From NCBI RefSeq assembly GCF_014269205.2, contig NZ_JABWRY020000001.1, positions 5,070,001 to 5,134,000 on the forward strand: a stretch of DNA of 64,000 nt. Reading direction: 5' to 3'. The notes beneath the pieces were generated by a model. That model was given only the letters and a program-made list of their open reading frames with translations, was not told where the DNA came from and did no database searches. Source of the stretch: Pseudomonas kermanshahensis. GTDB taxonomy: Bacteria > Pseudomonadota > Gammaproteobacteria > Pseudomonadales > Pseudomonadaceae. Position numbers and translations under genes: made by a program. Numbering within the stretch: position 1 is the stretch's first letter; every line of letters begins with the position of its first letter. This document shows positions 1 through 64,000 of this stretch, piece by piece.

Positions 1-2
1 AC

Positions 3-611
3 GACATCAACTTCGGCATCGGCCCGGCCGGTACCGGCAAGACGTACCTGGCCGTGGCCTGTGCCGTAGATGCCCTGGAGCGCGAGCAAGTGCGCCGCAT
101 CCTGCTGGTACGCCCGGCAGTCGAAGCGGGCGAAAAGCTCGGCTTCCTGCCCGGTGACCTGGCACAGAAGATCGACCCGTACCTGCGCCCGCTGTACGAC
201 GCCCTGTACGAAATGCTTGGCTTCGAACACGTGGCCAAGCTGATCGAGCGCCAGGTGATCGAGATCGCCCCGCTGGCCTACATGCGTGGCCGTACCCTGA
301 ACAACAGCTTCATCATCCTCGACGAAAGCCAGAACACCACGCTTGAGCAGATGAAGATGTTCCTCACCCGCATCGGCTTCGGCTCGACGGCGGTGATCAC
401 CGGTGACATCACCCAGGTCGACCTGCCCCGTGGCACGAAGTCGGGCCTGGCGCACGTGATCGAGGTGCTCCGGGACGTTCCGGGTATCAGCTTTACCCAT
501 TTCCAACCCAAAGATGTGGTTCGTCACCCACTGGTGCAACGCATCGTCGAGGCCTATGACCGCTTCGAAGGCCGTCAGGCCAAGCCAGAGGCACCCGGCA
601 AAGATGCTTGA
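3..611 (+). CDS. ybeZ: PhoH-like ATPase, 5' truncated (YbeZ)
   Basis: Cytoplasmic P-loop ATPase of the PhoH/YbeZ family, linked in enterobacteria to YbeY and ribosome/RNA metabolism. The visible part opens directly on a Walker A motif (GPAGTGKT) and contains a Walker B-like segment ([11 protein letters not shown]) and the GDITQVDLP stretch typical of the family. The beginning of the gene lies before base 1; the first in-frame codon here is at 3, and no start should be placed in the window. The stop overlaps the ybeY start by 8 nt, so the two are translationally coupled. The order phoH-ybeY-corC-lnt is the standard proteobacterial one. Confidence 0.95.
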
Positions 612-1077
612 ACTTGACTTGCAACGGGCCACGGACGCCGCCGCCCCTGACGATGCTGCCTTCCGCCGCTGGTGCGAGTTGGCCCTGCGCCAGCGCAGCG
701 CCGACTCGGAGATGACCATCCGCCTGGTCGACGAAGCCGAAGGCCGCGAGCTGAACCACACCTACCGGCACAAGGACTACGCGACCAATGTGCTGTCGTT
801 CCCGGCCGACGTGCCTGATGACCTGCTCGATATCCCCCTGCTGGGCGACCTGGTGATCTGCGTGGCGGTGGTCGAGCGCGAGGCCGCCGAACAGGGCAAA
901 ACCCTAGAGGCCCACTGGGCGCACCTGGTCATCCACGGCTGCCTGCACTTGCTCGGCTACGACCACATCGACGATGACGAAGCCGAGGAAATGGAAGCCC
1001 TGGAACGAGAATTGCTGGCAGAACTGGGTCACCCTGACCCGTATGCCGACGATGAAGACGAAACCATCACACACTGA
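604..1077 (+). CDS. ybeY: Endoribonuclease / rRNA maturation factor YbeY
   Basis: 157 aa, normal length for the family. The metal-binding signature [11 protein letters not shown] is present at residues 111-121 (His111, His115, His121), expected to hold a Zn ion. YbeY acts in 16S rRNA 3'-end maturation and late 70S quality control. The ATG at 604 is chosen because it gives the conserved N-terminus [10 protein letters not shown] and overlaps the phoH stop by 8 nt; the frame stays open upstream but only as a shadow of phoH. The C-terminus is very acidic (ends in DDEDETITH). Confidence 0.95.
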
Positions 1078-1102
1078 TACTGCAAGGATCACGAGAACCG
1101 CC

Positions 1103-1942
1103 ATGAGCGAAGATCGATCGAGCAACGGGCAAAAGTCCTGGCTGGGTAAACTGACCCAGGCTTTTGCCCATGAGCCGAAAAACCGCCAGGAGCTCCTTGA
1201 GCTGCTGCGCGAAGCCCATCAGAACAAGCTGCTCGACAGCGAAGCGCTGACCATTGTCGAAGGCGCTATCCAGGTTGCTGACCTGCAGGTGCGCGACATA
1301 ATGGTGCCGCGCTCGCAAATGATCAGCATCAAGGCCAGCCAATCGCCTCGCGAGTTCCTGCCGGCGGTGATCGACGCCGCGCACTCGCGCTACCCGGTGA
1401 TCGGCGAAAGCCACGATGATGTGCTGGGCATCCTGCTCGCCAAGGACCTGCTGCCGCTGATCCTCAAAGAGAACGGCGACAGCTTCAACATCAAGGACCT
1501 GCTGCGCCCGGCCACCTTCGTGCCGGAGTCCAAGCGCCTGAACGTGCTGCTGCGCGAGTTCCGCGCCAACCATAACCACATGGCCGTCGTCATCGACGAA
1601 TACGGCGGTGTGGCAGGCCTGGTGACCATCGAGGACGTGCTCGAACAGATCGTCGGTGACATCGAAGACGAACACGACGTCGAGGAAGACAGCTACATCA
1701 AGCCGCTGCCCAGTGGCGACTTCCTGGTCAAGGCGCTGACCCCGATCGAGAACTTCAACGAGTTCTTCGACAGCACCTTCTCCGATGACGAATTCGACAC
1801 CGTGGGCGGCCTGGTGATGAGCGCGTTCGGGCACCTGCCCAAGCGCAACGAAACCACCGAGATCGGTGCCTACAAGTTCCGCATTCTCAATGCCGACAGC
1901 CGGCGGATTCACCTGCTGCGCCTGACACCGATCACCCGCTAA
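1103..1942 (+). CDS. corC: CorC/HlyC family CBS-domain protein
   Basis: 279 aa cytoplasmic protein with two CBS domains: the first around residues 70-130 (VRDIMVPRSQM...HSRYPVIG), the second around 135-195 (LLRPATFVPESKRLNVLL...HMAVVIDEYGG), followed by a C-terminal CorC_HlyC (transporter-associated) domain. No membrane segment is present, unlike the longer hemolysin-type paralogues. The family is associated with Mg/Co ion export. The ATG at 1103 gives the usual MSEDRSSNG start; the open frame continues upstream over the end of ybeY. Only 8 nt separate its stop from lnt. Confidence 0.92.
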   Translation: MSEDRSSNGQKSWLGKLTQAFAHEPKNRQELLELLREAHQNKLLDSEALTIVEGAIQVADLQVRDIMVPRSQMISIKASQSPREFLPAVIDAAHSRYPVIGESHDDVLGILLAKDLLPLILKENGDSFNIKDLLRPATFVPESKRLNVLLREFRANHNHMAVVIDEYGGVAGLVTIEDVLEQIVGDIEDEHDVEEDSYIKPLPSGDFLVKALTPIENFNEFFDSTFSDDEFDTVGGLVMSAFGHLPKRNETTEIGAYKFRILNADSRRIHLLRLTPITR

Positions 1943-1950
1943 GGACAATC

Positions 1951-3468
1951 ATGCGTTGGATCACCCGCCCCGGCTGGCCCGGTAACCTGCTGGCCATGGC
2001 GGCCGGCGCTTCCACCCTCCTGGCCCTGGCGCCGTTCGACATCTGGCCGCTGGCCCTGTTGTCCATCGCCCTGCTTTACCTTGGCCTGCGCGAGCTCAGC
2101 CCGCGCCAGGCCATGGGCCGCGGCTGGTGTTTCGGCTTTGGCCTGTACGGCGCCGGCACCTGGTGGATCTACGTCAGCATGAACACCTACGGCGGCGCTT
2201 CGCCACTGCTGGCGATCCTGCTGCTGCTGGCGTTCTTCGCCGCCCTTGCCTGGTTCTTCGCCCTGCCCACGTGGCTGTGGGCGCGCTGGCTGCGGCGCAA
2301 CGAGGCGCCGCTGGCCGATGCCTTGTGCTTCGCTGCCCTGTGGCTGTTGCAAGAGGCCTTCCGGGGCTGGTTCCTGACCGGCTTCCCCTGGCTTTATGCG
2401 GGCTACAGCCAGCTCGATGGCCCCTTGGCGGGCTTGGCGCCGCTAGGCGGCGTGTGGCTGATTTCCTTCACCCTGGCGCTTAGCGCTGCCTTGCTGTGCA
2501 ACCTGCATCGGCTACGCGCCCGGCCCTCGTTCCTGGCCGCCGCCGGCGTGCTGCTGCTCGCCCCCTGGGTACTGGGCATGGCCCTCAAGGGGCACGCCTG
2601 GACCAAGCCTGCGGGTGATCCACTCAAAGTGGCCGCCATCCAAGGCAACGTCGAGCAGGAGGTGAAATGGGACCCGGCGCACATCGACGCACAGCTGGCG
2701 CTGTACCGCGACATGACCTTCACCTCGAAGCCCGTAGACCTGTTGATCTGGCCCGAAACCGCGGTCCCGGTGCTCAAGGACCAGGCCCAAGGCTACATCG
2801 ACGTGATGGGCCGCTTTGCCGCCGAGCGGCATTCGGCGCTGATCACCGGCGTCCCCGTACGTGAGGTGGTGCACCACCAGCGCCGCTATTACAACGGCAT
2901 CACCGTGACCGGCGAAGGCGACGGCACCTACCTCAAGCAGAAACTGGTACCGTTTGGCGAGTATGTGCCGCTGCAAGACATGCTGCGTGGCGCGATCGAG
3001 TTCTTCAACCTGCCCATGTCGGACTTTGCCCGGGGCCCCGAAGACCAGCCGCTGCTGCAGGCCAAGGGTTACCAGATTGCGCCGTATATCTGCTACGAGG
3101 TTGTCTACCCGGAGTTCGCGGCGAGCCTGGCGGCGCGCAGCGACCTGCTGCTGACCATCAGCAACGACACCTGGTTCGGCACCTCCATCGGCCCCCTGCA
3201 ACACCTGCAGATGGCGCAGATGCGGGCACTGGAAGCCGGCCGCTGGATGATCCGCGCCACCAACAACGGCATAACCGCGCTGATCGACCCGTTCGGGCGC
3301 ATTACCACGCAAATTCCGCAGTTCCAGCAGGCGGTGCTGTATGGCGAGGTGGTGCCGATGCAGCAATTGACGCCTTACCTGCAGTGGCGCTCGTGGCCGC
3401 TGGCGATCCTCTGTGTGCTATTGCTGGGCTGGGCGTTGCTGGCGGGGCGCATCGCCAAGACTGTCTGA
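1951..3468 (+). CDS. lnt: Apolipoprotein N-acyltransferase
   Basis: 505 aa inner-membrane enzyme that adds the third acyl chain to the N-terminal cysteine of lipoproteins. There are about six hydrophobic segments in the first 215 residues, then a periplasmic carbon-nitrogen hydrolase domain. The expected Glu-Lys-Cys triad fits the WPETAVP, KLVPFGEYVP and ICYEVVYPE motifs, and there is a last membrane segment near the C-terminus (LAILCVLLLGWALL). The ATG at 1951 follows an AAGGA ribosome site and the corC stop by 8 nt, so it belongs to the phoH-ybeY-corC operon. It serves lipoproteins encoded nearby, such as LptE and RlpA. Confidence 0.96.
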   Translation: MRWITRPGWPGNLLAMAAGASTLLALAPFDIWPLALLSIALLYLGLRELSPRQAMGRGWCFGFGLYGAGTWWIYVSMNTYGGASPLLAILLLLAFFAALAWFFALPTWLWARWLRRNEAPLADALCFAALWLLQEAFRGWFLTGFPWLYAGYSQLDGPLAGLAPLGGVWLISFTLALSAALLCNLHRLRARPSFLAAAGVLLLAPWVLGMALKGHAWTKPAGDPLKVAAIQGNVEQEVKWDPAHIDAQLALYRDMTFTSKPVDLLIWPETAVPVLKDQAQGYIDVMGRFAAERHSALITGVPVREVVHHQRRYYNGITVTGEGDGTYLKQKLVPFGEYVPLQDMLRGAIEFFNLPMSDFARGPEDQPLLQAKGYQIAPYICYEVVYPEFAASLAARSDLLLTISNDTWFGTSIGPLQHLQMAQMRALEAGRWMIRATNNGITALIDPFGRITTQIPQFQQAVLYGEVVPMQQLTPYLQWRSWPLAILCVLLLGWALLAGRIAKTV

Positions 3469-3474
3469 TGCAGA

Positions 3475-3581
3475 CTGTGCCGGCCTCTTCGCGGGTCAAG
3501 CCCGCTCCCACAAGCACCATTGCTCCAGGGCGCAGTTGCAAAGTGTGGGAGCGGGCTTGCCCCGCGAAGAGGCCGGCACAG
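3475..3581. repeat. Inverted REP pair (GCGGG...CCCGCTCCCACA type)
   Basis: Two REP half-sites in opposite orientation, starting ctgtgccggcctcttcgcgg and ending with its complement, separated by about 28 nt. They sit between convergent lnt and the YdcF-like gene. Such pairs are abundant in P. putida and can act as bidirectional stem-loops or as insertion targets. Confidence 0.9.
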
Positions 3582-3592
3582 GCAACGTAGAT

Positions 3593-4354
3593 TCAATAGA
3601 ACACCCGATACCCCACCAACCCCACCGCCTCATTCAGCAACTGCCCGCTCTGCCACATCGCCCGGCTCTCTGGCAGCAACCCGGCAAACGGCCGGGCATG
3701 ATCACGCCCCAGGAACCCCATCGGCGCTGGCACCACCTTGAACCCCGCCTGCTCAAAGCTGAAACGCGAACGCTGCATGTGCCAGGCCTGGGTCACCACC
3801 ACCACGCGACGAATACCCAGCGGCTGCAGAATATCCGCCGTGAACCGCGCATTTTCCCAGGTGGTACGGCTGGCCTGCTCTTGCCACTTCACCTCGACGC
3901 CAAAGTCTTCACGCAAGCGATCGGCCATCAACCGCGCCTCGCTCGGCGGCGTGCCGTAGTGCAAGCCACCGCTGGTCAGCACCGGCAACCCCGACGCCTT
4001 GGCCAGCCGCGCAGCAAAGCGCATGCGCTCAAGGGCCGTTGCCGTAGGCTGGTCATCCCCACCCCAGGCCGGGTCACCGCGCTCACGCCCGGCACCTAGC
4101 ACGACGATGGCATCCACCCTGCCGGCAAGGCCCGCCCACTCGCTGACCTGCAAAGGCGGTTCGGTTTCCAGCAACCGTGCCGACTCCTGCACCACCAGGG
4201 GCAAACTCATCAGCCACAGGCCACCCAGCCCCACTGCAAAGCACAGCGCCGCCAGCCGCGGGCGGCGGGTACGCAGCCACCAGGCGGCCAGCAGCAGCAG
4301 GAACAGGACGCCCGGCGGCATCAGCCATTGCTTGATGAAGAATCGAATGGGCAT
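3593..4354 (-). CDS. YdcF/ElyC-like DUF218 membrane protein
   Basis: 253 aa. Two hydrophobic segments at the N-terminus (about residues 13-27 and 33-52) precede a DUF218 domain with the family hallmarks: DAIVVLGAGRERG, VLTSGG, a SRTTWENA stretch and VVVVTQAWHMQRS. Relatives include SanA, YdcF and ElyC, the last being linked to envelope integrity and lipid-carrier recycling in E. coli. Function here is inferred only at family level. The ATG at 4354 has a GGAGGTG ribosome site 8 nt upstream. It is transcribed toward lnt, with a REP pair between them. Confidence 0.85.
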   Translation of the reverse strand: MPIRFFIKQWLMPPGVLFLLLLAAWWLRTRRPRLAALCFAVGLGGLWLMSLPLVVQESARLLETEPPLQVSEWAGLAGRVDAIVVLGAGRERGDPAWGGDDQPTATALERMRFAARLAKASGLPVLTSGGLHYGTPPSEARLMADRLREDFGVEVKWQEQASRTTWENARFTADILQPLGIRRVVVVTQAWHMQRSRFSFEQAGFKVVPAPMGFLGRDHARPFAGLLPESRAMWQSGQLLNEAVGLVGYRVFY

Positions 4355-4486
4355 CGGCTACACCTCCATGGAAGGCGTGCAGCCTAAGAGGATCGACGCC
4401 GGGCAACAAGTGTGCGGCCGGCGACGATCGTGAGAAGTGTATTGAAGAACCGGCGCGCGATGGCCTGCGCCTGGCGTCCTGAACGG

Positions 4487-4801
4487 CTAACGATGCGGCA
4501 GCGTCCTGGATCTCGCCGTGCTGGCGGGGCGTTTCTTGTCCTTGAGCCAGATGATCTTGGCCGATGTCGGCTCCGCTTGCGGGTAACTGCCGGCACAGGC
4601 ATTTTGGCGCTCCGGAAGGGATTCCAGGTAGGCCTTGATCACTTCGAACTCTGCGTGGCTAAGGCCGCGCAACTCCAGCTCGGCTGGACTCTCGTCGCGC
4701 AATCGTACCGACGTCCGGGCAACTTCCAATGCCAGGCCAAGGCGGTCGATCAGGCGTTCGTAAAGCTCCGGTTTGATTGCGGGTAGCTGCGTCTCTCCCA
4801 T
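4487..4801 (-). CDS. Small conserved-looking protein of unknown function
   Basis: 104 aa, soluble, rich in charged residues, with a predicted helical first 65 residues (PELYERLIDRLGLALEVART...LSHAEFEVIKAYLESLPERQ) and a basic tail. No motif I recognise. It lies alone between the YdcF-like gene and the leuS promoter region, on the opposite strand to leuS. An ATG at 4801 is preceded by AGGTGAACGG, a usable ribosome site. Its codon use fits the surroundings, which supports a real gene, but the function is unknown. Confidence 0.6.
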   Translation of the reverse strand: MGETQLPAIKPELYERLIDRLGLALEVARTSVRLRDESPAELELRGLSHAEFEVIKAYLESLPERQNACAGSYPQAEPTSAKIIWLKDKKRPASTARSRTLPHR

Positions 4802-7635
<2,834 letters not shown>

Positions 7636-7640
7636 TGGCA

Positions 7641-7669
7641 CGCCCGCCCGCAGGTTCTGCGGGCGGGCG
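7641..7669 (+). terminator. 12-bp stem-loop between leuS and lptE
   Basis: CGCCCGCCCGCA (7641-7652) pairs perfectly with 7658-7669 across a 5-nt loop, 5 nt after the leuS stop. There is no T-run after it, so it is more likely an attenuating or 3'-protecting structure than a full intrinsic terminator; lptE starts 26 nt downstream. Confidence 0.55.
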
Positions 7670-7695
7670 GTACAGGCCCAAGAGGGAGCAACAAC

Positions 7696-8301
7696 ATGAT
7701 CAAACGCAATCTGCTGGTAATCGGCCTGGCCGTCGTGCTCAGCGCCTGCGGTTTCCAGCTGCGTGGCACCGGCACCACCGAGCTGAGCGTCAAAGAGATG
7801 GACGTCAGCGCGCGCAATGCCTATGGCGAAACCGTGACCCAGCTGCGTCAGGTTCTGGAGCGTAACGGCGTCAACCTGCACGCGGGCGCGCCTTACCGCC
7901 TGGTGCTGACCAACGAGCAGGAAAACGAACGCGCCGCGACCTACACCGGTGGCAGCCGCTCGGCCGAGTACGAGCTGACCACGGTACTGAACTACAGCAT
8001 CCAGGGCCTGAACAACCTGGAACTGCTCAGCGACAAACTGGAAATGCGCAAGGTCTACGTGCGTGACGGTTCCAACATCACCGGTTCCGAGCAGGAAGCC
8101 AAACGGGCACGTGACGAAATGCGCCGCGACCTGGTCAACGCCATGGTCGTACGCCTGCAGATGCTGACCCCGACGCAACTCGACGAGCTGCAGCGTAAAG
8201 CCGACGAACGCGCCCAGGCTGAAGCCGCCGCGCTGGAAGCGGCACGCCGCCAGCAGGCGGAAACGCCTCAGCAGTCGCCACTGGAAGTTCCGGGCAACTG
8301 A
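7696..8301 (+). CDS. lptE: LPS-assembly lipoprotein LptE
   Basis: 201 aa outer-membrane lipoprotein that plugs LptD in LPS export. Signal peptide with lipobox LSAC (Cys at residue 18: VVLSACGFQLRG), then the RlpB/LptE fold with alternating strands. The last 40 residues are helical and Ala/Gln/Glu-rich (ERAQAEAAALEAARRQQAE), an extension common in pseudomonads. Ribosome site GAGGGAG precedes the ATG. It sits in the usual leuS-lptE-holA order. Confidence 0.93.
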   Translation: MIKRNLLVIGLAVVLSACGFQLRGTGTTELSVKEMDVSARNAYGETVTQLRQVLERNGVNLHAGAPYRLVLTNEQENERAATYTGGSRSAEYELTTVLNYSIQGLNNLELLSDKLEMRKVYVRDGSNITGSEQEAKRARDEMRRDLVNAMVVRLQMLTPTQLDELQRKADERAQAEAAALEAARRQQAETPQQSPLEVPGN

Positions 8302-8307
8302 GCCCGT

Positions 8308-8330
8308 GCGGGGCACCTTAGGTGCCCCGC
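8308..8330 (+). terminator. 10-bp stem-loop between lptE and holA
   Basis: GCGGGGCACC (8308-8317), loop TTA, GGTGCCCCGC (8321-8330), 6 nt after the lptE stop and ending 9 nt before the holA ATG. Only a weak CTGTTT follows, so read-through is expected. It occupies the place where a holA ribosome site would be. Confidence 0.55.
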
Positions 8331-8339
8331 CTGTTTCCG

Positions 8340-9377
8340 ATGAAACTCGCCCCCGCCCAACTCAACAAGCACCTGCAAGGCGCCCTGGCACCGGTTTACG
8401 TGGTCAGCGGCGACGACCCATTGCTGTGCCAGGAAGCCGCTGACGCCATCCGCGGCGCCGCACGCCAGCAAGGTTTCGACGAACGCCAGGTGTTCAGCGC
8501 CGACGCCAATTTCGACTGGGGCACCTTGCTCCAGGCGGGCGCCAGCCTGTCGCTGTTCGCCCAGCGCCGCCTGCTGGAACTGCGCTTGCCCTCCGGCAAG
8601 CCCGGTGACAAGGGTGCTGCCGCCTTGATGGAATACTGCGCCAGGCCGGCCGAAGACACGCTGCTGCTGATCAGCCTGCCCAAGCTCGACGGCAGCGCGC
8701 AGAAGACCAAGTGGGGCAAGGCCCTGATCGAAGGCGCCCATTGCCAGTTCATCCAGATCTGGCCGGTGGATGCGCACCAATTGCCGCAGTGGATCAACCA
8801 GCGGCTGTCGCAGGCAGGCCTTTCGGCTCAACGCGATGCCGTGGACCTGATCGCCGCCCGGGTCGAAGGCAACCTGCTGGCTGCCGCCCAGGAAATCGAA
8901 AAACTAAAGCTGCTGGCCGACGGTAACCAGATCACCGTCGAGACCGTACAGGCGGCGGTCGCCGACAGCGCCCGCTTCGATGTCTTCGGCCTGGTCGATG
9001 CCATTCTCAATGGCGAAGCCGCGCACGCCCTGCGCATGCTTGAAGGCCTGCGCGGCGAAGGCGTGGAGCCGCCGGTGATTCTGTGGGCACTGGCGCGCGA
9101 ACTGCGCCAACTGGCCGGGCTGGCCCAACAGTTCAGCCAGGGCGTACCGCTGGACAAGGCCTTCAGCCAGGCGCGGCCACCGGTGTGGGATAAACGCCGC
9201 CCGCTGGTCAGCAAAGCCCTGCAGCGCCTCTCGGCGCAACGCTGGGCCCAGCTGTTGCAGGATGCCCAGCGGATCGATGCGCAGATCAAGGGCCAGGCCG
9301 AGGGTTCGCCCTGGACTGGGTTGTCGCGTTTGTCGCTGCTGATGGCCGGCCAGCGGCTAGCGCTCCCTTCCGAATAG
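8340..9377 (+). CDS. holA: DNA polymerase III delta subunit
   Basis: 345 aa clamp-loader subunit that opens the beta clamp. N-terminal HolA domain with PVYVVSGDDPLLCQEAADAIR; middle part with LLLISLPKLDGSAQKTKWGKAL; C-terminal collar region (VWDKRRPLVSKALQRL). Normal length. The ATG at 8340 gives the conserved MKLAPAQLNKHLQG. No Shine-Dalgarno sequence is visible; the upstream 20 nt are taken by a stem-loop, and a GTG at 8322 lies inside that stem, so translation may be coupled to lptE. Confidence 0.95.
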   Translation: MKLAPAQLNKHLQGALAPVYVVSGDDPLLCQEAADAIRGAARQQGFDERQVFSADANFDWGTLLQAGASLSLFAQRRLLELRLPSGKPGDKGAAALMEYCARPAEDTLLLISLPKLDGSAQKTKWGKALIEGAHCQFIQIWPVDAHQLPQWINQRLSQAGLSAQRDAVDLIAARVEGNLLAAAQEIEKLKLLADGNQITVETVQAAVADSARFDVFGLVDAILNGEAAHALRMLEGLRGEGVEPPVILWALARELRQLAGLAQQFSQGVPLDKAFSQARPPVWDKRRPLVSKALQRLSAQRWAQLLQDAQRIDAQIKGQAEGSPWTGLSRLSLLMAGQRLALPSE

Positions 9378-9480
9378 CCGGGGCCGCTTCGCGGCCCATC
9401 GCGACACAAGGCCGCTCCTACAACAATCGCGTACCCCTGTAGGAGCGGCCTTGTGTCGCGATGGGCTGCATAGCAGCCCT
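9378..9480. repeat. Inverted repeat, CGACACAAGGCCGCTCCTACA type
   Basis: Two half-sites with core CGCGACACAAGGCCGCTCCT facing each other, flanked by short GGGGCCGC...GCGGCCC and GGGCTGCATAGCAGCCC stems. This differs from the GCGGG-type REP seen elsewhere in the window and occurs only here and at 11121. It lies between holA and arfA. Confidence 0.85.
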
Positions 9481-9569
9481 AAGTCCCCAACCATATACAC
9501 AATCAATTGGCCCTCCCCCACCCAGCGGCCTACAGTGCGCCCCGAAAGCCACCCATCGGGAAACGCACC

Positions 9570-9734
9570 ATGAGCAAAAAACCGAAGAAGCACGGCCCCA
9601 ACAAGGCCAAGTCGATCGTCGCCCAGCCACTGTTCCGCTGCCGCCAGGAACAACCGGACAAGGGCAAAGGCAGCTACCGCCGCGAAGCCTTCCAATCGAG
9701 AGATTGGGAGGCTTCTTACTTTTTGGCGGCATGA
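9570..9734 (+). CDS. arfA: Alternative ribosome-rescue factor ArfA
   Basis: 54 aa. The stretch PLFRCRQEQPDKGKGSYRRE followed by RDWEAS matches the ArfA core (KGKGSY and WEAS), the protein that recruits RF2 to ribosomes stalled on non-stop mRNA. The full coding region carries a stem-loop plus T-rich run starting at codon 39 (see separate entry), so most mRNAs should end before the stop codon. In other proteobacteria this makes ArfA a substrate of tmRNA tagging, and active ArfA accumulates only when tmRNA fails. The ATG at 9570 is preceded by GGGAAACG. A longer TTG-started frame from 9507 is not supported. Confidence 0.88.
   Translation: MSKKPKKHGPNKAKSIVAQPLFRCRQEQPDKGKGSYRREAFQSRDWEASYFLAA
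9684..9724 (+). terminator. Intrinsic terminator inside arfA coding region
   Basis: GAAGCCTTCCAATC (9684-9697), loop GAGA, GATTGGGAGGCTTC (9702-9715): a 14-bp stem with one G-U pair, followed by TTACTTTTT. The stem begins at codon 39 and the T-run ends 10 nt before the stop codon, so termination would yield a non-stop arfA message encoding only about 50 residues. Confidence 0.85.
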
Positions 9735-9794
9735 AAGCATCGAAAGCGCAGGCATGGTATGGTCGTCACCTGACCTGAAATTCTGGATCTGTGC

Positions 9795-11114
9795 ATGCTC
9801 CTCAGCCTTCTTCCCCGTTGGAAATCCCGCCAGCTGATCGCGGCCTCCAGCTTCATCCTGCTCGTCGCCTGCGCGGAAAAACCCACCGCCGCCGATGCCT
9901 TGCCGCTGGCACCTGCCCAGCCCGCCCCGGTGGTGAACGTGCCTGGTGCAACGCCCGACGCCAGCGCTACTGAGATCCAGCCCCTGCAAACCTTCGCGCA
10001 ATGGCAGGCTGGCTTCCGCCAACAAGCCTTGCAGGCTGGCATTTCGCCAAACACCTTCGACCGTGCGTTCCTCGGTGTCACCCCCGACATGGACGTGATC
10101 AAGGCCGACCGCAGCCAGCCAGAATTCACCCGCCCGGTGTGGGAATACCTGGAAGGCGCACTGTCGCCACTGCGCGTGCGCAACGGCAAGAAGCTGATGG
10201 AGCAGAATGCAGAACTGTTGACCCGCATCGAGCAACGCTATGGCGTAGACCGCCAAGTGCTGGTTTCGGTCTGGGGCATGGAGAGCAACTTCGGCCAGTT
10301 CCAGGGCAGCAAGTCGGTCATTCGCTCACTGGCGACCTTGGCCTACGAAGGCCGCCGCCCCCAATTCGCCCAAGACCAGCTGATTGCCGCCCTGCAAATC
10401 CTGCAGAACGGTGATATCCAGCCAGAGGCCATGCGTGGCTCGTGGGCTGGCGCCATGGGCCAGACCCAGTTCATCCCGACCACTTACAACACCCATGCAG
10501 TGGATTTCGACGGTGATGGCCGCCGGGATATCTGGAACAGCACCCCCGATGCCCTGGCCTCCACAGCGCACTACCTGCAGAGCTCTGGCTGGAAACGGGG
10601 CCAGCCTTGGGGCTTTGAAGTGCAAGTGCCGGCCGGGTTCGACTTCTGGCTGGCCGACGGGTCGCTGCGCAAGCCGGTGAGCGAGTGGCTGCAACTGGGC
10701 GTGAAGCTGCCAGCCGGTACTCAGCTGCCCGCCAACAGCAATCAGCTGTCTGCCGCCCTGCTGCTGCCTGCAGGTGCGCGCGGCCCGGCGTTCCTGGTGC
10801 TGGACAACTTTCGCGCCATCCTCAAGTACAACAACTCGTCCTCCTATGCACTGGCCGTAAGCCTGCTGGGTGACCGGTTCTCGGGCTGGGGCTTCATTGC
10901 CGGCAGCTGGCCGAAAGAGGACCTGCCTTTGAGCCGCAGCGAGCGCATGGAGCTGCAACACTTGCTCAACGCCAGCGGGCATGACGCGGGCAACGCCGAT
11001 GGCATCATAGGCGCCAACACCCGCAAGGCCATTCGCAATGCCCAGCAGGGGTTGGGATGGCCGGCGGATGGGTACCCGACGCACAAGTTGCTCGAGAGCC
11101 TGCGTCAGCAGTAA
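9795..11114 (+). CDS. Lipoprotein lytic murein transglycosylase (MltB family)
   Basis: 439 aa. Signal peptide with lipobox LVAC (Cys26), then an SLT-type catalytic domain: catalytic Glu163 in VWGMESNFGQF, followed by the MltB hallmarks GSWAGAMGQTQFIPTTY and VDFDGDGRRDIW. A C-terminal peptidoglycan-binding domain (about residues 375-437; MELQHLLNASGHDAGNADGIIGANTRKAI) distinguishes it from the mltB at 16633. It should cleave glycan strands with 1,6-anhydro ends from the outer-membrane side. Start ATG at 9795 gives a good signal sequence; no strong ribosome site is seen. Confidence 0.9.
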   Translation: MLLSLLPRWKSRQLIAASSFILLVACAEKPTAADALPLAPAQPAPVVNVPGATPDASATEIQPLQTFAQWQAGFRQQALQAGISPNTFDRAFLGVTPDMDVIKADRSQPEFTRPVWEYLEGALSPLRVRNGKKLMEQNAELLTRIEQRYGVDRQVLVSVWGMESNFGQFQGSKSVIRSLATLAYEGRRPQFAQDQLIAALQILQNGDIQPEAMRGSWAGAMGQTQFIPTTYNTHAVDFDGDGRRDIWNSTPDALASTAHYLQSSGWKRGQPWGFEVQVPAGFDFWLADGSLRKPVSEWLQLGVKLPAGTQLPANSNQLSAALLLPAGARGPAFLVLDNFRAILKYNNSSSYALAVSLLGDRFSGWGFIAGSWPKEDLPLSRSERMELQHLLNASGHDAGNADGIIGANTRKAIRNAQQGLGWPADGYPTHKLLESLRQQ

Positions 11115-11120
11115 GAACGC

Positions 11121-11224
11121 TGGGGGCGCGTTGCGCCCCTTTCGCGACACAAGGCCGCTCCTACAGAAGTACGCGGTCCCCTGTAGGAGCGGCCTTGCGT
11201 CGCGAAAGGGCCGCAACGCGGCCC
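11121..11224. repeat. Inverted repeat, CGACACAAGGCCGCTCCTACA type
   Basis: Same sequence flavour as 9378-9480: facing half-sites CGCGACACAAGGCCGCTCCT and its complement (one base different, TTGCGTCGCG), with outer GGGGCGCG/GCGCCCC and GGGCCGC/GCGGCCC stems. It lies between the convergent transglycosylase and LD-carboxypeptidase genes and may serve both as terminator. Confidence 0.85.
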
Positions 11225-11231
11225 CACGATC

Positions 11232-12170
11232 TCAAGCCCTAAACAAATCCTGCTGCAACACCAGCCTCATCTCCCCACTGTCCAGCACCACCTCAGCCCC
11301 CAGCGGCAAGCACACGTTCGGATCACAATGCCCACTGCGCCACCCGGCCACCACCGGCACGCCCAGCGGCCCGAAAATGTCCTGCAGCAGCGGCGTCAAC
11401 GCCGCCACGGTGATCCCGGCAAAATCCCCCACCAGCACCCCCTTCACCCCCGCAAGCTTGCCCGCCAGGCGCAACTGGGTCAGCAAACGATCCACCCTGA
11501 ACAACGGCTCGTTGACGTCTTCGATAAACAGAATGCAGCCCTGCGTATCGATCTCTGCCACCGTCCCCAGGGTCGCCCCCAGCATCGACAGGTTGCCCCC
11601 CAGTAAACGCCCGCGGGCAACCCCCGGCACCACGCAGCTCAACGCAAAGTCGGCCGGGTGCGCGATCGCATCGCCTGCACCCACCTGCCCGATCAATTGC
11701 GCCAGCAGCGACGACTCGGTCGGCTCTAGTTTGGCGCCCAACAGGTCGGCATTCAGCATCGCCCCATGGAAGGTCAGTAACCCGGCTTTGCGCTGGATAG
11801 CCGTGTGCAGCGCCGTGATGTCGCTGTAGCCGATCAGCGGCTTGGGGTTGCAACGGATCAGGTCAAAGTCGAGGCTGTCGAGCAGGCGCATGCTGCCATA
11901 GCCGCCGCGCATGCACAGGATGGCGTCGATGGCCGGGTCTGCAAACGCATCGTGCAGGTCCTGCAGCCGCTGCTGATCGGGCCCCGCCAGGTAGCCCTGC
12001 GCCTGTTCAACGCCCGGGTAGATACGGCAGCGGTAGCCACGCTCGGTGAACCACTGGCTGGCCTTTTGCGCATCCAGCCGCGCCGGCCCGGCCGGGGCGA
12101 CGATGGCAAAGCAGGCGTTCGCCCCCAGGGCAGCGGGCAGTCGGGATTCAACGGTTTCGGCGCAATTCAT
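11232..12170 (-). CDS. ldcA: Muramoyltetrapeptide (LD-) carboxypeptidase, peptidase S66
   Basis: 312 aa, cytoplasmic murein-recycling enzyme removing the terminal D-Ala from tetrapeptides. S66 family marks: VAPAGPARLD near the N-terminus, the nucleophile-elbow motif CMRGGYGSMRLL (Ser in GGYGS), LIGYSDITALH, TFHGAM, and C-terminal LVGDFAG and VAGWRSGHCDPN with the catalytic His. The ATG at 12170 is preferred because AGGAGTTGCG precedes it; an upstream start at 12203 has no ribosome site. Transcribed away from lipA. Confidence 0.88.
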   Translation of the reverse strand: MNCAETVESRLPAALGANACFAIVAPAGPARLDAQKASQWFTERGYRCRIYPGVEQAQGYLAGPDQQRLQDLHDAFADPAIDAILCMRGGYGSMRLLDSLDFDLIRCNPKPLIGYSDITALHTAIQRKAGLLTFHGAMLNADLLGAKLEPTESSLLAQLIGQVGAGDAIAHPADFALSCVVPGVARGRLLGGNLSMLGATLGTVAEIDTQGCILFIEDVNEPLFRVDRLLTQLRLAGKLAGVKGVLVGDFAGITVAALTPLLQDIFGPLGVPVVAGWRSGHCDPNVCLPLGAEVVLDSGEMRLVLQQDLFRA

Positions 12171-12201
12171 CGCAACTCCTTGCAGTACAGGGCACACAAA
12201 C

Positions 12202-12237
12202 AAAAATGCCGATGCCGCCTTTCGGCGCGCATCGGCA
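12202..12237 (-). terminator. Intrinsic terminator after lipA
   Basis: On the - strand TGCCGATGC (12237-12229) pairs with GCATCGGCA (12215-12207), with an inner GCGCCGAAAGGC hairpin, and is followed by ATTTTTGTTTG. It closes the long proA-to-lipA run and lies 20 nt after the lipA stop. Confidence 0.85.
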
Positions 12238-12256
12238 CGGGTGCTTCAGACCAGGC

Positions 12257-13273
12257 TCAGAGCTTGATCTTGGCTTCGTGAGCCTGCTGGTCAGCGTGGT
12301 ACGAAGAACGCACCAGCGGGCCGGAAGCCACGTTCTTGAAGCCCATCTTGTAGCCTTCTTCGGCGAACCAGGCGAAGGTGTCCGGGTGCACGAAACGCTG
12401 TACCGGCAAGTGGCTGCGCGACGGCTGCAGGTACTGGCCGAGGGTCAGCATGTCGATGTCATGCTCGCGCATGCGGTGCATCACTTCGATGACTTCTTCG
12501 TCGGTCTCGCCCAGGCCGAGCATGAGGCCCGATTTGGTCGGTACGTGCGGAACCATCTGCTTGAACTTCTGCAGCAGGTCCAGCGACCAGTCGTAGTCCG
12601 ACCCCGGACGCGCGGCCTTGTACAGGCGCGGTACGGTTTCCAGGTTGTGGTTGAAGACATCCGGCGGCTCTTGCGCGGTGATCTCCAGGGCCACGTCCAT
12701 ACGGCCACGGTAGTCCGGGACCAGGGTTTCCAACTGCACACCCGGCGACAAGGCGCGGATCTCGCGGATGCAGTCGGCAAAGTGCTGGGCACCGCCATCA
12801 CGCAGGTCGTCGCGGTCCACCGAGGTGATCACCACGTACTTCAGGCGCAGGTCGGCGATGGCGACGGCGAGGTTCTTCGGCTCATCGAGGTCCAGTGGCT
12901 TCGGTCGGCCGTGGCCAACGTCGCAGAATGGGCAACGACGGGTGCAGATGTCACCCATGATCATGAAGGTCGCGGTACCGCCCGAGAAGCACTCGCCCAG
13001 GTTCGGGCAGGAGGCCTCTTCGCAGACGCTGTGCAGCTTGTGCTTGCGCAGCAGTTGCTTGATGCGGTCTACCTCGGGCGAGACCGGGATGCGCACGCGG
13101 ATCCAGTCAGGCTTTTTCGGCAGTTCATCGGTAGGGATGATCTTTACCGGGATGCGCGCGACCTTGTCGGCACCACGCAGTTTGACCCCAGCTTCCACCT
13201 TCTTCGGCGCTGGGCGCGGGGTGGCATCCTGGGTAGGTATCAGGTTCGGCACGGCTTCTTGCACAGTTGTCAT
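12257..13273 (-). CDS. lipA: Lipoyl synthase
   Basis: 338 aa radical-SAM enzyme inserting two sulfurs into octanoyl chains on lipoyl domains. Auxiliary cluster motif [13 protein letters not shown] and radical-SAM cluster motif [10 protein letters not shown] are both present, along with the C-terminal RSSYHAD motif that ligates the auxiliary cluster. Full length. Start ATG at 13273; it begins 2 nt after the lipB stop, so octanoyl transfer (LipB) and sulfur insertion are co-expressed. Confidence 0.97.
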
Positions 13274-13275
13274 AT

Positions 13276-13923
13276 TCAGTCGATTCCGCCCGTGAGGGTC
13301 GTCTGCTCAGCGTAGTCGAGGTGCTTGACCAGCTGTCCGCGCAGCCTTGTCCTGACCTCGTTGAGTTCGATCGGGCCTGCCAGATCGCGTAGCTGGGTCA
13401 TGGCCAGCCCCGCATAACCGCAGGGGTTGATTCGGCGGAATGGCGCAAGGTCCATGTCCACGTTCAGGGCAAGGCCGTGGAACGAACGGCCGTTGCGGAT
13501 TCGCAGGCCGAGGGAGGCGATTTTCGCTCCATCGACATAGACACCCGGGGCGTCGGGCTTGGCCGCCGCCTGGACATCGTAACTGGCAAGCAGGTCGATC
13601 AGGGTCTGCTCGATGCGGCTGACCAGCTCACGTACCCCAAAACCCAGCCGCCGCACATCCAGCAGCAGGTAGGCCACCAGTTGCCCGGGGCCATGGTAGG
13701 TCACCTGGCCACCGCGGTCGGTCTGCACCACCGGGATATCACCCGGAATCAGCAGGTGCTCGGCCTTGCCGGCCTGGCCCTGGGTGAAGACCGAAGGGTG
13801 TTCGACCAGCCAGATTTCATCCTGGCTGTCGGGCCCTCGCTGCTCGGTAAAGCGACGCATGGCTTCCAGCACCGGTTCATAGGGCTGCAGGCCAAGATCG
13901 CGAAAACCGAGACAGGCGGACAT
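13276..13923 (-). CDS. lipB: Octanoyltransferase
   Basis: 215 aa. Transfers octanoate from ACP to lipoyl domains. Signature segments [17 protein letters not shown] and [14 protein letters not shown] are present, with the expected catalytic Lys134 and Cys168 (NPCGYAG). The start overlaps the upstream DUF493 stop by one base (TGATG), indicating translational coupling. Confidence 0.96.
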
Positions 13924-14198
13924 CAGAGCACCATTTTCACGATGCCGGTAGCGCGCAGGGCGCTGTTGATATCGTGCAGCTGGTTCTCGCTCTCGGCAAC
14001 GATGTGCAATTGCACCGTGGTGTACTTGCCTTCCTTGCTCTGGCGCTCGGCCAGCGTGGCGAGGTCGACCTTGGCGTGTTTGCTGAGGACTTCGATGACC
14101 ATGTCCTTGAAACCGACAACGGTATCGCCGATGACCTTGATCGGGTAGTCGGCGCAGGGGAATTCGATTTTGTGCGACTTGACGTCAGGTTCGCTCAT
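13923..14198 (-). CDS. ybeD: YbeD/DUF493 family protein (UPF0250)
   Basis: 91 aa, ferredoxin-like ACT-type fold expected. [31 protein letters not shown] and a C-terminal [12 protein letters not shown] match the family. Role unknown; in many proteobacteria it sits, as here, immediately before lipB. Coupled to lipB by a one-base overlap. Confidence 0.9.
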
Positions 14199-14232
14199 AG
14201 CGGAAACGGCCTCGTAAGCCGTGGCAACAACA

Positions 14233-14259
14233 ACGCTCCCGCCTGAACAGCGGGAGCGT
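14233..14259 (-). terminator. Stem-loop after dacA
   Basis: ACGCTCCCGC/GCGGGAGCGT stem with a 7-nt loop, 15 nt after the dacA stop on the - strand, followed there by TGTTGTTG. Likely a partial terminator separating dacA from the DUF493-lipB-lipA group. Confidence 0.65.
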
Positions 14260-14273
14260 GGCAGGTCACGTTA

Positions 14274-15434
14274 TCAGTTGAACAACCCGTAGAAGAATAG
14301 ACGGATGCTATCCCACATACGGCGGAAGAAACCACCTTCCTCGACGCCATCGAGGGCGATCAGGTCGGCGCTGTGAACCACGTTCTCGTCCAGTTTGACT
14401 TCCACTTTGCCGATCACGTCACCTTTGGCGATCGGTGCGGTGAGCTGCGGGTTCATGGTCATCGAAGCCTGAAGGCGCTTCAATTGGCCTTTAGGCATAG
14501 TCATGGTCAGGTCGTTGGCCAGGCCAGCTTTGACCTGGCTGGTGGCGCCCTTCCAGACTGGAGCCTGGGTCAGCTCGGTGCCTTTCTGATAGAAGGTCTG
14601 AGTTTCGAAGAAGCGGAAGCCGTAGGTCAGCAGCTTCTGGGTCTCGGCAGCACGGGACTGCTCGCTGTTGGTGCCGAACACCACGGCGATCAGGCGCTGG
14701 CCGTCACGTACGGCCGAAGCCACCATGCAGTAACCGGCTTCGTCGGTGTGGCCAGTTTTCAGGCCGTCGACGGTCTTGTCACGCCACAGCAGCAGGTTGC
14801 GGTTCGGCTGCTTGATGTTGTTCCAGAAGAACTCTTTCTGCGAGTAAATCGCATAGTGGGCCGGGTCGACGTCGATGATCGCGCGCGCCAGCAGGGCCAT
14901 GTCGTGCGCCGAGGAGTAGTGCTCGGGGTTCGGCAGGCCGGTCGGGTTCATGAAGTGGCTGTTGGACATGCCCAGGTCAGCGGCCGTCTTGTTCATCATG
15001 TCGGCGAAGGCGTCTTCGCTGCCGGCAATGTGCTCGGCCAGCGCAACAGACGCATCGTTACCCGACTGGATGATGATGCCGTGCAGCAGGTCGCTGACAG
15101 TCACCTGGCTGCCAACCTTGATGAACATGCGCGAACCACCGGTACGCCAGGCGTTTTCGCTGACGGTGACCGGGTCGTTTTCACCGATCTGGCCGCGGCG
15201 AATGTCCAGGGTGGCGATGTAGGCGGTCATCAGCTTGGTCAAGCTGGCTGGCGGCAGGCGCTCGTCACCGTTGTTCTCGACCAGCACGTTGCCGCTGGAC
15301 GCGTCCATGAGTACGTAGGACTTGGCTGCCAGTTGCGGTGGTGCCGGCATCATCTGCTCTGCCGCGAAAGCAGCAGGCGTGATCATCAGCAGTACGGGCA
15401 GGCAAAGTCGTTTGGCAAGGTTGGTGATGTTCAT
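14274..15434 (-). CDS. dacA: D-Ala-D-Ala carboxypeptidase (PBP5/6 type)
   Basis: 386 aa. Signal peptide cleaved near PAAFAAE (residue 25). Active-site SxxK at Ser64-Lys67 (PASLTKL), SGN as the second motif (IQSGNDASVAL), KTG in DGLKTGHTDEAGYC. A PBP5 C-terminal beta domain follows, then an amphipathic C-terminal anchor (FFRRMWDSIRLFFYGLFN). It trims pentapeptides in the periplasm. The ATG at 15434 gives the proper signal sequence; the reading frame further upstream lacks support. Confidence 0.96.
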   Translation of the reverse strand: MNITNLAKRLCLPVLLMITPAAFAAEQMMPAPPQLAAKSYVLMDASSGNVLVENNGDERLPPASLTKLMTAYIATLDIRRGQIGENDPVTVSENAWRTGGSRMFIKVGSQVTVSDLLHGIIIQSGNDASVALAEHIAGSEDAFADMMNKTAADLGMSNSHFMNPTGLPNPEHYSSAHDMALLARAIIDVDPAHYAIYSQKEFFWNNIKQPNRNLLLWRDKTVDGLKTGHTDEAGYCMVASAVRDGQRLIAVVFGTNSEQSRAAETQKLLTYGFRFFETQTFYQKGTELTQAPVWKGATSQVKAGLANDLTMTMPKGQLKRLQASMTMNPQLTAPIAKGDVIGKVEVKLDENVVHSADLIALDGVEEGGFFRRMWDSIRLFFYGLFN

Positions 15435-15628
15435 CCGTCTCTCGAAAATCGCTAATGGTCTGAGATGTTGCCTGGGCCACATCGTGTGCCCAGCGCCAGT
15501 CAGTCTAGTTTTTAAGGCCTTGGGCCGAGCCCGCACACTGCGGCTTTATGTCGCTGCGGGCAAAAGCGGACATTGTACATGCCCGCGCCCGTCAATTCAT
15601 GACAAAACCGACAGTTTGGCCGGTGCGG
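15435..15628. promoter_or_regulatory. Intergenic region upstream of dacA
   Basis: 194 nt without a gene between the rlpA stop and the dacA start, both on -. The length suggests dacA has its own promoter, but I cannot point to a convincing -35/-10 pair. No repeat or RNA is visible. Confidence 0.4.
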
Positions 15629-16633
15629 TCAGTCAGCTGTGACCAGCTTGGCCTGCCCCAAGTTCGCCAGGCGAATGCTGTTCTGCGCCTGCTGGATCTC
15701 GCCCTGGCTGCTGATCGGCCCCAAACGCACGCGGTGCAAGGTTTGCTGGTTACGCACGATGGAGCTGATGAACACCGGCGCGCTGACCATGGTGCTCAGT
15801 TTCGAACGCAGCAGTTCGGCGGCGTCCGGGTTGGCGAAGGCGCCCACTTGCAAGAAACTGCCGCCGTTGCCTGCCGGCACATTGTTGCCGCCGACTTGAA
15901 CGGGCACTACGGGTGCAGCGTGTTGCTGGGGTGGCGGCGTCCACTGCTCGACTCGGCCGGTGCTGGCCGGGATCGACTGGGTCTGGGCAACCTGAGGCTC
16001 CTTCAGCACCAACGGTGGCTGCTGGCCACGCTGGGCCCACCATTGTTGCGGGTCGATACCTTCGACGCGCACATGCGCGGTGCCGATTTCGGCGTAGCCG
16101 AGCTTCTTCGCCGCCGCATAGGACAGGTCGATGATACGGTCGGAGTAGAACGGGCCACGGTCGTTGACCCGCAGGACCACGCTGCGGCCGTTGGCCAGGT
16201 TGGTCACCCGCACATAGGCCGGCAGCGGCAAGGTCTTGTGCGCCGCGCTCATGCCGTACAGGTCATAAAGCTCGCCGTTGGCCGTGTTCTGCCCGTGAAA
16301 CTTGGTGCCATACCACGACGCGGTACCCTCGGCGCGGTAGTTGCGCGAGTCCTGCATCGGGTAGTAGGTCTTGCCCAGTACCGTGTAAGGGTTGGCCTTG
16401 TAGTTGCCGGTGTGCACGGTTGGCGTGGCGTCGGGGATCTTGTTCACGTCCACGTCCCACCACGGCGCACCGTCCTTGTGGGCACGGTTGATGTCCAGGC
16501 CGGGCTGGGCGCGGACTGTATTACCGCTTTTCTGGGTGGTGGTCGGGCGGCTGGAAGAGCAGCTGACCAACAGCATGCCGACAGTCATGCAGGTCAGCAG
16601 CTTGAAGGTAGTGGCAGAGATGATTGCGCGCAT
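15629..16633 (-). CDS. rlpA: Septal ring lytic transglycosylase RlpA
   Basis: 334 aa outer-membrane lipoprotein cleaving denuded glycans at the septum. Lipobox LVSC (Cys25), double-psi beta-barrel domain about residues 105-200 (GTASWYGTKFHGQNTANGE, ANGRSVVLRVNDRGPF with the expected catalytic Asp, IIDLSYAAAKKLG), Pro/Gln-rich linker, and C-terminal SPOR domain about 255-334 (GGSFLQVGAFANPDAAELLRSKL) that binds denuded glycan. Its ATG overlaps the mltB stop by one base (TAATG). Confidence 0.95.
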   Translation of the reverse strand: MRAIISATTFKLLTCMTVGMLLVSCSSSRPTTTQKSGNTVRAQPGLDINRAHKDGAPWWDVDVNKIPDATPTVHTGNYKANPYTVLGKTYYPMQDSRNYRAEGTASWYGTKFHGQNTANGELYDLYGMSAAHKTLPLPAYVRVTNLANGRSVVLRVNDRGPFYSDRIIDLSYAAAKKLGYAEIGTAHVRVEGIDPQQWWAQRGQQPPLVLKEPQVAQTQSIPASTGRVEQWTPPPQQHAAPVVPVQVGGNNVPAGNGGSFLQVGAFANPDAAELLRSKLSTMVSAPVFISSIVRNQQTLHRVRLGPISSQGEIQQAQNSIRLANLGQAKLVTAD

Positions 16634-17643
16634 TACTTGACGCCCCGTGCTTGGACCAGCTGTTCCGAAAGCTGATGCACCGCCATGGCGTACATCACGC
16701 TGCGGTTGTAGCGAGTGATCGCGTAGAAGTTCTTCAGGCCCATCCAGTACTCGGGGCCGTTTTCGCCCTCCAGGCGGAAGGCGGTGACCGGCAGATCATC
16801 GCGCAGCGCATCATGACTCGACCAGCCCAGCGCCCGCAACTCCCCGACAGTCTTCACCGGCTCGATACCCGTGGTCAGGCCTTCATCAACCCGCTCGCCC
16901 TGCACCATGGCACGGCTGACCACGCCTTCGCCGGCCACCCAGCCATGGCGCTTGAAGTAGCTGGCTACGCTGCCGATGGCATCGTCCGGGTTGTTCCAGA
17001 TATTGATGTGGCCATCGCCGTCGAAGTCCACGGCATAGTTGCGGAAGCTGCTCGGCATGAACTGCGGCAAGCCCATGGCGCCTGCATAGGAGCCCTTGAG
17101 CGTGAGCGGGTCAAGCTGCTCGGCACGGGCCAGTAGCAGGAACTCGCGCAACTCCTTGCGGAAGAATTCGGCCCGCGGCGGGTAGTCGAAGCCCAGCGTC
17201 GAGAGGGCGTCGATGACCCGGTAATTGCCGGTATTGCGGCCGAAAAAGGTCTCTACGCCGATGATCGCGACGATGACTTGCGCCGGCACCCCGTATTCCT
17301 GCTCGGCCCGCGCCAATACCGCTTCGTGCTGGCGCCAGAAGTCCACACCGCGGGCGATGCGCGCGTCGGTGATGAACATCGGACGGTAGTCCTTCCACGG
17401 CTTGACCCGTTCGGCCGGCCGCGAGATGGCATCGAGAATTGACTGTTTACGCTGGACCTCACGGAACACGCCCATCAGCTGCTCGCTGGCAAAGCCGTAG
17501 TCGCGGGTCATTTCGCCAACGAACTCGGCCACTTGGGGCGAGCCTTCGTAGTCGCCGGCATGGGCCAGCTGGACAGCGCCGAACAGGCCCACCGCGCCGA
17601 TCCACGGCGCACAACGGGCAGCCCAGTTACGCACTGCTTGCAT
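16633..17643 (-). CDS. mltB: Membrane-bound lytic murein transglycosylase B
   Basis: 336 aa periplasmic transglycosylase. Signal peptide ending AHAG (about residue 29); SLT catalytic domain with Glu131 in GVETFFGRNTGNYRV, then GSYAGAMGLPQFMPSSFRNY and VDFDGDGHINIW. No clear lipobox Cys in the usual place, so it may be soluble in the periplasm. The ATG at 17643 is chosen: AAGGTGA lies 8 nt upstream and it starts 17 nt after the rodA stop; a start at 17679 would overlap rodA and has no ribosome site. Confidence 0.94.
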   Translation of the reverse strand: MQAVRNWAARCAPWIGAVGLFGAVQLAHAGDYEGSPQVAEFVGEMTRDYGFASEQLMGVFREVQRKQSILDAISRPAERVKPWKDYRPMFITDARIARGVDFWRQHEAVLARAEQEYGVPAQVIVAIIGVETFFGRNTGNYRVIDALSTLGFDYPPRAEFFRKELREFLLLARAEQLDPLTLKGSYAGAMGLPQFMPSSFRNYAVDFDGDGHINIWNNPDDAIGSVASYFKRHGWVAGEGVVSRAMVQGERVDEGLTTGIEPVKTVGELRALGWSSHDALRDDLPVTAFRLEGENGPEYWMGLKNFYAITRYNRSVMYAMAVHQLSEQLVQARGVK

Positions 17644-17660
17644 GAAATTCTTCACCTTAT

Positions 17661-18803
17661 TCAAACCTGTGCGATCCATTTGCGGTGCGTATGGATCGAC
17701 ATCAGAACGCCAAACGCTGACAGCAGCGTCACCAACGAAGTTCCGCCATAGCTGATGAAGGGCAGCGGCACGCCCACCACGGGCAGAAGGCCGCTGACCA
17801 TACCGATATTGACGAACACGTATACAAAGAAGGTCATCGTCAAGCTGCCCGCTAGCAGCTTACCGAACAGGGTCTGCGCCTGGGCCGTGATCATCAGGCC
17901 GCGACCAATCAGCAGCAGGTAGACGATCAGCAGCAGGCAGATGCCGACCAGGCCGAACTCCTCACCGAGCACGGCGATGATGAAGTCGGTGTGGCTCTCG
18001 GGCAAAAAGTCCAGGTGCGACTGGGTGCCCAGCAGCCAGCCCTTACCGAATACCCCGCCCGAACCGATCGCAGCCTTGGACTGGATGATGTTCCAGCCGG
18101 TGCCCAAGGGGTCGCTTTCCGGGTCGAGGAAGGTCAGCACGCGCTGCTTTTGGTAGTCGTGCATGACGAAGAACCACATGGCCACCGCCACCGGCACCGC
18201 CGCCGCTACCACACTGACAATCCAGCGCCAGCGCAGCCCACCCATGAACAGCACGAACGCACCAGAGGCCAGAATCAACAGCGCCGTGCCCAGGTCGGGC
18301 TGGCGAACGATGAGGATGAACGGCACGCCGATCAGCACCAGGCTGATCGCCACATGCTTGAGGTGTGGCGGCAAGGTGCGCTTGGACAGGTACCAGGCGA
18401 TGGTCGCCGGCATGATGATCTTGAGAAATTCCGAGGGCTGGAAGCGAATCACCCCGGGGATATTGATCCACCGGGTGGCGCCCATGGCGTTGTGGCCCAT
18501 CACGTCCACCACCACCAGCAACAGCACCCCGGTGACGTAGGCCAATGGCACCCAGCGCGCCATGAACCGCGGCTCCAGCTGGGCGATGACGAACATCGAC
18601 ACCAGGCCGATGCCGAACGAAGTCGCCTGCTTGAGCAGCAGGTCCCAGTTCTTGCCACTGGCCGAATACAGCACGAACAGGCTGCCAGCCGCGAGGGTCA
18701 GGAGGATGACCAGCAACGGGCCATCGATATGGATGCGCTGCAGGAAGCTGGCGCGCCGACGCATCACATCCTCGCTGGAGAGCATGCGATCGAAATTGTT
18801 CAT
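17661..18803 (-). CDS. rodA: Rod-shape glycosyltransferase RodA
   Basis: 380 aa SEDS-family peptidoglycan polymerase with about ten membrane spans. Typical segments: GHNAMGATRWINIPG, RFQPSEFLKI, RQPDLGTALLILASG, and the C-terminal GLLPVVGVPLPFISYGGTSL. It works with PBP2 in the elongasome. The ATG at 18803 overlaps the mrdA stop (TGATG), so polymerase and transpeptidase are translationally coupled; a GTG one codon earlier is possible. Confidence 0.96.
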   Translation of the reverse strand: MNNFDRMLSSEDVMRRRASFLQRIHIDGPLLVILLTLAAGSLFVLYSASGKNWDLLLKQATSFGIGLVSMFVIAQLEPRFMARWVPLAYVTGVLLLVVVDVMGHNAMGATRWINIPGVIRFQPSEFLKIIMPATIAWYLSKRTLPPHLKHVAISLVLIGVPFILIVRQPDLGTALLILASGAFVLFMGGLRWRWIVSVVAAAVPVAVAMWFFVMHDYQKQRVLTFLDPESDPLGTGWNIIQSKAAIGSGGVFGKGWLLGTQSHLDFLPESHTDFIIAVLGEEFGLVGICLLLIVYLLLIGRGLMITAQAQTLFGKLLAGSLTMTFFVYVFVNIGMVSGLLPVVGVPLPFISYGGTSLVTLLSAFGVLMSIHTHRKWIAQV

Positions 18804-20692
18804 CACAGGGCCGATTCCTGGGTAACGGTGGCGGGAGCGAACTCGGACTTGAGCCGGCCGTGCTCGTCGAGCAACCAGGCGTCCATGATCTGGCGCACCA
18901 CGGGTGCGGCGACGCCAGAGCCGGATTCGCCGTTCTCGACCATCACCGACACCACGATCTTCGGGTCGTCGGCCGGGGCGAAGGCGACGAACAGGGCGTG
19001 GTCGCGGTGGCGTTCCTGAAGTTTGTTGCGGTCGTATTTCTCGCCTTGCTTGATCGCCACCACCTGGGCAGTACCGCTCTTGCCGGCGATACGGTACTGG
19101 GCGCCGGCAGCAGCCTTGCGCGCGGTACCACGGGCGTTGTGCATCACCTGCTCCATGCCGTGGGTCACCTTGGCCCAGTCCGACTTGTCACGCAGGATGA
19201 TGTTTTCCATCGGGTTCTCGTCCACCGGCGGTTGGCCTTCGATGGTCTTGGCCAGGTGCGGGCGGTTCCACACGCCTTTGTTGGCGATCAACGCGGTGGC
19301 CTGGGCCAACTGCAGCGGCGTGGCCTGCATGTAGCCCTGGCCGATCCCGAGAATCAGGGTTTCGCCGGGGAACCAGGCCTGGCGGCGGGTGGCACGCTTC
19401 CATTCGCGAGACGGCATCAGGCCGGCGGACTCTTCGAACATGTCGAGCGAAACCCGCTGGCCGATGCCGAACTTGTTCATGTAGCTGGACAAACGATCGA
19501 TGCCCATCTTGTGGGCAAGGTCGTAAAAGTAGGTGTCGTTGGAGCGCATGATCGCGGTATCCAGGTCGACCCAGCCATCGCCAGAGCGGTTCCAGTTACG
19601 GTATTTGTGATCGTAGTTGGGCAGCTGGTAATAGCCTGGGTCGAACACCCGGCTGCCGGCATTGACCACGCCACTGTCCAAACCGGCGATGGCCACCGCT
19701 GGCTTGATGGTCGAGCCAGGTGGGTACAGCCCGCGCAGTACGCGGTTGAACAACGGCCGGTCGATCGAATCCCGCAGCTCGGCATAGGCCTTGAAGCTGA
19801 TGCCGGTGACGAACAGGTTAGGGTCGAAGCTTGGCTGGCTGACCATCGCCAGCACTTCGCCGGTACGCGGGTCGAGCGCCACCACCGCGCCACGACGGCC
19901 ACCCAAGGCGGCCTCGGCGGCTTCCTGCAGCTTGATGTCGAGGCTCAGGACGATGTCCTTGCCAGGCTTGGGGTCGGTACGCTTGAGCACCCGCAGCACG
20001 CGACCGCGGGCGTTGGTCTCGACTTCCTCGTAACCGACCTGGCCGTGCAACGCATCCTCGTAGAAACGTTCGATACCGGTCTTGCCGATATGGTGCGTAC
20101 CGCTGTAGTTCACAGGGTCGAGGGTTTTCAGCTCTTTCTCGTTGATACGCCCGACATACCCCACCGAGTGCGCAAAATGCGCACCTTGCGGGTAATGCCG
20201 CACCAACTGCGCGACCACTTCCACGCCAGGCAGCCGGAACTGGTTCACCGCCACCCGGGCGATCTGCTCTTCGCTCAGTTCGAACAGGATGGGCACCGGC
20301 TCGAACGGCCGACGGCCCTGGCGCATGCGCTTCTCGAAGAGCGCGCGGTCGTCGTCAGTCAGCTCCAGCACTTCGACGATATTGTCCAGCACTTCCTGCC
20401 AGTTACCCGCACGTTCACGGGTCATGGACAGGCTGAAGCTGGGCCGGTTATCGGCGATGATCACCCCATTGCGGTCGAAGATCAGCCCACGGGTCGGCGG
20501 GATCGGCTGCACATGCACCCGGTTGTTCTCCGACAGCGTCGAGTGATAGTCGTACTGGATGATCTGCAGGTAATACAGCCGCGCGATCAAAACGCAGATA
20601 AGCAGCATGATCGCCACCGCGCCAACCACGACGCGGTTACGCACCAGGCGGGCGTCTTTCTCGTGGTCCTTGAGACGGATCGGCTGCGACAT
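18803..20692 (-). CDS. mrdA: Penicillin-binding protein 2
   Basis: 629 aa class B PBP, elongasome transpeptidase. Short cytoplasmic part, membrane anchor about residues 21-44, PBP dimer domain, then transpeptidase with Ser327-x-x-Lys330 (PPGSTIKP), SND (IMRSNDTYFYDLA) and KSGT (AGKSGTAQV). Starts 16 nt after rlmH. Confidence 0.97.
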   Translation of the reverse strand: MSQPIRLKDHEKDARLVRNRVVVGAVAIMLLICVLIARLYYLQIIQYDYHSTLSENNRVHVQPIPPTRGLIFDRNGVIIADNRPSFSLSMTRERAGNWQEVLDNIVEVLELTDDDRALFEKRMRQGRRPFEPVPILFELSEEQIARVAVNQFRLPGVEVVAQLVRHYPQGAHFAHSVGYVGRINEKELKTLDPVNYSGTHHIGKTGIERFYEDALHGQVGYEEVETNARGRVLRVLKRTDPKPGKDIVLSLDIKLQEAAEAALGGRRGAVVALDPRTGEVLAMVSQPSFDPNLFVTGISFKAYAELRDSIDRPLFNRVLRGLYPPGSTIKPAVAIAGLDSGVVNAGSRVFDPGYYQLPNYDHKYRNWNRSGDGWVDLDTAIMRSNDTYFYDLAHKMGIDRLSSYMNKFGIGQRVSLDMFEESAGLMPSREWKRATRRQAWFPGETLILGIGQGYMQATPLQLAQATALIANKGVWNRPHLAKTIEGQPPVDENPMENIILRDKSDWAKVTHGMEQVMHNARGTARKAAAGAQYRIAGKSGTAQVVAIKQGEKYDRNKLQERHRDHALFVAFAPADDPKIVVSVMVENGESGSGVAAPVVRQIMDAWLLDEHGRLKSEFAPATVTQESAL

Positions 20693-20708
20693 CGGACTGC
20701 TTACAGGC

Positions 20709-21176
20709 TCATTTGTGGTAAGGGTGCCCGGACAACACGGTCCAGGCGCGATAGATCTGCTCGCCGATGAGTATCCTTACCAACGGGTGCGGCAACGTCA
20801 GCGGCGACAGCGACCAGCGTTGCTCAGCGCGTGCGCAAACCTCAGGCGCCAGCCCTTCCGGGCCGCCCACCATCAAATTCACCGTGCGCGCATCCAGGCG
20901 CCAGCGGTCCAGCTCGGTCGCCAGCTGCTCGGTACTCCAGGGCTTGCCATGGACCTCGAGGGTGACGATGCGTTCCCCAGGCTGAACCTTGCTCAGCATG
21001 GCTTCGCCCTCCTGACGGATCAGGCGAGCGACGTCGGCATTCTTGCCACGGGTATTCAGCGGGATTTCCACCAGCTCCAGCGACAGCTCCGGGGGCAGGC
21101 GCTTGGCATATTCATGCCAACCGTCCTCGACCCACTTGGGCATGCGCGAGCCGACCGCGATCAGGCGCAGACGCAC
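20709..21176 (-). CDS. rlmH: 23S rRNA pseudouridine1915 N3-methyltransferase
   Basis: 155 aa SPOUT methyltransferase. [13 protein letters not shown] at the N-terminus and the knot region [34 protein letters not shown] with the C-terminal EQIYRAW are diagnostic. Start is GTG, preceded by AAGGA with 6-nt spacing. Lies directly after rsfS, so two ribosome-acting genes are paired. Confidence 0.96.
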
Positions 21177-21185
21177 GACGCTTCC

Positions 21186-21605
21186 TTATTCCCGGTCTTT
21201 GAGCTTGTCGGAGTACTCGTGGGCGTGGTCCGGGCTGTGGTGCTTGCCATCGGCGGCACGGCTTTGCTCGGCACCCTGCCACAGGCGCTCCAGGTCGTAG
21301 AACTGGCGGGCAGCGGCGGTCATCATGTGCACGATGACATCGTTCAGGTCCAGCAGCACCCAGTCGCTGTCGCCCTTGCCTTCTTCACCCAGGGGTTGAG
21401 CACCCTTGGCCTTGACGGCTTCACGGACCTTTTCGGCCATCGCGTTGATCTGGCGGTTGGACGTACCGGTGGCAATGATCATGTAGTCGGTCAGGCTGTG
21501 CTTTTCACGCACGTCGATGACCTGGATATCCTGGGCCTTGACGTCTTCCAGCGCTGCCTTGGTCACTTGGACCAGTTCTTCGCCGTAAATTTTCTGCTTG
21601 GTCAT
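21186..21605 (-). CDS. rsfS: Ribosomal silencing factor RsfS
   Basis: 139 aa. Binds L14 and blocks subunit joining in slow growth. Family core DVREKHSLTDYMIIATGTSNRQINAMAEKV and the downstream EGKGDSDWVLLDLNDVIVHMM are present. ATG at 21605 gives the typical MTKQKIYGEEL start; a TTG five codons upstream is in frame but lacks a ribosome site. C-terminal 25 residues are highly charged. Confidence 0.95.
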   Translation of the reverse strand: MTKQKIYGEELVQVTKAALEDVKAQDIQVIDVREKHSLTDYMIIATGTSNRQINAMAEKVREAVKAKGAQPLGEEGKGDSDWVLLDLNDVIVHMMTAAARQFYDLERLWQGAEQSRAADGKHHSPDHAHEYSDKLKDRE

Positions 21606-21647
21606 ATAAAACTCGTTCAACTTGTTGGATGAGGTGCCGGAGCACCG

Positions 21648-22307
21648 TCAGTTAGGCACACGATACAGTTCGTGTGCCTCGATGTAGGCCAGTACGGCGT
21701 CCGGCACCAGGAACCTCACCGATTTGCCGCTGGCCAGCAGCTGTCGGATCTGTGTAGCCGACACCGCAAGCGGTGTCTGCCAGACGAACGAAATATTTCC
21801 CGCCGGGCCGGACATGGCGGTGGGATCGCTCTCGGAGCGCGCAGCCAACAGGTTGCGCAGCTCGTCAGGGGGTTCAACGTCGGCATCCGGGCGTTGCAAC
21901 ACCAGGATGTGACAGTGTTGCAGCAGCTCTTCCCAGCGGTGCCAGGCGGGCAGGCCACAAAAGGCATCCCAACCCAACACCAGGAACAGCTGGTCGTCAG
22001 CGCCCAGTTCGGCGCGGATCGACTCCAGGGTGTCGATGGTGTACGACGGCTTGTCGCGGGCAAGCTCGCGGGCATCCACGCTCAGGCAGGCAACACCCTG
22101 CACGGCGCTGCGCACCATGGCCAGGCGATCTTGCGCGGCCACTTGCGGGGTGTCGCGGTGCGGCGGCCGGGCATTGGGCAACAGGCGCAACTCGTCCAAC
22201 GCCATCAACTCGGCCACTTCCAGCGCGCTGCGCAGGTGGCCGATGTGAACGGGGTCGAAGGTGCCGCCTAGAATGCCGATGCGCCGGACTGCCTGGGCCT
22301 TGCTCAA
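21648..22307 (-). CDS. nadD: Nicotinate-nucleotide adenylyltransferase
   Basis: 219 aa nucleotidyltransferase making deamido-[19 protein letters not shown] carries the (H/T)xGH nucleotide-binding motif, and the C-terminal [20 protein letters not shown] contains the ISSTxIR-like motif. The start is TTG at 22307, one base after the proA stop, with GGAGT in the end of proA about 9 nt upstream; no in-frame ATG precedes the conserved GGTFDP. Confidence 0.95.
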
Positions 22308-22308
22308 C

Positions 22309-23580
22309 TCAGCAGGACTCCTGGCCGCGTAGCTGGCCGTCGCCGATCACCACGTACTTCTCGCAGGTCAGGCCTTCTAGGCCAACCGGGCCGCGGGCAT
22401 GCAACTTGTCGGTGGAGATACCGATCTCCGCGCCCAGGCCGTACTCGAAACCGTCGGCGAAGCAGGTTGGGGTATTGAGCATCACCGACGCCGAGTCGAC
22501 CTCTGCCATGAATTGGCGGGCCTGGCCCTGGTGCTCGGTGATGATCGAATCGGTGTGGTGCGAGCCATAGTGGTTGATGTGTTCGATGGCCTGGTCCAGG
22601 TCATCGACTACACGAATCGACAGGATCGCATCCAGGTATTCGGTGTGCCAGTCGTCTTCGCTGGCCGGCTTGGCCGCGATGAGCGCACGCGTGCGCTCGC
22701 AGCCACGCAGTTCGACGCCCTTTTCCTGGAAACGGCGGGCCATTTCCGGCAGGAAGCGCTCGGCTACACGCTGGTCGACCAGCAGGGTTTCCATGGCGCC
22801 ACAGATGCCGTAGCGGTAGGTCTTGGCGTTGAAAGCGACGCGCCAGGCCTTGTCCAGGTCGGCATGTTCGCTGACATAGACATGGCAGATGCCGTCCAGG
22901 TGCTTGATGACCGGCACCCGCGCATCGCGGCTGATACGTTCGATCAGGCCACGGCCACCGCGCGGCACGATCACATCGACGAACTCGGGCATGCTGATCA
23001 GCGCGCCCACGGTTTCGCGATCGGTGGTCTCGACCACTTGCACTACCGCCGCCGGCAGACCGGCCTCGGCCAGGCCACGCTGGATGCAGGTGGCGATGGC
23101 ACGGTTGGAGTGGATGGCCTCGGAGCCGCCACGCAAGATAGTCGCATTGCCGGACTTCAGGCACAGGCTGGCGGCATCGATGGTCACGTTGGGGCGCGAT
23201 TCGTAGATGATCCCGATCACCCCCAGGGGGGCACGCATCTTGCCGACCTGAATACCCGATGGGCGGTAGCTCATGTCGCGGATGGCGCCGACCGGGTCCG
23301 GCAGGCTGGCCACCTGGCGCAGGCCCGTGATCATGCCGTCGATACGCGCCGGGGTCAGCGCCAGGCGGTCGAGCAGTGCGGGCTCCAGGCCATTGGCGCG
23401 GCCTGCGGCGAGGTCCAGTGCGTTGGCGGCGGTCAACTCGGCGCGGGCAGCGTCCAGTGCATCGGCAGCCGCTTGCAGGGCGCGGTTCTTCTGCGCGGTG
23501 CTGGCACGGCCGATCACCCGGGAAGCCTGGCGAGCAGCGCGACCCAAACGGGTCATGTAGTCAAGAACGGACTCAGTCAT
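22309..23580 (-). CDS. proA: Gamma-glutamyl phosphate reductase
   Basis: 423 aa NADPH-dependent aldehyde-dehydrogenase-type enzyme, second step of proline synthesis. [31 protein letters not shown] is the family signature, and the catalytic Cys lies in [14 protein letters not shown]. The ATG at 23580 gives [13 protein letters not shown]; a longer in-frame extension upstream runs through intergenic sequence and is rejected. First gene of the long - strand run. Confidence 0.97.
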
Positions 23581-23876
23581 GGGTTCGGTGTCTTGGCGAA
23601 GGGGAAATCGGCTGATTATAACTGTCGCGCAGGTATACGCCCAGCGGCGGGTGGCGGATGGTAGAAAATGGCGGGCTTGGTTTGGTTTTTTTAATACCCG
23701 GGAGGTCGGGCGCCGCATGCGCGGCGCTCGATCTCCCAGGCATCAACCCCCCCCAAGACGAACACCTCTCAGCCCCCCAAGAAACATACAGATACCATTC
23801 AACCACCCACCCGGTTCAGCCTCGATTAAGCCATTCATTGCTATCATCCAGGCCTTTGAAGCCACGAACAGCCAGC
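23581..23876. promoter_or_regulatory. Divergent intergenic region proA/mpg
   Basis: 296 nt without a convincing gene. It holds the palindrome at 23700-23737, a T-rich stretch just before it and a C-rich, G-poor stretch at about 23745-23800. Must contain promoters for both directions; none is clear by eye. Confidence 0.4.
23700..23737. repeat. 17-bp imperfect palindrome between proA and mpg
   Basis: Arms 23700-23716 and 23721-23737 pair across a 4-nt loop with two G-U pairs if read on the + strand. A TTTTTTTAATA run precedes it on +, so neither strand shows the stem-then-T-run order of a terminator. It sits where two divergent promoters are expected. The core GGGCGCCGC/GCGGCGCTC resembles another P. 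putida repeat type. Confidence 0.65.
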
Positions 23877-24545
23877 ATGCCAGCCCTGCCCGACCGCTTT
23901 TTCGACCGTGACGCCCAAACCCTGGCCAAGGAGCTGCTGGGCAAGGTCATCCGCCATCGCCAGGGCGACTTGTGGCTGGCCGCGCGCATCATCGAGACCG
24001 AGGCCTACTACCTGACCGACAAAGGCAGCCATGCCTCGCTCGGGTATACGGACAAGCGCAAGGCCCTGTTCCTCGACGGCGGGCACATCTACATGTACTA
24101 CGCCCGCGGTGGCGACTCGTTGAACTTCAGCGCCCATGGCCCGGGCAATGCGGTGCTAATCAAGTCCGCCTTCCCTTGGCAGGATGACCTCTCGAACGCC
24201 AACAGCCTGGCGCAGATGCAACTGAACAACCCCGACGCCAGCGGCAACCTTCGCCCGGCCGAGCGGCTGTGCGCAGGCCAGACCCTGTTATGCCGTGCAC
24301 TGGGCCTGAAAGTGCCGCACTGGGACGCGCAGCGGTTCGACCATGAGCACCTGTACGTCGACGACTGCGGCATCGCCGTGCCACGGGTGATCCAGGCTGC
24401 GCGCCTGGGCATCCCGCAGGGCCGCGACGAGCACCTGCCATACCGCTTCGTCGATGCCGAATACGCCCGCTTCTGTACACGGAACCCGCTGCGACGCGGC
24501 CAAGTCGAAGGCCGAGACTTCTTCATTCATCAACAAGGAAACTGA
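23877..24545 (+). CDS. mpg: 3-methyladenine DNA glycosylase (AAG/MPG family)
   Basis: 222 aa base-excision enzyme. ELLGKVIRHRQGD, IIETEAYY with the expected catalytic Glu, DKGSHAS, MYYARGGDSLNF and AGQTLLCRALGL match the AAG fold. The ATG at 23877 (MPALPDRFFDRDAQTLAKELLG) is preferred; the frame is open further upstream, but that part is low-complexity and unlike the family. Ends 3 nt before the DedA-PAP2 gene, so the two share a transcript. Confidence 0.93.
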   Translation: MPALPDRFFDRDAQTLAKELLGKVIRHRQGDLWLAARIIETEAYYLTDKGSHASLGYTDKRKALFLDGGHIYMYYARGGDSLNFSAHGPGNAVLIKSAFPWQDDLSNANSLAQMQLNNPDASGNLRPAERLCAGQTLLCRALGLKVPHWDAQRFDHEHLYVDDCGIAVPRVIQAARLGIPQGRDEHLPYRFVDAEYARFCTRNPLRRGQVEGRDFFIHQQGN

Positions 24546-24548
24546 CAC

Positions 24549-25865
24549 ATGGGCCAATGGCTCGACAGCCTGACCGGCTGGCTAAGCGCCAACCCCCAGT
24601 GGCTTGGCCTGGCGATTTTCCTGGTGGCCTGCATCGAATGCCTGGCCATTGCCGGCATCATCGTGCCTGGCACCGTGCTGCTGTTCGCGGTCGCCGTGCT
24701 GGCCGGCAGCGGCACCTTCAGCCTGGGCGAGACGCTGTTGCTGGGCTTTCTCGGCGGCTTGCTGGGTGATGCACTGTCGTACACGGTCGGCAAGTATTTC
24801 CACCAGAACATCCGCCGCCTGCCACTGCTACGCCACCACCCGGAATGGATCGGCAGCGCCGAAACCTACTTCCAGCGTTATGGCATCGCCAGCCTGCTGG
24901 TCGGGCGCTTCATTGGGCCGCTGCGGCCCATGCTGCCGATGGTCGCCGGCATGTTCGACATGCCACTGCCACGCTTCATTGCCGTCAGCCTGGTGGCAGG
25001 CGCCGGCTGGTCGGTTGCCTACCTGCTGCCTGGCTGGGCCACGGGCGCCGCCATGCGCCTGCCTTTACCGGAAGGCTTCTGGCTGGATGCGGGCATCCTT
25101 GCCGGTGCGTTGGCGGTGCTCATCGGCCTGAGCCTGAACAGCAGCATCCGCGATCAACGCCACGGCACTCGGCTGATCGCCGGCTTGAGCTTCGCGGCCC
25201 TGGCCGGGGTATTCCTGGGCTGGCCGTACTTGCACGAATTCGATCAGGGCGTGATGACACTGGTGCAGGAACACCGCAGCCAAGTCATCGACGGCACCGT
25301 GGTACTGGTGACACGGCTGGGTGATTTTCGCACGCAGTTTTTCCTCGGTGGGCTGCTGACCGGCCTGCTGCTGCTCGCCCAACAATGGCGCCATGCACTG
25401 TTTGCGGGCGGCGCATTGATGGGTACGGCGATTGCCAATGGCACGCTCAAGTGGCTATTCGCCCGCGCGCGGCCCGAGGTGCTGACCGACCCACTGACCA
25501 GCTACAGCATGCCCAGCGGCCACAGCTCGGCGTCGTTTGCGTTCTTTTTGGTAATGGCGGTGCTGGCGGGGCGTGCCCAGCCGCCGCGGATGCGCCTGAC
25601 CTGGGTGTTGCTGGGGTGCATTCCTGCCTTGGCGATTGCGTTGTCGCGGGTTTACCTGGGGGCGCACTGGCCGACCGATATTCTGGCCGGCGCCTTGCTG
25701 GCGTGCTGCGTCTGCGCGGTTAGCCTGACCTTGGTGCAGCATCGCCAGCCGCTTCCAGCACTGCCGCTGCGGGTGTGGTGGTTGGTGCTGCCGGCGTGTA
25801 TAGCGCTGTTGGCGTTCTTTGCCATGCACGCGCTGCCGCAGGCTTTGGAGCGGTATCAGTATTGA
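24549..25865 (+). CDS. DedA - PAP2 phosphatase fusion membrane protein
   Basis: 438 aa, two domains. Residues about 1-190: DedA/SNARE-associated membrane domain (IAGIIVPGTVLLF, GLLGDALSYTVGKYF, GRFIGPLRPMLPMVAGM with the conserved Arg). Residues about 200-438: PAP2 phosphatase with all three motifs, K-x6-RP (KWLFARARP), PSGH (YSMPSGHSS) and SR-x5-H-x3-D (SRVYLGAHWPTD). DedA proteins are tied to polyprenyl-phosphate translocation and PAP2 enzymes dephosphorylate lipid pyrophosphates, so a lipid-carrier recycling role is inferred. Transcribed with mpg. Confidence 0.9.
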   Translation: MGQWLDSLTGWLSANPQWLGLAIFLVACIECLAIAGIIVPGTVLLFAVAVLAGSGTFSLGETLLLGFLGGLLGDALSYTVGKYFHQNIRRLPLLRHHPEWIGSAETYFQRYGIASLLVGRFIGPLRPMLPMVAGMFDMPLPRFIAVSLVAGAGWSVAYLLPGWATGAAMRLPLPEGFWLDAGILAGALAVLIGLSLNSSIRDQRHGTRLIAGLSFAALAGVFLGWPYLHEFDQGVMTLVQEHRSQVIDGTVVLVTRLGDFRTQFFLGGLLTGLLLLAQQWRHALFAGGALMGTAIANGTLKWLFARARPEVLTDPLTSYSMPSGHSSASFAFFLVMAVLAGRAQPPRMRLTWVLLGCIPALAIALSRVYLGAHWPTDILAGALLACCVCAVSLTLVQHRQPLPALPLRVWWLVLPACIALLAFFAMHALPQALERYQY

Positions 25866-25878
25866 TGTTGCCTGTTCT

Positions 25879-25963
25879 GGCCTCTTCGCGGGGCAAGCCC
25901 GCTCCCACAGGCAGTCTGCCATGCACCACACCTGTGGGAGCGGGCTTGCCCCGCGAAGAGGCC
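25879..25963. repeat. Inverted REP pair
   Basis: Facing half-sites GGCCTCTTCGCGGGGCAAGC... and complement between the convergent DedA-PAP2 and LON-domain genes. Confidence 0.9.
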
Positions 25964-25984
25964 ACAACAAGCCACAGTGATCAG

Positions 25985-26575
25985 TCAGGCAAACAGCTCA
26001 CCCTGAATCCGCTCCAACAGCCTTTGAATCTCTTCCAGCCGCAACTGCGGCGAGTCGATGCTCAGCAGGTCCAGCTTGTCCTCTTCCATGAACGGCAGCA
26101 GATACGCCAGCTGATTGGCCAACGCCTGCCGCCCATCCACCGGCCGCGGCATGTCCAGCGCCTCGACCATCGGGTGCTCACCCAGGGCAACCAGCAATGC
26201 CAGCAGGTCTTCGTCCGCCTCGCCCAGGGGGCTATCAGCCAGCTCCGGCAACCACTGCACCTGCCCGACCAGTAACTGGTCCTTCTGCACCTCGGTCTGC
26301 TCCAGGTTGAAACGCCGCACCCCTTCGACACGGATACCCAGCAAGCCGTTATCCTGCTGCACGAAGTCGCGGATCATCGCCTCGCAACCGATCGAAGCAA
26401 CCGTCGGTGGCGCTTTGCCAACCTGCTCCCCTTCCAGGATGCACACCACCCCAAAGCCCTCGCCCTGCTTCATGCAGCGGCTGATCATGTCCAGGTAGCG
26501 CGCCTCAAAAATCTGCAAATCGAGGAAGCACCCCGGAAACAGCACGGTATTGAGGGGAAACAGCGGTAGCGTCAT
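25985..26575 (-). CDS. LON N-terminal (substrate-binding) domain protein
   Basis: 196 aa. Only the LON/PUA-like N-terminal domain is present (LPLFPLNTVLFPGCFLDLQIFEARYLDM), with no AAA or protease part; it is complete for this stand-alone family. Function is not established. The ATG at 26575 follows GAGGAG by 5 nt; a GTG one codon earlier is too close. It follows lrgB by 9 nt and is likely in the same operon. Confidence 0.88.
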   Translation of the reverse strand: MTLPLFPLNTVLFPGCFLDLQIFEARYLDMISRCMKQGEGFGVVCILEGEQVGKAPPTVASIGCEAMIRDFVQQDNGLLGIRVEGVRRFNLEQTEVQKDQLLVGQVQWLPELADSPLGEADEDLLALLVALGEHPMVEALDMPRPVDGRQALANQLAYLLPFMEEDKLDLLSIDSPQLRLEEIQRLLERIQGELFA

Positions 26576-26584
26576 CACAACTCC

Positions 26585-27301
26585 TCAAGCCACCAGGCTG
26601 ACCGCCAGCGGCAGGAACACCGCCGTGGCCACCCCCATCAGGCTCATCGCCAGCGCGGCGAAAGCGCCGCATTCATCACTTTCCTGCAGGGCCACCGAAG
26701 TGCCCACCGCATGCGCGGTCACGCCCAGCGACATGCCGCGCGCCTCAGGGCTGTGCACACCGAGGCGGGTCAACAGCGCCGGGCCGAAGATCGCACCGAT
26801 AACGCCGGTGATCAGCACGAACACCGCGGCCAGCGCCGCCACGCCACCAATCTGCTCGGCCACCAGCATGGCGATCGGCGACGTCACCGACTTCGGCGCC
26901 ATGGTCATCAGGATCATGTGTTCGGCGCCGAACCACCAGCCCAGCAGCAGGCAGCAGACCGTGGCGAACAGGCCTCCGATTACCAGCGTAGTAAATGTCG
27001 GCCAGAACAGTTGGCGAATACGCCGCAGGTTGAGGTAGAGCGGCACGGCCAGGGCCACGGTGGCGGGCCCCAGGAGCGTGTTCATGATCTCGGTACGCTG
27101 GCGGTACTCGCTGTAGTCGATGCCGCACACCAGCAGCACGCCAATTACCAGCAGCATCGACACCAATACCGGCTGCAGGAAGATCCAGCGGGTCTTCTCA
27201 TAGCCCGCAAGCACGACCTGATAGGCCCCCAGGGTAATGCCGATGCCAAACAAAGGATGGTGGATGACTGCATCGAGCGCGCCTTGCCAGTCGAGCATCA
27301 T
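26585..27301 (-). CDS. lrgB: LrgB/CidB family membrane protein
   Basis: 238 aa with about seven to eight membrane spans. Family stretches GPATVALAVPLYLNLRRIR, MAPKSVTSPIAM and GVTAHAVGTSVALQESDECGAFAALAMSLMG are evident. LrgAB/CidAB proteins affect autolysis and transport of small carboxylates such as pyruvate or glycolate, depending on species. ATG at 27301 overlaps the lrgA stop by 4 nt (ATGA). Upstream extension of the frame runs into lrgA and is rejected. Confidence 0.9.
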   Translation of the reverse strand: MMLDWQGALDAVIHHPLFGIGITLGAYQVVLAGYEKTRWIFLQPVLVSMLLVIGVLLVCGIDYSEYRQRTEIMNTLLGPATVALAVPLYLNLRRIRQLFWPTFTTLVIGGLFATVCCLLLGWWFGAEHMILMTMAPKSVTSPIAMLVAEQIGGVAALAAVFVLITGVIGAIFGPALLTRLGVHSPEARGMSLGVTAHAVGTSVALQESDECGAFAALAMSLMGVATAVFLPLAVSLVA

Positions 27302-27660
27302 GGCTGCTCCTCGCGCTTGCCTTGGCGGTGGATGAGCTTCTGCATCAACACGCCGACGAACACCAGGGTCAGCAGGCATGAAATGAACAGTGCACCGGCA
27401 ATCGCCCAGAAGTCGGCGGCGATGTCCTTGGCATACACCATCACCCCCACCGCCGGCGGCACCAGCAGCAGTGGCAGGTAGCGCAGCAAGCTGCTGGCGG
27501 CTTCATTGAGCGGCTTGCCGACCTCCCCCCTGGCCATCAGGAAGCACAGCAGCAGCAACAGGCCGATGATCGGCCCCGGCAAAAACGGCACAAACAGGTG
27601 ATTGATCGCCGTACCCAGCAGTTGAAACAACACCAGCCAGGTCAAACCACGCAACAGCAT
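27298..27660 (-). CDS. lrgA: LrgA/CidA family holin-like protein
   Basis: 120 aa, four membrane segments. FLPGPIIGLLLLLCFL and LPLLLVPPAVGVMVY are family marks. ATG at 27660 is preceded by GGGAGGTGCTT with ideal spacing; the GTG at 27666 overlaps that ribosome site and is rejected. First gene of an lrgA-lrgB-LON-domain operon. Confidence 0.9.
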   Translation of the reverse strand: MLLRGLTWLVLFQLLGTAINHLFVPFLPGPIIGLLLLLCFLMARGEVGKPLNEAASSLLRYLPLLLVPPAVGVMVYAKDIAADFWAIAGALFISCLLTLVFVGVLMQKLIHRQGKREEQP

Positions 27661-27686
27661 AAGCACCTCCCTCGGGCATGGCGGCC

Positions 27687-27692
27687 ATTATA
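27687..27692 (-). promoter_or_regulatory. Candidate -10 box of lrgA
   Basis: A perfect TATAAT on the - strand, 27 nt before the lrgA ATG, preceded by GTGCT. The -35 position is weak, so an activator may be needed. On the + strand of the same 143-nt intergenic region a TTGACT at 27738 could be part of the promoter for the MaoC-like gene. Confidence 0.5.
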
Positions 27693-27803
27693 AGCACGCT
27701 AAGGGTATAAGCCGATAATCGCCGAAAAACGCGCAACTTGACTGAAACGGTGGGCCGTGCTGATCTTGCACCTTCGTACCAACTTACAACCTGGAGAGTC
27801 GCG

Positions 27804-28259
27804 ATGCCCTATGTACCGGTTACAGAGCTTTCGCAGTACGTTGGCAAGGAACTGGGCCGTTCTGCCTGGCTGAAAATCGACCAACAGCGCATCAACCTGT
27901 TTGCCGAAGCCACAGGCGATTTTCAGTTCATCCATGTCGACCCGGAGAAAGCGGCGAAAACACCGTTTGGCTGCACGATCGCCCATGGTTTCCTGACGTT
28001 GTCGCTGATCCCCACGCTGATGGAGGACATCCTGGTCCTGCCGCAAGGGTTGAAGATTGTCGTGAACTACGGGCTGGACAGCGTGCGGTTCATTCAACCG
28101 GTCAAGGTCGACAGCCAGGTGCGGCTGAAGATCGATCTCGCCGAAGTGCTCGAGAAAAAACCCGGCCAGTGGCTGCTCAAGGCAATCGCCACGCTGGAAA
28201 TCGAAGGGGAAGAGAAGCCTGCTTATATAGCGGAGTCCCTGTCGCTCTGTTTTGTCTGA
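27804..28259 (+). CDS. MaoC-like (R)-specific enoyl-CoA hydratase
   Basis: 151 aa hot-dog-fold protein. The hydratase 2 motif ([36 protein letters not shown]) contains the expected catalytic Asp and His. Such enzymes hydrate enoyl-CoA to (R)-3-hydroxyacyl-CoA, which in P. putida may feed polyhydroxyalkanoate synthesis; the substrate here is not known. The ATG at 27804 has CTGGAGAG upstream. It is followed by a GGGGCGC/GCGCCCC stem-loop. Confidence 0.88.
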
Positions 28260-28268
28260 GTGATCGCC

Positions 28269-28285
28269 GGGGCGCTGTGCGCCCC
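28269..28285 (+). terminator. Short stem-loop after the MaoC-like gene
   Basis: GGGGCGC (28269-28275), loop TGT, GCGCCCC (28279-28285), 9 nt after the stop. No T-run, so termination strength is uncertain. Confidence 0.5.
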
Positions 28286-28393
28286 ATTCGCGACAGGCCC
28301 CCGATACAATCCACAAACCCCGCGCACTCGCGTAAACTGCGAGCCTTCGCGCAGCCTCGGGCTGCCCCTGTCGATTTACCAAAGGTGCCCGCC

Positions 28394-29272
28394 ATGCCCT
28401 GGCTGCAAGTACGCCTGGCCATCAGCCCGGAACAAGCCGAAACCTACGAAGACGCCCTGCTTGAAGTAGGCGCCGTCTCGGTCACGTTCGTGGACGCAGA
28501 AGATCAGCCGATCTTCGAACCCGACCTCAACACCACCCCGCTGTGGTCGCACACTCACCTGCTGGCCCTGTTCGAGGCCGATGCCGAGCCCGAGCAGGTG
28601 TTCGCCCACGTCCGCCTGCTGACCGGCGCCGACCTGCCCGAGCACCAGGCTGAAGTGATCGAAGACCAGGACTGGGAGCGCAGCTGGATGGACAACTTCC
28701 AGCCGATGCGCTTCGGCCGCCGCCTGTGGATCGTGCCAAGCTGGCACGAAGCGCCGGACAAGGACGCGGTAAACCTGCTGCTCGACCCAGGCCTGGCGTT
28801 CGGCACCGGTACCCACCCGACCACCGCCTTGTGCCTGGAATGGCTCGACGGCCAACAACTCGAAGGCACCCAAGTGCTGGACTTTGGCTGCGGCTCGGGG
28901 ATTCTGGCCATTGCCGCCCTGCTGCTGGGCGCGCGCGAAGCGGTCGGTACCGACATCGACGTGCAGGCCATTGAAGCCTCGCGCGACAATGCCCAGCGCA
29001 ATGGCATCGCCGACGAGAAGCTGGCGCTGTACCTGCCCGAGCACATGCCGGCCATGCAGGCTGACGTACTGGTCGCCAACATCCTGGCCGGCCCGCTGGT
29101 CTCGCTGGCGCCGCAGTTGTCTGGCCTGGTCCGCCCTGGTGGCCTGCTGGCACTGTCGGGCATCCTTGCCGAACAAGGCGATGAAGTGGCTGCTGCCTAC
29201 GCCGCCGACTTCGAGCTGGACCCGATCGCCGTACGCGATGGTTGGGTGCGCATCAGTGGTCGCCGCCGTTAA
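28394..29272 (+). CDS. prmA: Ribosomal protein L11 methyltransferase
   Basis: 292 aa. N-terminal substrate-recognition domain ([16 protein letters not shown]...), then a Rossmann methyltransferase with motif [42 protein letters not shown] and [14 protein letters not shown]. Trimethylates L11 residues. ATG at 28394 preceded by AAAGGTG; the upstream frame overlaps the MaoC-like gene in another frame and is rejected. Confidence 0.96.
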
Positions 29273-29311
29273 GCGCGCTAGAATAACTTTTGTACAACCC
29301 CGGATCGCCGC

Positions 29312-30727
29312 ATGACCGACAGTTTCGTCACCCAGTGCCCGCATTGCCAGACCAGCTTTCGCGTCACCCATCACCAGTTGAGTGTGGCGCGCGGCGTGGT
29401 GCGGTGCGGCCATTGCCTGCAGGTGTTCAACGCCGCAAAGCAACTGCTGGAGCAGAACCGCGCCGGTGATGCCAGCGTGCCTGTGGAACCTAGAGCGCCC
29501 GTGGCGCCCGTGGTACCCGTCCCGCCTGCAGCGCCTGCCGAGCCGATTGCCAAGCCTGCGGTCACGCCCGATCCCCCCGCCAGCGAACGCCCAGCGCCCC
29601 CTGAGGACGACTGGGCGCTCACGGCCCAGGCCCTGGATGAACTGGACCTGGACCAAGAGCTGGCCCGCCTTGAACGTCGTGGCGAACCTGCCGCCGTTCG
29701 CCCGCCCAGCGCGGACAACGGTCTGCAGGCCCGCCGTGAAGAACATCAGCCAGACGCCCATACCGATGAGCTGTTTGGCAACGCCACCGACGACCGCTTC
29801 GAGCCTGAACAGGCGCCTGAACCTGCACCCACGCTACTGACACAGCACGCGTTGGAGCAGGAAGCGTTCGAGCAGGAGTCACTGGACCTGGAGCCCGCCC
29901 CGGGCGATCGCACCGAGCCGACCCTGGGCGGCCACCTGGACCTGGACATCGACGACGAGCCCCCCGTACGGCGCGACATCGAGGCCGACGAGCACCATGC
30001 GTTCGTCAGCGAGCACTTCGCTGCCAGCCACGATCCAGCCCCGGAAAAGGGCCTCAGCGCGCGCGACGATGACGAACTGGACCTGCACCTGTCGGCCCAC
30101 GACGACGACGACCCTGTAGAGCCGTTGCCCGGTGAACGCCTGGAGCCTGGCCTGTCCAGCAAGCCCGAGCGTGCGCCGCGTAAGGAGCCGCTGGTCGACG
30201 TGGTCGACGACCCGCTTCAACTGGGCTGGGAAAAGCCCCAGCCCAACTGGGGCAAGCGCTTGCTGTGGGGCTTCCTGACGCTGCTGGCTGCAGGCCTGCT
30301 GGCGTTCCAGTACGTGTGGTTCCATTTCGATGAAATGGCTCGCCAGGACCAGTACCGGCCGATCTTCCAGCAGGTATGCCCGCTGTTCGGCTGCGAAGTG
30401 CCGACCCGCGTCGACATCGCCCGCATCAAGAGCAGCAACCTGGTGGTGCGCAGCCACCCTGACTTCAAGGGTGCACTGATCGTCGATGCGATCATCTACA
30501 ACCGCGCCCCCTTCGCCCAGCCGTTCCCACTGCTCGAGCTGCGTTTCGCCGACCTCAATGGCCAACTGATCGCCAGCCGGCGCTTCAAGCCCAGCGAGTA
30601 CCTCTCTGGCGAACTGGCCGGGCGCGGCGAGATGCCCAGCCAGACCCCGATCCACATTGCCCTGGACATCCTCGACCCAGGCCCCAAGGCCGTGAACTAC
30701 AGCCTGAGCTTCCGCTCGCCGGAGTAA
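29312..30727 (+). CDS. Zinc-ribbon / DUF3426 membrane protein
   Basis: 471 aa. N-terminal MJ0042-type zinc ribbon (CPHCQTSF...VRCGHCLQVFNA, four Cys in two CxxC pairs, residues about 6-40), then a long Pro/Glu/Asp-rich disordered region to about 310, a single membrane helix near 312-335 (LLWGFLTLLAAGLLAFQYVWF), and a C-terminal DUF3426 domain (about 345-470). Topology suggests cytoplasmic ribbon and periplasmic DUF3426. Function unknown; it follows prmA by 39 nt. Confidence 0.85.
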   Translation: MTDSFVTQCPHCQTSFRVTHHQLSVARGVVRCGHCLQVFNAAKQLLEQNRAGDASVPVEPRAPVAPVVPVPPAAPAEPIAKPAVTPDPPASERPAPPEDDWALTAQALDELDLDQELARLERRGEPAAVRPPSADNGLQARREEHQPDAHTDELFGNATDDRFEPEQAPEPAPTLLTQHALEQEAFEQESLDLEPAPGDRTEPTLGGHLDLDIDDEPPVRRDIEADEHHAFVSEHFAASHDPAPEKGLSARDDDELDLHLSAHDDDDPVEPLPGERLEPGLSSKPERAPRKEPLVDVVDDPLQLGWEKPQPNWGKRLLWGFLTLLAAGLLAFQYVWFHFDEMARQDQYRPIFQQVCPLFGCEVPTRVDIARIKSSNLVVRSHPDFKGALIVDAIIYNRAPFAQPFPLLELRFADLNGQLIASRRFKPSEYLSGELAGRGEMPSQTPIHIALDILDPGPKAVNYSLSFRSPE

Positions 30728-30737
30728 TCGGCTGATC

Positions 30738-30760
30738 CTGGGGGCACTTTGTGCCCCCAG
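30738..30760 (+). terminator. 10-bp stem-loop after the DUF3426 gene
   Basis: CTGGGGGCAC (30738-30747), loop TTT, GTGCCCCCAG (30751-30760), 10 nt after the stop. No T-run; separates prmA-DUF3426 from dusB-fis. Confidence 0.65.
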
Positions 30761-30822
30761 CCTCGCCTACCCACACCAAAAGTCATAAGCCGACAACTGT
30801 TCAGATTTTATCCAAATCCATC

Positions 30823-30851
30823 TTTATCCGGTCACCGAGAGCGGGTATCAT
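30823..30851 (+). promoter_or_regulatory. Candidate sigma-70 promoter of dusB-fis
   Basis: TTTATC (30823-30828), 17-nt spacer, TATCAT (30846-30851), about 50 nt before the dusB start. The -10 is good, the -35 weak. It is the only pair with correct spacing that I see in this 174-nt gap. Confidence 0.45.
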
Positions 30852-30901
30852 GCCCACCCTTTTTCGAACTCCAAGATTCGGCCCCACAACAGGGATCACC
30901 T

Positions 30902-31915
30902 ATGTCGGCGGTACGCATCGGCCCATACACACTGCGAAACAACCTGATCCTCGCCCCCATGGCCGGGGTCACGGACCAACCTTTCCGAACACTTTGCAAG
31001 CGCCTGGGCGCAGGCATGGTGGTGTCGGAGATGGTGTCCAGCGACATGAGCCTGTGGAACAGCCGCAAGTCGAGCCTGCGCCGCATTCACGAAGGCGATC
31101 CCGAGCCGCGCTCGGTGCAGATCGCCGGCGGGGATGCCCAGATGATGGCAGCGGCGGCAAAGGCCAACGTCGAAGCGGGTGCCCAGATCATCGACATCAA
31201 CATGGGCTGCCCGGCAAAAAAAGTCTGCAACAAAGCTGCAGGCTCTGCTTTATTGAGAGATGAAGCCTTGGTCAGCGAGATTCTCCACGCGGTGGTAGGC
31301 GCCGTGGACGTCCCGGTGACGCTGAAGATCCGCACGGGGTGGGATCGGGCGAACAAGAACGGCCTGAATGTGGCGAAGATCGCTGAACAGGCCGGCATCC
31401 AGGCGCTAGCGGTGCATGGCCGCACACGCGCCGACCTGTACACAGGCGAAGCCGAATACGACACCATCGCTGCCATCAAGCAGGCGGTGTCTATCCCGGT
31501 ATTTGCCAACGGCGATATCACATCGCCAGAAAAGGCCCGGGCGGTACTGGACGCCACCGGGGTCGATGGCCTGTTGATCGGCCGCGCTGCCCAAGGGCGG
31601 CCCTGGATCTTTCGCGAGATCGAGCATTACCTGCGGACCGGCGAACAGTTGCCGGCCCCGCAGCTGGACGAAGTGGAACGCATCCTGCTAGAGCACCTGG
31701 CCGCGCTGCATGCCTTCTATGGCGATGTGATGGGCGTACGTATCGCCCGCAAGCACGTTGGCTGGTACCTGGCAACACGACCCGGCGGCAAGGAGTTTCG
31801 CTCCCGGTTCAATGCTTTGGAAGACACACAAGCGCAGTGCGCCAACGTTCGCGCGTTTTTCAGTGAACGTCGACAGAGCCTTGAGACAGAGGACGGACAA
31901 GGGGTGGCCGCATGA
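30902..31915 (+). CDS. dusB: tRNA-dihydrouridine synthase B
   Basis: 337 aa FMN enzyme. [16 protein letters not shown] at the N-terminus, [20 protein letters not shown] with the catalytic Cys, [19 protein letters not shown] and [13 protein letters not shown] are typical. ATG at 30902 gives [14 protein letters not shown]; longer frame upstream is rejected. Overlaps fis by 4 nt (ATGA), the conserved dusB-fis operon. Confidence 0.97.
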
Positions 31916-32232
31916 CGATGATGACCGAGACATTTGTGAGTGGAACAACGCCCGTGAGCGACAACGCCAACCTGAAACAGCACCTCAACACGCCAAGCGA
32001 AGAGGGCCAGACCCTTCGCGACAGCGTCGAGAAGGCGCTGCACAACTACTTCGCCCACCTGGAAGGCGCGACCGTCACGGACGTGTACAACCTGGTGCTC
32101 TCCGAAGTCGAGGCGCCCCTGCTTGAAAGCGTGATGAACTACGTGAAGGGCAACCAGACCAAGGCCAGCGAGATGCTCGGGCTCAACCGAGGCACCCTGC
32201 GCAAGAAGCTCAAGCAGTACGACTTGTTGTAA
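31912..32232 (+). CDS. fis: Nucleoid-associated protein Fis
   Basis: 106 aa. The C-terminal helix-turn-helix ([31 protein letters not shown]) is close to enterobacterial Fis, preceded by the long dimer helices. Growth-phase-dependent DNA-bending regulator. Start ATG at 31912 overlaps the dusB stop; other Mets follow at codons 3 and 4. Confidence 0.95.
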
Positions 32233-32249
32233 GCCAGAATCCCAATCAG

Positions 32250-32283
32250 AAAAGGCGGCTCCCTGAACAGAGGCGCCTTTTTT
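32250..32283 (+). terminator. Intrinsic terminator after fis
   Basis: AAAAGGCG pairs with CGCCTTTT (32274-32281) across a 16-nt loop, with a run of six T at 32278-32283 partly in the stem. Ends the dusB-fis operon 30 nt before purH. Confidence 0.8.
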
Positions 32284-32312
32284 GCTGACTCCACCGCGTT
32301 ATGGAATCCGAA

Positions 32313-33920
32313 ATGACCGACCAGACTACCCGCCTGCCGATCCGCCGCGCCCTGATCAGCGTCTCCGACAAGACCGGTATCCTCGAATTCGCCCGTGAGC
32401 TGCAGCAGCTCGGTGTCGAGATCCTGTCCACCGGCGGCACCTACAAGCTGCTCAAGGATAACGGCGTGAACGCGGTGGAAGTGGCCGACTACACCGGCTT
32501 CGCCGAAATGATGGATGGCCGGGTCAAGACCCTGCACCCGAAAATCCACGGTGGCATTCTGGGCCGTCGCGGCATCGACGACGCCATCATGAACGAGCAC
32601 GGCATCAAGCCGATCGACCTGGTCGCCGTCAACCTGTACCCCTTCGAAGCCACCATCTCCAAGCCAGGCTGTGACCTGCCGACCGCCATCGAGAACATCG
32701 ACATCGGTGGCCCGACCATGGTCCGCTCCGCTGCCAAAAACCACAAAGACGTTGCCATCGTGGTCAATGCCAGCGACTACGCCAGCGTCCTCGACGGCCT
32801 GAAAGCCGGCGGCCTGACCTACGCCCAGCGCTTCGACCTGATGCTCAAGGCGTTCGAACACACCGCCGCCTACGACGGCATGATCGCCAACTACATGGGC
32901 ACCATCGACCAGGCCAAGGACACCCTGAGCACTGAAGCACGCAGCGAATTCCCGCGCACCTTCAACAGCCAGTTCGTCAAAGCCCAGGAAATGCGCTACG
33001 GCGAGAACCCGCACCAGAGCGCGGCGTTCTACGTCGAAGCCAAGAAGGGTGAAGCCAGCATCTCCACCGCCATCCAGCTGCAAGGCAAGGAGCTGTCGTT
33101 CAACAACGTGGCCGACACTGACGCCGCGCTGGAGTGCGTGAAGAGCTTCGTCAAACCGGCCTGTGTCATCGTCAAGCACGCCAACCCGTGCGGCGTGGCC
33201 GTGGTACCGGAAGACGAAGGCGGCATCCGCAAGGCCTACGACCTGGCCTACGCCACTGACACCGAGTCGGCCTTCGGCGGCATCATCGCCTTCAACCGCG
33301 AGCTCGATGGCGAAACCGCCAAGGCCATCGTCGAGCGCCAGTTCGTCGAAGTGATCATCGCCCCGAAAATCTCCCAGGCCGCCCGCGACGTGGTCGCCGC
33401 CAAGCAGAACGTTCGCCTGCTGGAATGCGGCGAATGGCCAGCTGAGCGTGCTGCCGGCTGGGACTTCAAGCGCGTCAACGGTGGTTTGCTGGTGCAGAGC
33501 CGCGATATCGGCATGATCACCGCCGATGACCTGAAAATCGTCACCAAGCGCGCCCCGACCGAGCAAGAAATCCACGACCTGGTGTTTGCCTGGAAAGTGG
33601 CCAAGTTCGTCAAGTCCAACGCCATCGTCTACGCCAAGCAGCGCCAGACCATCGGCGTCGGCGCCGGCCAGATGAGCCGCGTCAACTCCGCTCGCATTGC
33701 TGCAATCAAAGCCGAGCATGCTGGCCTGCAGGTTCAAGGTGCGGTCATGGCGTCGGATGCGTTCTTCCCGTTCCGTGACGGCATCGACAATGCGGCTAAA
33801 GTGGGTATCAGCGCCGTAATTCAGCCAGGTGGTTCGATGCGTGATGCCGAAGTCATCGCCGCAGCCGACGAAGCCGGCATCGCGATGGTATTCACCGGTA
33901 TGCGCCACTTCCGCCACTGA
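32313..33920 (+). CDS. purH: Bifunctional AICAR transformylase / IMP cyclohydrolase
   Basis: 535 aa, last two steps of IMP synthesis. N-terminal MGS-like cyclohydrolase domain ([23 protein letters not shown]...[20 protein letters not shown]), C-terminal transformylase ([25 protein letters not shown] with the catalytic Lys-His, [26 protein letters not shown]). MTDQTTRL at 32313 is chosen; an ATG at 32301 four codons upstream is possible. Confidence 0.97.
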
Positions 33921-33943
33921 TTACACGGATTCCGGGGCGAGCA

Positions 33944-34032
33944 GCGGGCCTGTGGGAGCGGGCTTGTCCCGCGAATGCGGCGGTGAATTCACCATCGCAT
34001 TCGCGGGGCAAGCCCGCTCCCACAAGGCCCGC
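33944..34032. repeat. Inverted REP pair between purH and purD
   Basis: Facing half-sites around TGTGGGAGCGGGCTTG and its complement, closed by outer GCGGGCC/GGCCCGC arms and with an inner GAATGCGG...GCATTCGCGG part. Lies between two genes of the same direction, so it may tune purH mRNA end stability. Confidence 0.88.
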
Positions 34033-34069
34033 CGCCAGCCTCGAAACCACCTTGAATTGAGGTTTTGAC

Positions 34070-35365
34070 ATGAAAGTTTTGATCATCGGCAGCGGCGGCC
34101 GTGAGCACGCCCTGGCCTGGAAAGTCGCCCAAGACCCACGCGTCGAGAAAGTTTTCGTTGCCCCGGGCAACGCCGGCACCGCCACTGAAGCCAAGTGCGA
34201 AAACGTCGCCATCGACGTCAACGCCCTGGAGCAACTGGCCGACTTCGCCGAACAGAACGTGCAACTGACCATCGTCGGCCCTGAAGCGCCACTGGTCGCA
34301 GGTGTCGTCGACCTGTTCCGCAGCCGTAACCTGGACTGCTTCGGCCCCACCAAAGGCGCCGCACAGCTCGAAGGCTCCAAGGCCTTCACCAAGGATTTCC
34401 TGGCGCGTCACAAGATCCCGACCGCCGACTACCAGAACTTCACCGAAATCGAGCCAGCCCTGGCCTACCTGCAGGAAAAGGGTGCGCCGATCGTGATCAA
34501 GGCCGACGGCCTGGCAGCGGGCAAAGGCGTGATCGTCGCCATGACCCTGCAAGAAGCCGAAGACGCCGTGCGTGACATGCTGGCCGGCAACGCCTTTGGC
34601 GATGCGGGTTCGCGTGTGGTCATCGAAGAGTTCCTGGACGGCGAAGAAGCCAGCTTCATCGTCATGGTCGACGGCCACAACGTGCTGCCAATGGCCACCA
34701 GCCAGGACCACAAGCGCGTCGGCGACGCCGACACCGGCCCGAACACCGGTGGCATGGGCGCCTACTCGCCTGCCCCAGTCGTGACCGCCGACGTGCACCA
34801 GCGCGTGATGGACCAGGTGATCTGGCCGACCGTGCGCGGCATGGCCGAGGAAGGCAACGTCTACACCGGCTTCCTTTATGCCGGCCTGATGATCGACAAG
34901 GCGGGCAACCCCAAGGTCATCGAGTTCAACTGCCGCTTCGGTGACCCGGAAACCCAACCGGTCATGCTGCGCCTGGAGTCGAGCCTGGTGCTGCTGATCG
35001 AAGCCGCCTTCGCCAAGGCCCTGGACAAGGTTGAAGCCCAGTGGGACCCACGGCCGAGCCTGGGCGTCGTGCTGGCTGCCGGTGGCTACCCGGGCGACTA
35101 CGCCAAAGGTGACGCGATCAGCGGCCTGGACGCAGCCGCCAAGCTCGAAGGCAAGGTGTTCCATGCCGGTACCACCCTGAAAGACGGCCAAGTGGTTACC
35201 GCCGGCGGCCGAGTGCTCTGCGCCACTGCCCTGGGCCAAACCGTCGAAGCTGCTCAGCAGCAGGCCTACCGCCTGGCAGAGCAGGTCAAATGGGACGGCA
35301 GCTTCTACCGTACCGACATCGGCTACCGGGCCATTGCCCGCGAGCGCGGTGAACACCAGCAGTAA
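34070..35365 (+). CDS. purD: Phosphoribosylamine-glycine ligase
   Basis: 431 aa ATP-grasp enzyme (GARS). KVLIIGSGGREHALAWK at the N-terminus, FTKDFLARHKIPTADY, ATP-grasp IKADGLAAGKGVIVA and VIEFNCRFGDPETQ are diagnostic. Full length. Second of two purine genes after fis. Confidence 0.97.
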   Translation: MKVLIIGSGGREHALAWKVAQDPRVEKVFVAPGNAGTATEAKCENVAIDVNALEQLADFAEQNVQLTIVGPEAPLVAGVVDLFRSRNLDCFGPTKGAAQLEGSKAFTKDFLARHKIPTADYQNFTEIEPALAYLQEKGAPIVIKADGLAAGKGVIVAMTLQEAEDAVRDMLAGNAFGDAGSRVVIEEFLDGEEASFIVMVDGHNVLPMATSQDHKRVGDADTGPNTGGMGAYSPAPVVTADVHQRVMDQVIWPTVRGMAEEGNVYTGFLYAGLMIDKAGNPKVIEFNCRFGDPETQPVMLRLESSLVLLIEAAFAKALDKVEAQWDPRPSLGVVLAAGGYPGDYAKGDAISGLDAAAKLEGKVFHAGTTLKDGQVVTAGGRVLCATALGQTVEAAQQQAYRLAEQVKWDGSFYRTDIGYRAIARERGEHQQ

Positions 35366-35500
35366 CCTTTACCGAAGCGCCGTGACGCCTTGCGCCCACG
35401 GCCTTCGGCTCGTCGACAGGGCCCTTTCTGGGCCTTGCCTTCGACTTGGCGCGCCGCGCATAGTTAGTATCCGGCACATCGGCTAAGAAGGGATTTCGTA

Positions 35501-38272
35501 GTGCGTCGGCTTCGGATTGCCACAGCTCTGATCGTCAGCTTGCTGACCCTGCTCTGCCTGCTCCCGGCCTCGGCCGAAGAAGGCGGAGGCTGGTCCGTTC
35601 TGCTCGACGAACAGGCCAATCTGCAATTAAGCGACGTGCGCTCCGATCGCTACCGCAACCAGTTCAGCCCATTGCTGCTCAGCGACCTGGATGCCGCCCC
35701 TGCCGAACAAGCCCTGTGGCTGCACTATCGCCTGGAGCCTGGCGATCAGGAGCAACTGCTGCGGGTGTTCGCCCCAGACCTTTCAGGCCTGGACCTCTAC
35801 GCCCTCGAGGGCGACAAATTACTGCGTCAGCTGCACCACGGGCGCCAGGCCGGCAATGCCAGCCCGACCCTGCGCGGCAGCGACCATGTGCTGCCATTGC
35901 CCAACAGCCGGCAGCCGCTGGACATCTACCTGCGCTTGGTTTCCGAGCACCAATTGCGCCCGGCCATCAGCCTTGAGCCCGCGGCTGTGGCCGCTTCCGA
36001 CCAGACCCAACCGCTGCTGTTCGGCATGCTGTTCGGCGGCCTGGTGATGCTGATCCTGCACAACCTGATCCGCTTCCTCTATGGCCGCTCCACCACCACG
36101 TTGATTTTGGCGCTCTACCACGGCCTGATGCTGCTCAGCGGGTTGATCCTGCTCAACCTCAGCGGCCCCTGGTGGCACGTGTGGCACAGTGCGCAAACGC
36201 CAGCGGCCTACCTCACCCTGGTCCTCGCAGGCCTGGCCGGGCTGTATTTCACCCTGCATTTCTTCTCGCCGTGCCATTCGCCGCGGCTCAACCGCCTGTT
36301 GCAGGGCGAGATGCTGGTGGCTGCGGTCAGCGGCCTGGTGCTGCTGTTCGTCGACACCTTGCCACTCAACCTGATGACCTATGCCCTGCTGGCCCTGGGC
36401 AGCGTCAGCATGCTGCTGGTCAGCGCCTATCACTGGTACAAGGGCTACGCGCCCGCACGCCTGTTCACCCTCGCCATGGGGGTCTACAACCTTGGCGGCC
36501 TGGTGCTGTTGCCGGCGCTTCTGGGACTGACCCGCACGTCGACGCCGTGGCTGCTGTGCGTGCTCATGGGCTTGACCGTCATTTGCGGCCTTTTGCTTAA
36601 CCTGGCGGTCAGCGAACGCCTGCGACGCATGAGCGAAGAGCGCTTCAGCGCCAGCCGCGCCCTGGCCGCCAGCGATGCCGAGATCAACGCCAAGGCCGAG
36701 TTCCTGGCCAAGATCAGCCACGAAATCCGCACGCCCATGAACGGCGTGCTCGGCATGACCGAGCTGCTGCTCGGCACGCCGCTGTCGGTCAAGCAGCGCG
36801 ACTACGTGCAGACCATCCACAGCGCCGGCAACGAGCTGCTGACGCTGATCAACGAGATTCTCGACATCTCCAAGCTTGAGTCCCGGCAGATCGAACTGGA
36901 CGATGTGCAGTTCGACCTCAATGCATTGATCGAGGACTGCCTGAACATCTTCCGGGCCAAGGCCGAACAGCAGAACATCGAGCTGATCAGCTTCACCCAG
37001 CCACAAGTGCCTCGCGTGATCAGTGGCGACCCAACGCGCCTGCGCCAGGCACTGTCGAGCCTGCTGGAAAATGCCCTGAAAAACACCGATCAGGGGGAGA
37101 TCCTGCTGGTGGTGGCACTCGACCAACGTGGCGAGGCGCCGCGATTGCGCATTGCCGTGCAGGACAGCGGCGAACCGTTGCCCGCCGCTGAGCGCGAAGC
37201 CTTGTTGCAAGCCGAGCTGCACAGCCATCACTTCCTCTCCAGCAACAAGCTCGGCGGCCACCTCGGGTTAGTCATCGCCAAGCAGTTGATCGGCCTGATG
37301 CAGGGTGAATTCGGCATCAAGAGCAGCAGCGGCATGGGCAACACCCTGTGGCTGACCCTACCGCTGGACCCTTCGCGCCTGGAACAACCGCCCGCCGACC
37401 TCGATGGCCCGTTGCGCGACGCGCGGGTACTGGTGGTGGACGACAACGACACCTGCCGCAAGGTGCTGGTACAGCAGTGCAGCGCCTGGGGCATGAATGT
37501 CAGCGCGGTGCCTTCCGGCAAGGAAGCGCTGGCATTGCTGCGCACCAAGGCGCACCTGCGCGACTACTTCGATGCCGTGCTGTTGGACCAGAACATGCCC
37601 GGCATGACGGGCATGCAACTGGCGGCCAAGATCAAGGAAGACCCAAGCCTTAACCACGACATCCTGGTGGTAATGCTAACGGGCATCAGCAACGCGCCGA
37701 GCAAAGTCATCGCACGCAATGCCGGGGTCAAGCGGATACTCGCCAAACCGGTGGCAGGCTATACGCTGAAGACCACACTGGCCGAAGAGCTGGCCCAGCG
37801 CGGCCGTGAGCAAGCGGTGCCGGCCACCCCTCCCGGTGTGCCGCAAGCACTGGACCTGCCCCGCGACTTCCGCGTGCTGGTCGCCGAGGACAACAGCATC
37901 TCGACCAAAGTGATCCGCGGCATGCTGGGCAAGCTCAACCTTGAGCCAGACACGGCCTGCAATGGTGAAGAAGCGTTGCAAGCCATGAAGGCGCAGCGCT
38001 ATGACTTGGTGCTAATGGATTGCGAAATGCCCGTGCTGGATGGTTTCTCGGCCACCCAGCAACTGCGCGCATGGGAAGCCGCGCACCAGCGTCCACGTAC
38101 GCCCGTGGTCGCGCTGACCGCGCACATCCTTGCCGAGCACAAGGAGCGCGCCAAGTTGGCGGGCATGGATGGGCACATGGCCAAGCCGGTGGAGCTGTCG
38201 CAATTGCGCGAGCTGATCCAGTATTGGGCGAATCACCGGGAAGCCAAGACGGATCCGGCGCCTATCCCCTAA
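35501..38272 (+). CDS. retS: Hybrid sensor histidine kinase, RetS type
   Basis: 923 aa. Signal-like N-terminus (cut near PASAEEG), periplasmic 7TMR-DISM-extracellular domain to about 165, seven-helix membrane region about 175-370, HisKA with His407 ([11 protein letters not shown]), HATPase, then two receiver domains with phospho-accepting Asp696 (VLLDQNMPG) and Asp840 ([12 protein letters not shown]). This architecture and the position next to purD match P. aeruginosa RetS, which restrains GacS. The ATP site looks degenerate: the G1 box reads DSGEPLP instead of DxGxG, and G2 reads GGHLGLVI. Start is GTG with GAAGGG upstream. Confidence 0.88.
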
Positions 38273-38325
38273 GCAATGCCGACGATGCATCGACAGGCAC
38301 CCACCGCAGCCGAGGATCCCAACCC

Positions 38326-38922
38326 ATGCTCCATGAGTTGTTCAGTGTCTACCTGAAGATGCTCGTGCTCTACAGCCCGTTCTTTGTGCTGTCGTGCTTC
38401 ATCAGCCTGACCCGCGGCCATTCCAGCAAAGAACGCAAGCAACTGGCCTGGAAGGTTGCCCTCGCCGCCCTGGTCGCCAGCGTGCTGTTGTACCTGTTCG
38501 GCCGGGCGATCTTCGGCATTTTCGGCATCACCGCCGACGCCTTCCGCATCGGTGCCGGCAGCGTGCTGTTCATCTCGGCGTTAGGCATGGCGCAGGGCAA
38601 ACCGGCGGTGCAGGCCGACAACGTGCAGCAGGACGTGACCATCGTGCCCTTGACCATCCCGCTGACCGTCGGCCCCGGCACCATCGGTGCCCTGCTGGTG
38701 ATGGGCGTGGGCCAGCCGCATTGGGACGATAAATTGCTGGCCATCGCCAGTATCGCGCTGGCCAGCTTCACCGTGGGCCTGGTGCTGTACCTCTCGCACG
38801 GCATCGAGCGCATTCTCGGCGACCAAGGCCTGCAGATCGTCAGCCGTTTGATGGGATTGTTCGTCTGTGCCCTGGCGGCGCAGATCATCTTTACCGGGAT
38901 CAAGGGTTACCTGGTACCCTAA
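38326..38922 (+). CDS. MarC family (UPF0056) membrane protein
   Basis: 198 aa, six membrane segments. FFVLSCFISLTRG near the start, FGITADAFRIGAGSVLFISALGMAQ and IVPLTIPLTVGPGTIGALLVMG are family stretches. Function of MarC proteins is unsettled; some exports have been reported. ATG at 38326 has GAGG 10 nt upstream; the longer frame overlaps retS and is rejected. Its TAA stop overlaps the stop of the convergent unknown gene by 4 nt. Confidence 0.88.
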   Translation: MLHELFSVYLKMLVLYSPFFVLSCFISLTRGHSSKERKQLAWKVALAALVASVLLYLFGRAIFGIFGITADAFRIGAGSVLFISALGMAQGKPAVQADNVQQDVTIVPLTIPLTVGPGTIGALLVMGVGQPHWDDKLLAIASIALASFTVGLVLYLSHGIERILGDQGLQIVSRLMGLFVCALAAQIIFTGIKGYLVP

Positions 38923-39542
38923 AAATCCGCCTTTTTGATCTCCTCCAGCGCGGTTTTCACCAGCGCACGTTCCACCCCGCTGCGACGCTCTTGGTCGAAC
39001 AGGCGCGTATTGAACCGCACCAGCTCTGCCATCACGCGCATGTTGCGGCGCTCACGAAACAGAAAACCGGCCGTGAATGCAGCGCGGCCGCCAGCCTCGT
39101 GATACAGCACAATGTCTACATAGTTGGCATTCACGGGCGCGCAGGACATCAGCTGAAACTTCCCTTGTTCACCGCTTCGCTTCTCAAAATGCAGCAAAGG
39201 CGTATCGTTCTTCTTCAATTTCTCCAACGCCAGTGCCATGTAGGTTGAATGGCTATCCCCCGCGACCGCATCGATCGCACTCAGCACTTGATCGACTATT
39301 ACCACGCGCTGAGGGTCAGGCCAGTGGACCTCTTCTGCGGTCTTCGCATCCCACCCAAGAAACATCAGCTTCTTGCGGTAGTAGTGGTATTGGTCCTTGG
39401 CAGCTTCCTTCTTCATGTCCGTCAAGGTCACGGTCTCAGCCCACAACGCGGCAAGCTTGATCGCGTTGCGCTGTCGAAGGCTAACGCCAGGGATAAACGA
39501 AACCAGGCTTGCGCCAACCACATCGGCTTCATGTTCGTGCAT
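38919..39542 (-). CDS. Unknown protein, third gene of a paralogous trio
   Basis: 207 aa, soluble, no signal peptide, basic. Not recognised. It carries the trio signature YxxYRKKLMFLGW (GW at residues 63-64). Its C-terminal half (FQLMSC, then GFLF, then RFN-x-x-LF, then VERALVKTA...DF) aligns with the 40239-40919 product: Cys followed 42 or 46 residues later by FN, then an R-x2-VE helix and a final D-(F/I). The ATG at 39542 is preferred because GGAG lies 7 nt upstream; the ATG at 39548 is only one base after the same GGAG. Overlaps the preceding gene by 14 nt. A 60-nt sample (39121-39180) is 57% G+C against 67% in nearby marC. Confidence 0.75.
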   Translation of the reverse strand: MHEHEADVVGASLVSFIPGVSLRQRNAIKLAALWAETVTLTDMKKEAAKDQYHYYRKKLMFLGWDAKTAEEVHWPDPQRVVIVDQVLSAIDAVAGDSHSTYMALALEKLKKNDTPLLHFEKRSGEQGKFQLMSCAPVNANYVDIVLYHEAGGRAAFTAGFLFRERRNMRVMAELVRFNTRLFDQERRSGVERALVKTALEEIKKADF

Positions 39543-40176
39543 GGTCATGCTCCGGTTTTAGCAGGCCCAGGTTCCTGATGTGTGCCGCGTTCTGCGTGCG
39601 CTCAAGCAGGTCACGCAGCTCTTTGCGATTGGCGTCAGAAACGAACTCGCCCAGCGTTGCGCCACTGGCGCGCAAGTCGATACCGTTGGTTGAACACTGC
39701 GGGGTTTTGAACGCTACACCACACAGGTCGAGGACAGCACCAGGCAGCAACACGCCCAACTCTTGAACGACTGCCGTGGTCTTACCCTGCATGGCCTGGG
39801 TAAAGGGCCGCACGGCGTGCTGCGCCTCATCTTGCGAAAGCGCGTTGATGGCCGCTTGCAGATGGCCTGACAGGCTGGGATGACGACCCTGCAAATAACC
39901 TGTGAGGCAGTCTGCTGATGCTCGTAGCACGTCGCCCTGCATGCGCGGGTAGTCACTGTGACTGAAGGTGATGACCCAACCACGCTCTTCCAGAGCCGTT
40001 CGATAGCCGCTGTACCAAAGCCCGTAGCGGGCAAATCGTGGGCCGTTCAATTTGTCCGAGCGCAGTTGGGCAAACAGTATCGAGTCCAATGCATATTGCA
40101 GCGTGGGTTGCGCCGTCTCGTCGACCAATAAGGCCGTTCCGCCAACGAGCCACAAGGAATAGACTCCCTTACTCAT
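39529..40176 (-). CDS. Unknown protein, middle gene of a paralogous trio
   Basis: 215 aa, no signal peptide or membrane helix. Not recognised. Contains LWYSGYRTALEERGW (GW at residues 66-67), the signature shared with both neighbours, followed by a helical middle and a C-terminal SDANRKELRDLLERTQNAAHI helix similar to the DA-x-R helix of the first gene. Its similarity to the other two is weaker outside these segments. The ATG at 40176 follows GAGGTAA; starts further upstream (to 40242) would run into the first gene. Translationally coupled to the third gene by overlap. Confidence 0.75.
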   Translation of the reverse strand: MSKGVYSLWLVGGTALLVDETAQPTLQYALDSILFAQLRSDKLNGPRFARYGLWYSGYRTALEERGWVITFSHSDYPRMQGDVLRASADCLTGYLQGRHPSLSGHLQAAINALSQDEAQHAVRPFTQAMQGKTTAVVQELGVLLPGAVLDLCGVAFKTPQCSTNGIDLRASGATLGEFVSDANRKELRDLLERTQNAAHIRNLGLLKPEHDHART

Positions 40177-40238
40177 CGGGTTACCTCGCATTTCAAACAC
40201 ACAGAAAGAAGTACGGGGCCCGAAAGCCCCGTTCAATA

Positions 40239-40919
40239 TCAAATGTCGAATTCACTGGCTGCCTTGACGGCCTTGTCGATCAAGCGTTTCTCGACCGAGG
40301 CGCGCACCGCGTCGGTGTAAACCACGTCGTTAAAGCTGAGCACGGCCGAGCCACAGTAGCGGTCCTTGCTCGAACTCTTCCATTCGAACACCGTGGTATT
40401 CAGGTCGTTTTCGCTCGGTGAGGCACTGAATGCGTTTACCAGCATGAACAGTTCGCCTTCAGGCGTTTCGATGCAGGCCCCAAGACCCGTCGTCGAGACT
40501 GGATGCCCTTTGACGTTCTGCTGGTAGACCTGCTGCGCTTCCTCGATATTGCCCAACGCGCTGATGGCATCGCCCGCCAGCTTGGCCATGGCCTCGCCTA
40601 CTGGCCCACCGAGCAGTGCTTTACCGGCGGCGCTAGCGACCTTGAAGGCAATCGGGCCCAAGGTCAGCGATCGGCTCTGGTCATAATCCCGCTCGTAAGA
40701 ACGCTTGCCAGCAACCCAACCAAGCGTACGCATCACTTCCAGAAACTTGTTGAACCAGGCCTCGGATTCGCCATCGCGATCATGCAGCTTGGACGCCACG
40801 CGAGAGGCAAACTGGAAGGTGGTCTTGGCATCACGCCGGCTTTGCGCCGACATGCCAGCGCTGAGCGCCAGAAGCGATTGTTCGACAACGGCAATGCTGT
40901 TAGTGCTTACATCGGTCAT
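40239..40919 (-). CDS. Unknown protein, first gene of a paralogous trio
   Basis: 226 aa. Not recognised. An N-terminal helical part ends in AWFNKFLEVMRTLGW (GW at residues 67-68). A Gly/Ala-rich hydrophobic stretch follows (about 90-120; IAFKVASAAGKALLGGPVG, then EAMAKLAGDAISALG), which could be amphipathic or membrane-active. The last 85 residues look like strands plus a terminal helix (FEWKSSSKDRYCG, SFNDVVYTDAVRASVEKRL). No signal peptide. The ATG at 40919 has AAGG 9 nt upstream; a strong stem-loop sits just before it. Leads a three-gene - strand operon. Confidence 0.78.
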   Translation of the reverse strand: MTDVSTNSIAVVEQSLLALSAGMSAQSRRDAKTTFQFASRVASKLHDRDGESEAWFNKFLEVMRTLGWVAGKRSYERDYDQSRSLTLGPIAFKVASAAGKALLGGPVGEAMAKLAGDAISALGNIEEAQQVYQQNVKGHPVSTTGLGACIETPEGELFMLVNAFSASPSENDLNTTVFEWKSSSKDRYCGSAVLSFNDVVYTDAVRASVEKRLIDKAVKAASEFDI

Positions 40920-40932
40920 GTGCAGAATCCTT

Positions 40933-40966
40933 GAAGGCCCCCGACGGGTATCGTCGAGGGGCCTTC
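40933..40966 (-). terminator. Stem-loop between cobJ and the unknown trio
   Basis: GAAGGCCCC-CGACG (40933-40946) pairs with CGTCGAGGGGCCTTC (40952-40966) with one bulged base and a 5-nt loop. On the - strand it follows cobJ by about 55 nt and precedes the trio's first ATG by 14 nt. No T-run; it could stop cob transcripts or shape the trio's leader. Confidence 0.55.
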
Positions 40967-41019
40967 ACCCTAAGCTGCAAACAACCGCGGTACAGGCATG
41001 AACGGGTTCCCTCGGCGCC

Positions 41020-42708
41020 TCACTCGGCGCTCGGGTACCAACGCGGCGTGTACACCCACGGGGTGCCATCGGCCTTGGGGAACTGACAGGTCGTGGAAGA
41101 ACCCAGCAAGACCATGGTGCGCATGTCGACCATTTCTGGCACCAGTTCGGCCAAGGAGACTACCTTGAGTGTCTGCCCTGGCCTACCGATGTCGCGGCCA
41201 AGGACTACAGGCGTGTTCCCATCACGGTGCTGTCGCACGATCTCCAGCGCACGCCCGAGCTGCCAAGGCCGCGAGCGGGAAATCGGGTTATAGAACGCCA
41301 GAACCAGATCGGCCTGGGCCGCCAGGTCCAGGCGATGCTCGATGACCGACCACGGTTTGAGGTTGTCCGACAGCGACATCACGCAGAAGTCGTGCCCCAG
41401 CGGCGCCCCCGCTTGGGCAGCGGTGGCCAGCGACGCCGAAACACCCGGCAGGATCTCCAGATCGACCCGCTGCCAGGCCGGGTCGCTGGAGGCGTGCAGT
41501 GCTTCGAGCACGGCGGCGGCCATGGCGAAGACACCCGGGTCACCCGACGACACCACCACCACCGAGCGCCCTTGTGCAGCAAGCTCGAAGGCATGGCGAG
41601 CACGCTGCATCTCTTCGCGGTTGTCGGTGCAATGCTGCACTTGGTCTGCACGGAACGGCCCGGCCATGCGCACGTAGGTTTCGTAGCCAAGGATGTCCTG
41701 GGCGCGTGCCAGCTCTGCCTTGACCGCCGGCACCATCAACTCGGCAGCGCCAGGGCCGAGGCCGATCACCGCCAGGCGGCCACGGCGGCGGCCGATCCGC
41801 TCGGCATCCACCGGTGCCGAAGCCACTGCGATGACGGCATTGGCCTGCTCGATCAACTGCACGTCAGGCAGCGCCTGGGCCACCATGCCACGCAGGTCGC
41901 CAGGCTTGGCCGCGAAACGCAGCGCCACACCCAGCGCCTGCGCCGCCTCGTGCAAGGCGGCATCGGCCATGGCGTGCTCGCTCGCCAGCAGGCAGGCCAA
42001 CGACTGCTCGGCAATGCCCGCGTCATTTAGCGCCGTGCGAATGCCGTGCAGGTCTGCGGTATCGACGCCCACAACCACCGAACGCGGGTGGATCAGCAAC
42101 TCGTCCCGGCTGCTCGCACGTGCCTGATGGCCGACATGAATCGTGCGCCGGGCCGATTCGCTGGCAGGCAACTGCGCCTGATCCAGCCACGGCGCAGCCC
42201 CTTCGACGCGCACCGTCTCGCCGGCCAACAGGTCGGAAACAAAGCGCTTGCCTTGCTCGATATCCGCCAGGGCATAGCCCTGTGGCGGGTTCAGCAGGCA
42301 GGTGCCGAAGCGCAGCTCGCCACTGGTGGTGATCGCAGCCGCCACGCCCAGAGCCTCGCCAATTTCGCGCGCCATCACGTTCACACCACTTAGGCCACCG
42401 AGCAGCGGCACGACTGCGCTGCCATCCTCGGCCACCGCCAGTACGGGCGGTTCGACGCCTTTCTCGCTGAGCACGCAGGCCAGACTGCGAATGACAATAC
42501 CGGCGGCGCACAAGGCGATGATCGGCGTGTCCTGCTGATACAGCGCGCGCAGGGTGTCGCCAAACGAGGCGTACGTTTGATCGACGCCCTCGACACGGCC
42601 ACTCAGGCCATGAATCACCGCCTGTGGATAACGCTGCTGGATACGCTGCGCCGTGGCCAGGCTACCTGGCCCCAGAATGACGATTGCCGGTGCCTTGTGC
42701 ATGCTCAT
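41020..42708 (-). CDS. cobJ: CbiG - CobJ fusion (precorrin-3B C17-methyltransferase)
   Basis: 562 aa. Residues about 1-300 are CbiG/CobE-like ([44 protein letters not shown], then CbiG_C with [24 protein letters not shown]); about 312-562 are a tetrapyrrole methylase ([60 protein letters not shown]). CobJ does ring contraction and C17 methylation; the CbiG part relates to CobE/lactone opening. ATG at 42708 overlaps the cobI stop (ATGA); an ATG at 42717 is also possible. Confidence 0.93.
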
Positions 42709-43439
42709 CCCTGCCATTTTTCACCCGGCACGATGATCAGCGAGAAGTACGGCGACGACAGGGGGTCGACGTCCGCCAGCGGCACGATCTTCTGGTTGGC
42801 CATGGTCGCCCGCTCGACATACAGCGCACGCCCGTCCAGGCCCAGCTCGGCCAGCACGTCACGCACCTTGGGGAAGTTGCGGCCCAGCTTCATGATCACC
42901 GCGGCATCGGCATCGGCCAGGCGCCGCTTGAGCTCCTCGGCCGGCAGCACGCCCGACAGCACTGACAGGCTCTGGTTGCGGTACACCAACGGCGCGCCGA
43001 GCACCGAGGCGCCCCCAAGCATCGAGCAGACGCCAGGAATCACTTCAGCCTCATAGCGCTGCGCCAGGCGGTCATGCAGGTACATGTAGGAGCCGTAGAA
43101 GAACGGGTCGCCCTCGCAGATCACCGCCACATCGCGGCCGGCGTCCAGGTGCTCGGCAACCTGCACGCTGGCTTCATCGTAGAAGTCGCTGATGACCTGT
43201 TCATAGGACAGCGGTGCCGGCAGGGCCTCGGTGGTGACCGGGTAGACTAGCGGCAGCAAGGTTTGCTCTGGCTGCAGGTGCGCCTCGATGATGCCGAACG
43301 CATTGCCGCGCTTGCCCTTGGCCACGAAGTAGCCAACCACCGGCGCCTCGCGCAACAGGCGCAGCGCCTTGACGGTGATCAGTTCAGGGTCGCCGGGGCC
43401 TACGCCCAGGCCAAGCAGACGTCCACGTGGTGCCATCAT
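42705..43439 (-). CDS. cobI: Precorrin-2 C20-methyltransferase
   Basis: 244 aa tetrapyrrole methylase. [44 protein letters not shown] and [19 protein letters not shown] match CobI/CbiL. Start overlaps the cobH stop by 4 nt (ATGA). Confidence 0.95.
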
Positions 43440-44062
43440 TCCACCTCCGTGGCAAGGGCGTTGACTGCCGCGGCGGCCATCGCACTACCGCCCAGGCGGC
43501 CTTGCATGATCACGAACGGCACGCCACGGCTGTCGGCGGCGAGCATGGCCTTGGATTCGGCCGCACCGACGAAGCCGACCGGGAAGCCGAGGATCAGCGC
43601 AGGCTTGGGTGCGCCGGCGTCGATCATCTCCAGCAGGTAGAACAGCGCGGTCGGGGCGTTGCCGATCACCACCACGCTGCCTTCAAGGTACGGCCGCCAC
43701 AGCTCCAGGGCCACGGCGGAACGGGTATTGCCGGCGTCTTTGGCCAGGCCAGGCACGCTCGGGTCGCGCAAGGTGCAGACCACTTTGTTGTCGGCGGGCA
43801 GGCGCGCGCGGGTGATGCCTTCGGCGACCATGTGCGCATCGCAGAGGATAGGTGCGCCCTTGGCCAGGGCTTCACGGCCGGCGCGGCCGGCCCCTTCGGA
43901 GAACTGCAGGCCGTCGATGGCTTCGACCATGCCGCAGGCATGGATCACGCGCACGGCGAGCTTTTCGAGGTCTGCGGGTATCCGCTCGAGTCGGGCTTCC
44001 TCACGGATGATCCGGAAGGAATTGCGATAGATCTCCTGACCATCGCGGATGTAGTCAATCAT
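43436..44062 (-). CDS. cobH: Precorrin-8X methylmutase
   Basis: 208 aa. [21 protein letters not shown] contains the expected catalytic His, and [31 protein letters not shown] and [16 protein letters not shown] are family segments. Makes hydrogenobyrinate. ATG at 44062 with GGAG 7 nt upstream; overlaps the end of cobG by 8 nt. Confidence 0.96.
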
Positions 44063-45386
44063 CAAGGTGCTCCGTCGGCAGGTCGAGCATGGCGCCTGCT
44101 TCGTTCAAGGTGAGGTCGATGCCACGCAGGGCGCCGAAGCCCGGCAGGCGCGCATCGCGCACATACAGGTCGTAACGGCCCGGTGAACGGGCCAGCAAGG
44201 TGGCCGGGGCAATATGGGCCACGGCGCAGGATCGGGGGCACCCGGACAGGTGCACGCTGCCCGGCACGCCAGGGCCCAGCAGCGCGGCCAAAGCCACGGC
44301 ATCGGCCTTGGTTTCGCCCTGTGCCTTGGCGCAGCCACTGCTGCCGGTGCAGGCGCTGATGCGGGCCAGTGGCTCGTGGCTGTGGCACAGCAGGCCCAGC
44401 GTGGACAACTCGCCCTGGGCTTGCGTGATCTGGCCCGGGTCGAGATTGGTCAGCACCAGGCTTTGCCAAGGGCTCAGGCGCAGGCTGCCGTCGCCCTGGT
44501 GCCGGGCGATGCGCGCGGCACCCCGCAGCATCTCGGGGGTCAAGCGGCCCTGCGGCGGAGCAACGCCCAGGGCGAGACCGTGGGCTTGTGGCAACACACC
44601 CAGCCACTCGGGTTGGCGTGTCGGGCGGCGCCATTCAAGCACGGCGGCATCGCGGCGGATGTCCAGGCCGAGCCCTTCGACGAACGCCGCGGGCGAATAG
44701 CATTCGAGCAACTGGCGCATGCGCGACTGGTCCACAGCGGCCAGGTCAAGGAAGCGCTCCAGCACCGCACGGACCAGGGCCAGGCCCTGCTCCACCGGCA
44801 CCGCCCCGAGCACCTGGCCATCGGCGGGGCAGCCCGCCAGGCCAAACGCCAGCCACGTCCGCTGCTCGATAGGCAGCGCCGAGAGCCACAGGTCATGCGG
44901 ATGCTCAAGCATCGCCAGGCCTTCGCCGGCGTCCAGTAGCACGGCGAACTTCGCCGACAACTGGTGAAAACGCGGCGTGCCTTCCAGCAGGTCGAGGATC
45001 TGCCCCGCCAGCGGCCGGGCATCCAGCAACATGGCAGGGTCATGCCCGGCCAGCGGGCTGAGCATCAGGTTGCGCACATCGTCACCGGCGGCTTCGCGCG
45101 GGCCCAGGCCTGCCGCGAGCAGCCTGGCGATCAGGCCTTGGTGGTCGCTGCCAATACCGCGAATCTGCAGGTTGCCGCGGTTGGTTGCCTCGATCACGCC
45201 ACCGGCAAAGCGCTCGGCGGCCTCGGCCACGGCATCGGCCTGGTCGGCCAGCAGCAGGCCACCCGGCAGCTTGATGCGGCAAATGCCGCCATCACGGGCA
45301 CTGACGATGCGCCACAACCCCGGGCAGGCCGAGGGGCGAGGTGAAACGTCGGGGGCATGGGCCTGCTTCAAAGGGGTGTCCGGCAA
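44055..45386 (-). CDS. cobG: Precorrin-3B synthase (oxygen-dependent)
   Basis: 443 aa, sulfite/nitrite-reductase-like monooxygenase that makes the C20 hydroxy-lactone of precorrin-3B with O2. Ferredoxin-like half domains (GGICRIKLPGGLLLADQA, ATNRGNLQIRGI) and the Fe-S/siroheme cysteines CTGSSGC and SGCPRSC near the end. First gene of the - cob operon. The start is uncertain: TTG at 45386 has no ribosome site, and no ATG lies before the conserved part. Confidence 0.92.
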   Translation of the reverse strand: MPDTPLKQAHAPDVSPRPSACPGLWRIVSARDGGICRIKLPGGLLLADQADAVAEAAERFAGGVIEATNRGNLQIRGIGSDHQGLIARLLAAGLGPREAAGDDVRNLMLSPLAGHDPAMLLDARPLAGQILDLLEGTPRFHQLSAKFAVLLDAGEGLAMLEHPHDLWLSALPIEQRTWLAFGLAGCPADGQVLGAVPVEQGLALVRAVLERFLDLAAVDQSRMRQLLECYSPAAFVEGLGLDIRRDAAVLEWRRPTRQPEWLGVLPQAHGLALGVAPPQGRLTPEMLRGAARIARHQGDGSLRLSPWQSLVLTNLDPGQITQAQGELSTLGLLCHSHEPLARISACTGSSGCAKAQGETKADAVALAALLGPGVPGSVHLSGCPRSCAVAHIAPATLLARSPGRYDLYVRDARLPGFGALRGIDLTLNEAGAMLDLPTEHLDD

Positions 45387-45518
45387 TCTGTGAAAGTGCG
45401 CTTGAGTGTAGAAGGCGCGGTATTATGCCTGCTTTGTCCGGCGGCATGAAAAGCCGGTGGTCGAGCTTATCGTTTACCCGGGGCGCGAAGCGGCCTCAGA
45501 AATGGCGGATTGAAACAC
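45387..45518. promoter_or_regulatory. Divergent cobG/cobL promoter region
   Basis: 132 nt between the two cob operons. A CCGGC...GCCGG stem (about 45440-45459) is present. I looked for a cobalamin riboswitch (B12 box) and do not see one. No convincing -35/-10 pair. Confidence 0.4.
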
Positions 45519-46730
45519 ATGGCACCCTGGCTGACAGTAGTAGGCATCGGCGAAGACGGCTTCAATGGCCTTGGCAAGCAGGCCCGGCGTGCCCTGTTGG
45601 GCGCTTCGCGGATCTTCGGCAGCCCGCGCCAACTGGCTTTACTGCCACGCTGCGTGGTCGGCGAGCGGCTGCTTTGGCCAACCCCTTTCTCTTTGGCGCC
45701 CGTGCTCGCCCAGCGCGGCGAACCGGTCTGCGTGCTGGCCAGCGGTGACCCGATGTTCTTCGGCGTCGGTGCCAGCTTGGCGCGCCAGGTGCCCGCCAGC
45801 GAGATGCGAGTGCTGTCGATGCCTTCCTCGTGTGCACTGGCCGCCGCCCGCCTCGGCTGGCCGCTGCAGGACGTGCAGGTGGTGTCGGTGGTCGCCCGGC
45901 CGCTGGCGGCGCTCAATGCACACCTGCACAGTGGCACCCGCCTGTTCGTACTGAGCAACGACGGTGACAGCCCAGCAGCAATCGCCGCACAACTGTGCGA
46001 GCGTGGCTTCGGGCCGAGCCGCCTGCGTGTGTTCGAACACTTGGGTGGCACAGATGAACGCGAAGTGGCGGGCACCGCCCAGGACTGGCCTCACACCCAG
46101 GTTGCAGCGCTCAACCTGGTGGCCATCGAGTGCCTCGCCGCGCCCGACGCCCACCGCCTGCCACAGGTCGCCGGGCTGCCGGACAGCGCCTTCCTGCACG
46201 ACGGCCAACTGACCAAGCGCGATGTCCGCGCCATCACCCTGGCCCGCCTCGCCCCCCTGCCCGGCGAGCTGCTGTGGGACGTGGGCGCGGGTTGCGGCTC
46301 GATCGGCATCGAGTGGATGCGCGCCCACCCCGCCTGCCGTGCGCTAGCCATCGAGGCCGACGCAGGGCGCCAGGGTTTTATCGAACACAATCGCGATGCG
46401 CTGGGCGTTCCCGGCCTGCAACTGGTCCGTGGCAAAGCGCCTGAAGCCTTGGCAGGGCTTGAGCAGCCCGACGCGGTCTTCATTGGTGGCGGGGTAACGC
46501 GTGAAGGCGTGCTCGACCTGTGCTGGCAGCGCCTGCGCCCCGGCGGGCGACTGGTGGCCAATGCGGTCACCCTGCAAAGCGAACTGGCCCTGGCGCACTT
46601 TCGCGAGCGACACGGTGGTGAATTGACCCGCATCCATGTTGCCCATGCGCAGCCGCTGGGCACGTTCGACACCTGGCGCCAGGCACTGCCAATCACCTTG
46701 CTCGATGTGGTGAAGCCCCTCGATGCGTGA
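45519..46730 (+). CDS. cobL: Precorrin-6Y C5,15-methyltransferase (decarboxylating)
   Basis: 403 aa, CbiE-CbiT fusion. CbiE part: [64 protein letters not shown] stretch. CbiT part from about residue 215: [31 protein letters not shown] with a SAM motif, and [19 protein letters not shown] at 45519 chosen over an in-frame TTG at 45510. Overlaps cbiD by 8 nt. Confidence 0.95.
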
Positions 46731-47817
46731 AGAAACCCACGAGCAGCCCGCGCCCCTGCGCAGCGGCCTGACCACCGGCAGCTGCGCTACCGCCACCAGC
46801 CTCGCGGCGGCGCGCCTGCTGCTGACCGGCGTCTGCAGCGACGCCGTGAGCATCACCCTGCCCAAGGGCAAGGTCGTGCAGATGCGCCTGGAGTTTTGCC
46901 GCCGCGATGGCGAATATGCCGAAGCCGGCACGCTGAAGGACGCCGGTGACGATCCGGACGTGACCCATGGTGCCCTGCTGTTCAGCCAGGTCCGCCTGCT
47001 GGCAGAGCCCGGCATCCGCTTCGTCGCAGGCCAAGGCGTCGGCACCGTGACACGCCCGGGGCTGGTACTGGCGGTGGGCGAACCAGCGATCAACCCAGTG
47101 CCCCGGCGCATGATGGGCGAACACCTGCAACGCCTGGCTGACGAGTGCGCCTACCGCGGCGGTTTCGAAGTCACGGTCAATGTTCAGGGCGGTGAACAGC
47201 TGGCATTGAAAACCATGAACCCGCGCCTGGGCATCCTCGGCGGGCTGTCGATTCTGGGCACCAGCGGCATCGTCCGGCCGTTTTCCTGCGCGGCCTACAT
47301 CGCCTCGATCCATCAGGGCATCGACGTGGCCCACACCAACGGCTACACGCACATCGCCGCCTGCACCGGCAATGCCAGCGAAGACACCATGCGCCGGGTC
47401 TACGGCCTGCCGGAAATCGCCCTGATCGAGATGGGCGACTTCGTCGGCGCCGTGCTCAAGCACCTGCGCAAGGTGCCGGTACCCCGCCTGAGCCTGTGCG
47501 GGGGGTTCGGCAAGATCAGCAAGCTGGCTGCCGGGCACATGGACCTGCACAGCCGCCACTCAAGCATCGACCTGCCGCAGTTGGCCGGCTGGGCAGCGGA
47601 TATCGGCGCCGACGCAAACCTTCAGGCCGCGATCATCGCCGCCAACACCAGCCAGCAAGCCCTGGCGCTGGCGCATGCCGCAGGCATCGCCCTGGGCGAC
47701 GCCGTCTGCGCGCACGCGCTGGCCTTCGCCCGCAGCGTGGTGCCGCCGCAGGTGCAGGTAGAGGTGTTCGCCATCGACCGCCAAGGCGGCATCGTAGGCC
47801 AGGCAGGTGTGCAATGA
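46723..47817 (+). CDS. cbiD: Cobalt-precorrin-5B (C1)-methyltransferase
   Basis: 364 aa. The diagnostic N-terminal motif [22 protein letters not shown] and [48 protein letters not shown] are present. CbiD is the C1-methyltransferase/deacylase of the cobalt-early pathway, yet it sits here with the oxygen-dependent CobG, and no cobF is in the window. Overlaps cobL (8 nt) and cobK (4 nt). Confidence 0.95.
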
Positions 47818-48533
47818 GCGCGCGCATCCTGCTGCTGGGCGGCGTCACCGAGGCCCTGGCCATCGCCCGCCAGTTGGGCCCGCAGCACGTCTACAGCCTG
47901 GCAGGCATCGGCCGCGTACCGCAGGACCTGACCTGCCAGGTGCGCGTCGGCGGCTATGGCGGTGCTGAAGGCCTTGCCCAGTACCTGCGCGAGGCGGGCA
48001 TTACCCTGCTGATCGATGCCACCCACCCCTATGCCGCGCAGATCAGCCGCAACGCCGCCCTCGCTTCACGTCGTGCGGGTATCCCCTGCTGGGCGCTGCG
48101 CCGCCCCGCCTGGCAGGCACAGCCGGGTGACGATTGGCGCGAAGTGGACGACTGGGCGGGGCTGATCGAGGCGCTCGCGCCATTCCGGCGGCCGCTGTTC
48201 ACGCTGGGCCGCGAGCCGCTGCAACACCTGGCAGAGATCCCGCCGGATCAGTTCTGGACCTTGCGCGCACTGGAGGCCTGCCCCGGTAACGAACGTTGCG
48301 AGGTTATCGGCGCACGCGGGCCATTCCGAATCGAAGACGAACGTGTGTTGTTCGCGCGCCGCAAGATCGACGTCCTGATCAGCAAGAACAGCGGCAGCGT
48401 GGCGACCGAGCCCAAGCTGGACGTGGCGCGGGAGCTAGGGATACCAGTATTGATCCTGCGGCGGCCGGAACTGCCGGTGGTCGATGAGACATTCATTCAC
48501 TCAGACGCGTTGCTTGCCAGGCTGACGCTTTGA
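47814..48533 (+). CDS. cobK: Precorrin-6A reductase
   Basis: 239 aa NADPH-dependent reductase. [84 protein letters not shown] are CobK/CbiJ marks. ATG overlaps the cbiD stop (ATGA). Last cob gene on this side; the toxin-antitoxin pair follows. Confidence 0.95.
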
Positions 48534-48550
48534 CTGCTCGCCAGTCATGA

Positions 48551-48589
48551 CGTATATCCCATTGACATATACGACATGCAACCTAAACT
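48551..48589 (+). promoter_or_regulatory. vapBC promoter with embedded palindromic operator
   Basis: CGTATAT (48551-48557) and ATATACG (48567-48573) form an inverted repeat with a 9-nt spacer. A perfect TTGACA (48562-48567) lies between them and TAAACT (48584-48589) follows at 16 nt. The -35 box within the palindrome fits autorepression by the antitoxin. Confidence 0.7.
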
Positions 48590-48625
48590 TCTGTCACACA
48601 TTGTCGCTACCCTAGGAGGCCCATC

Positions 48626-48856
48626 ATGGAGCAAGGTGCTGTCTTCAAAAGCAACCGCAGCCAGGCCATCCGCTTGCCAAAATCCGTCGCACTTCCCGAT
48701 GGCATCACCCGAGTGGATATTGTTGCAGTTGGGCGTACGCGCATCATCACACCTGCTGGTGAATCATGGGACAGCTGGTTCGAAAGTGAGCCTGCAAGCG
48801 CGGATTACATGGCCAGCCGTGACCAACCTGCAGACCAGGAACGTGAAGGTTTTTAA
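48626..48856 (+). CDS. vapB: Antitoxin, AbrB-like VapB type
   Basis: 76 aa. AVFKSNRSQAIRLPKSVALPDGITRVDIVAVGRTRIITPA is the SpoVT-AbrB/VapB swapped-hairpin DNA-binding domain; the C-terminal tail (SWDSWFESEPASADYM) is the toxin-binding part. A textbook AGGAGG at 48614-48619 precedes the ATG. Stop and toxin start overlap (TAATG). Antitoxin likely binds the palindrome at 48551-48573. Confidence 0.9.
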   Translation: MEQGAVFKSNRSQAIRLPKSVALPDGITRVDIVAVGRTRIITPAGESWDSWFESEPASADYMASRDQPADQEREGF

Positions 48857-49263
48857 TGCTCAGGTACCTGCTCGACACCAATATCTGCATTTTCACGATC
48901 AAGAATAAACCGCAACGCGTCCGCGAAGCGTTCAATCGCCATCACGGTCAATTGGCGATCAGCACAATCACTTTGATGGAACTGATCTACGGCGCTGAGA
49001 AGTCGGATCATCCTGAGCGCAATCTCTCGGTGGTCGAGGGCTTTGCCGCGCGCCTTGAAGTACTCGATTACGATAGCCATGCGGCTGAGCACAGTGGTCA
49101 GCTTCGTGCGGAATTGGCCAGATCAGGGACCCCCATTGGTCCTTACGACCAACTGATTGCCGGGCATGCCCGAGCGCTTGGCTTAATTTTGGTGACTAAT
49201 AATGTGCGCGAGTTTCAACGAGTACCCGGTCTAAGGGTTGAAGACTGGCTCGTTTCGCCCTGA
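48856..49263 (+). CDS. vapC: PIN-domain toxin VapC
   Basis: 135 aa Mg-dependent RNase. Acidic residues in the PIN pattern: Asp7 (YLLDTNIC), Glu42 (TLMELIYGAEKS), Asp98 (PIGPYDQLIAGHAR), with Asn115/116 in the last motif (VTNNVREF). VapC enzymes often cut the initiator tRNA or other tRNA anticodon loops; the target here is unknown. A 60-nt sample (48961-49020) is 52% G+C, well below neighbours, suggesting transfer. Confidence 0.92.
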   Translation: MLRYLLDTNICIFTIKNKPQRVREAFNRHHGQLAISTITLMELIYGAEKSDHPERNLSVVEGFAARLEVLDYDSHAAEHSGQLRAELARSGTPIGPYDQLIAGHARALGLILVTNNVREFQRVPGLRVEDWLVSP

Positions 49264-49397
49264 CAGCGTAACGGTTAGTTCTGCTGTCCTACAGCGCCTA
49301 TCGACTTTGCCACCGCTTCACGCGGTCGCACTCGAATGGCCTTTGCTCGCTCCGTTGCCTTAGACTTCAGCCCTCTCCCCCAGAAGGCTTCATTCAT

Positions 49398-49835
49398 ATG
49401 GACATGCAATGGTGGATATGGCTGGTCTTCGGTATCGCGCTGATCCTGCTCGAACTGGTCCTGCCCACGTTCTTCATTCTCTGGTTCGGTATCGGCGCCG
49501 TGCTGGTTTCGCTCATCTCGCTCGCCGCGCCCAGCCTGCAACTGGATATGCAGATGCTGCTGTGGGTGCTGCTTTCTTCAGTCACCACTGCGCTGTGGTT
49601 CAAGGTGTTCCGGAACAAGAAGCCGGATGTGCGCTGGACAGCCGACAGCGTGATTGGCGAAGTCGGCCTGCTCACCGCCAGCGTTTCCGAGTTCCAGAAA
49701 GGCTGCGTGCGTTTCCAGAAGCCAATCCTCGGCAACGAGGAATGGACCTGCGTCGCCGACACTGACATTCCATCCGGCGAGCGCGTGCGCCTTACCGCCA
49801 TCGAAGGGAACACCGCCCGCGTCATCCGGGCCTGA
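49398..49835 (+). CDS. NfeD-like membrane protein
   Basis: 145 aa. Two hydrophobic N-terminal segments (WWIWLVFGIALILLELVLPTFFILWFG and LLWVLLSSVTTALWF), then a C-terminal OB-fold NfeD domain (VIGEVGLLTASVSEFQKGCVRF...WTCVADTDIPSGERVRL). Partners of SPFH proteins; the next gene is one. ATG at 49398; another ATG two codons on is possible. Confidence 0.9.
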   Translation: MDMQWWIWLVFGIALILLELVLPTFFILWFGIGAVLVSLISLAAPSLQLDMQMLLWVLLSSVTTALWFKVFRNKKPDVRWTADSVIGEVGLLTASVSEFQKGCVRFQKPILGNEEWTCVADTDIPSGERVRLTAIEGNTARVIRA

Positions 49836-49861
49836 ATCCGTCCTAAAAGGAAGTTCGTATC

Positions 49862-50716
49862 ATGACCAGCCTTATCGTCGTGGGCGCCCTCGCCCTGTTC
49901 GTCCTGATCACCGTGTTCAAGGGGGTGCGTATCGTGCCTCAGGGCGAAGAGTGGATCGTCGAGCGCCTGGGCCGCTACAACAACACCCTCAAGCCCGGCC
50001 TGAACATCGTCATTCCTTACGTGGACGTGGTCGCCTATCGCCTGCCCACCAAAGACATCATCCTCGATGTGCAAGAGCAGGAAATCATCACCAAAGACAA
50101 CGCGGTGATCGTCGCCAATGCCCTGTGCTTCGCCAAAGTGGTCGACCCACAGAAGGCCTCCTACGGCGTGCAGAACTTCTCCTTCGCCGTCACCAGCCTG
50201 ACCATGACCTCGCTGCGCGCCATCGTCGGGGCCATGGACCTGGACGAGGCCCTGTCCAGCCGTGAACAGATCAAAGCACGCCTGCGCGAAGCGATGTCCG
50301 AACAGACCGAAGACTGGGGCGTGACTGTGCGCTCGGTAGAAATTCAGGACATCAAGCCGTCACAGAACATGCAACTGGCCATGGAGCGCCAGGCCGCCGC
50401 CGAGCGTGAACGTAAAGCCGACGTGACCCGTGCCGAAGGTGCCAAACAGGCCGCGATCCTCGGGGCAGAAGCGCGTCTGCAATCGGCCAAGCTGGACGCC
50501 GAAGCGCAAATCAACCTGGCCGAGGCTTCGGCGCGGGCGATTTCGCTGGTCAAGGACGCGGTGGGTAACGAGACCGTGCCGGCCATGTACTTGCTGGGCG
50601 AACGGTACATCGGCGCAATGGAGAACCTGGCCAGCAGCGACAATGCCAAAGTCGTGGTGCTGCCGGCCGACCTGCAAGAAACCGTGCGCGGCTTGATGGG
50701 CCGCAACAAGGTTTGA
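49862..50716 (+). CDS. SPFH/Band 7 (stomatin/QmcA-like) protein
   Basis: 284 aa. N-terminal membrane segment, then Band 7 domain (KGVRIVPQGEEWIVERLGRYNNTLKPGLNIVIPYVDVV, DNAVIVANALCFAKVVDP, LRAIVGAMDLDEALSSREQI, WGVTVRSVEIQDIKPSQNMQLAMERQAAAERERKA) and a coiled C-terminus. Forms membrane-microdomain scaffolds and pairs with NfeD, which is 26 nt upstream. Confidence 0.93.
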   Translation: MTSLIVVGALALFVLITVFKGVRIVPQGEEWIVERLGRYNNTLKPGLNIVIPYVDVVAYRLPTKDIILDVQEQEIITKDNAVIVANALCFAKVVDPQKASYGVQNFSFAVTSLTMTSLRAIVGAMDLDEALSSREQIKARLREAMSEQTEDWGVTVRSVEIQDIKPSQNMQLAMERQAAAERERKADVTRAEGAKQAAILGAEARLQSAKLDAEAQINLAEASARAISLVKDAVGNETVPAMYLLGERYIGAMENLASSDNAKVVVLPADLQETVRGLMGRNKV

Positions 50717-50721
50717 GATTG

Positions 50722-50814
50722 CCGGGGCCGCTCTGCGGCCATTCGCGGGGCAAGCCCGCTCCCACACCCTGTGGGAGCGGGCTTGCCCCGCGAATGGGCT
50801 GCAGAGCAGCCCCC
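50722..50814. repeat. Inverted REP pair
   Basis: Compact pair with GGGGCCGC/GCGGCC stem, facing GCGGGGCAAGCCCGCTCCCACA half-sites with almost no spacer, then GGGCTGC/GCAGCCC. Follows the SPFH gene. Confidence 0.9.
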
Positions 50815-50910
50815 AAAACCCCCGCCAACTGCGTCACTTCACCGCACCCCACCTTTTTTACCTATACTGCGCCTTACAATAGCCACCACGATTCCTGACC
50901 GGATCTCTCC

Positions 50911-51300
50911 ATGCCCCCACGTCGGCACATTGCCTGGATAGCCTGCCTAGCAGTGCTGTTCAACCTGCTGGCCATGCCGCTGTCCTCTGCCGCGCCCAAG
51001 GGCCCGGCCGAGCAGTTGCTGTGGGGGACGTTCTGTTCCAGCATGGCCAACAAGGCCAAGGTCGACGTCCAGGCCCTGGCCAAGATCGACCTCGGCCCGC
51101 AGAGCGATGACAGCGCCAGCATGATGAACTGCTGGTGCTGCTCCGGTGCTGCCCCGCTGCTGGCCCTGCCGGGCTACCCGCCGCAGTTGCATAACCCGCC
51201 GCCCCTGCACGCCGGGTACTCGCCGCAGCTTGCCGATTACCAACCCACGCCGCGCCAGCTATGGCCCGCGCTCAACCCCCGCGCCTCCCCTTTGGTCTGA
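50911..51300 (+). CDS. DUF2946-type small exported protein (copper cluster)
   Basis: 129 aa. Signal peptide (IACLAVLFNLLAMPLSSA|AP), then a short part with MMNCWCCSGAAP, a Cys/Met segment typical of DUF2946 proteins, and a Pro-rich tail. Function unknown; these small proteins occur beside PCuAC and copper receptors. A TATACT at 50863-50868 could be its -10, without a good -35. First gene of the cluster up to 55846. Confidence 0.78.
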   Translation: MPPRRHIAWIACLAVLFNLLAMPLSSAAPKGPAEQLLWGTFCSSMANKAKVDVQALAKIDLGPQSDDSASMMNCWCCSGAAPLLALPGYPPQLHNPPPLHAGYSPQLADYQPTPRQLWPALNPRASPLV

Positions 51301-51346
51301 GTTGCTCACGCTGTCTGCCTGAACCTGAACAGATCGGAGACTCACT

Positions 51347-51832
51347 ATGCTCAAGCACGCTCTCGTCGTGGCTGCCCTGCTGCTGCCCAGCGCCTTCGCC
51401 ACTGCCCATGAATACACCGTGGGCGACCTGCACATCGCGCACCCCTGGTCGCTGCAACTTCCACCGAATGCACCCAACGTCGCCGCCTATTTCGTCGTGC
51501 ACAACAATGGCCAGGCGGATGATCGTCTGCTCAGTGTCGACAGCCCCATCAGCGACGACGCCCAATTGCACGAGCACGCCATGACGGCCAGCGGCACCAT
51601 GAAGATGCAGCAGGTGCCCAACGTGGTAGTGCCCGCTGGCAAGGAGGTGACCTTCGCCCCCAGCGCCTACCACGTGATGCTGATGCAGCCTAAAGACCGC
51701 AGCCTGCTCACCGACGGCAAGCGTTTCCCGCTGACCCTGCATTTTGAAAAAGCCGGTGACGTCACCGTCGAAGTCGCCGTGCAGAAAGAGGCGCCCTCGG
51801 GAACGCCCCAGGCCCACGAACACGCGCACTGA
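51347..51832 (+). CDS. Periplasmic copper chaperone PCu(A)C
   Basis: 161 aa. Signal peptide ending FATA|HE; PCuAC domain (IAHPWSLQLPPNAPNVAAYFVVHNNGQADDRLLSVDSP) with His/Met ligands EHAM...TMKM and YHVMLM in the expected H(M)x10Mx21HxM order. An extra His-rich tail (QAHEHAH) may add a Cu site. Binds Cu(I) for delivery to cuproenzymes. Confidence 0.9.
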   Translation: MLKHALVVAALLLPSAFATAHEYTVGDLHIAHPWSLQLPPNAPNVAAYFVVHNNGQADDRLLSVDSPISDDAQLHEHAMTASGTMKMQQVPNVVVPAGKEVTFAPSAYHVMLMQPKDRSLLTDGKRFPLTLHFEKAGDVTVEVAVQKEAPSGTPQAHEHAH

Positions 51833-51855
51833 CCATTAGCTGACAGGCACTCGCC

Positions 51856-52287
51856 ATGAGCCTGCCGCGCAACAGCCTCAGCCGTACCACCCGCCCTGAA
51901 CGCAGGCGCGTCGGTGGCGGTTGGCTGAGCCTGTTCGCCATGTGGATGATCTTCATCGGCCCGCTGATTTCCCAGTCGATGCCGATGGATCACCACGCCG
52001 GCATGAACATGCCGATGGACATGTCGATGCCCACCGGGCATCAGCATGGCGCCGACTCGCATCACGGCCACGGTGACGATGGCCAATTGCATGTGATGTG
52101 GGAAAAGTGCGGTTACTGCAGCCTGCTGTTCAACTGCCCCGCACTGCCACAAACCCTCAGCCCGCTCAGTGCCAGCATCGTAGTACCCACCACCCACCTT
52201 ACTGCCGCCACGCACCAGGGGCATGCCCGGCAGGCTGTATTCCCTGGCGCACGCAGCCGCGCACCGCCTTCCTCGATCAGCGTCTGA
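51856..52287 (+). CDS. His/Met-rich DUF2946 protein (copper cluster)
   Basis: 143 aa. Twin-Arg-rich N-terminus, one hydrophobic segment (LSLFAMWMIFIGPLI), then a run rich in Met and His (MPMDHHAGMNMPMDMSMP, then GHQHGADSHHGHG) that probably binds copper, then the DUF2946 CGYCSLLFNCP motif. Starts 24 nt after PCuAC. Function inferred from composition and neighbours only. Confidence 0.82.
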   Translation: MSLPRNSLSRTTRPERRRVGGGWLSLFAMWMIFIGPLISQSMPMDHHAGMNMPMDMSMPTGHQHGADSHHGHGDDGQLHVMWEKCGYCSLLFNCPALPQTLSPLSASIVVPTTHLTAATHQGHARQAVFPGARSRAPPSSISV

Positions 52288-52353
52288 ACACCCATTGTTC
52301 GCACGGAGCCAGGAGGCTTCGCGCCCACTCATGACTGATCGACTGGAATCATT

Positions 52354-54420
52354 ATGTCCGGCTGCACCCCTGTTTTTGCCCTGTCCCTGCGTGGGGCCAT
52401 CGCCGCCGTGTGCGGTTCGCTGCTCGCGCCCGTGGCCCTGGCCAGCGACCTCGGCCACGCTGACCACGCGCACGACGCACCCGAGCTGAGCCCGACGGTG
52501 ATCACTGCCGTGGCGCCCAGCTCGCCGCTGACCGTGGTCACCAACCCGAAAGACCCTCGCCAGCCGGTACCGGCCAGCGACGGGGCCGACTACCTCAAGA
52601 CCATCCCTGGCTTCTCGGCCATCCGCTCCGGCGGCACCAACGGCGACCCGGTATTGCGCGGCATGTTCGGTTCACGCCTGAACATCCTCACCAATGGCGG
52701 CGTCATGCTGGGCGCCTGCCCCAACCGCATGGATGCCCCCACCTCGTACATCTCGCCGGAAACCTACGACCGCCTGACCGTGATCAAAGGCCCGCAAAGC
52801 GTGATCTGGGGGCCTGGCGGTTCGGCCGGCACCATCCTCTTCGAGCGTGAGCCCGAACAGTTCGGCACCCTCGGCAGCCGCGTCAACGCAAGCCTCTTGG
52901 CCGGCTCCAATGGCCGCTTCGACAAAGTGCTGGACGCCGCCGCAGGCAACAGCCAGGCCTACGCCCGCTTCGTCGGCAACCAGTCGCGCTCGGACGACTA
53001 CCACGACGGCAACGATGACACCGTGCCCTCGCGCTGGGACAAATGGAACGGCGATGTGACCCTCGGCTGGACCCCGGACCAGGACACCCTGCTGGAACTC
53101 ACCGCGGGCAAGGGCGATGGCGAAGCACGCTATGCCGGGCGCGGCATGGACGGCTCGCAGTTCAAGCGTGAAAGCCTTGGGCTGCGCTTCGAGAAGTCCA
53201 ACCTCGGCGAGGTGCTCGACAAGGTCGAGGCACAGGTCTACTACAACTACGCCGACCACGTGATGGACAACTACAGCCTGCGCACGCCCTCGGGCAGCGG
53301 CATGATGGGCATGCCGATGGTCAGCAACGTCGACCGCCGCACGATGGGCGCCAGGGTCAAGGCGACCTGGCGCTGGGCCGACGTGCAACTGGTCAGCGGT
53401 ATCGATGCGCAGACCAACGAACACCGCCAGCGCGGCGGCATGGGCGTCGATGCGCACAAAGGCCAGGCCTGGACCAAGGATGCCGATTTCCACAACTACG
53501 GTGCCTTCAGTGAGCTGACCTGGTACGTCAGTGGCGAGGACCGGCTGATCACCGGCGCCCGCCTGGACCGCGCCTCGGCCCGCGACTTCCGTAAAGGCAG
53601 CGCCACCGAAGGCGACACCCGTGCAGACACCCTGCCCAGCGGTTTCGTCCGTTACGAACATGACCTGGCGGCCATCCCCGCTACCACCTACGTCGGCCTC
53701 GGCCACGCCCAGCGCTTCCCCGACTACTGGGAGCTGTTCTCGCCCAAGTTGGCGCCAGCCGGCGCAGCCAACGCCTTCGACGGCATCAAGCCGGAAAAGA
53801 CCACCCAGCTCGACTTCGGCATCCAGTACCGTGACGCCCGCCTCGAAGCCTGGGCATCGGGTTATGTCGGGCAGATCCGTGACTACATCCTGTTCGACTA
53901 CCGCACCGGCATGATGGGCATGAGCACGTCCCAGGCCCAGAACATCGACGCCCGCATCATGGGCGGCGAAGTGGGCGCGGCCTACAAGCTCAGCGAAAAT
54001 TGGAAGGCCGACGCAACCCTGGCCTACGCTTGGGGCAAGAACAGCAGTGATGGCAAAGCGCTACCTCAAATGCCGCCCCTGGAAAGCCGCCTGGGCCTGA
54101 CCTACAGCCGCGACGTCTGGAGTGTGGGTGCGCTGTGGCGGCTGGTGGCCGCACAAAACCGCATCGCCGAGAACCAAGGCAACGTGGTCGGCAAGGACTA
54201 CGAAAAGAGCGCGGGCTTTGGTGTGTTCTCGCTCAATGGTGCCTACAAGGTGAACAACAACCTCAAGCTCAGCGCAGGGGTCGACAACCTGTTCGACAAC
54301 ACCTACGCCGAGCACTTGAACCTGGCCGGGAACGCCGGGTTCGGCTACCCGGCCACAGATCCACAGCCGGTGAACGAGCCAGGCAGGACCTTCTGGACCA
54401 AGGTCGATTTCAGCTTCTGA
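52354..54420 (+). CDS. oprC: TonB-dependent copper receptor (OprC/NosA type)
   Basis: 688 aa outer-membrane barrel. Signal peptide to about residue 30, a His-rich start (SDLGHADHAHDAPEL), plug domain (IPGFSAIRSGGTNGDPVLRG, RLTVIKGPQSVIWGPGGSAGTI), 22-strand barrel ending in Phe (KVDFSF). A CPNRM motif at residues 122-126 and HVM at 302-304 match the CxxxM and HxM copper ligands reported for P. aeruginosa OprC. Sits between copper-binding DUF2946 and PepSY genes. Confidence 0.92.
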   Translation: MSGCTPVFALSLRGAIAAVCGSLLAPVALASDLGHADHAHDAPELSPTVITAVAPSSPLTVVTNPKDPRQPVPASDGADYLKTIPGFSAIRSGGTNGDPVLRGMFGSRLNILTNGGVMLGACPNRMDAPTSYISPETYDRLTVIKGPQSVIWGPGGSAGTILFEREPEQFGTLGSRVNASLLAGSNGRFDKVLDAAAGNSQAYARFVGNQSRSDDYHDGNDDTVPSRWDKWNGDVTLGWTPDQDTLLELTAGKGDGEARYAGRGMDGSQFKRESLGLRFEKSNLGEVLDKVEAQVYYNYADHVMDNYSLRTPSGSGMMGMPMVSNVDRRTMGARVKATWRWADVQLVSGIDAQTNEHRQRGGMGVDAHKGQAWTKDADFHNYGAFSELTWYVSGEDRLITGARLDRASARDFRKGSATEGDTRADTLPSGFVRYEHDLAAIPATTYVGLGHAQRFPDYWELFSPKLAPAGAANAFDGIKPEKTTQLDFGIQYRDARLEAWASGYVGQIRDYILFDYRTGMMGMSTSQAQNIDARIMGGEVGAAYKLSENWKADATLAYAWGKNSSDGKALPQMPPLESRLGLTYSRDVWSVGALWRLVAAQNRIAENQGNVVGKDYEKSAGFGVFSLNGAYKVNNNLKLSAGVDNLFDNTYAEHLNLAGNAGFGYPATDPQPVNEPGRTFWTKVDFSF

Positions 54421-54478
54421 CAACAACAACGGGCGCGGCCACGGTCGCGCCCCTCACCTGGTCAAACAGGAGGTTCCC

Positions 54479-55846
54479 ATGCGCGGAACACGCATCTCTT
54501 TCTACAACCTGGCCTGGCGTTGGCATTTTTACGCGGGGCTGTTCGTCGCCCCGTTCATGATCCTGCTGGCGATCACCGGGATCATCTACCTGTTCAAGCC
54601 GCAGCTCGACCCGCTGCTGTACCGCGACCTGATGGTGGTCGAAGCCGGCCATCAGCGACAGGCCGCAGATGTGATGCTGGCCGAGGTACGCCAGGCGTAT
54701 CCGCAAGGCCATGTGGGGCAGTACCTGCCGCCCCTGAATGCCGAACGCAGCGCGCAGTTCGTGGTGCATGACGGCGGCCGTGAACTGAACGTGTTCGTCG
54801 ACCCCTACAGCGGCAAGCTGCTCGGTGCGCAGGACGGCAAGCAGAACCTGCAAGCGATTGCCCGTGCCCTGCACGGCGAGTTGATGGTCGGTACGGTCGG
54901 TGACCGCCTGGTGGAGCTGGCGGCAGGCTGGGGCATCGTGCTGGTGGTGTCCGGCCTGTACCTCTGGTGGCCACGTGGGCGCAACAGCGCGGGCGTGCTG
55001 TGGCCGCGTTTTTCCGCACGCGGTCGGCTGCTGTGGCGTGACCTGCATGCAGTGACGGGTTTTTGGGGCTCGGCCCTGCTGCTGCTGATGCTGCTCAGTG
55101 GCATGACCTGGACGGGCCTGTGGGGCAAGCAATACGCCGATCTGTGGAACCGCTTCCCCGCCGCGATGTGGAACGACGTACCCAAGTCCGATCAGCAGGC
55201 AGGTGAGCTCAACAGCGCCCATCGCCAGACGGTGCCTTGGGCAATGGAAAACACCCCCATGCCGCAGTCCGGCGCCCATGCCGAACATGCCGGGCATCAC
55301 ATGATGTCGAATGCCCCGGCAGCGCCGCAGGTGAGCCTGCAGCAGGTCGAGGACATCGCCACTGCGCGCCAGGTCGAACCGGGCTACAGCATTACCTTGC
55401 CGACCACGGCCGACGGCGTGTTCACCGTTGCGGTATTCGCCGACGACCCGCGCAACGATGCCACGCTGCATGTCGACCAGTACACCGGCAAGGTGCTGGC
55501 CGACGTGCGCTGGCAGGATTACAGCCCGGTTGCGCGTGCCACCGAGCTGGGCGTGATGCTGCATGAGGGCAAGATGTTCGGGGCGTTCAACCAGGCCATC
55601 ATTCTGCTGGTGTGCCTGATGATTTTGCTGGGTTCGGTCAGTGGCCTGGTGATGTGGTGGAAACGCCGGCCGGCTGGCGGGCTGGGAGTGCCGCCGCTGC
55701 GCCATGACCTGCCGCGCTGGAAGACGGCAGTTGCGGTGATGGTGGTGTTGGGGGTGATGTTCCCGCTGGTGGGGGTGTCGATGGTGGTGATGTGGCTGGT
55801 CGATAGCCTGGTGGTGCGCAGGCGCCGAGTGCTGGCCAGCGCCTGA
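54479..55846 (+). CDS. PepSY-associated membrane protein
   Basis: 455 aa. Four membrane helices (first FYAGLFVAPFMILLAITGIIYLF; last VAVMVVLGVMFPLVGVSMVVMWLV) with PepSY domains in the large periplasmic loop (GKLLGAQDGKQNLQAIARALHGELMVG; TLHVDQYTGKVLADVRW). A His/Met stretch (AHAEHAGHHMMSNAP) lies in the loop. Such proteins occur next to TonB receptors and may be metal reductases. AGGAGG precedes the ATG. Confidence 0.87.
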   Translation: MRGTRISFYNLAWRWHFYAGLFVAPFMILLAITGIIYLFKPQLDPLLYRDLMVVEAGHQRQAADVMLAEVRQAYPQGHVGQYLPPLNAERSAQFVVHDGGRELNVFVDPYSGKLLGAQDGKQNLQAIARALHGELMVGTVGDRLVELAAGWGIVLVVSGLYLWWPRGRNSAGVLWPRFSARGRLLWRDLHAVTGFWGSALLLLMLLSGMTWTGLWGKQYADLWNRFPAAMWNDVPKSDQQAGELNSAHRQTVPWAMENTPMPQSGAHAEHAGHHMMSNAPAAPQVSLQQVEDIATARQVEPGYSITLPTTADGVFTVAVFADDPRNDATLHVDQYTGKVLADVRWQDYSPVARATELGVMLHEGKMFGAFNQAIILLVCLMILLGSVSGLVMWWKRRPAGGLGVPPLRHDLPRWKTAVAVMVVLGVMFPLVGVSMVVMWLVDSLVVRRRRVLASA

Positions 55847-55865
55847 TCCTTGCTGTGACCTTACG

Positions 55866-55960
55866 GGCCTCTTCGCGGGACAAGCCCGCTCCCACAGGGT
55901 GACGTGCTTCTCAAGCGCAACACAATACCTGTGGGAGCGGGCTTGCCCGCGAAGAGGCCG
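55866..55960. repeat. Inverted REP pair, one arm with a deleted C
   Basis: Facing half-sites GCCTCTTCGCGGGACAAGCC and complement. The right arm reads GCTTGCCCGCGAAG, one C shorter than the other copies. After the PepSY gene. Confidence 0.88.
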
Positions 55961-56070
55961 GCAACAGGTACAACGCTGCACCGCAAAGGTCGTGTCGATC
56001 TGTCGCGCCCCGAACTGGGACGCCCGTGTTAGCCTACTCGGCTTTCACAAAAAGACTGACCCTCAATGGA

Positions 56071-57486
56071 ATGCAGCCAATGACCCGGACCTCTTCCCCG
56101 CCCGCTGAAGAGCAGCATCTGCAGCGCAACCTGACCAACCGTCACATTCAGCTCATCGCCATCGGTGGCGCGATCGGCACCGGCCTGTTCATGGGCTCGG
56201 GCAAGACCATCAGCCTCGCCGGCCCGTCGATCATCTTCGTGTACATGATCATCGGCTTCATGCTGTTCTTCGTCATGCGCGCCATGGGCGAATTGCTGCT
56301 GTCGAACCTCAACTACAAGTCGTTCATCGACTTCTCGGCCGACCTGCTCGGCCCCTGGGCTGGCTACTTCACTGGCTGGACCTACTGGTTCTGCTGGGTA
56401 GTCACCGGTATCGCCGACGTGGTCGCGATTGCCGCCTACACGCAATTCTGGTTCCCCGACCTGCCGCAGTGGATACCCGCGCTGACCTGCGTGGCGGTAC
56501 TGCTGTCGCTGAACCTGGTTACCGTGAAGATGTTCGGCGAACTCGAGTTCTGGTTCGCGCTGATCAAGATCGTCGCCATCCTCGGCCTGGTCGCCACCGG
56601 CCTGTACATGGTCATCAGCGGCTTCGAATCGCCGAGCGGGCGCACCGCGCAACTGGCCAACCTGTGGAATGACGGCGGTATGTTCCCTAATGGCCTGATG
56701 GGCTTCTTTGCCGGGTTCCAGATTGCCGTGTTCGCCTTCGTCGGTATCGAGCTGGTCGGCACCACCGCCGCGGAAGCGAAGAACCCCGAACGCACCTTGC
56801 CACGGGCGATCAACTCGATCCCGATCCGTATCATCGTGTTCTACGTGCTGGCGCTGATCGCGATCATGGCCGTGACCCCGTGGCGCGATGTGGTCCCGGG
56901 CAAGAGCCCATTCGTCGAACTGTTCGTGCTGGCCGGCCTGCCAGCGGCGGCCAGCATCATCAACTTCGTGGTGCTGACCTCGGCCGCCTCGTCGGCCAAC
57001 AGTGGCGTGTTCTCTACCAGCCGCATGCTGTTCGGCCTCGCCCAGGAAGGCGATGCCCCCCGCGCGTTCGAGAAGCTGTCGCGGCGCGCCGTGCCGGCCA
57101 ACGGCCTGTACTTCTCGTGCACCTGCCTGCTGTTGGGCGCGGTGCTGATCTACCTGGTGCCCGATGTGGTCGAGGCGTTCACCCTGGTCACCACGGTGTC
57201 GGCGGTGCTGTTCATGTTCGTCTGGACGCTGATCCTGCTGTCGTACCTCAGCTACCGCAAACGCCGCGCCGCACTGCACCAGGCGTCGAAGTACAAAATG
57301 CCCGGCGGGCGCTTCATGTGCTACGTGTGCCTGGTGTTCTTTGCCGGCATTCTGGTGCTGCTGAGCCTGGAAGACGACACCCGCGCAGCGCTGCTGGTGA
57401 CGCCGATCTGGTTCGTGCTGCTGGCAGTGACCTACCAGGGTGTGCGCAGCAAACGCCATCCGCGCACGGCGGTGCGTAACGGCTGA
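56071..57486 (+). CDS. cycA: D-serine/D-alanine/glycine transporter (APC family)
   Basis: 471 aa, twelve membrane spans. Amino-acid permease signature (LTNRHIQLIAIGGAIGTGLFMGSGKTISLAGPSI) and GIELVGTTAAEAKNPERTLPRAIN are characteristic. Closest remembered family is CycA; exact substrates are inferred. ATG at 56071 (MQPMTRTSS) is chosen; the ATG three codons later has better ribosome-site spacing and is possible. An upstream extension of the frame overlaps the REP region and is rejected. Confidence 0.87.
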   Translation: MQPMTRTSSPPAEEQHLQRNLTNRHIQLIAIGGAIGTGLFMGSGKTISLAGPSIIFVYMIIGFMLFFVMRAMGELLLSNLNYKSFIDFSADLLGPWAGYFTGWTYWFCWVVTGIADVVAIAAYTQFWFPDLPQWIPALTCVAVLLSLNLVTVKMFGELEFWFALIKIVAILGLVATGLYMVISGFESPSGRTAQLANLWNDGGMFPNGLMGFFAGFQIAVFAFVGIELVGTTAAEAKNPERTLPRAINSIPIRIIVFYVLALIAIMAVTPWRDVVPGKSPFVELFVLAGLPAAASIINFVVLTSAASSANSGVFSTSRMLFGLAQEGDAPRAFEKLSRRAVPANGLYFSCTCLLLGAVLIYLVPDVVEAFTLVTTVSAVLFMFVWTLILLSYLSYRKRRAALHQASKYKMPGGRFMCYVCLVFFAGILVLLSLEDDTRAALLVTPIWFVLLAVTYQGVRSKRHPRTAVRNG

Positions 57487-57494
57487 TGCCGCAT

Positions 57495-57513
57495 GGGGCT
57501 GCTTTGCAGCCCC
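57495..57513 (+). terminator. Stem-loop after cycA
   Basis: GGGGCTGC, loop TTT, GCAGCCCC, 8 nt after the stop, followed by AATCCT. Compact but without a T-run. Confidence 0.6.
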
Positions 57514-57537
57514 AATCCTGTGCACACACATCTGTAA

Positions 57538-57554
57538 GGCACCAACCTGGACCT
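57538..57554 (+). promoter_or_regulatory. NtrC-like enhancer half-site
   Basis: GGCACCA-ACC-TGGACCT compares with the NtrC palindrome TGCACCA-N3-TGGTGCA: the first half matches 6 of 7, the second 4 of 7. It lies about 55 nt upstream of the -24 element, a normal enhancer distance. Confidence 0.5.
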
Positions 57555-57607
57555 CGCAAACGCCCCAACACCTCGCACACCCCCTCTATTACGCACCTTC
57601 CGCCACT

Positions 57608-57625
57608 CGGCACACCCCTTGCAAC
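57608..57625 (+). promoter_or_regulatory. Sigma-54 promoter of the urt operon
   Basis: CGGCACACCCCTTGCA: GG at 57609-57610 and GC at 57621-57622 separated by exactly 10 nt, close to the consensus TGGCAC-N5-TTGCA. Predicted start near 57634. Nitrogen-limited expression of urea uptake is the expected result. Confidence 0.75.
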
Positions 57626-57674
57626 GCCCCTCCCGCTTGGCCAACACCATAAAAAATCTCAGCGGAGAGAGCAC

Positions 57675-58940
57675 ATGAAGCGTCGCAGTCTGATCAAGGC
57701 CTTTACCCTCAGCGCATCGATTGCGGCGATGGGTCTTAGCTGGAGCATCCAGGCCGCCGAGACCATCAAGGTCGGCATCCTGCATTCGCTGTCCGGGACC
57801 ATGGCCATTTCCGAAACGTCGCTCAAGGACATGGCGCTGATGACCATCGACCAGATCAACGCCAAGGGCGGTGTGAACGGCAAGATGCTCGAAGCGGTGG
57901 TGGTCGACCCAGCGTCCAACTGGCCGCTGTTCGCCGAAAAGAGCCGTCAGCTGCTGACCCAGGACAAGGTCGCCGTGGTGTTCGGCTGCTGGACGTCGGT
58001 GTCGCGCAAATCGGTGCTGCCGGTGTTCGAGGAGCTCAACGGCCTGCTGTTCTACCCGGTGCAGTACGAAGGCGAAGAGATGTCGCCGAACGTGTTCTAC
58101 ACCGGCGCCGCGCCTAACCAGCAGGCCATCCCCGCCGTGGAATACGTGATGAGCGAAGAAGGCGGCAGCGCCAAGCGCTTCTTCCTGCTGGGTACCGACT
58201 ACGTGTACCCGCGCACCACCAACAAGATCCTGCGCGCCTTCCTGCACAGCAAGGGCGTGGCCGACAAGGACATCGAAGAGGTCTACACCCCGTTCGGCCA
58301 CGCCGATTACCAAACCATCGTCGCCAACATCAAGAAGTTCTCCGCGGGCGGCAAGACGGCGGTCATCTCCACCGTCAACGGCGACTCCAACGTGCCGTTC
58401 TACAAAGAGCTGGCCAACCAAGGCCTGAAAGCCACCGACGTGCCCGTGGTGGCGTTCTCGGTGGGTGAGGAAGAACTGCGCGGCATCGACACCAAGCCGC
58501 TGGTGGGCCACCTGGCCGCGTGGAACTACTTCGAGTCGGTGGATAACCCGGTCAACCAGAAGTTCGTCGCCGACTGGAAGGCCTACGCCAAGGCCAAGAA
58601 CCTGCCGGGCGCCGACAAGGCGGTGACCAACGACCCGATGGAAGCCACTTATGTGGGCATCCATATGTGGGCGCAGGCGGCTGAAAAAGCCAAGTCCACC
58701 GATGTCGACAAGGTGCGCGAGGCACTGGCTGGCCAGAGCTTCCAGGCACCGTCCGGCTTCACCCTGACCATGGACAAGACCAACCACCACCTGCACAAGC
58801 CGGTGATGATCGGCGAGATCCAGGATGACGGGCAGTTCAGTGTGGTCTGGGAAACCGAGCAGCCGCTGCGGGCACAGCCTTGGAGCCCGTTCATTCCGGG
58901 CAACGACAAACGCCCTGACTATGCGGTGAAAGGTAACTGA
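57675..58940 (+). CDS. urtA: Urea ABC transporter substrate-binding protein
   Basis: 421 aa. Signal peptide with RRSLIKAF that resembles a Tat motif (cut near SIQAA|E), then a type I periplasmic binding fold: ETIKVGILHSLSGTMAISETSLKDM, VFGCWTSVSRKSVLPVFEELNGLLFYPVQYEGEE, FLLGTDYVYPRTTNKIL are UrtA-specific. GGAGAGAG precedes the ATG; the long frame upstream crosses the sigma-54 promoter and is rejected. Confidence 0.96.
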   Translation: MKRRSLIKAFTLSASIAAMGLSWSIQAAETIKVGILHSLSGTMAISETSLKDMALMTIDQINAKGGVNGKMLEAVVVDPASNWPLFAEKSRQLLTQDKVAVVFGCWTSVSRKSVLPVFEELNGLLFYPVQYEGEEMSPNVFYTGAAPNQQAIPAVEYVMSEEGGSAKRFFLLGTDYVYPRTTNKILRAFLHSKGVADKDIEEVYTPFGHADYQTIVANIKKFSAGGKTAVISTVNGDSNVPFYKELANQGLKATDVPVVAFSVGEEELRGIDTKPLVGHLAAWNYFESVDNPVNQKFVADWKAYAKAKNLPGADKAVTNDPMEATYVGIHMWAQAAEKAKSTDVDKVREALAGQSFQAPSGFTLTMDKTNHHLHKPVMIGEIQDDGQFSVVWETEQPLRAQPWSPFIPGNDKRPDYAVKGN

Positions 58941-58946
58941 GTGCAC

Positions 58947-59040
58947 GGGGCCGCTGTGCGGCCCATTCGCGGGGCAAGCCCGCTCCCACAGAGATCGCTT
59001 TACACAAGTTCACTGTGGGAGCGGGCTTGCCCCGCGAAGA
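58947..59040. repeat. Inverted REP pair between urtA and urtB
   Basis: GGGGCCGC/GCGGCCC stem, then facing GCGGGGCAAGCCCGCTCCCACA half-sites. Inside the urt operon, just after the highly expressed binding-protein gene; may protect the urtA mRNA end. Confidence 0.9.
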
Positions 59041-59069
59041 ATCCACCGCCGATTTCCAGGATTACCCGC

Positions 59070-60557
59070 ATGCTCAGACTCCTGCTCACCCTGCTGCTCC
59101 TGCTGCCCCTGGCAACCCAGGCCAGTGAGGGCGAATTCTTCCTCACCGCCAAGCCCGCCGAGCAAGCCCGCCTGCTCGAAAGCTGGGCAGCCCAACCCGA
59201 TGCCGAGCGCCTGCCGCTGCTGGAAAACCTGCGCCAAGGCCGCATCGCCGAGGGCGACACCCGCAAGGTGCGCCTGAACAACCGCCTGCGCAGCCTGATC
59301 GACAACGCCCTGGCCAGCCACCAGTTGCTCAGCGACAACAGCGACACTCGCCTGGCCGCTGCCCAGCAACTGCAAAAGAGCGCGCAACCCGCACAGATGG
59401 CCTTCCTCGACCGGCGCTTTGCCAGCGAACCGGACGCAGCCGTACACGCAGCCCTGGGCCTGGCCTTGGCCAACCTGCAACTGGGTGCCAGCGAACCTGC
59501 CGTACGCCTGGCCGCCGTGCGTTTGCTGGGCGAGACCGGCGACCCGGTCGCCCGTACGCGCCTGGAAGCGCTGCTGCAGCCCGGCGTCGAAAGCGACGCC
59601 GCCGTGCGCACGGCGGCTGAAACCAGCCTGGCCCAGGTCAAACGCAAACTCATGGTCGGCGAACTGCTCGGCCAAGCCTTCAGCGGCCTGTCGCTGGGCT
59701 CGATCCTGCTGCTGGCAGCCCTGGGCCTGGCGATTACCTTCGGCCTGCTCGGGGTGATCAACATGGCCCATGGCGAGATGCTCATGCTCGGGGCCTACAG
59801 CACCTACATGGTCCAGGTGCTGCTGCAGCGTTACGCCCCCGGCGCGATCGAGTTCTACCCGCTGATCGCCCTGCCCGTGGCCTTCGCCGTCAGCGCCGGG
59901 GTCGGCATGGCGCTGGAGCGCACGGTGATCCGTCACCTTTACGGCCGCCCACTGGAAACCTTGTTGGCAACCTGGGGGATCAGCCTGATCCTGATCCAGG
60001 CCATCCGCCTACTGTTCGGCGCGCAGAACGTCGAAGTGAGCAACCCGGCGTGGTTGTCCGGCGGTATCCAACTGCTGCCCAACCTGGTGCTGCCGTACAA
60101 CCGCCTGGTGATCATCGGCTTCGCCCTCGCCGTGGTACTGCTCACCTGGCTGCTGCTCAACCGCACGCGGCTTGGCCTTAACGTGCGCGCAGTGACCCAG
60201 AACCGCAACATGGCCGCCTGCTGTGGTGTGTCCACCGGGCGCGTCGACATGCTCGCCTTTGGCCTGGGCTCGGGCATCGCCGGGCTGGGTGGCGTGGCCT
60301 TGAGCCAGGTCGGCAACGTCGGCCCGGACCTTGGCCAAAGCTACATCATCGACTCGTTCCTGGTGGTGGTGCTCGGCGGTGTCGGGCAACTGGCTGGCAG
60401 CCTCTGGGCCGCCTTCGGTCTCGGCATCGCCAACAAGCTGCTGGAGCCGCAGATCGGCGCGGTGCTTGGCAAGATCCTCATCCTTGCGTTGATCATTCTG
60501 TTCATCCAGAAGCGCCCGCAAGGCCTGTTCGCCCTCAAGGGACGGGTAATCGACTGA
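59070..60557 (+). CDS. urtB: Urea ABC transporter permease UrtB
   Basis: 495 aa. A signal-like segment, then an extended periplasmic part of about 185 residues with Ala-rich repeated helices (RLLENL, ASEPAVRLAAVRLLGETGDPVARTRLEALLQPG), then a LivH-like permease (GLSLGSILLLAALGLAITFGLLGVINMAHGEMLMLGAY, NRTRLGLNVRAVTQNRNMAACCGV). The N-terminal extension is a UrtB trait. ATG at 59070. Its stop overlaps urtC (TGATG). Confidence 0.95.
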   Translation: MLRLLLTLLLLLPLATQASEGEFFLTAKPAEQARLLESWAAQPDAERLPLLENLRQGRIAEGDTRKVRLNNRLRSLIDNALASHQLLSDNSDTRLAAAQQLQKSAQPAQMAFLDRRFASEPDAAVHAALGLALANLQLGASEPAVRLAAVRLLGETGDPVARTRLEALLQPGVESDAAVRTAAETSLAQVKRKLMVGELLGQAFSGLSLGSILLLAALGLAITFGLLGVINMAHGEMLMLGAYSTYMVQVLLQRYAPGAIEFYPLIALPVAFAVSAGVGMALERTVIRHLYGRPLETLLATWGISLILIQAIRLLFGAQNVEVSNPAWLSGGIQLLPNLVLPYNRLVIIGFALAVVLLTWLLLNRTRLGLNVRAVTQNRNMAACCGVSTGRVDMLAFGLGSGIAGLGGVALSQVGNVGPDLGQSYIIDSFLVVVLGGVGQLAGSLWAAFGLGIANKLLEPQIGAVLGKILILALIILFIQKRPQGLFALKGRVID

Positions 60558-61636
60558 TGAACCAGCCACTGCTTGTCACCGCTTCGCAAAAAGCCGGGCC
60601 GCGCCTGTCGCTGGCCATCGGCGCTGTCGTCGTCCTGCTGTTGCTGGCCCTGCCGCTGCTGTCGTTATTGCCGGCGGACCATGCCCTGCAGGTTTCGGCC
60701 TACACCCTGACACTGGTCGGCAAGATCCTCTGCTATGCCATCGTCGCCCTGGCCCTGGACCTGGTCTGGGGCTATGCCGGGCTGCTGTCGCTGGGCCACG
60801 GCCTGTTCTTCGCCCTCGGTGGCTACGCCATGGGCATGTACCTGATGCGCCAGGCCGCCGGGGACGGGCTGCCGGGTTTCATGACCTTCCTGTCGTGGAC
60901 CGAACTGCCTTGGTACTGGGCCGGTACTCAGCATTTTGCCTGGGCGCTGTGCCTGGTGGTGCTGGCGCCGGGCCTGCTGGCGCTGGTGTTCGGCTTTTTC
61001 GCCTTCCGTTCGCGGATCAAGGGCGTGTACTTCTCGATCATGACCCAGGCCCTGACCTTTGCCGGCATGCTGCTGTTCTTCCGTAACGAAACCGGGTTTG
61101 GCGGCAACAACGGCTTCACCAGCTTCCGCACCATCCTGGGCTTCGACATCGCCGCGCAAGGCACCCGCGCGGTGCTGTTCCTGCTCACTGTCGGCCTGCT
61201 GCTGGCCAGCCTGTACCTGTGTTGGCGCCTGACCCAAAGCAAATTCGGCCGCCTGCTCACCGCCGTGCGCGACGCTGAAAACCGCCTGATGTTCTGCGGC
61301 TACGACCCACGCGGTTTCAAGCTGCTGGTGTGGGTGCTGAGCGCCGTGCTGTGCGGCCTTGCCGGTGCGCTGTACGTGCCTCAAGTGGGCATCATCAACC
61401 CCAGCGAGATGTCGCCGACCAACTCCATCGAGGCCGCCGTGTGGGTCGCCCTTGGCGGGCGTGGCACGTTGATTGGCCCGCTGCTCGGCGCTGGCCTGGT
61501 CAACGGCATGAAGAGCTGGTTCACCGTGGCCTTCCCGGAGTTCTGGCTGTTCTTCCTCGGTGCGCTGTTCATTCTCGTCACCCTGTACCTGCCCAAGGGC
61601 GTGGTCGGTCTGTTGAAGAAAAGGAGCCAACCATGA
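60557..61636 (+). CDS. urtC: Urea ABC transporter permease UrtC
   Basis: 359 aa LivM-like permease, about ten spans. LDLVWGYAGLLSLGHGLFFALGGYAMGMYLM, FFAFRSRIKGVYFSIMTQALTFAG and FGRLLTAVRDAENRLMFCGYDPRGFKLLVWV are typical. Overlaps urtB by one base and urtD by 4 nt. Confidence 0.96.
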   Translation: MNQPLLVTASQKAGPRLSLAIGAVVVLLLLALPLLSLLPADHALQVSAYTLTLVGKILCYAIVALALDLVWGYAGLLSLGHGLFFALGGYAMGMYLMRQAAGDGLPGFMTFLSWTELPWYWAGTQHFAWALCLVVLAPGLLALVFGFFAFRSRIKGVYFSIMTQALTFAGMLLFFRNETGFGGNNGFTSFRTILGFDIAAQGTRAVLFLLTVGLLLASLYLCWRLTQSKFGRLLTAVRDAENRLMFCGYDPRGFKLLVWVLSAVLCGLAGALYVPQVGIINPSEMSPTNSIEAAVWVALGGRGTLIGPLLGAGLVNGMKSWFTVAFPEFWLFFLGALFILVTLYLPKGVVGLLKKRSQP

Positions 61637-62490
61637 GAGGCGTGCCCCCTGTGCATCCAGAATTCATGCTTGAACCGGTGTTCGACAACCTCGGCGCCGG
61701 CCGCGACGCCATCGGCCTGGGCAGCCGCCGTACAGCGGGCCTGGACACCCGCCATGGCACGGTGCTGAGCCTGGAAGACATCAGCGTCAGCTTCGATGGT
61801 TTCAAGGCCCTCAACGCGCTCAACCTGTACATCGGCGTCGGTGAACTGCGCTGCATCATTGGCCCCAACGGTGCCGGCAAGACCACGATGATGGACGTGA
61901 TCACCGGCAAGACCCGCCCCGACACCGGCAGCGCGTTCTTTGGCGACACCCTCGACCTGACCCGCATGAGCGAATACCAGATCGCCCAGGCCGGCATCGG
62001 CCGCAAGTTCCAGAAGCCGACGGTGTTCGAAGCACTGACCGTGTTCGAGAACCTGGAGCTGGCCCTGAAGACTGACAAGTCGGTGTGGGCCAGCCTGGCC
62101 GCGCGGTTGAGTGGTGAGCAACAGCAGCGCATCGACGAGGTGCTCACCACCTTGCGCCTGCAATCCCTGGCGCAGCGCCAGGCGGGGTTGCTGTCTCACG
62201 GCCAGAAGCAGTTCCTGGAGATCGGCATGTTGCTGGTGCAAGAACCACAACTGCTGCTGCTCGATGAACCGGTGGCCGGCATGACCGACGCCGAGACCGA
62301 GTTCACCGCCGAACTGTTCAAGGGCCTGGCCGGCAAGCATTCGCTGATGGTGGTGGAGCACGACATGGGGTTTGTCGGGAGCATTGCCGACCATGTGACC
62401 GTGCTGCACCAAGGTAGCGTGCTGGCGGAGGGGTCGCTGGAGCAGGTGCAGGCGGATGAGCGCGTGGTCGAGGTGTACCTGGGCCGATGA
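61633..62490 (+). CDS. urtD: Urea ABC transporter ATP-binding protein UrtD
   Basis: 285 aa. About 45 extra N-terminal residues, then ABC ATPase: Walker A GPNGAGKTT, Q-loop region, a signature region reading LLSHGQKQFLEIGM (SHGQK in place of canonical LSGGQ, normal for this LivG-like family), Walker B LLLLDEPVAGM and EHDMGFV. ATG at 61633 overlaps the urtC stop. Confidence 0.95.
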   Translation: MRGVPPVHPEFMLEPVFDNLGAGRDAIGLGSRRTAGLDTRHGTVLSLEDISVSFDGFKALNALNLYIGVGELRCIIGPNGAGKTTMMDVITGKTRPDTGSAFFGDTLDLTRMSEYQIAQAGIGRKFQKPTVFEALTVFENLELALKTDKSVWASLAARLSGEQQQRIDEVLTTLRLQSLAQRQAGLLSHGQKQFLEIGMLLVQEPQLLLLDEPVAGMTDAETEFTAELFKGLAGKHSLMVVEHDMGFVGSIADHVTVLHQGSVLAEGSLEQVQADERVVEVYLGR

Positions 62491-62501
62491 TTCAAACAGC
62501 C

Positions 62502-62608
62502 TGCACCGGCCTCTTCGCGGGGCAAGCCCGCTCCCACAGGGGATCACTCCATCCGAAAACTGTGGTGAACCTGTGGGAGCGGGCTTGCCCCGCGAAGGGG
62601 CCGGTGCA
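62502..62608. repeat. Inverted REP pair between urtD and urtE
   Basis: Perfectly facing arms TGCACCGGCCTCTTCGCGGG and near-complement (GAAGGGG in place of GAAGAGG). Second REP pair inside the urt operon; urtE is thereby separated by 146 nt from urtD. Confidence 0.9.
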
Positions 62609-62636
62609 GCCACAACAAGAAACTCAGGGACATGAC

Positions 62637-63335
62637 ATGCTCAAGATTGACACCCTGCACCAATACTACGGCGGCAGCCACATCCTGCGCGGCCTGTCCT
62701 TCGAGGCCAAGGTCGGCGAAGTCACCTGCCTGCTGGGCCGCAACGGCGTGGGCAAGACCACCCTGCTGCGCTGCCTGATGGGCCTGGTCGCCGCCCGCGA
62801 AGGCAGCGTCGAATGGGAAGGCAAGCCGATCACCACGCTCAAGCCCCAGCAACGGGTCCACGCCGGCATCGCCTACGTGCCCCAAGGCCGCGAGATCTTC
62901 CCGCGGCTGACCGTGGAAGAAAACCTGCTGATGGGCCTGTCGCGCTTTCCCGCCCGCGAGGCCCGCGAAGTGCCCGCCTTCATCTACGAGCTGTTCCCGG
63001 TACTGGAACAGATGAAACAGCGCCGCGGCGGCGACTTGTCTGGGGGCCAGCAGCAGCAACTTGCCATTGGCCGTGCCCTGGCCAGCCGCCCGCGCCTGCT
63101 GATTCTCGACGAGCCCACCGAAGGCATCCAGCCCTCGGTGATCAAGGAAATCGGCGCGGTCATCCGGCGCCTGGCCGAGCGTGGCGACATGGCCATCCTG
63201 CTGGTCGAGCAGTTCTACGACTTTGCCGAAGAACTGGCCGACCAGTACCTGGTGATGGCGCGTGGCGAGATCATCCAGCGTGGGCGTGGTGAAAACATGC
63301 AAGCCGAGGGTGTACGCGGGCTGGTAACCATTTAA
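62637..63335 (+). CDS. urtE: Urea ABC transporter ATP-binding protein UrtE
   Basis: 232 aa LivF-like ATPase. IDTLHQYYGGSHILRGLSFEA, Walker A GRNGVGKTT, YVPQGREIFPRLTVEENL, signature LSGGQQQQLAIGRAL, Walker B LLILDEPTEGIQPSVI. ATG at 62637. Last gene of the transporter; the urease genes that often follow are not inside this window. Confidence 0.95.
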   Translation: MLKIDTLHQYYGGSHILRGLSFEAKVGEVTCLLGRNGVGKTTLLRCLMGLVAAREGSVEWEGKPITTLKPQQRVHAGIAYVPQGREIFPRLTVEENLLMGLSRFPAREAREVPAFIYELFPVLEQMKQRRGGDLSGGQQQQLAIGRALASRPRLLILDEPTEGIQPSVIKEIGAVIRRLAERGDMAILLVEQFYDFAEELADQYLVMARGEIIQRGRGENMQAEGVRGLVTI

Positions 63336-63366
63336 TCTGCGCCCATCGACCTTGTGAGACGCTGCA

Positions 63367-63882
63367 ATGAGCCACGAAATCCGCGACGCCTTGCCCGCCG
63401 ACGTGCCGGGTATCCTCGACATCTACAACGACGCCGTGCGCAACACCACGGCGATCTGGAACGAAACCCCGGTGGACCTGGCCAACCGCCAGGCCTGGTT
63501 CGAGGCCAGGGCACAACAGGGCTACCCGATCCTGGTGGCAGTGGATGAGACCGGCGTGCTGGGGTATGCATCGTTCGGCGACTGGCGGCCGTTCGAGGGT
63601 TTTCGCCATACCGTCGAGCACTCGGTGTATATCCGTGGCGACCAGCGCGGCAAGGGTTTGGGGCCGGTGTTGATGGCCGCGTTGATCGAGCGTGCGCGGG
63701 GCTGTGGCAAGCACGTGATGGTGGCAGCGATCGAAAGTGGCAATGCGGCGTCGGTACGCCTGCATGAGCGGCTGGGGTTCGTGGTGACCGGGCAGATGCC
63801 GCAGGTGGGGGTGAAGTTTGGGCGGTGGCTGGACCTGACCTTCATGCAACTGGTGCTGAACCCGGGGGCTGAGCCCGCTTAA
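63367..63882 (+). CDS. GNAT N-acetyltransferase, phosphinothricin/methionine-sulfone type
   Basis: 171 aa. GNAT fold: IRDALPADVPGILDIYNDAVRNTTAIWNE at the start, then the acetyl-CoA loop HSVYIRGDQRGKGLGPVLMAALIERA and the NAASVRLHERLGFVVTG motif B. Resembles the P. aeruginosa enzyme that acetylates methionine sulfoximine/sulfone and phosphinothricin, located next to the urea genes there too. Substrate is inferred. ATG at 63367. Confidence 0.85.
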   Translation: MSHEIRDALPADVPGILDIYNDAVRNTTAIWNETPVDLANRQAWFEARAQQGYPILVAVDETGVLGYASFGDWRPFEGFRHTVEHSVYIRGDQRGKGLGPVLMAALIERARGCGKHVMVAAIESGNAASVRLHERLGFVVTGQMPQVGVKFGRWLDLTFMQLVLNPGAEPA

Positions 63883-63898
63883 GTATTGTGCTGGCTGT

Positions 63899-64000
63899 AC
63901 CGGCCACTTCGCGGGACAAGCCCGCTCCCACAGGTACCCCACTGTAATCTGATTCAGTGCGGTACCTGTGGGAGCGGGCTTGTCCCGCGAAGAGGCCGGT
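63899..64000. repeat. Inverted REP pair at the window end
   Basis: ACCGGCCACTTCGCGGGACA... and complementary arm ending AGAGGCCGGT at base 64000, with an inner GGTACC...GGTACC part. After the acetyltransferase gene. Confidence 0.88.

What the first reader, a model, noticed from the sequence alone, without database searches (positions are those of the whole stretch)
38919..40919. Three-gene cassette of paralogous unknown proteins wedged between marC and the cob operon
Three co-directional genes encode proteins of 226, 215 and 207 aa, none with a function I recognise. All three carry aromatic-x2-aromatic-x3-(L/M)-x3-G-W: AWFNKFLEVMRTLGW, LWYSGYRTALEERGW, DQYHYYRKKLMFLGW, with GW at residues 67, 66 and 63. 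This looks like tandem duplication followed by divergence into a multi-component system. The G+C is lower than the neighbours (57% in one 60-nt sample versus 67% in marC), and from memory marC and cobJ are direct neighbours in other P. putida strains. Functions such as a toxin complex, a defence module or a secreted multimer are speculation.
Basis: partly seen in the sequence, partly recalled or inferred. Interest (0 to 1): 0.85.

Follow-up and report, generated by a model that had tools for sequence, protein, structure and literature searches.

The report
Three-gene cytolysin-fold protein cassette
Three neighbouring Pseudomonas genes encode distant sister proteins of an undescribed family whose predicted shape resembles known membrane-puncturing proteins, and whose relatives in some other bacteria sit beside caspase-like and other proteases, hinting at a multi-part cell-killing or defence device.

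Summary
38919-40919 carries a minus-strand run of three paralogous genes, A (226 aa), B (215 aa), C (207 aa). Iterated profiles seeded with each converge on the same 95 proteins; clade profiles match with the GW segment in register. No member of a 101-sequence set has a credible Pfam, NCBIfam, PADLOC or PDB-sequence match.

It is not a strain-specific insertion. Relatives occur in 134 of 199 Pseudomonas genomes; 41 of 48 loci read keep a marC, cob or kinase flank; two cassette-free genomes have marC beside cobJ. A, B and C diverge together (r 0.86-0.90), much faster than their flanks.

New leads: AlphaFold models of A and C rank the cytolysin fold (Evf, Cyt, volvatoxin) first in the PDB (good for A, weak for C). 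Outside Pseudomonas the domain is fused to, or near, caspase, CHAT, trypsin or subtilase genes at 8 of 12 loci, and peptidoglycan or lipid hydrolases at 7; five of those eight form one clade.

Best reading: a three-subunit, cytolysin-fold, membrane-permeabilising complex. Activity, trigger and target are untested, and no protease was recognised beside the window triad.

The parts
40239..40919 (-). Gene A, 226 aa (P0001), first gene; core subunit, lowest mean divergence of the three, and the type found alone in solo loci read
   Evidence: AlphaFold model pLDDT 67.9, pTM 0.72; cytolysin-fold hits
39529..40176 (-). Gene B, 215 aa (P0002), second gene; highest mean divergence of the three
38919..39542 (-). 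Gene C, 207 aa (P0003; 209 aa if ATG 39548 is used), third gene; overlaps the end of B by 14 nt
   Evidence: AlphaFold model pLDDT 78.4, pTM 0.80; weak cytolysin-fold hits
40716..40760 (-). Aromatic/GW signature of A, residues 54-68 (AWFNKFLEVMRTLGW)
   Evidence: W55 and G67 are the two columns conserved in at least 90% of 101 relatives
41000..41010 (-). GGAACCCGTTC, copy of a conserved GGAA-N4-TTC palindrome upstream of A; candidate operator
   Evidence: in 20 of 53 A-gene upstream regions, 80-98 nt before the ORF start in 14 of those 20; about 1.5 of 53 expected from its frequency in the window; the loci are related lineages, so not independent
40967..40973 (-). TTAGGGT, -10-like element downstream of the palindrome
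   Evidence: read by eye from the upstream sequences; consensus resemblance only
40933..40966 (-). Stem-loop just upstream of the ribosome-binding site of A; stem sequence varies between loci while complementarity is kept (by eye)
   Evidence: not folded or scored; could also serve as the cobIJ terminator

Best explanation
A, B and C are three paralogous subunits of one heteromeric complex with a cytolysin-like fold (the fold of Cyt toxins, Evf and volvatoxin A2). The most likely mechanism is that they are made as soluble proteins, are held inactive until triggered, and then co-assemble to insert into or permeabilise a membrane. Shown by computation: paralogy, operon-like layout, old duplication, co-divergence of the three, and rapid divergence or replacement as a unit between conserved flanks. 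Inferred from predicted models: the fold. Inferred from distant relatives: activation by, or action together with, a protease and enzymes that cut peptidoglycan or lipid, as in a lysis or cell-suicide (conflict) system. Not shown: physical assembly, pore formation, the trigger, and whether the target is the cell's own membrane or a foreign one. No protease or hydrolase was recognised in the Pseudomonas cassettes read, so there the trigger would be encoded elsewhere or come from outside.
For: Fold: Foldseek of the model of A against 350,542 PDB chains: the first 12 rows are all this fold, being chains of four proteins: Evf (E 7.8e-4 and 9.3e-4, probability 0.96-0.99), Cyt2-type 1cby (E 2.3e-3, probability 1.00, TM 0.47), Cyt1Aa and volvatoxin A2 (E up to 0.051); the next row is unrelated with probability 0.10. 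The model of C puts Evf, 1cby, Evf, Cyt1Aa in ranks 1-4 (E 0.04-0.12, probability 0.38-0.80). Predicted element order in A and C is the same, EE-HH-E-HHH-EEE-H, and fits the published description of the fold as a beta-sheet between two helical layers (PMC5390079, passages). Unit behaviour: A/B/C distances correlate at r 0.86-0.90 over 27 triads against 0.45-0.64 with the flanks; partial correlations given the kinase flank 0.79-0.86; mean distance 0.70-0.77 against 0.09 for marC and cobI and 0.22 for the kinase. Only W and G are near-invariant, which does not look like an enzyme. Protease linkage outside Pseudomonas: two fusions SGNH-caspase-M15-GW, in genomes where that is the only caspase-family match; SGNH-amidase-M15 plus trypsin; a trypsin protein with an EGDSW segment; CHAT plus GH108 lysozyme between TIR-nSTAND1-WD40 genes; Lipase_3-subtilase with CHAT-nSTAND1 or an AAA ATPase. 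Cyt toxins perforate membranes after proteolytic maturation (PMC5390079, passage).
Against: The model of A is of middling confidence (pLDDT 67.9) and its TM-scores are 0.25-0.47; only 2 rows reach E 0.001; C has none and alone would not convince; B was not modelled; the two alignments share most rows, so the models are not independent. No sequence match to Cyt, Evf or volvatoxin was seen, even with the 101-row profile. Four of 12 non-Pseudomonas loci show no protease, and five of the eight that do are one clade. Three of the six genomes checked have caspase-family genes only away from GW (G1036 four matches, G1002 four, G978 two), and G991 has none. Window A has no strong hydrophobic stretch (peak 1.26 over 19 residues); 17 of 44 A-type, 6 of 35 B and 3 of 35 C members reach 1.6. 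No activity is known.
Confidence: 0.5

Rival explanations
1. Outward-directed toxin: the triad is a multi-component cytolysin released by lysis or export that acts on eukaryotic cells (insects, amoebae, nematodes), like the clustered Cyt paralogues of Dickeya dadantii.
For: Cytolysin fold. D. dadantii has a four-gene cluster of paralogous Cyt genes, three of which were toxic to the pea aphid (PMC5390079, abstract and passages). Triads with no recognised protease or immunity gene fit a toxin matured by host proteases. Fast divergence and unit replacement fit an arms race.
Against: Several relatives outside Pseudomonas sit in intracellular-looking protease/STAND/TIR/CHAT loci. No signal peptide or secretion gene was noticed, but neither was tested with a dedicated tool.
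Confidence: 0.25
2. Signalling or adaptor domain, not a pore former: the GW domain is a scaffold recruiting effectors in conflict systems, like the small effector-associated domains described by Kaur et al., and the Pseudomonas triad is an orphan assembly of such scaffolds.
For: C-terminal fusion to a protein with three hydrolase domains and linkage to several protease types resemble the effector-associated-domain principle (PMC8195603, passages). Window A has no strong hydrophobic stretch.
Against: The domain is about 215 aa, whereas that paper calls its domains small; both models rank the cytolysin fold first; no effector partner was recognised in the Pseudomonas cassettes.
Confidence: 0.15
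3. Housekeeping or metabolic accessory of the cobalamin locus: the triad works with cobI/cobJ or marC and diverges for unrelated reasons.
For: A cobJ match lies in the same stretch at 35 of 48 loci read, and in the window the triad follows cobIJ in the same direction.
Against: Relatives lie at other chromosomal sites at 7 of 48 loci read and on plasmids of other genera, one of another phylum; two genomes lack the cassette with cobJ and marC adjacent.
Confidence: 0.03

Closest known systems
Cytolysin fold proteins: Cyt toxins of Bacillus thuringiensis, Evf virulence factor, volvatoxin A2
   Same: Top-ranked structural neighbours of A and C; similar size (target lengths 186-267 aa); no enzyme-like conservation
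   Different: No detectable sequence similarity; A/B/C sets that co-diverge; hypervariable chromosomal address; fused to caspase, M15 and SGNH domains in two genomes
Dickeya dadantii cytABCD cluster
   Same: Several paralogous cytolysin-fold genes kept together in one cluster across genomes (PMC5390079, passages)
   Different: Those are recognisable Cyt homologues; the GW family is not. Co-divergence of the subunits was measured here; I saw no such test in the passages read
Bacterial gasdermins
   Same: A candidate membrane-perforating protein encoded beside caspase-like or trypsin-like proteases in some relatives (gasdermin side recalled; only a search listing seen, PMC9079055)
   Different: Gasdermins are not among the 50 fold hits shown for A or C; no protease recognised beside the Pseudomonas triad; three subunits
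NTP-dependent ternary and EAD-linked conflict systems (Kaur et al. 2020, 2021)
   Same: Some relatives share neighbourhoods with CHAT, TIR, nSTAND1, TCAD7, trypsin or subtilase genes; caspase, trypsin, TIR and subtilisin parts are named in the passages read of PMC7159879 and PMC8195603
   Different: I did not recognise the GW domain in those passages (the papers were not read whole); none of these parts was recognised in the window cassette

Membership tests
Cytolysin fold superfamily (Cyt/Evf/volvatoxin) | Single alpha/beta domain: antiparallel sheet between two helical layers | tested here: met
   Model of A: 12 of the top 12 PDB rows are this fold, best E 7.8e-4, TM 0.25-0.47. Met at the level of a predicted model only
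Cytolysin fold superfamily (Cyt/Evf/volvatoxin) | Same fold in the paralogues B and C | tested here: inconclusive
   C: ranks 1-4 are this fold but E 0.04-0.12 and TM 0.30-0.41; B not modelled, joined by sequence profile only
Cytolysin fold superfamily (Cyt/Evf/volvatoxin) | Sequence match to the Cyt family or to a solved member | tested here: not met
   No Cyt, Evf or volvatoxin family among the 20 Pfam families matched by 101 members at E<=0.1; profile against PDB sequences: 6 matches at E<=10, none of them
Cytolysin fold superfamily (Cyt/Evf/volvatoxin) | Membrane binding or pore formation | not testable with these tools
   Needs leakage or haemolysis assays
Bacterial gasdermin systems | Gasdermin fold | tested here: not met
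   Not among the 50 PDB hits shown for A or for C
Bacterial gasdermin systems | Adjacent activating protease | tested here: not met
   None recognised by eye among the window neighbours (they were not scanned with a family library). Present at 8 of 12 non-Pseudomonas loci
NTP-dependent ternary/STAND conflict systems | NTPase plus effector or protease in the same neighbourhood | tested here: not met
   None recognised by eye in the window cassette. Among 12 non-Pseudomonas loci, 3 have an NTPase gene nearby
Known anti-phage defence systems (PADLOC-DB 2.0.0) | Match to a defence-protein model | tested here: not met
   A, B, C: best E 0.02; 101 members: best E 9.4e-4, no model matched by more than two members
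Phage or prophage gene | Homologues in phage collections | tested here: not met
   A, C and the G430 domain: none in 50,697 phage records; A: none in viral contigs. B was not searched there

The most novel reading that the evidence does not exclude
The GW proteins are a bacterial, cytolysin-fold counterpart of gasdermins: membrane-perforating effectors unleashed by caspase, CHAT, trypsin or subtilase proteases in STAND/TIR-type immune operons, often with a peptidoglycan or lipid hydrolase that finishes lysis. The Pseudomonas A-B-C triad is a self-contained three-subunit version in which paralogues have replaced the protease as the means of keeping the pore shut until needed, kept under diversifying pressure at one chromosomal address.
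Probability: 0.25. Interest if true: 0.88.

Novelty: new variant of a known kind. Interest (0 to 1): 0.66.

Why it matters
A protein family found in 134 of 199 sampled Pseudomonas species has no entry in the family libraries searched here. If the fold holds, it adds a branch to the cytolysins, links that fold to caspase-like, CHAT, trypsin and subtilase proteases in bacteria, and offers a second type of protease-linked pore besides gasdermins. If it is instead an outward toxin, it is a widespread multi-subunit cytolysin in the genus. Either way, deletion and leakage assays would test it directly.

Tried and rejected
Library searches with A, B and C alone gave nothing usable (best E 0.02). Weak matches among 101 relatives (for example Herpes_LAMP2, Zincin_2, PADLOC PDC-M68A, E about 1e-3) hit one or two members each and were dismissed as chance. 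Phage origin was tested with A, C and the G430 domain and rejected. A dipeptidase/LprI neighbourhood at a second site looked like a lysozyme-inhibitor link, but LprI appears to be a fixed flank there. Literature searches for the locus (10 of 499 papers listed), for SGNH-caspase-M15 proteins (none found), for TCAD7/lipase/CHAT combinations (8 of 3,273 listed) and for Cyt-like proteins with P. putida (8 of 52 listed) showed no description of this family in what was listed; the library is open-licence PMC only.

Limits. Loci were mostly best-scoring hits, so context counts are not prevalences. Neighbours in Pseudomonas were identified by eye and by homology to the window's own flanks, not scanned with a family library. 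The 12 non-Pseudomonas loci were grouped by hand; of 45 Sinorhizobium plasmid records only 8 were read, and they fell into two types. A class-wide sample around G430 found only G430 itself, 1 of 337. The SGNH domain of the G991 neighbour rests on an EGDSW segment only; Pfam saw just its trypsin domain. G567 matches only part of the profile (E 1.4e-6); its neighbour is an autotransporter with a sub-threshold trypsin match (E 0.043), and I count the locus as without a protease. The neighbours of the other three protease-free loci were only partly scanned, and a 1.2-kb gap after the Vibrio gene was left unread. Matches per genome were counted by eye, where at most 14 candidates per genome were scored, so they are lower bounds. 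In one search the G430 row was lost through my frame error; the gene list for L096 came out empty and was not used; L117 was a 100-base placeholder fetched needlessly; one search failed by script error and was redone. Recalled, not from a call: the label papain-like, gene names marC, cobI, cobJ, LprI, dipeptidase and citrate synthase, and the identification of PDB 1cby as a Cyt2-type toxin.
Full report
WHAT IS THERE. The window holds three minus-strand genes after cobIJ and convergent with marC: A 40239-40919, B 39529-40176, C 38919-39542. G+C in 500-base windows is 56-60% inside and 61-71% in the flanks. The same genome has a second cluster, an A-like gene and a divergent partner, on another contig (G000:C3, about 169090-170055).

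PARALOGY. No library identifies A, B or C. Profile searches seeded separately from each converge on the same 95 proteins among the genes called in the loci then held. A 116-row tree gives B as a group with 100/99 support, C with 94/91, and the A-type rows with only 91/53. Clade profiles match each other over most of their length: A-C E 1.8e-34, A-B E 1.1e-20, B-C E 3.5e-18, with the GW positions aligned. In a 69-row tree with non-Pseudomonas rows B stays separate (99/95), but A and C are not cleanly resolved and two rows that had grouped with A (L065 and its like) fall on the C side. In a 101-member alignment only W55 and G67 of A reach 90% conservation.

DISTRIBUTION. With A alone, 126 of 199 Pseudomonas genomes match; with the family profile, 134 of 199. 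Counted by eye from that table, 32 genomes have one match, 24 have two and 78 have three or more (lower bounds). Of 48 rows checked for flanks, 41 have at least one of cobJ, cobI, marC and the kinase nearby, 35 of them a cobJ match; 7 lie elsewhere (L062, L064, L065, L067, L069, L070, L075) (L035 and L039 are the same locus). In six loci (L055, L059, L060, L061, L063, L094) the cassette lies between marC and the kinase gene, on the other side of marC. Of the 65 genomes without a match I searched 20 for marC: 19 have a close marC (79-90% identity); two show marC and cobJ adjacent (L120, L125), one has about 1.3 kb between them (L123), and in the other 16 no cobJ lies within the 1.5 kb held. A search of 38 relatives with A matched 19, all in Pseudomonas (19 of 25 there, 0 of 13 outside; the Pseudomonas genomes overlap those).

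A UNIT THAT CHANGES FAST. In 27 triads the mean protein distance is 0.70 (A), 0.77 (B) and 0.72 (C), against 0.09 for marC and cobI and 0.22 for the kinase. A, B and C distances correlate with one another at 0.86-0.90 and with the flanks at 0.45-0.64; after regression on the kinase the mutual correlations are still 0.79-0.86. The clearest case is L073 (G081): marC, cobI and kinase 95-98% identical to the window (cobJ 86%), A, B and C only 18-27%. That is best explained by replacement of the whole unit between conserved flanks, and it argues that the three proteins work together.

OUTSIDE PSEUDOMONAS. In a phylum sample 8 of 398 genomes match, two of them outside the genus; in the class of G430, 1 of 337, G430 itself; in its family, 6 of 248; on plasmids, 50 of 72,556 records, 45 of them Sinorhizobium. 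By hand I grouped what I read into 12 loci. Eight carry a protease fused or close by: G430 and G1081 (one polypeptide: GDSL/SGNH, caspase C14, M15, GW); the Sinorhizobium fredii type (GW, then SGNH-Amidase_3-M15, then trypsin); G991 (GW, then a trypsin-domain protein with an EGDSW segment); Rhizobium leguminosarum (TIR-nSTAND1-WD40, CHAT-TPR-S, GH108 lysozyme, GW, TIR-nSTAND1-WD40); G1002 (CHAT-nSTAND1, TCAD7-CHAT, Lipase_3-subtilase, GW) and G1036 (AAA ATPase, unknown 1546 aa, Lipase_3-subtilase, GW); and the S. meliloti pair, followed by a short trypsin-like gene in L103. Four do not: Vibrio plasmids (GW and, after an unread gap, a metallophosphoesterase), Qingshengfaniella, Curtobacterium, and G567 (partial match). 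Peptidoglycan hydrolases occur at 4 of the 12 and lipid or SGNH hydrolases at 6 (one by motif only); at least one of the two at 7.

BASE RATES. G430 and G1081 each have a single caspase-family match in the whole genome, the fused one; G1036, G1002 and G978 have four, four and two, none beside GW, and G991 none. Subtilase matches fall in two places in G1036 and four in G1002, one of them beside GW in each; G430 and G1081 have one each, away from GW. Five of the eight protease-linked loci form one clade (100/99), and the placement of the others is unresolved, so these are not eight independent events. No broader statistical control was made.

FOLD. AlphaFold models were made of A (pLDDT 67.9, pTM 0.72) and C (78.4, 0.80), each from 19 sequences of window and named-contig relatives. 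Foldseek against the PDB gives for A twelve leading rows that all belong to the cytolysin fold (Evf, Cyt1, Cyt2-type, volvatoxin A2), best E 7.8e-4, probability 0.54-1.00, TM 0.25-0.47; rank 13 has probability 0.10. For C the first four rows are Evf and Cyt chains with E 0.04-0.12, and unrelated H-NOX chains begin at rank 5. The models are not independent, TM-scores are below 0.5, and B was not modelled. I read this as a strong lead, not proof. The published account (PMC5390079, passages) describes three divergent clades grouped as one family through structural alignment, proteolytic maturation of Cyt, a putative lipid-binding pocket, and a four-gene Cyt cluster in Dickeya; these fit the present case.

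MECHANISM. The likeliest picture is a soluble, hetero-oligomeric, cytolysin-fold complex that permeabilises a membrane once triggered. In relatives the trigger would be the neighbouring protease and the partner hydrolases would complete lysis; in Pseudomonas the trigger is unknown. Whether the target is the producing cell (defence by suicide) or another organism (an outward toxin) is open; I lean slightly to the former because of the company kept by the relatives, while the free-standing triads leave the latter alive.

REGULATION. Upstream of A in the window and in related lineages is a GGAA-N4-TTC palindrome, a -10-like TANNNT element and a stem-loop before the ribosome-binding site. The palindrome is in 20 of 53 upstream regions against about 1.5 expected; 19 of the 20 loci lie at the cobJ/marC/kinase address and one (L067) elsewhere. 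This suggests the cassette has its own promoter in those lineages; the other 33 of 53 regions lack the motif.

Noticed in passing
41000-41010 and 40933-40973: GGAA-N4-TTC palindrome, -10-like element and stem-loop upstream of A; the palindrome is in 20 of 53 A-gene upstream regions. Regulator unknown.
   Followed up: partly
L091 7716-9134 (G000 contig C3, about 169 kb): A second A-like plus divergent partner pair in the window's own genome, near a dipeptidase-like gene and an LprI-like gene.
   Followed up: partly
L092 9808-13194 and L153 10274-13663: Single polypeptides carrying SGNH/GDSL, caspase C14, M15 peptidase and GW domains, next to a 735-738 aa protein with a papain-like motif that Pfam does not match.
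   Followed up: partly
L077 8710-11187, L157 2904-6983: A recurring N-terminal EGDSW (SGNH) segment joined to different enzymes (amidase, trypsin, caspase), perhaps a modular lysis protein family.
   Followed up: no
L060, L061, L063, L094: An unidentified open frame of 1408-1526 aa lies beside marC, where cobJ would be expected, in genomes with the cassette on marC's other side.
   Followed up: no
L155 13012-17652: A 1546-aa protein of unknown family between an AAA ATPase and a Lipase_3-subtilase gene, upstream of a GW gene.
   Followed up: no
L101 (Curtobacterium plasmid): An A-like/B-like pair in an actinobacterium, so the paired form is not confined to Pseudomonadota.
   Followed up: partly
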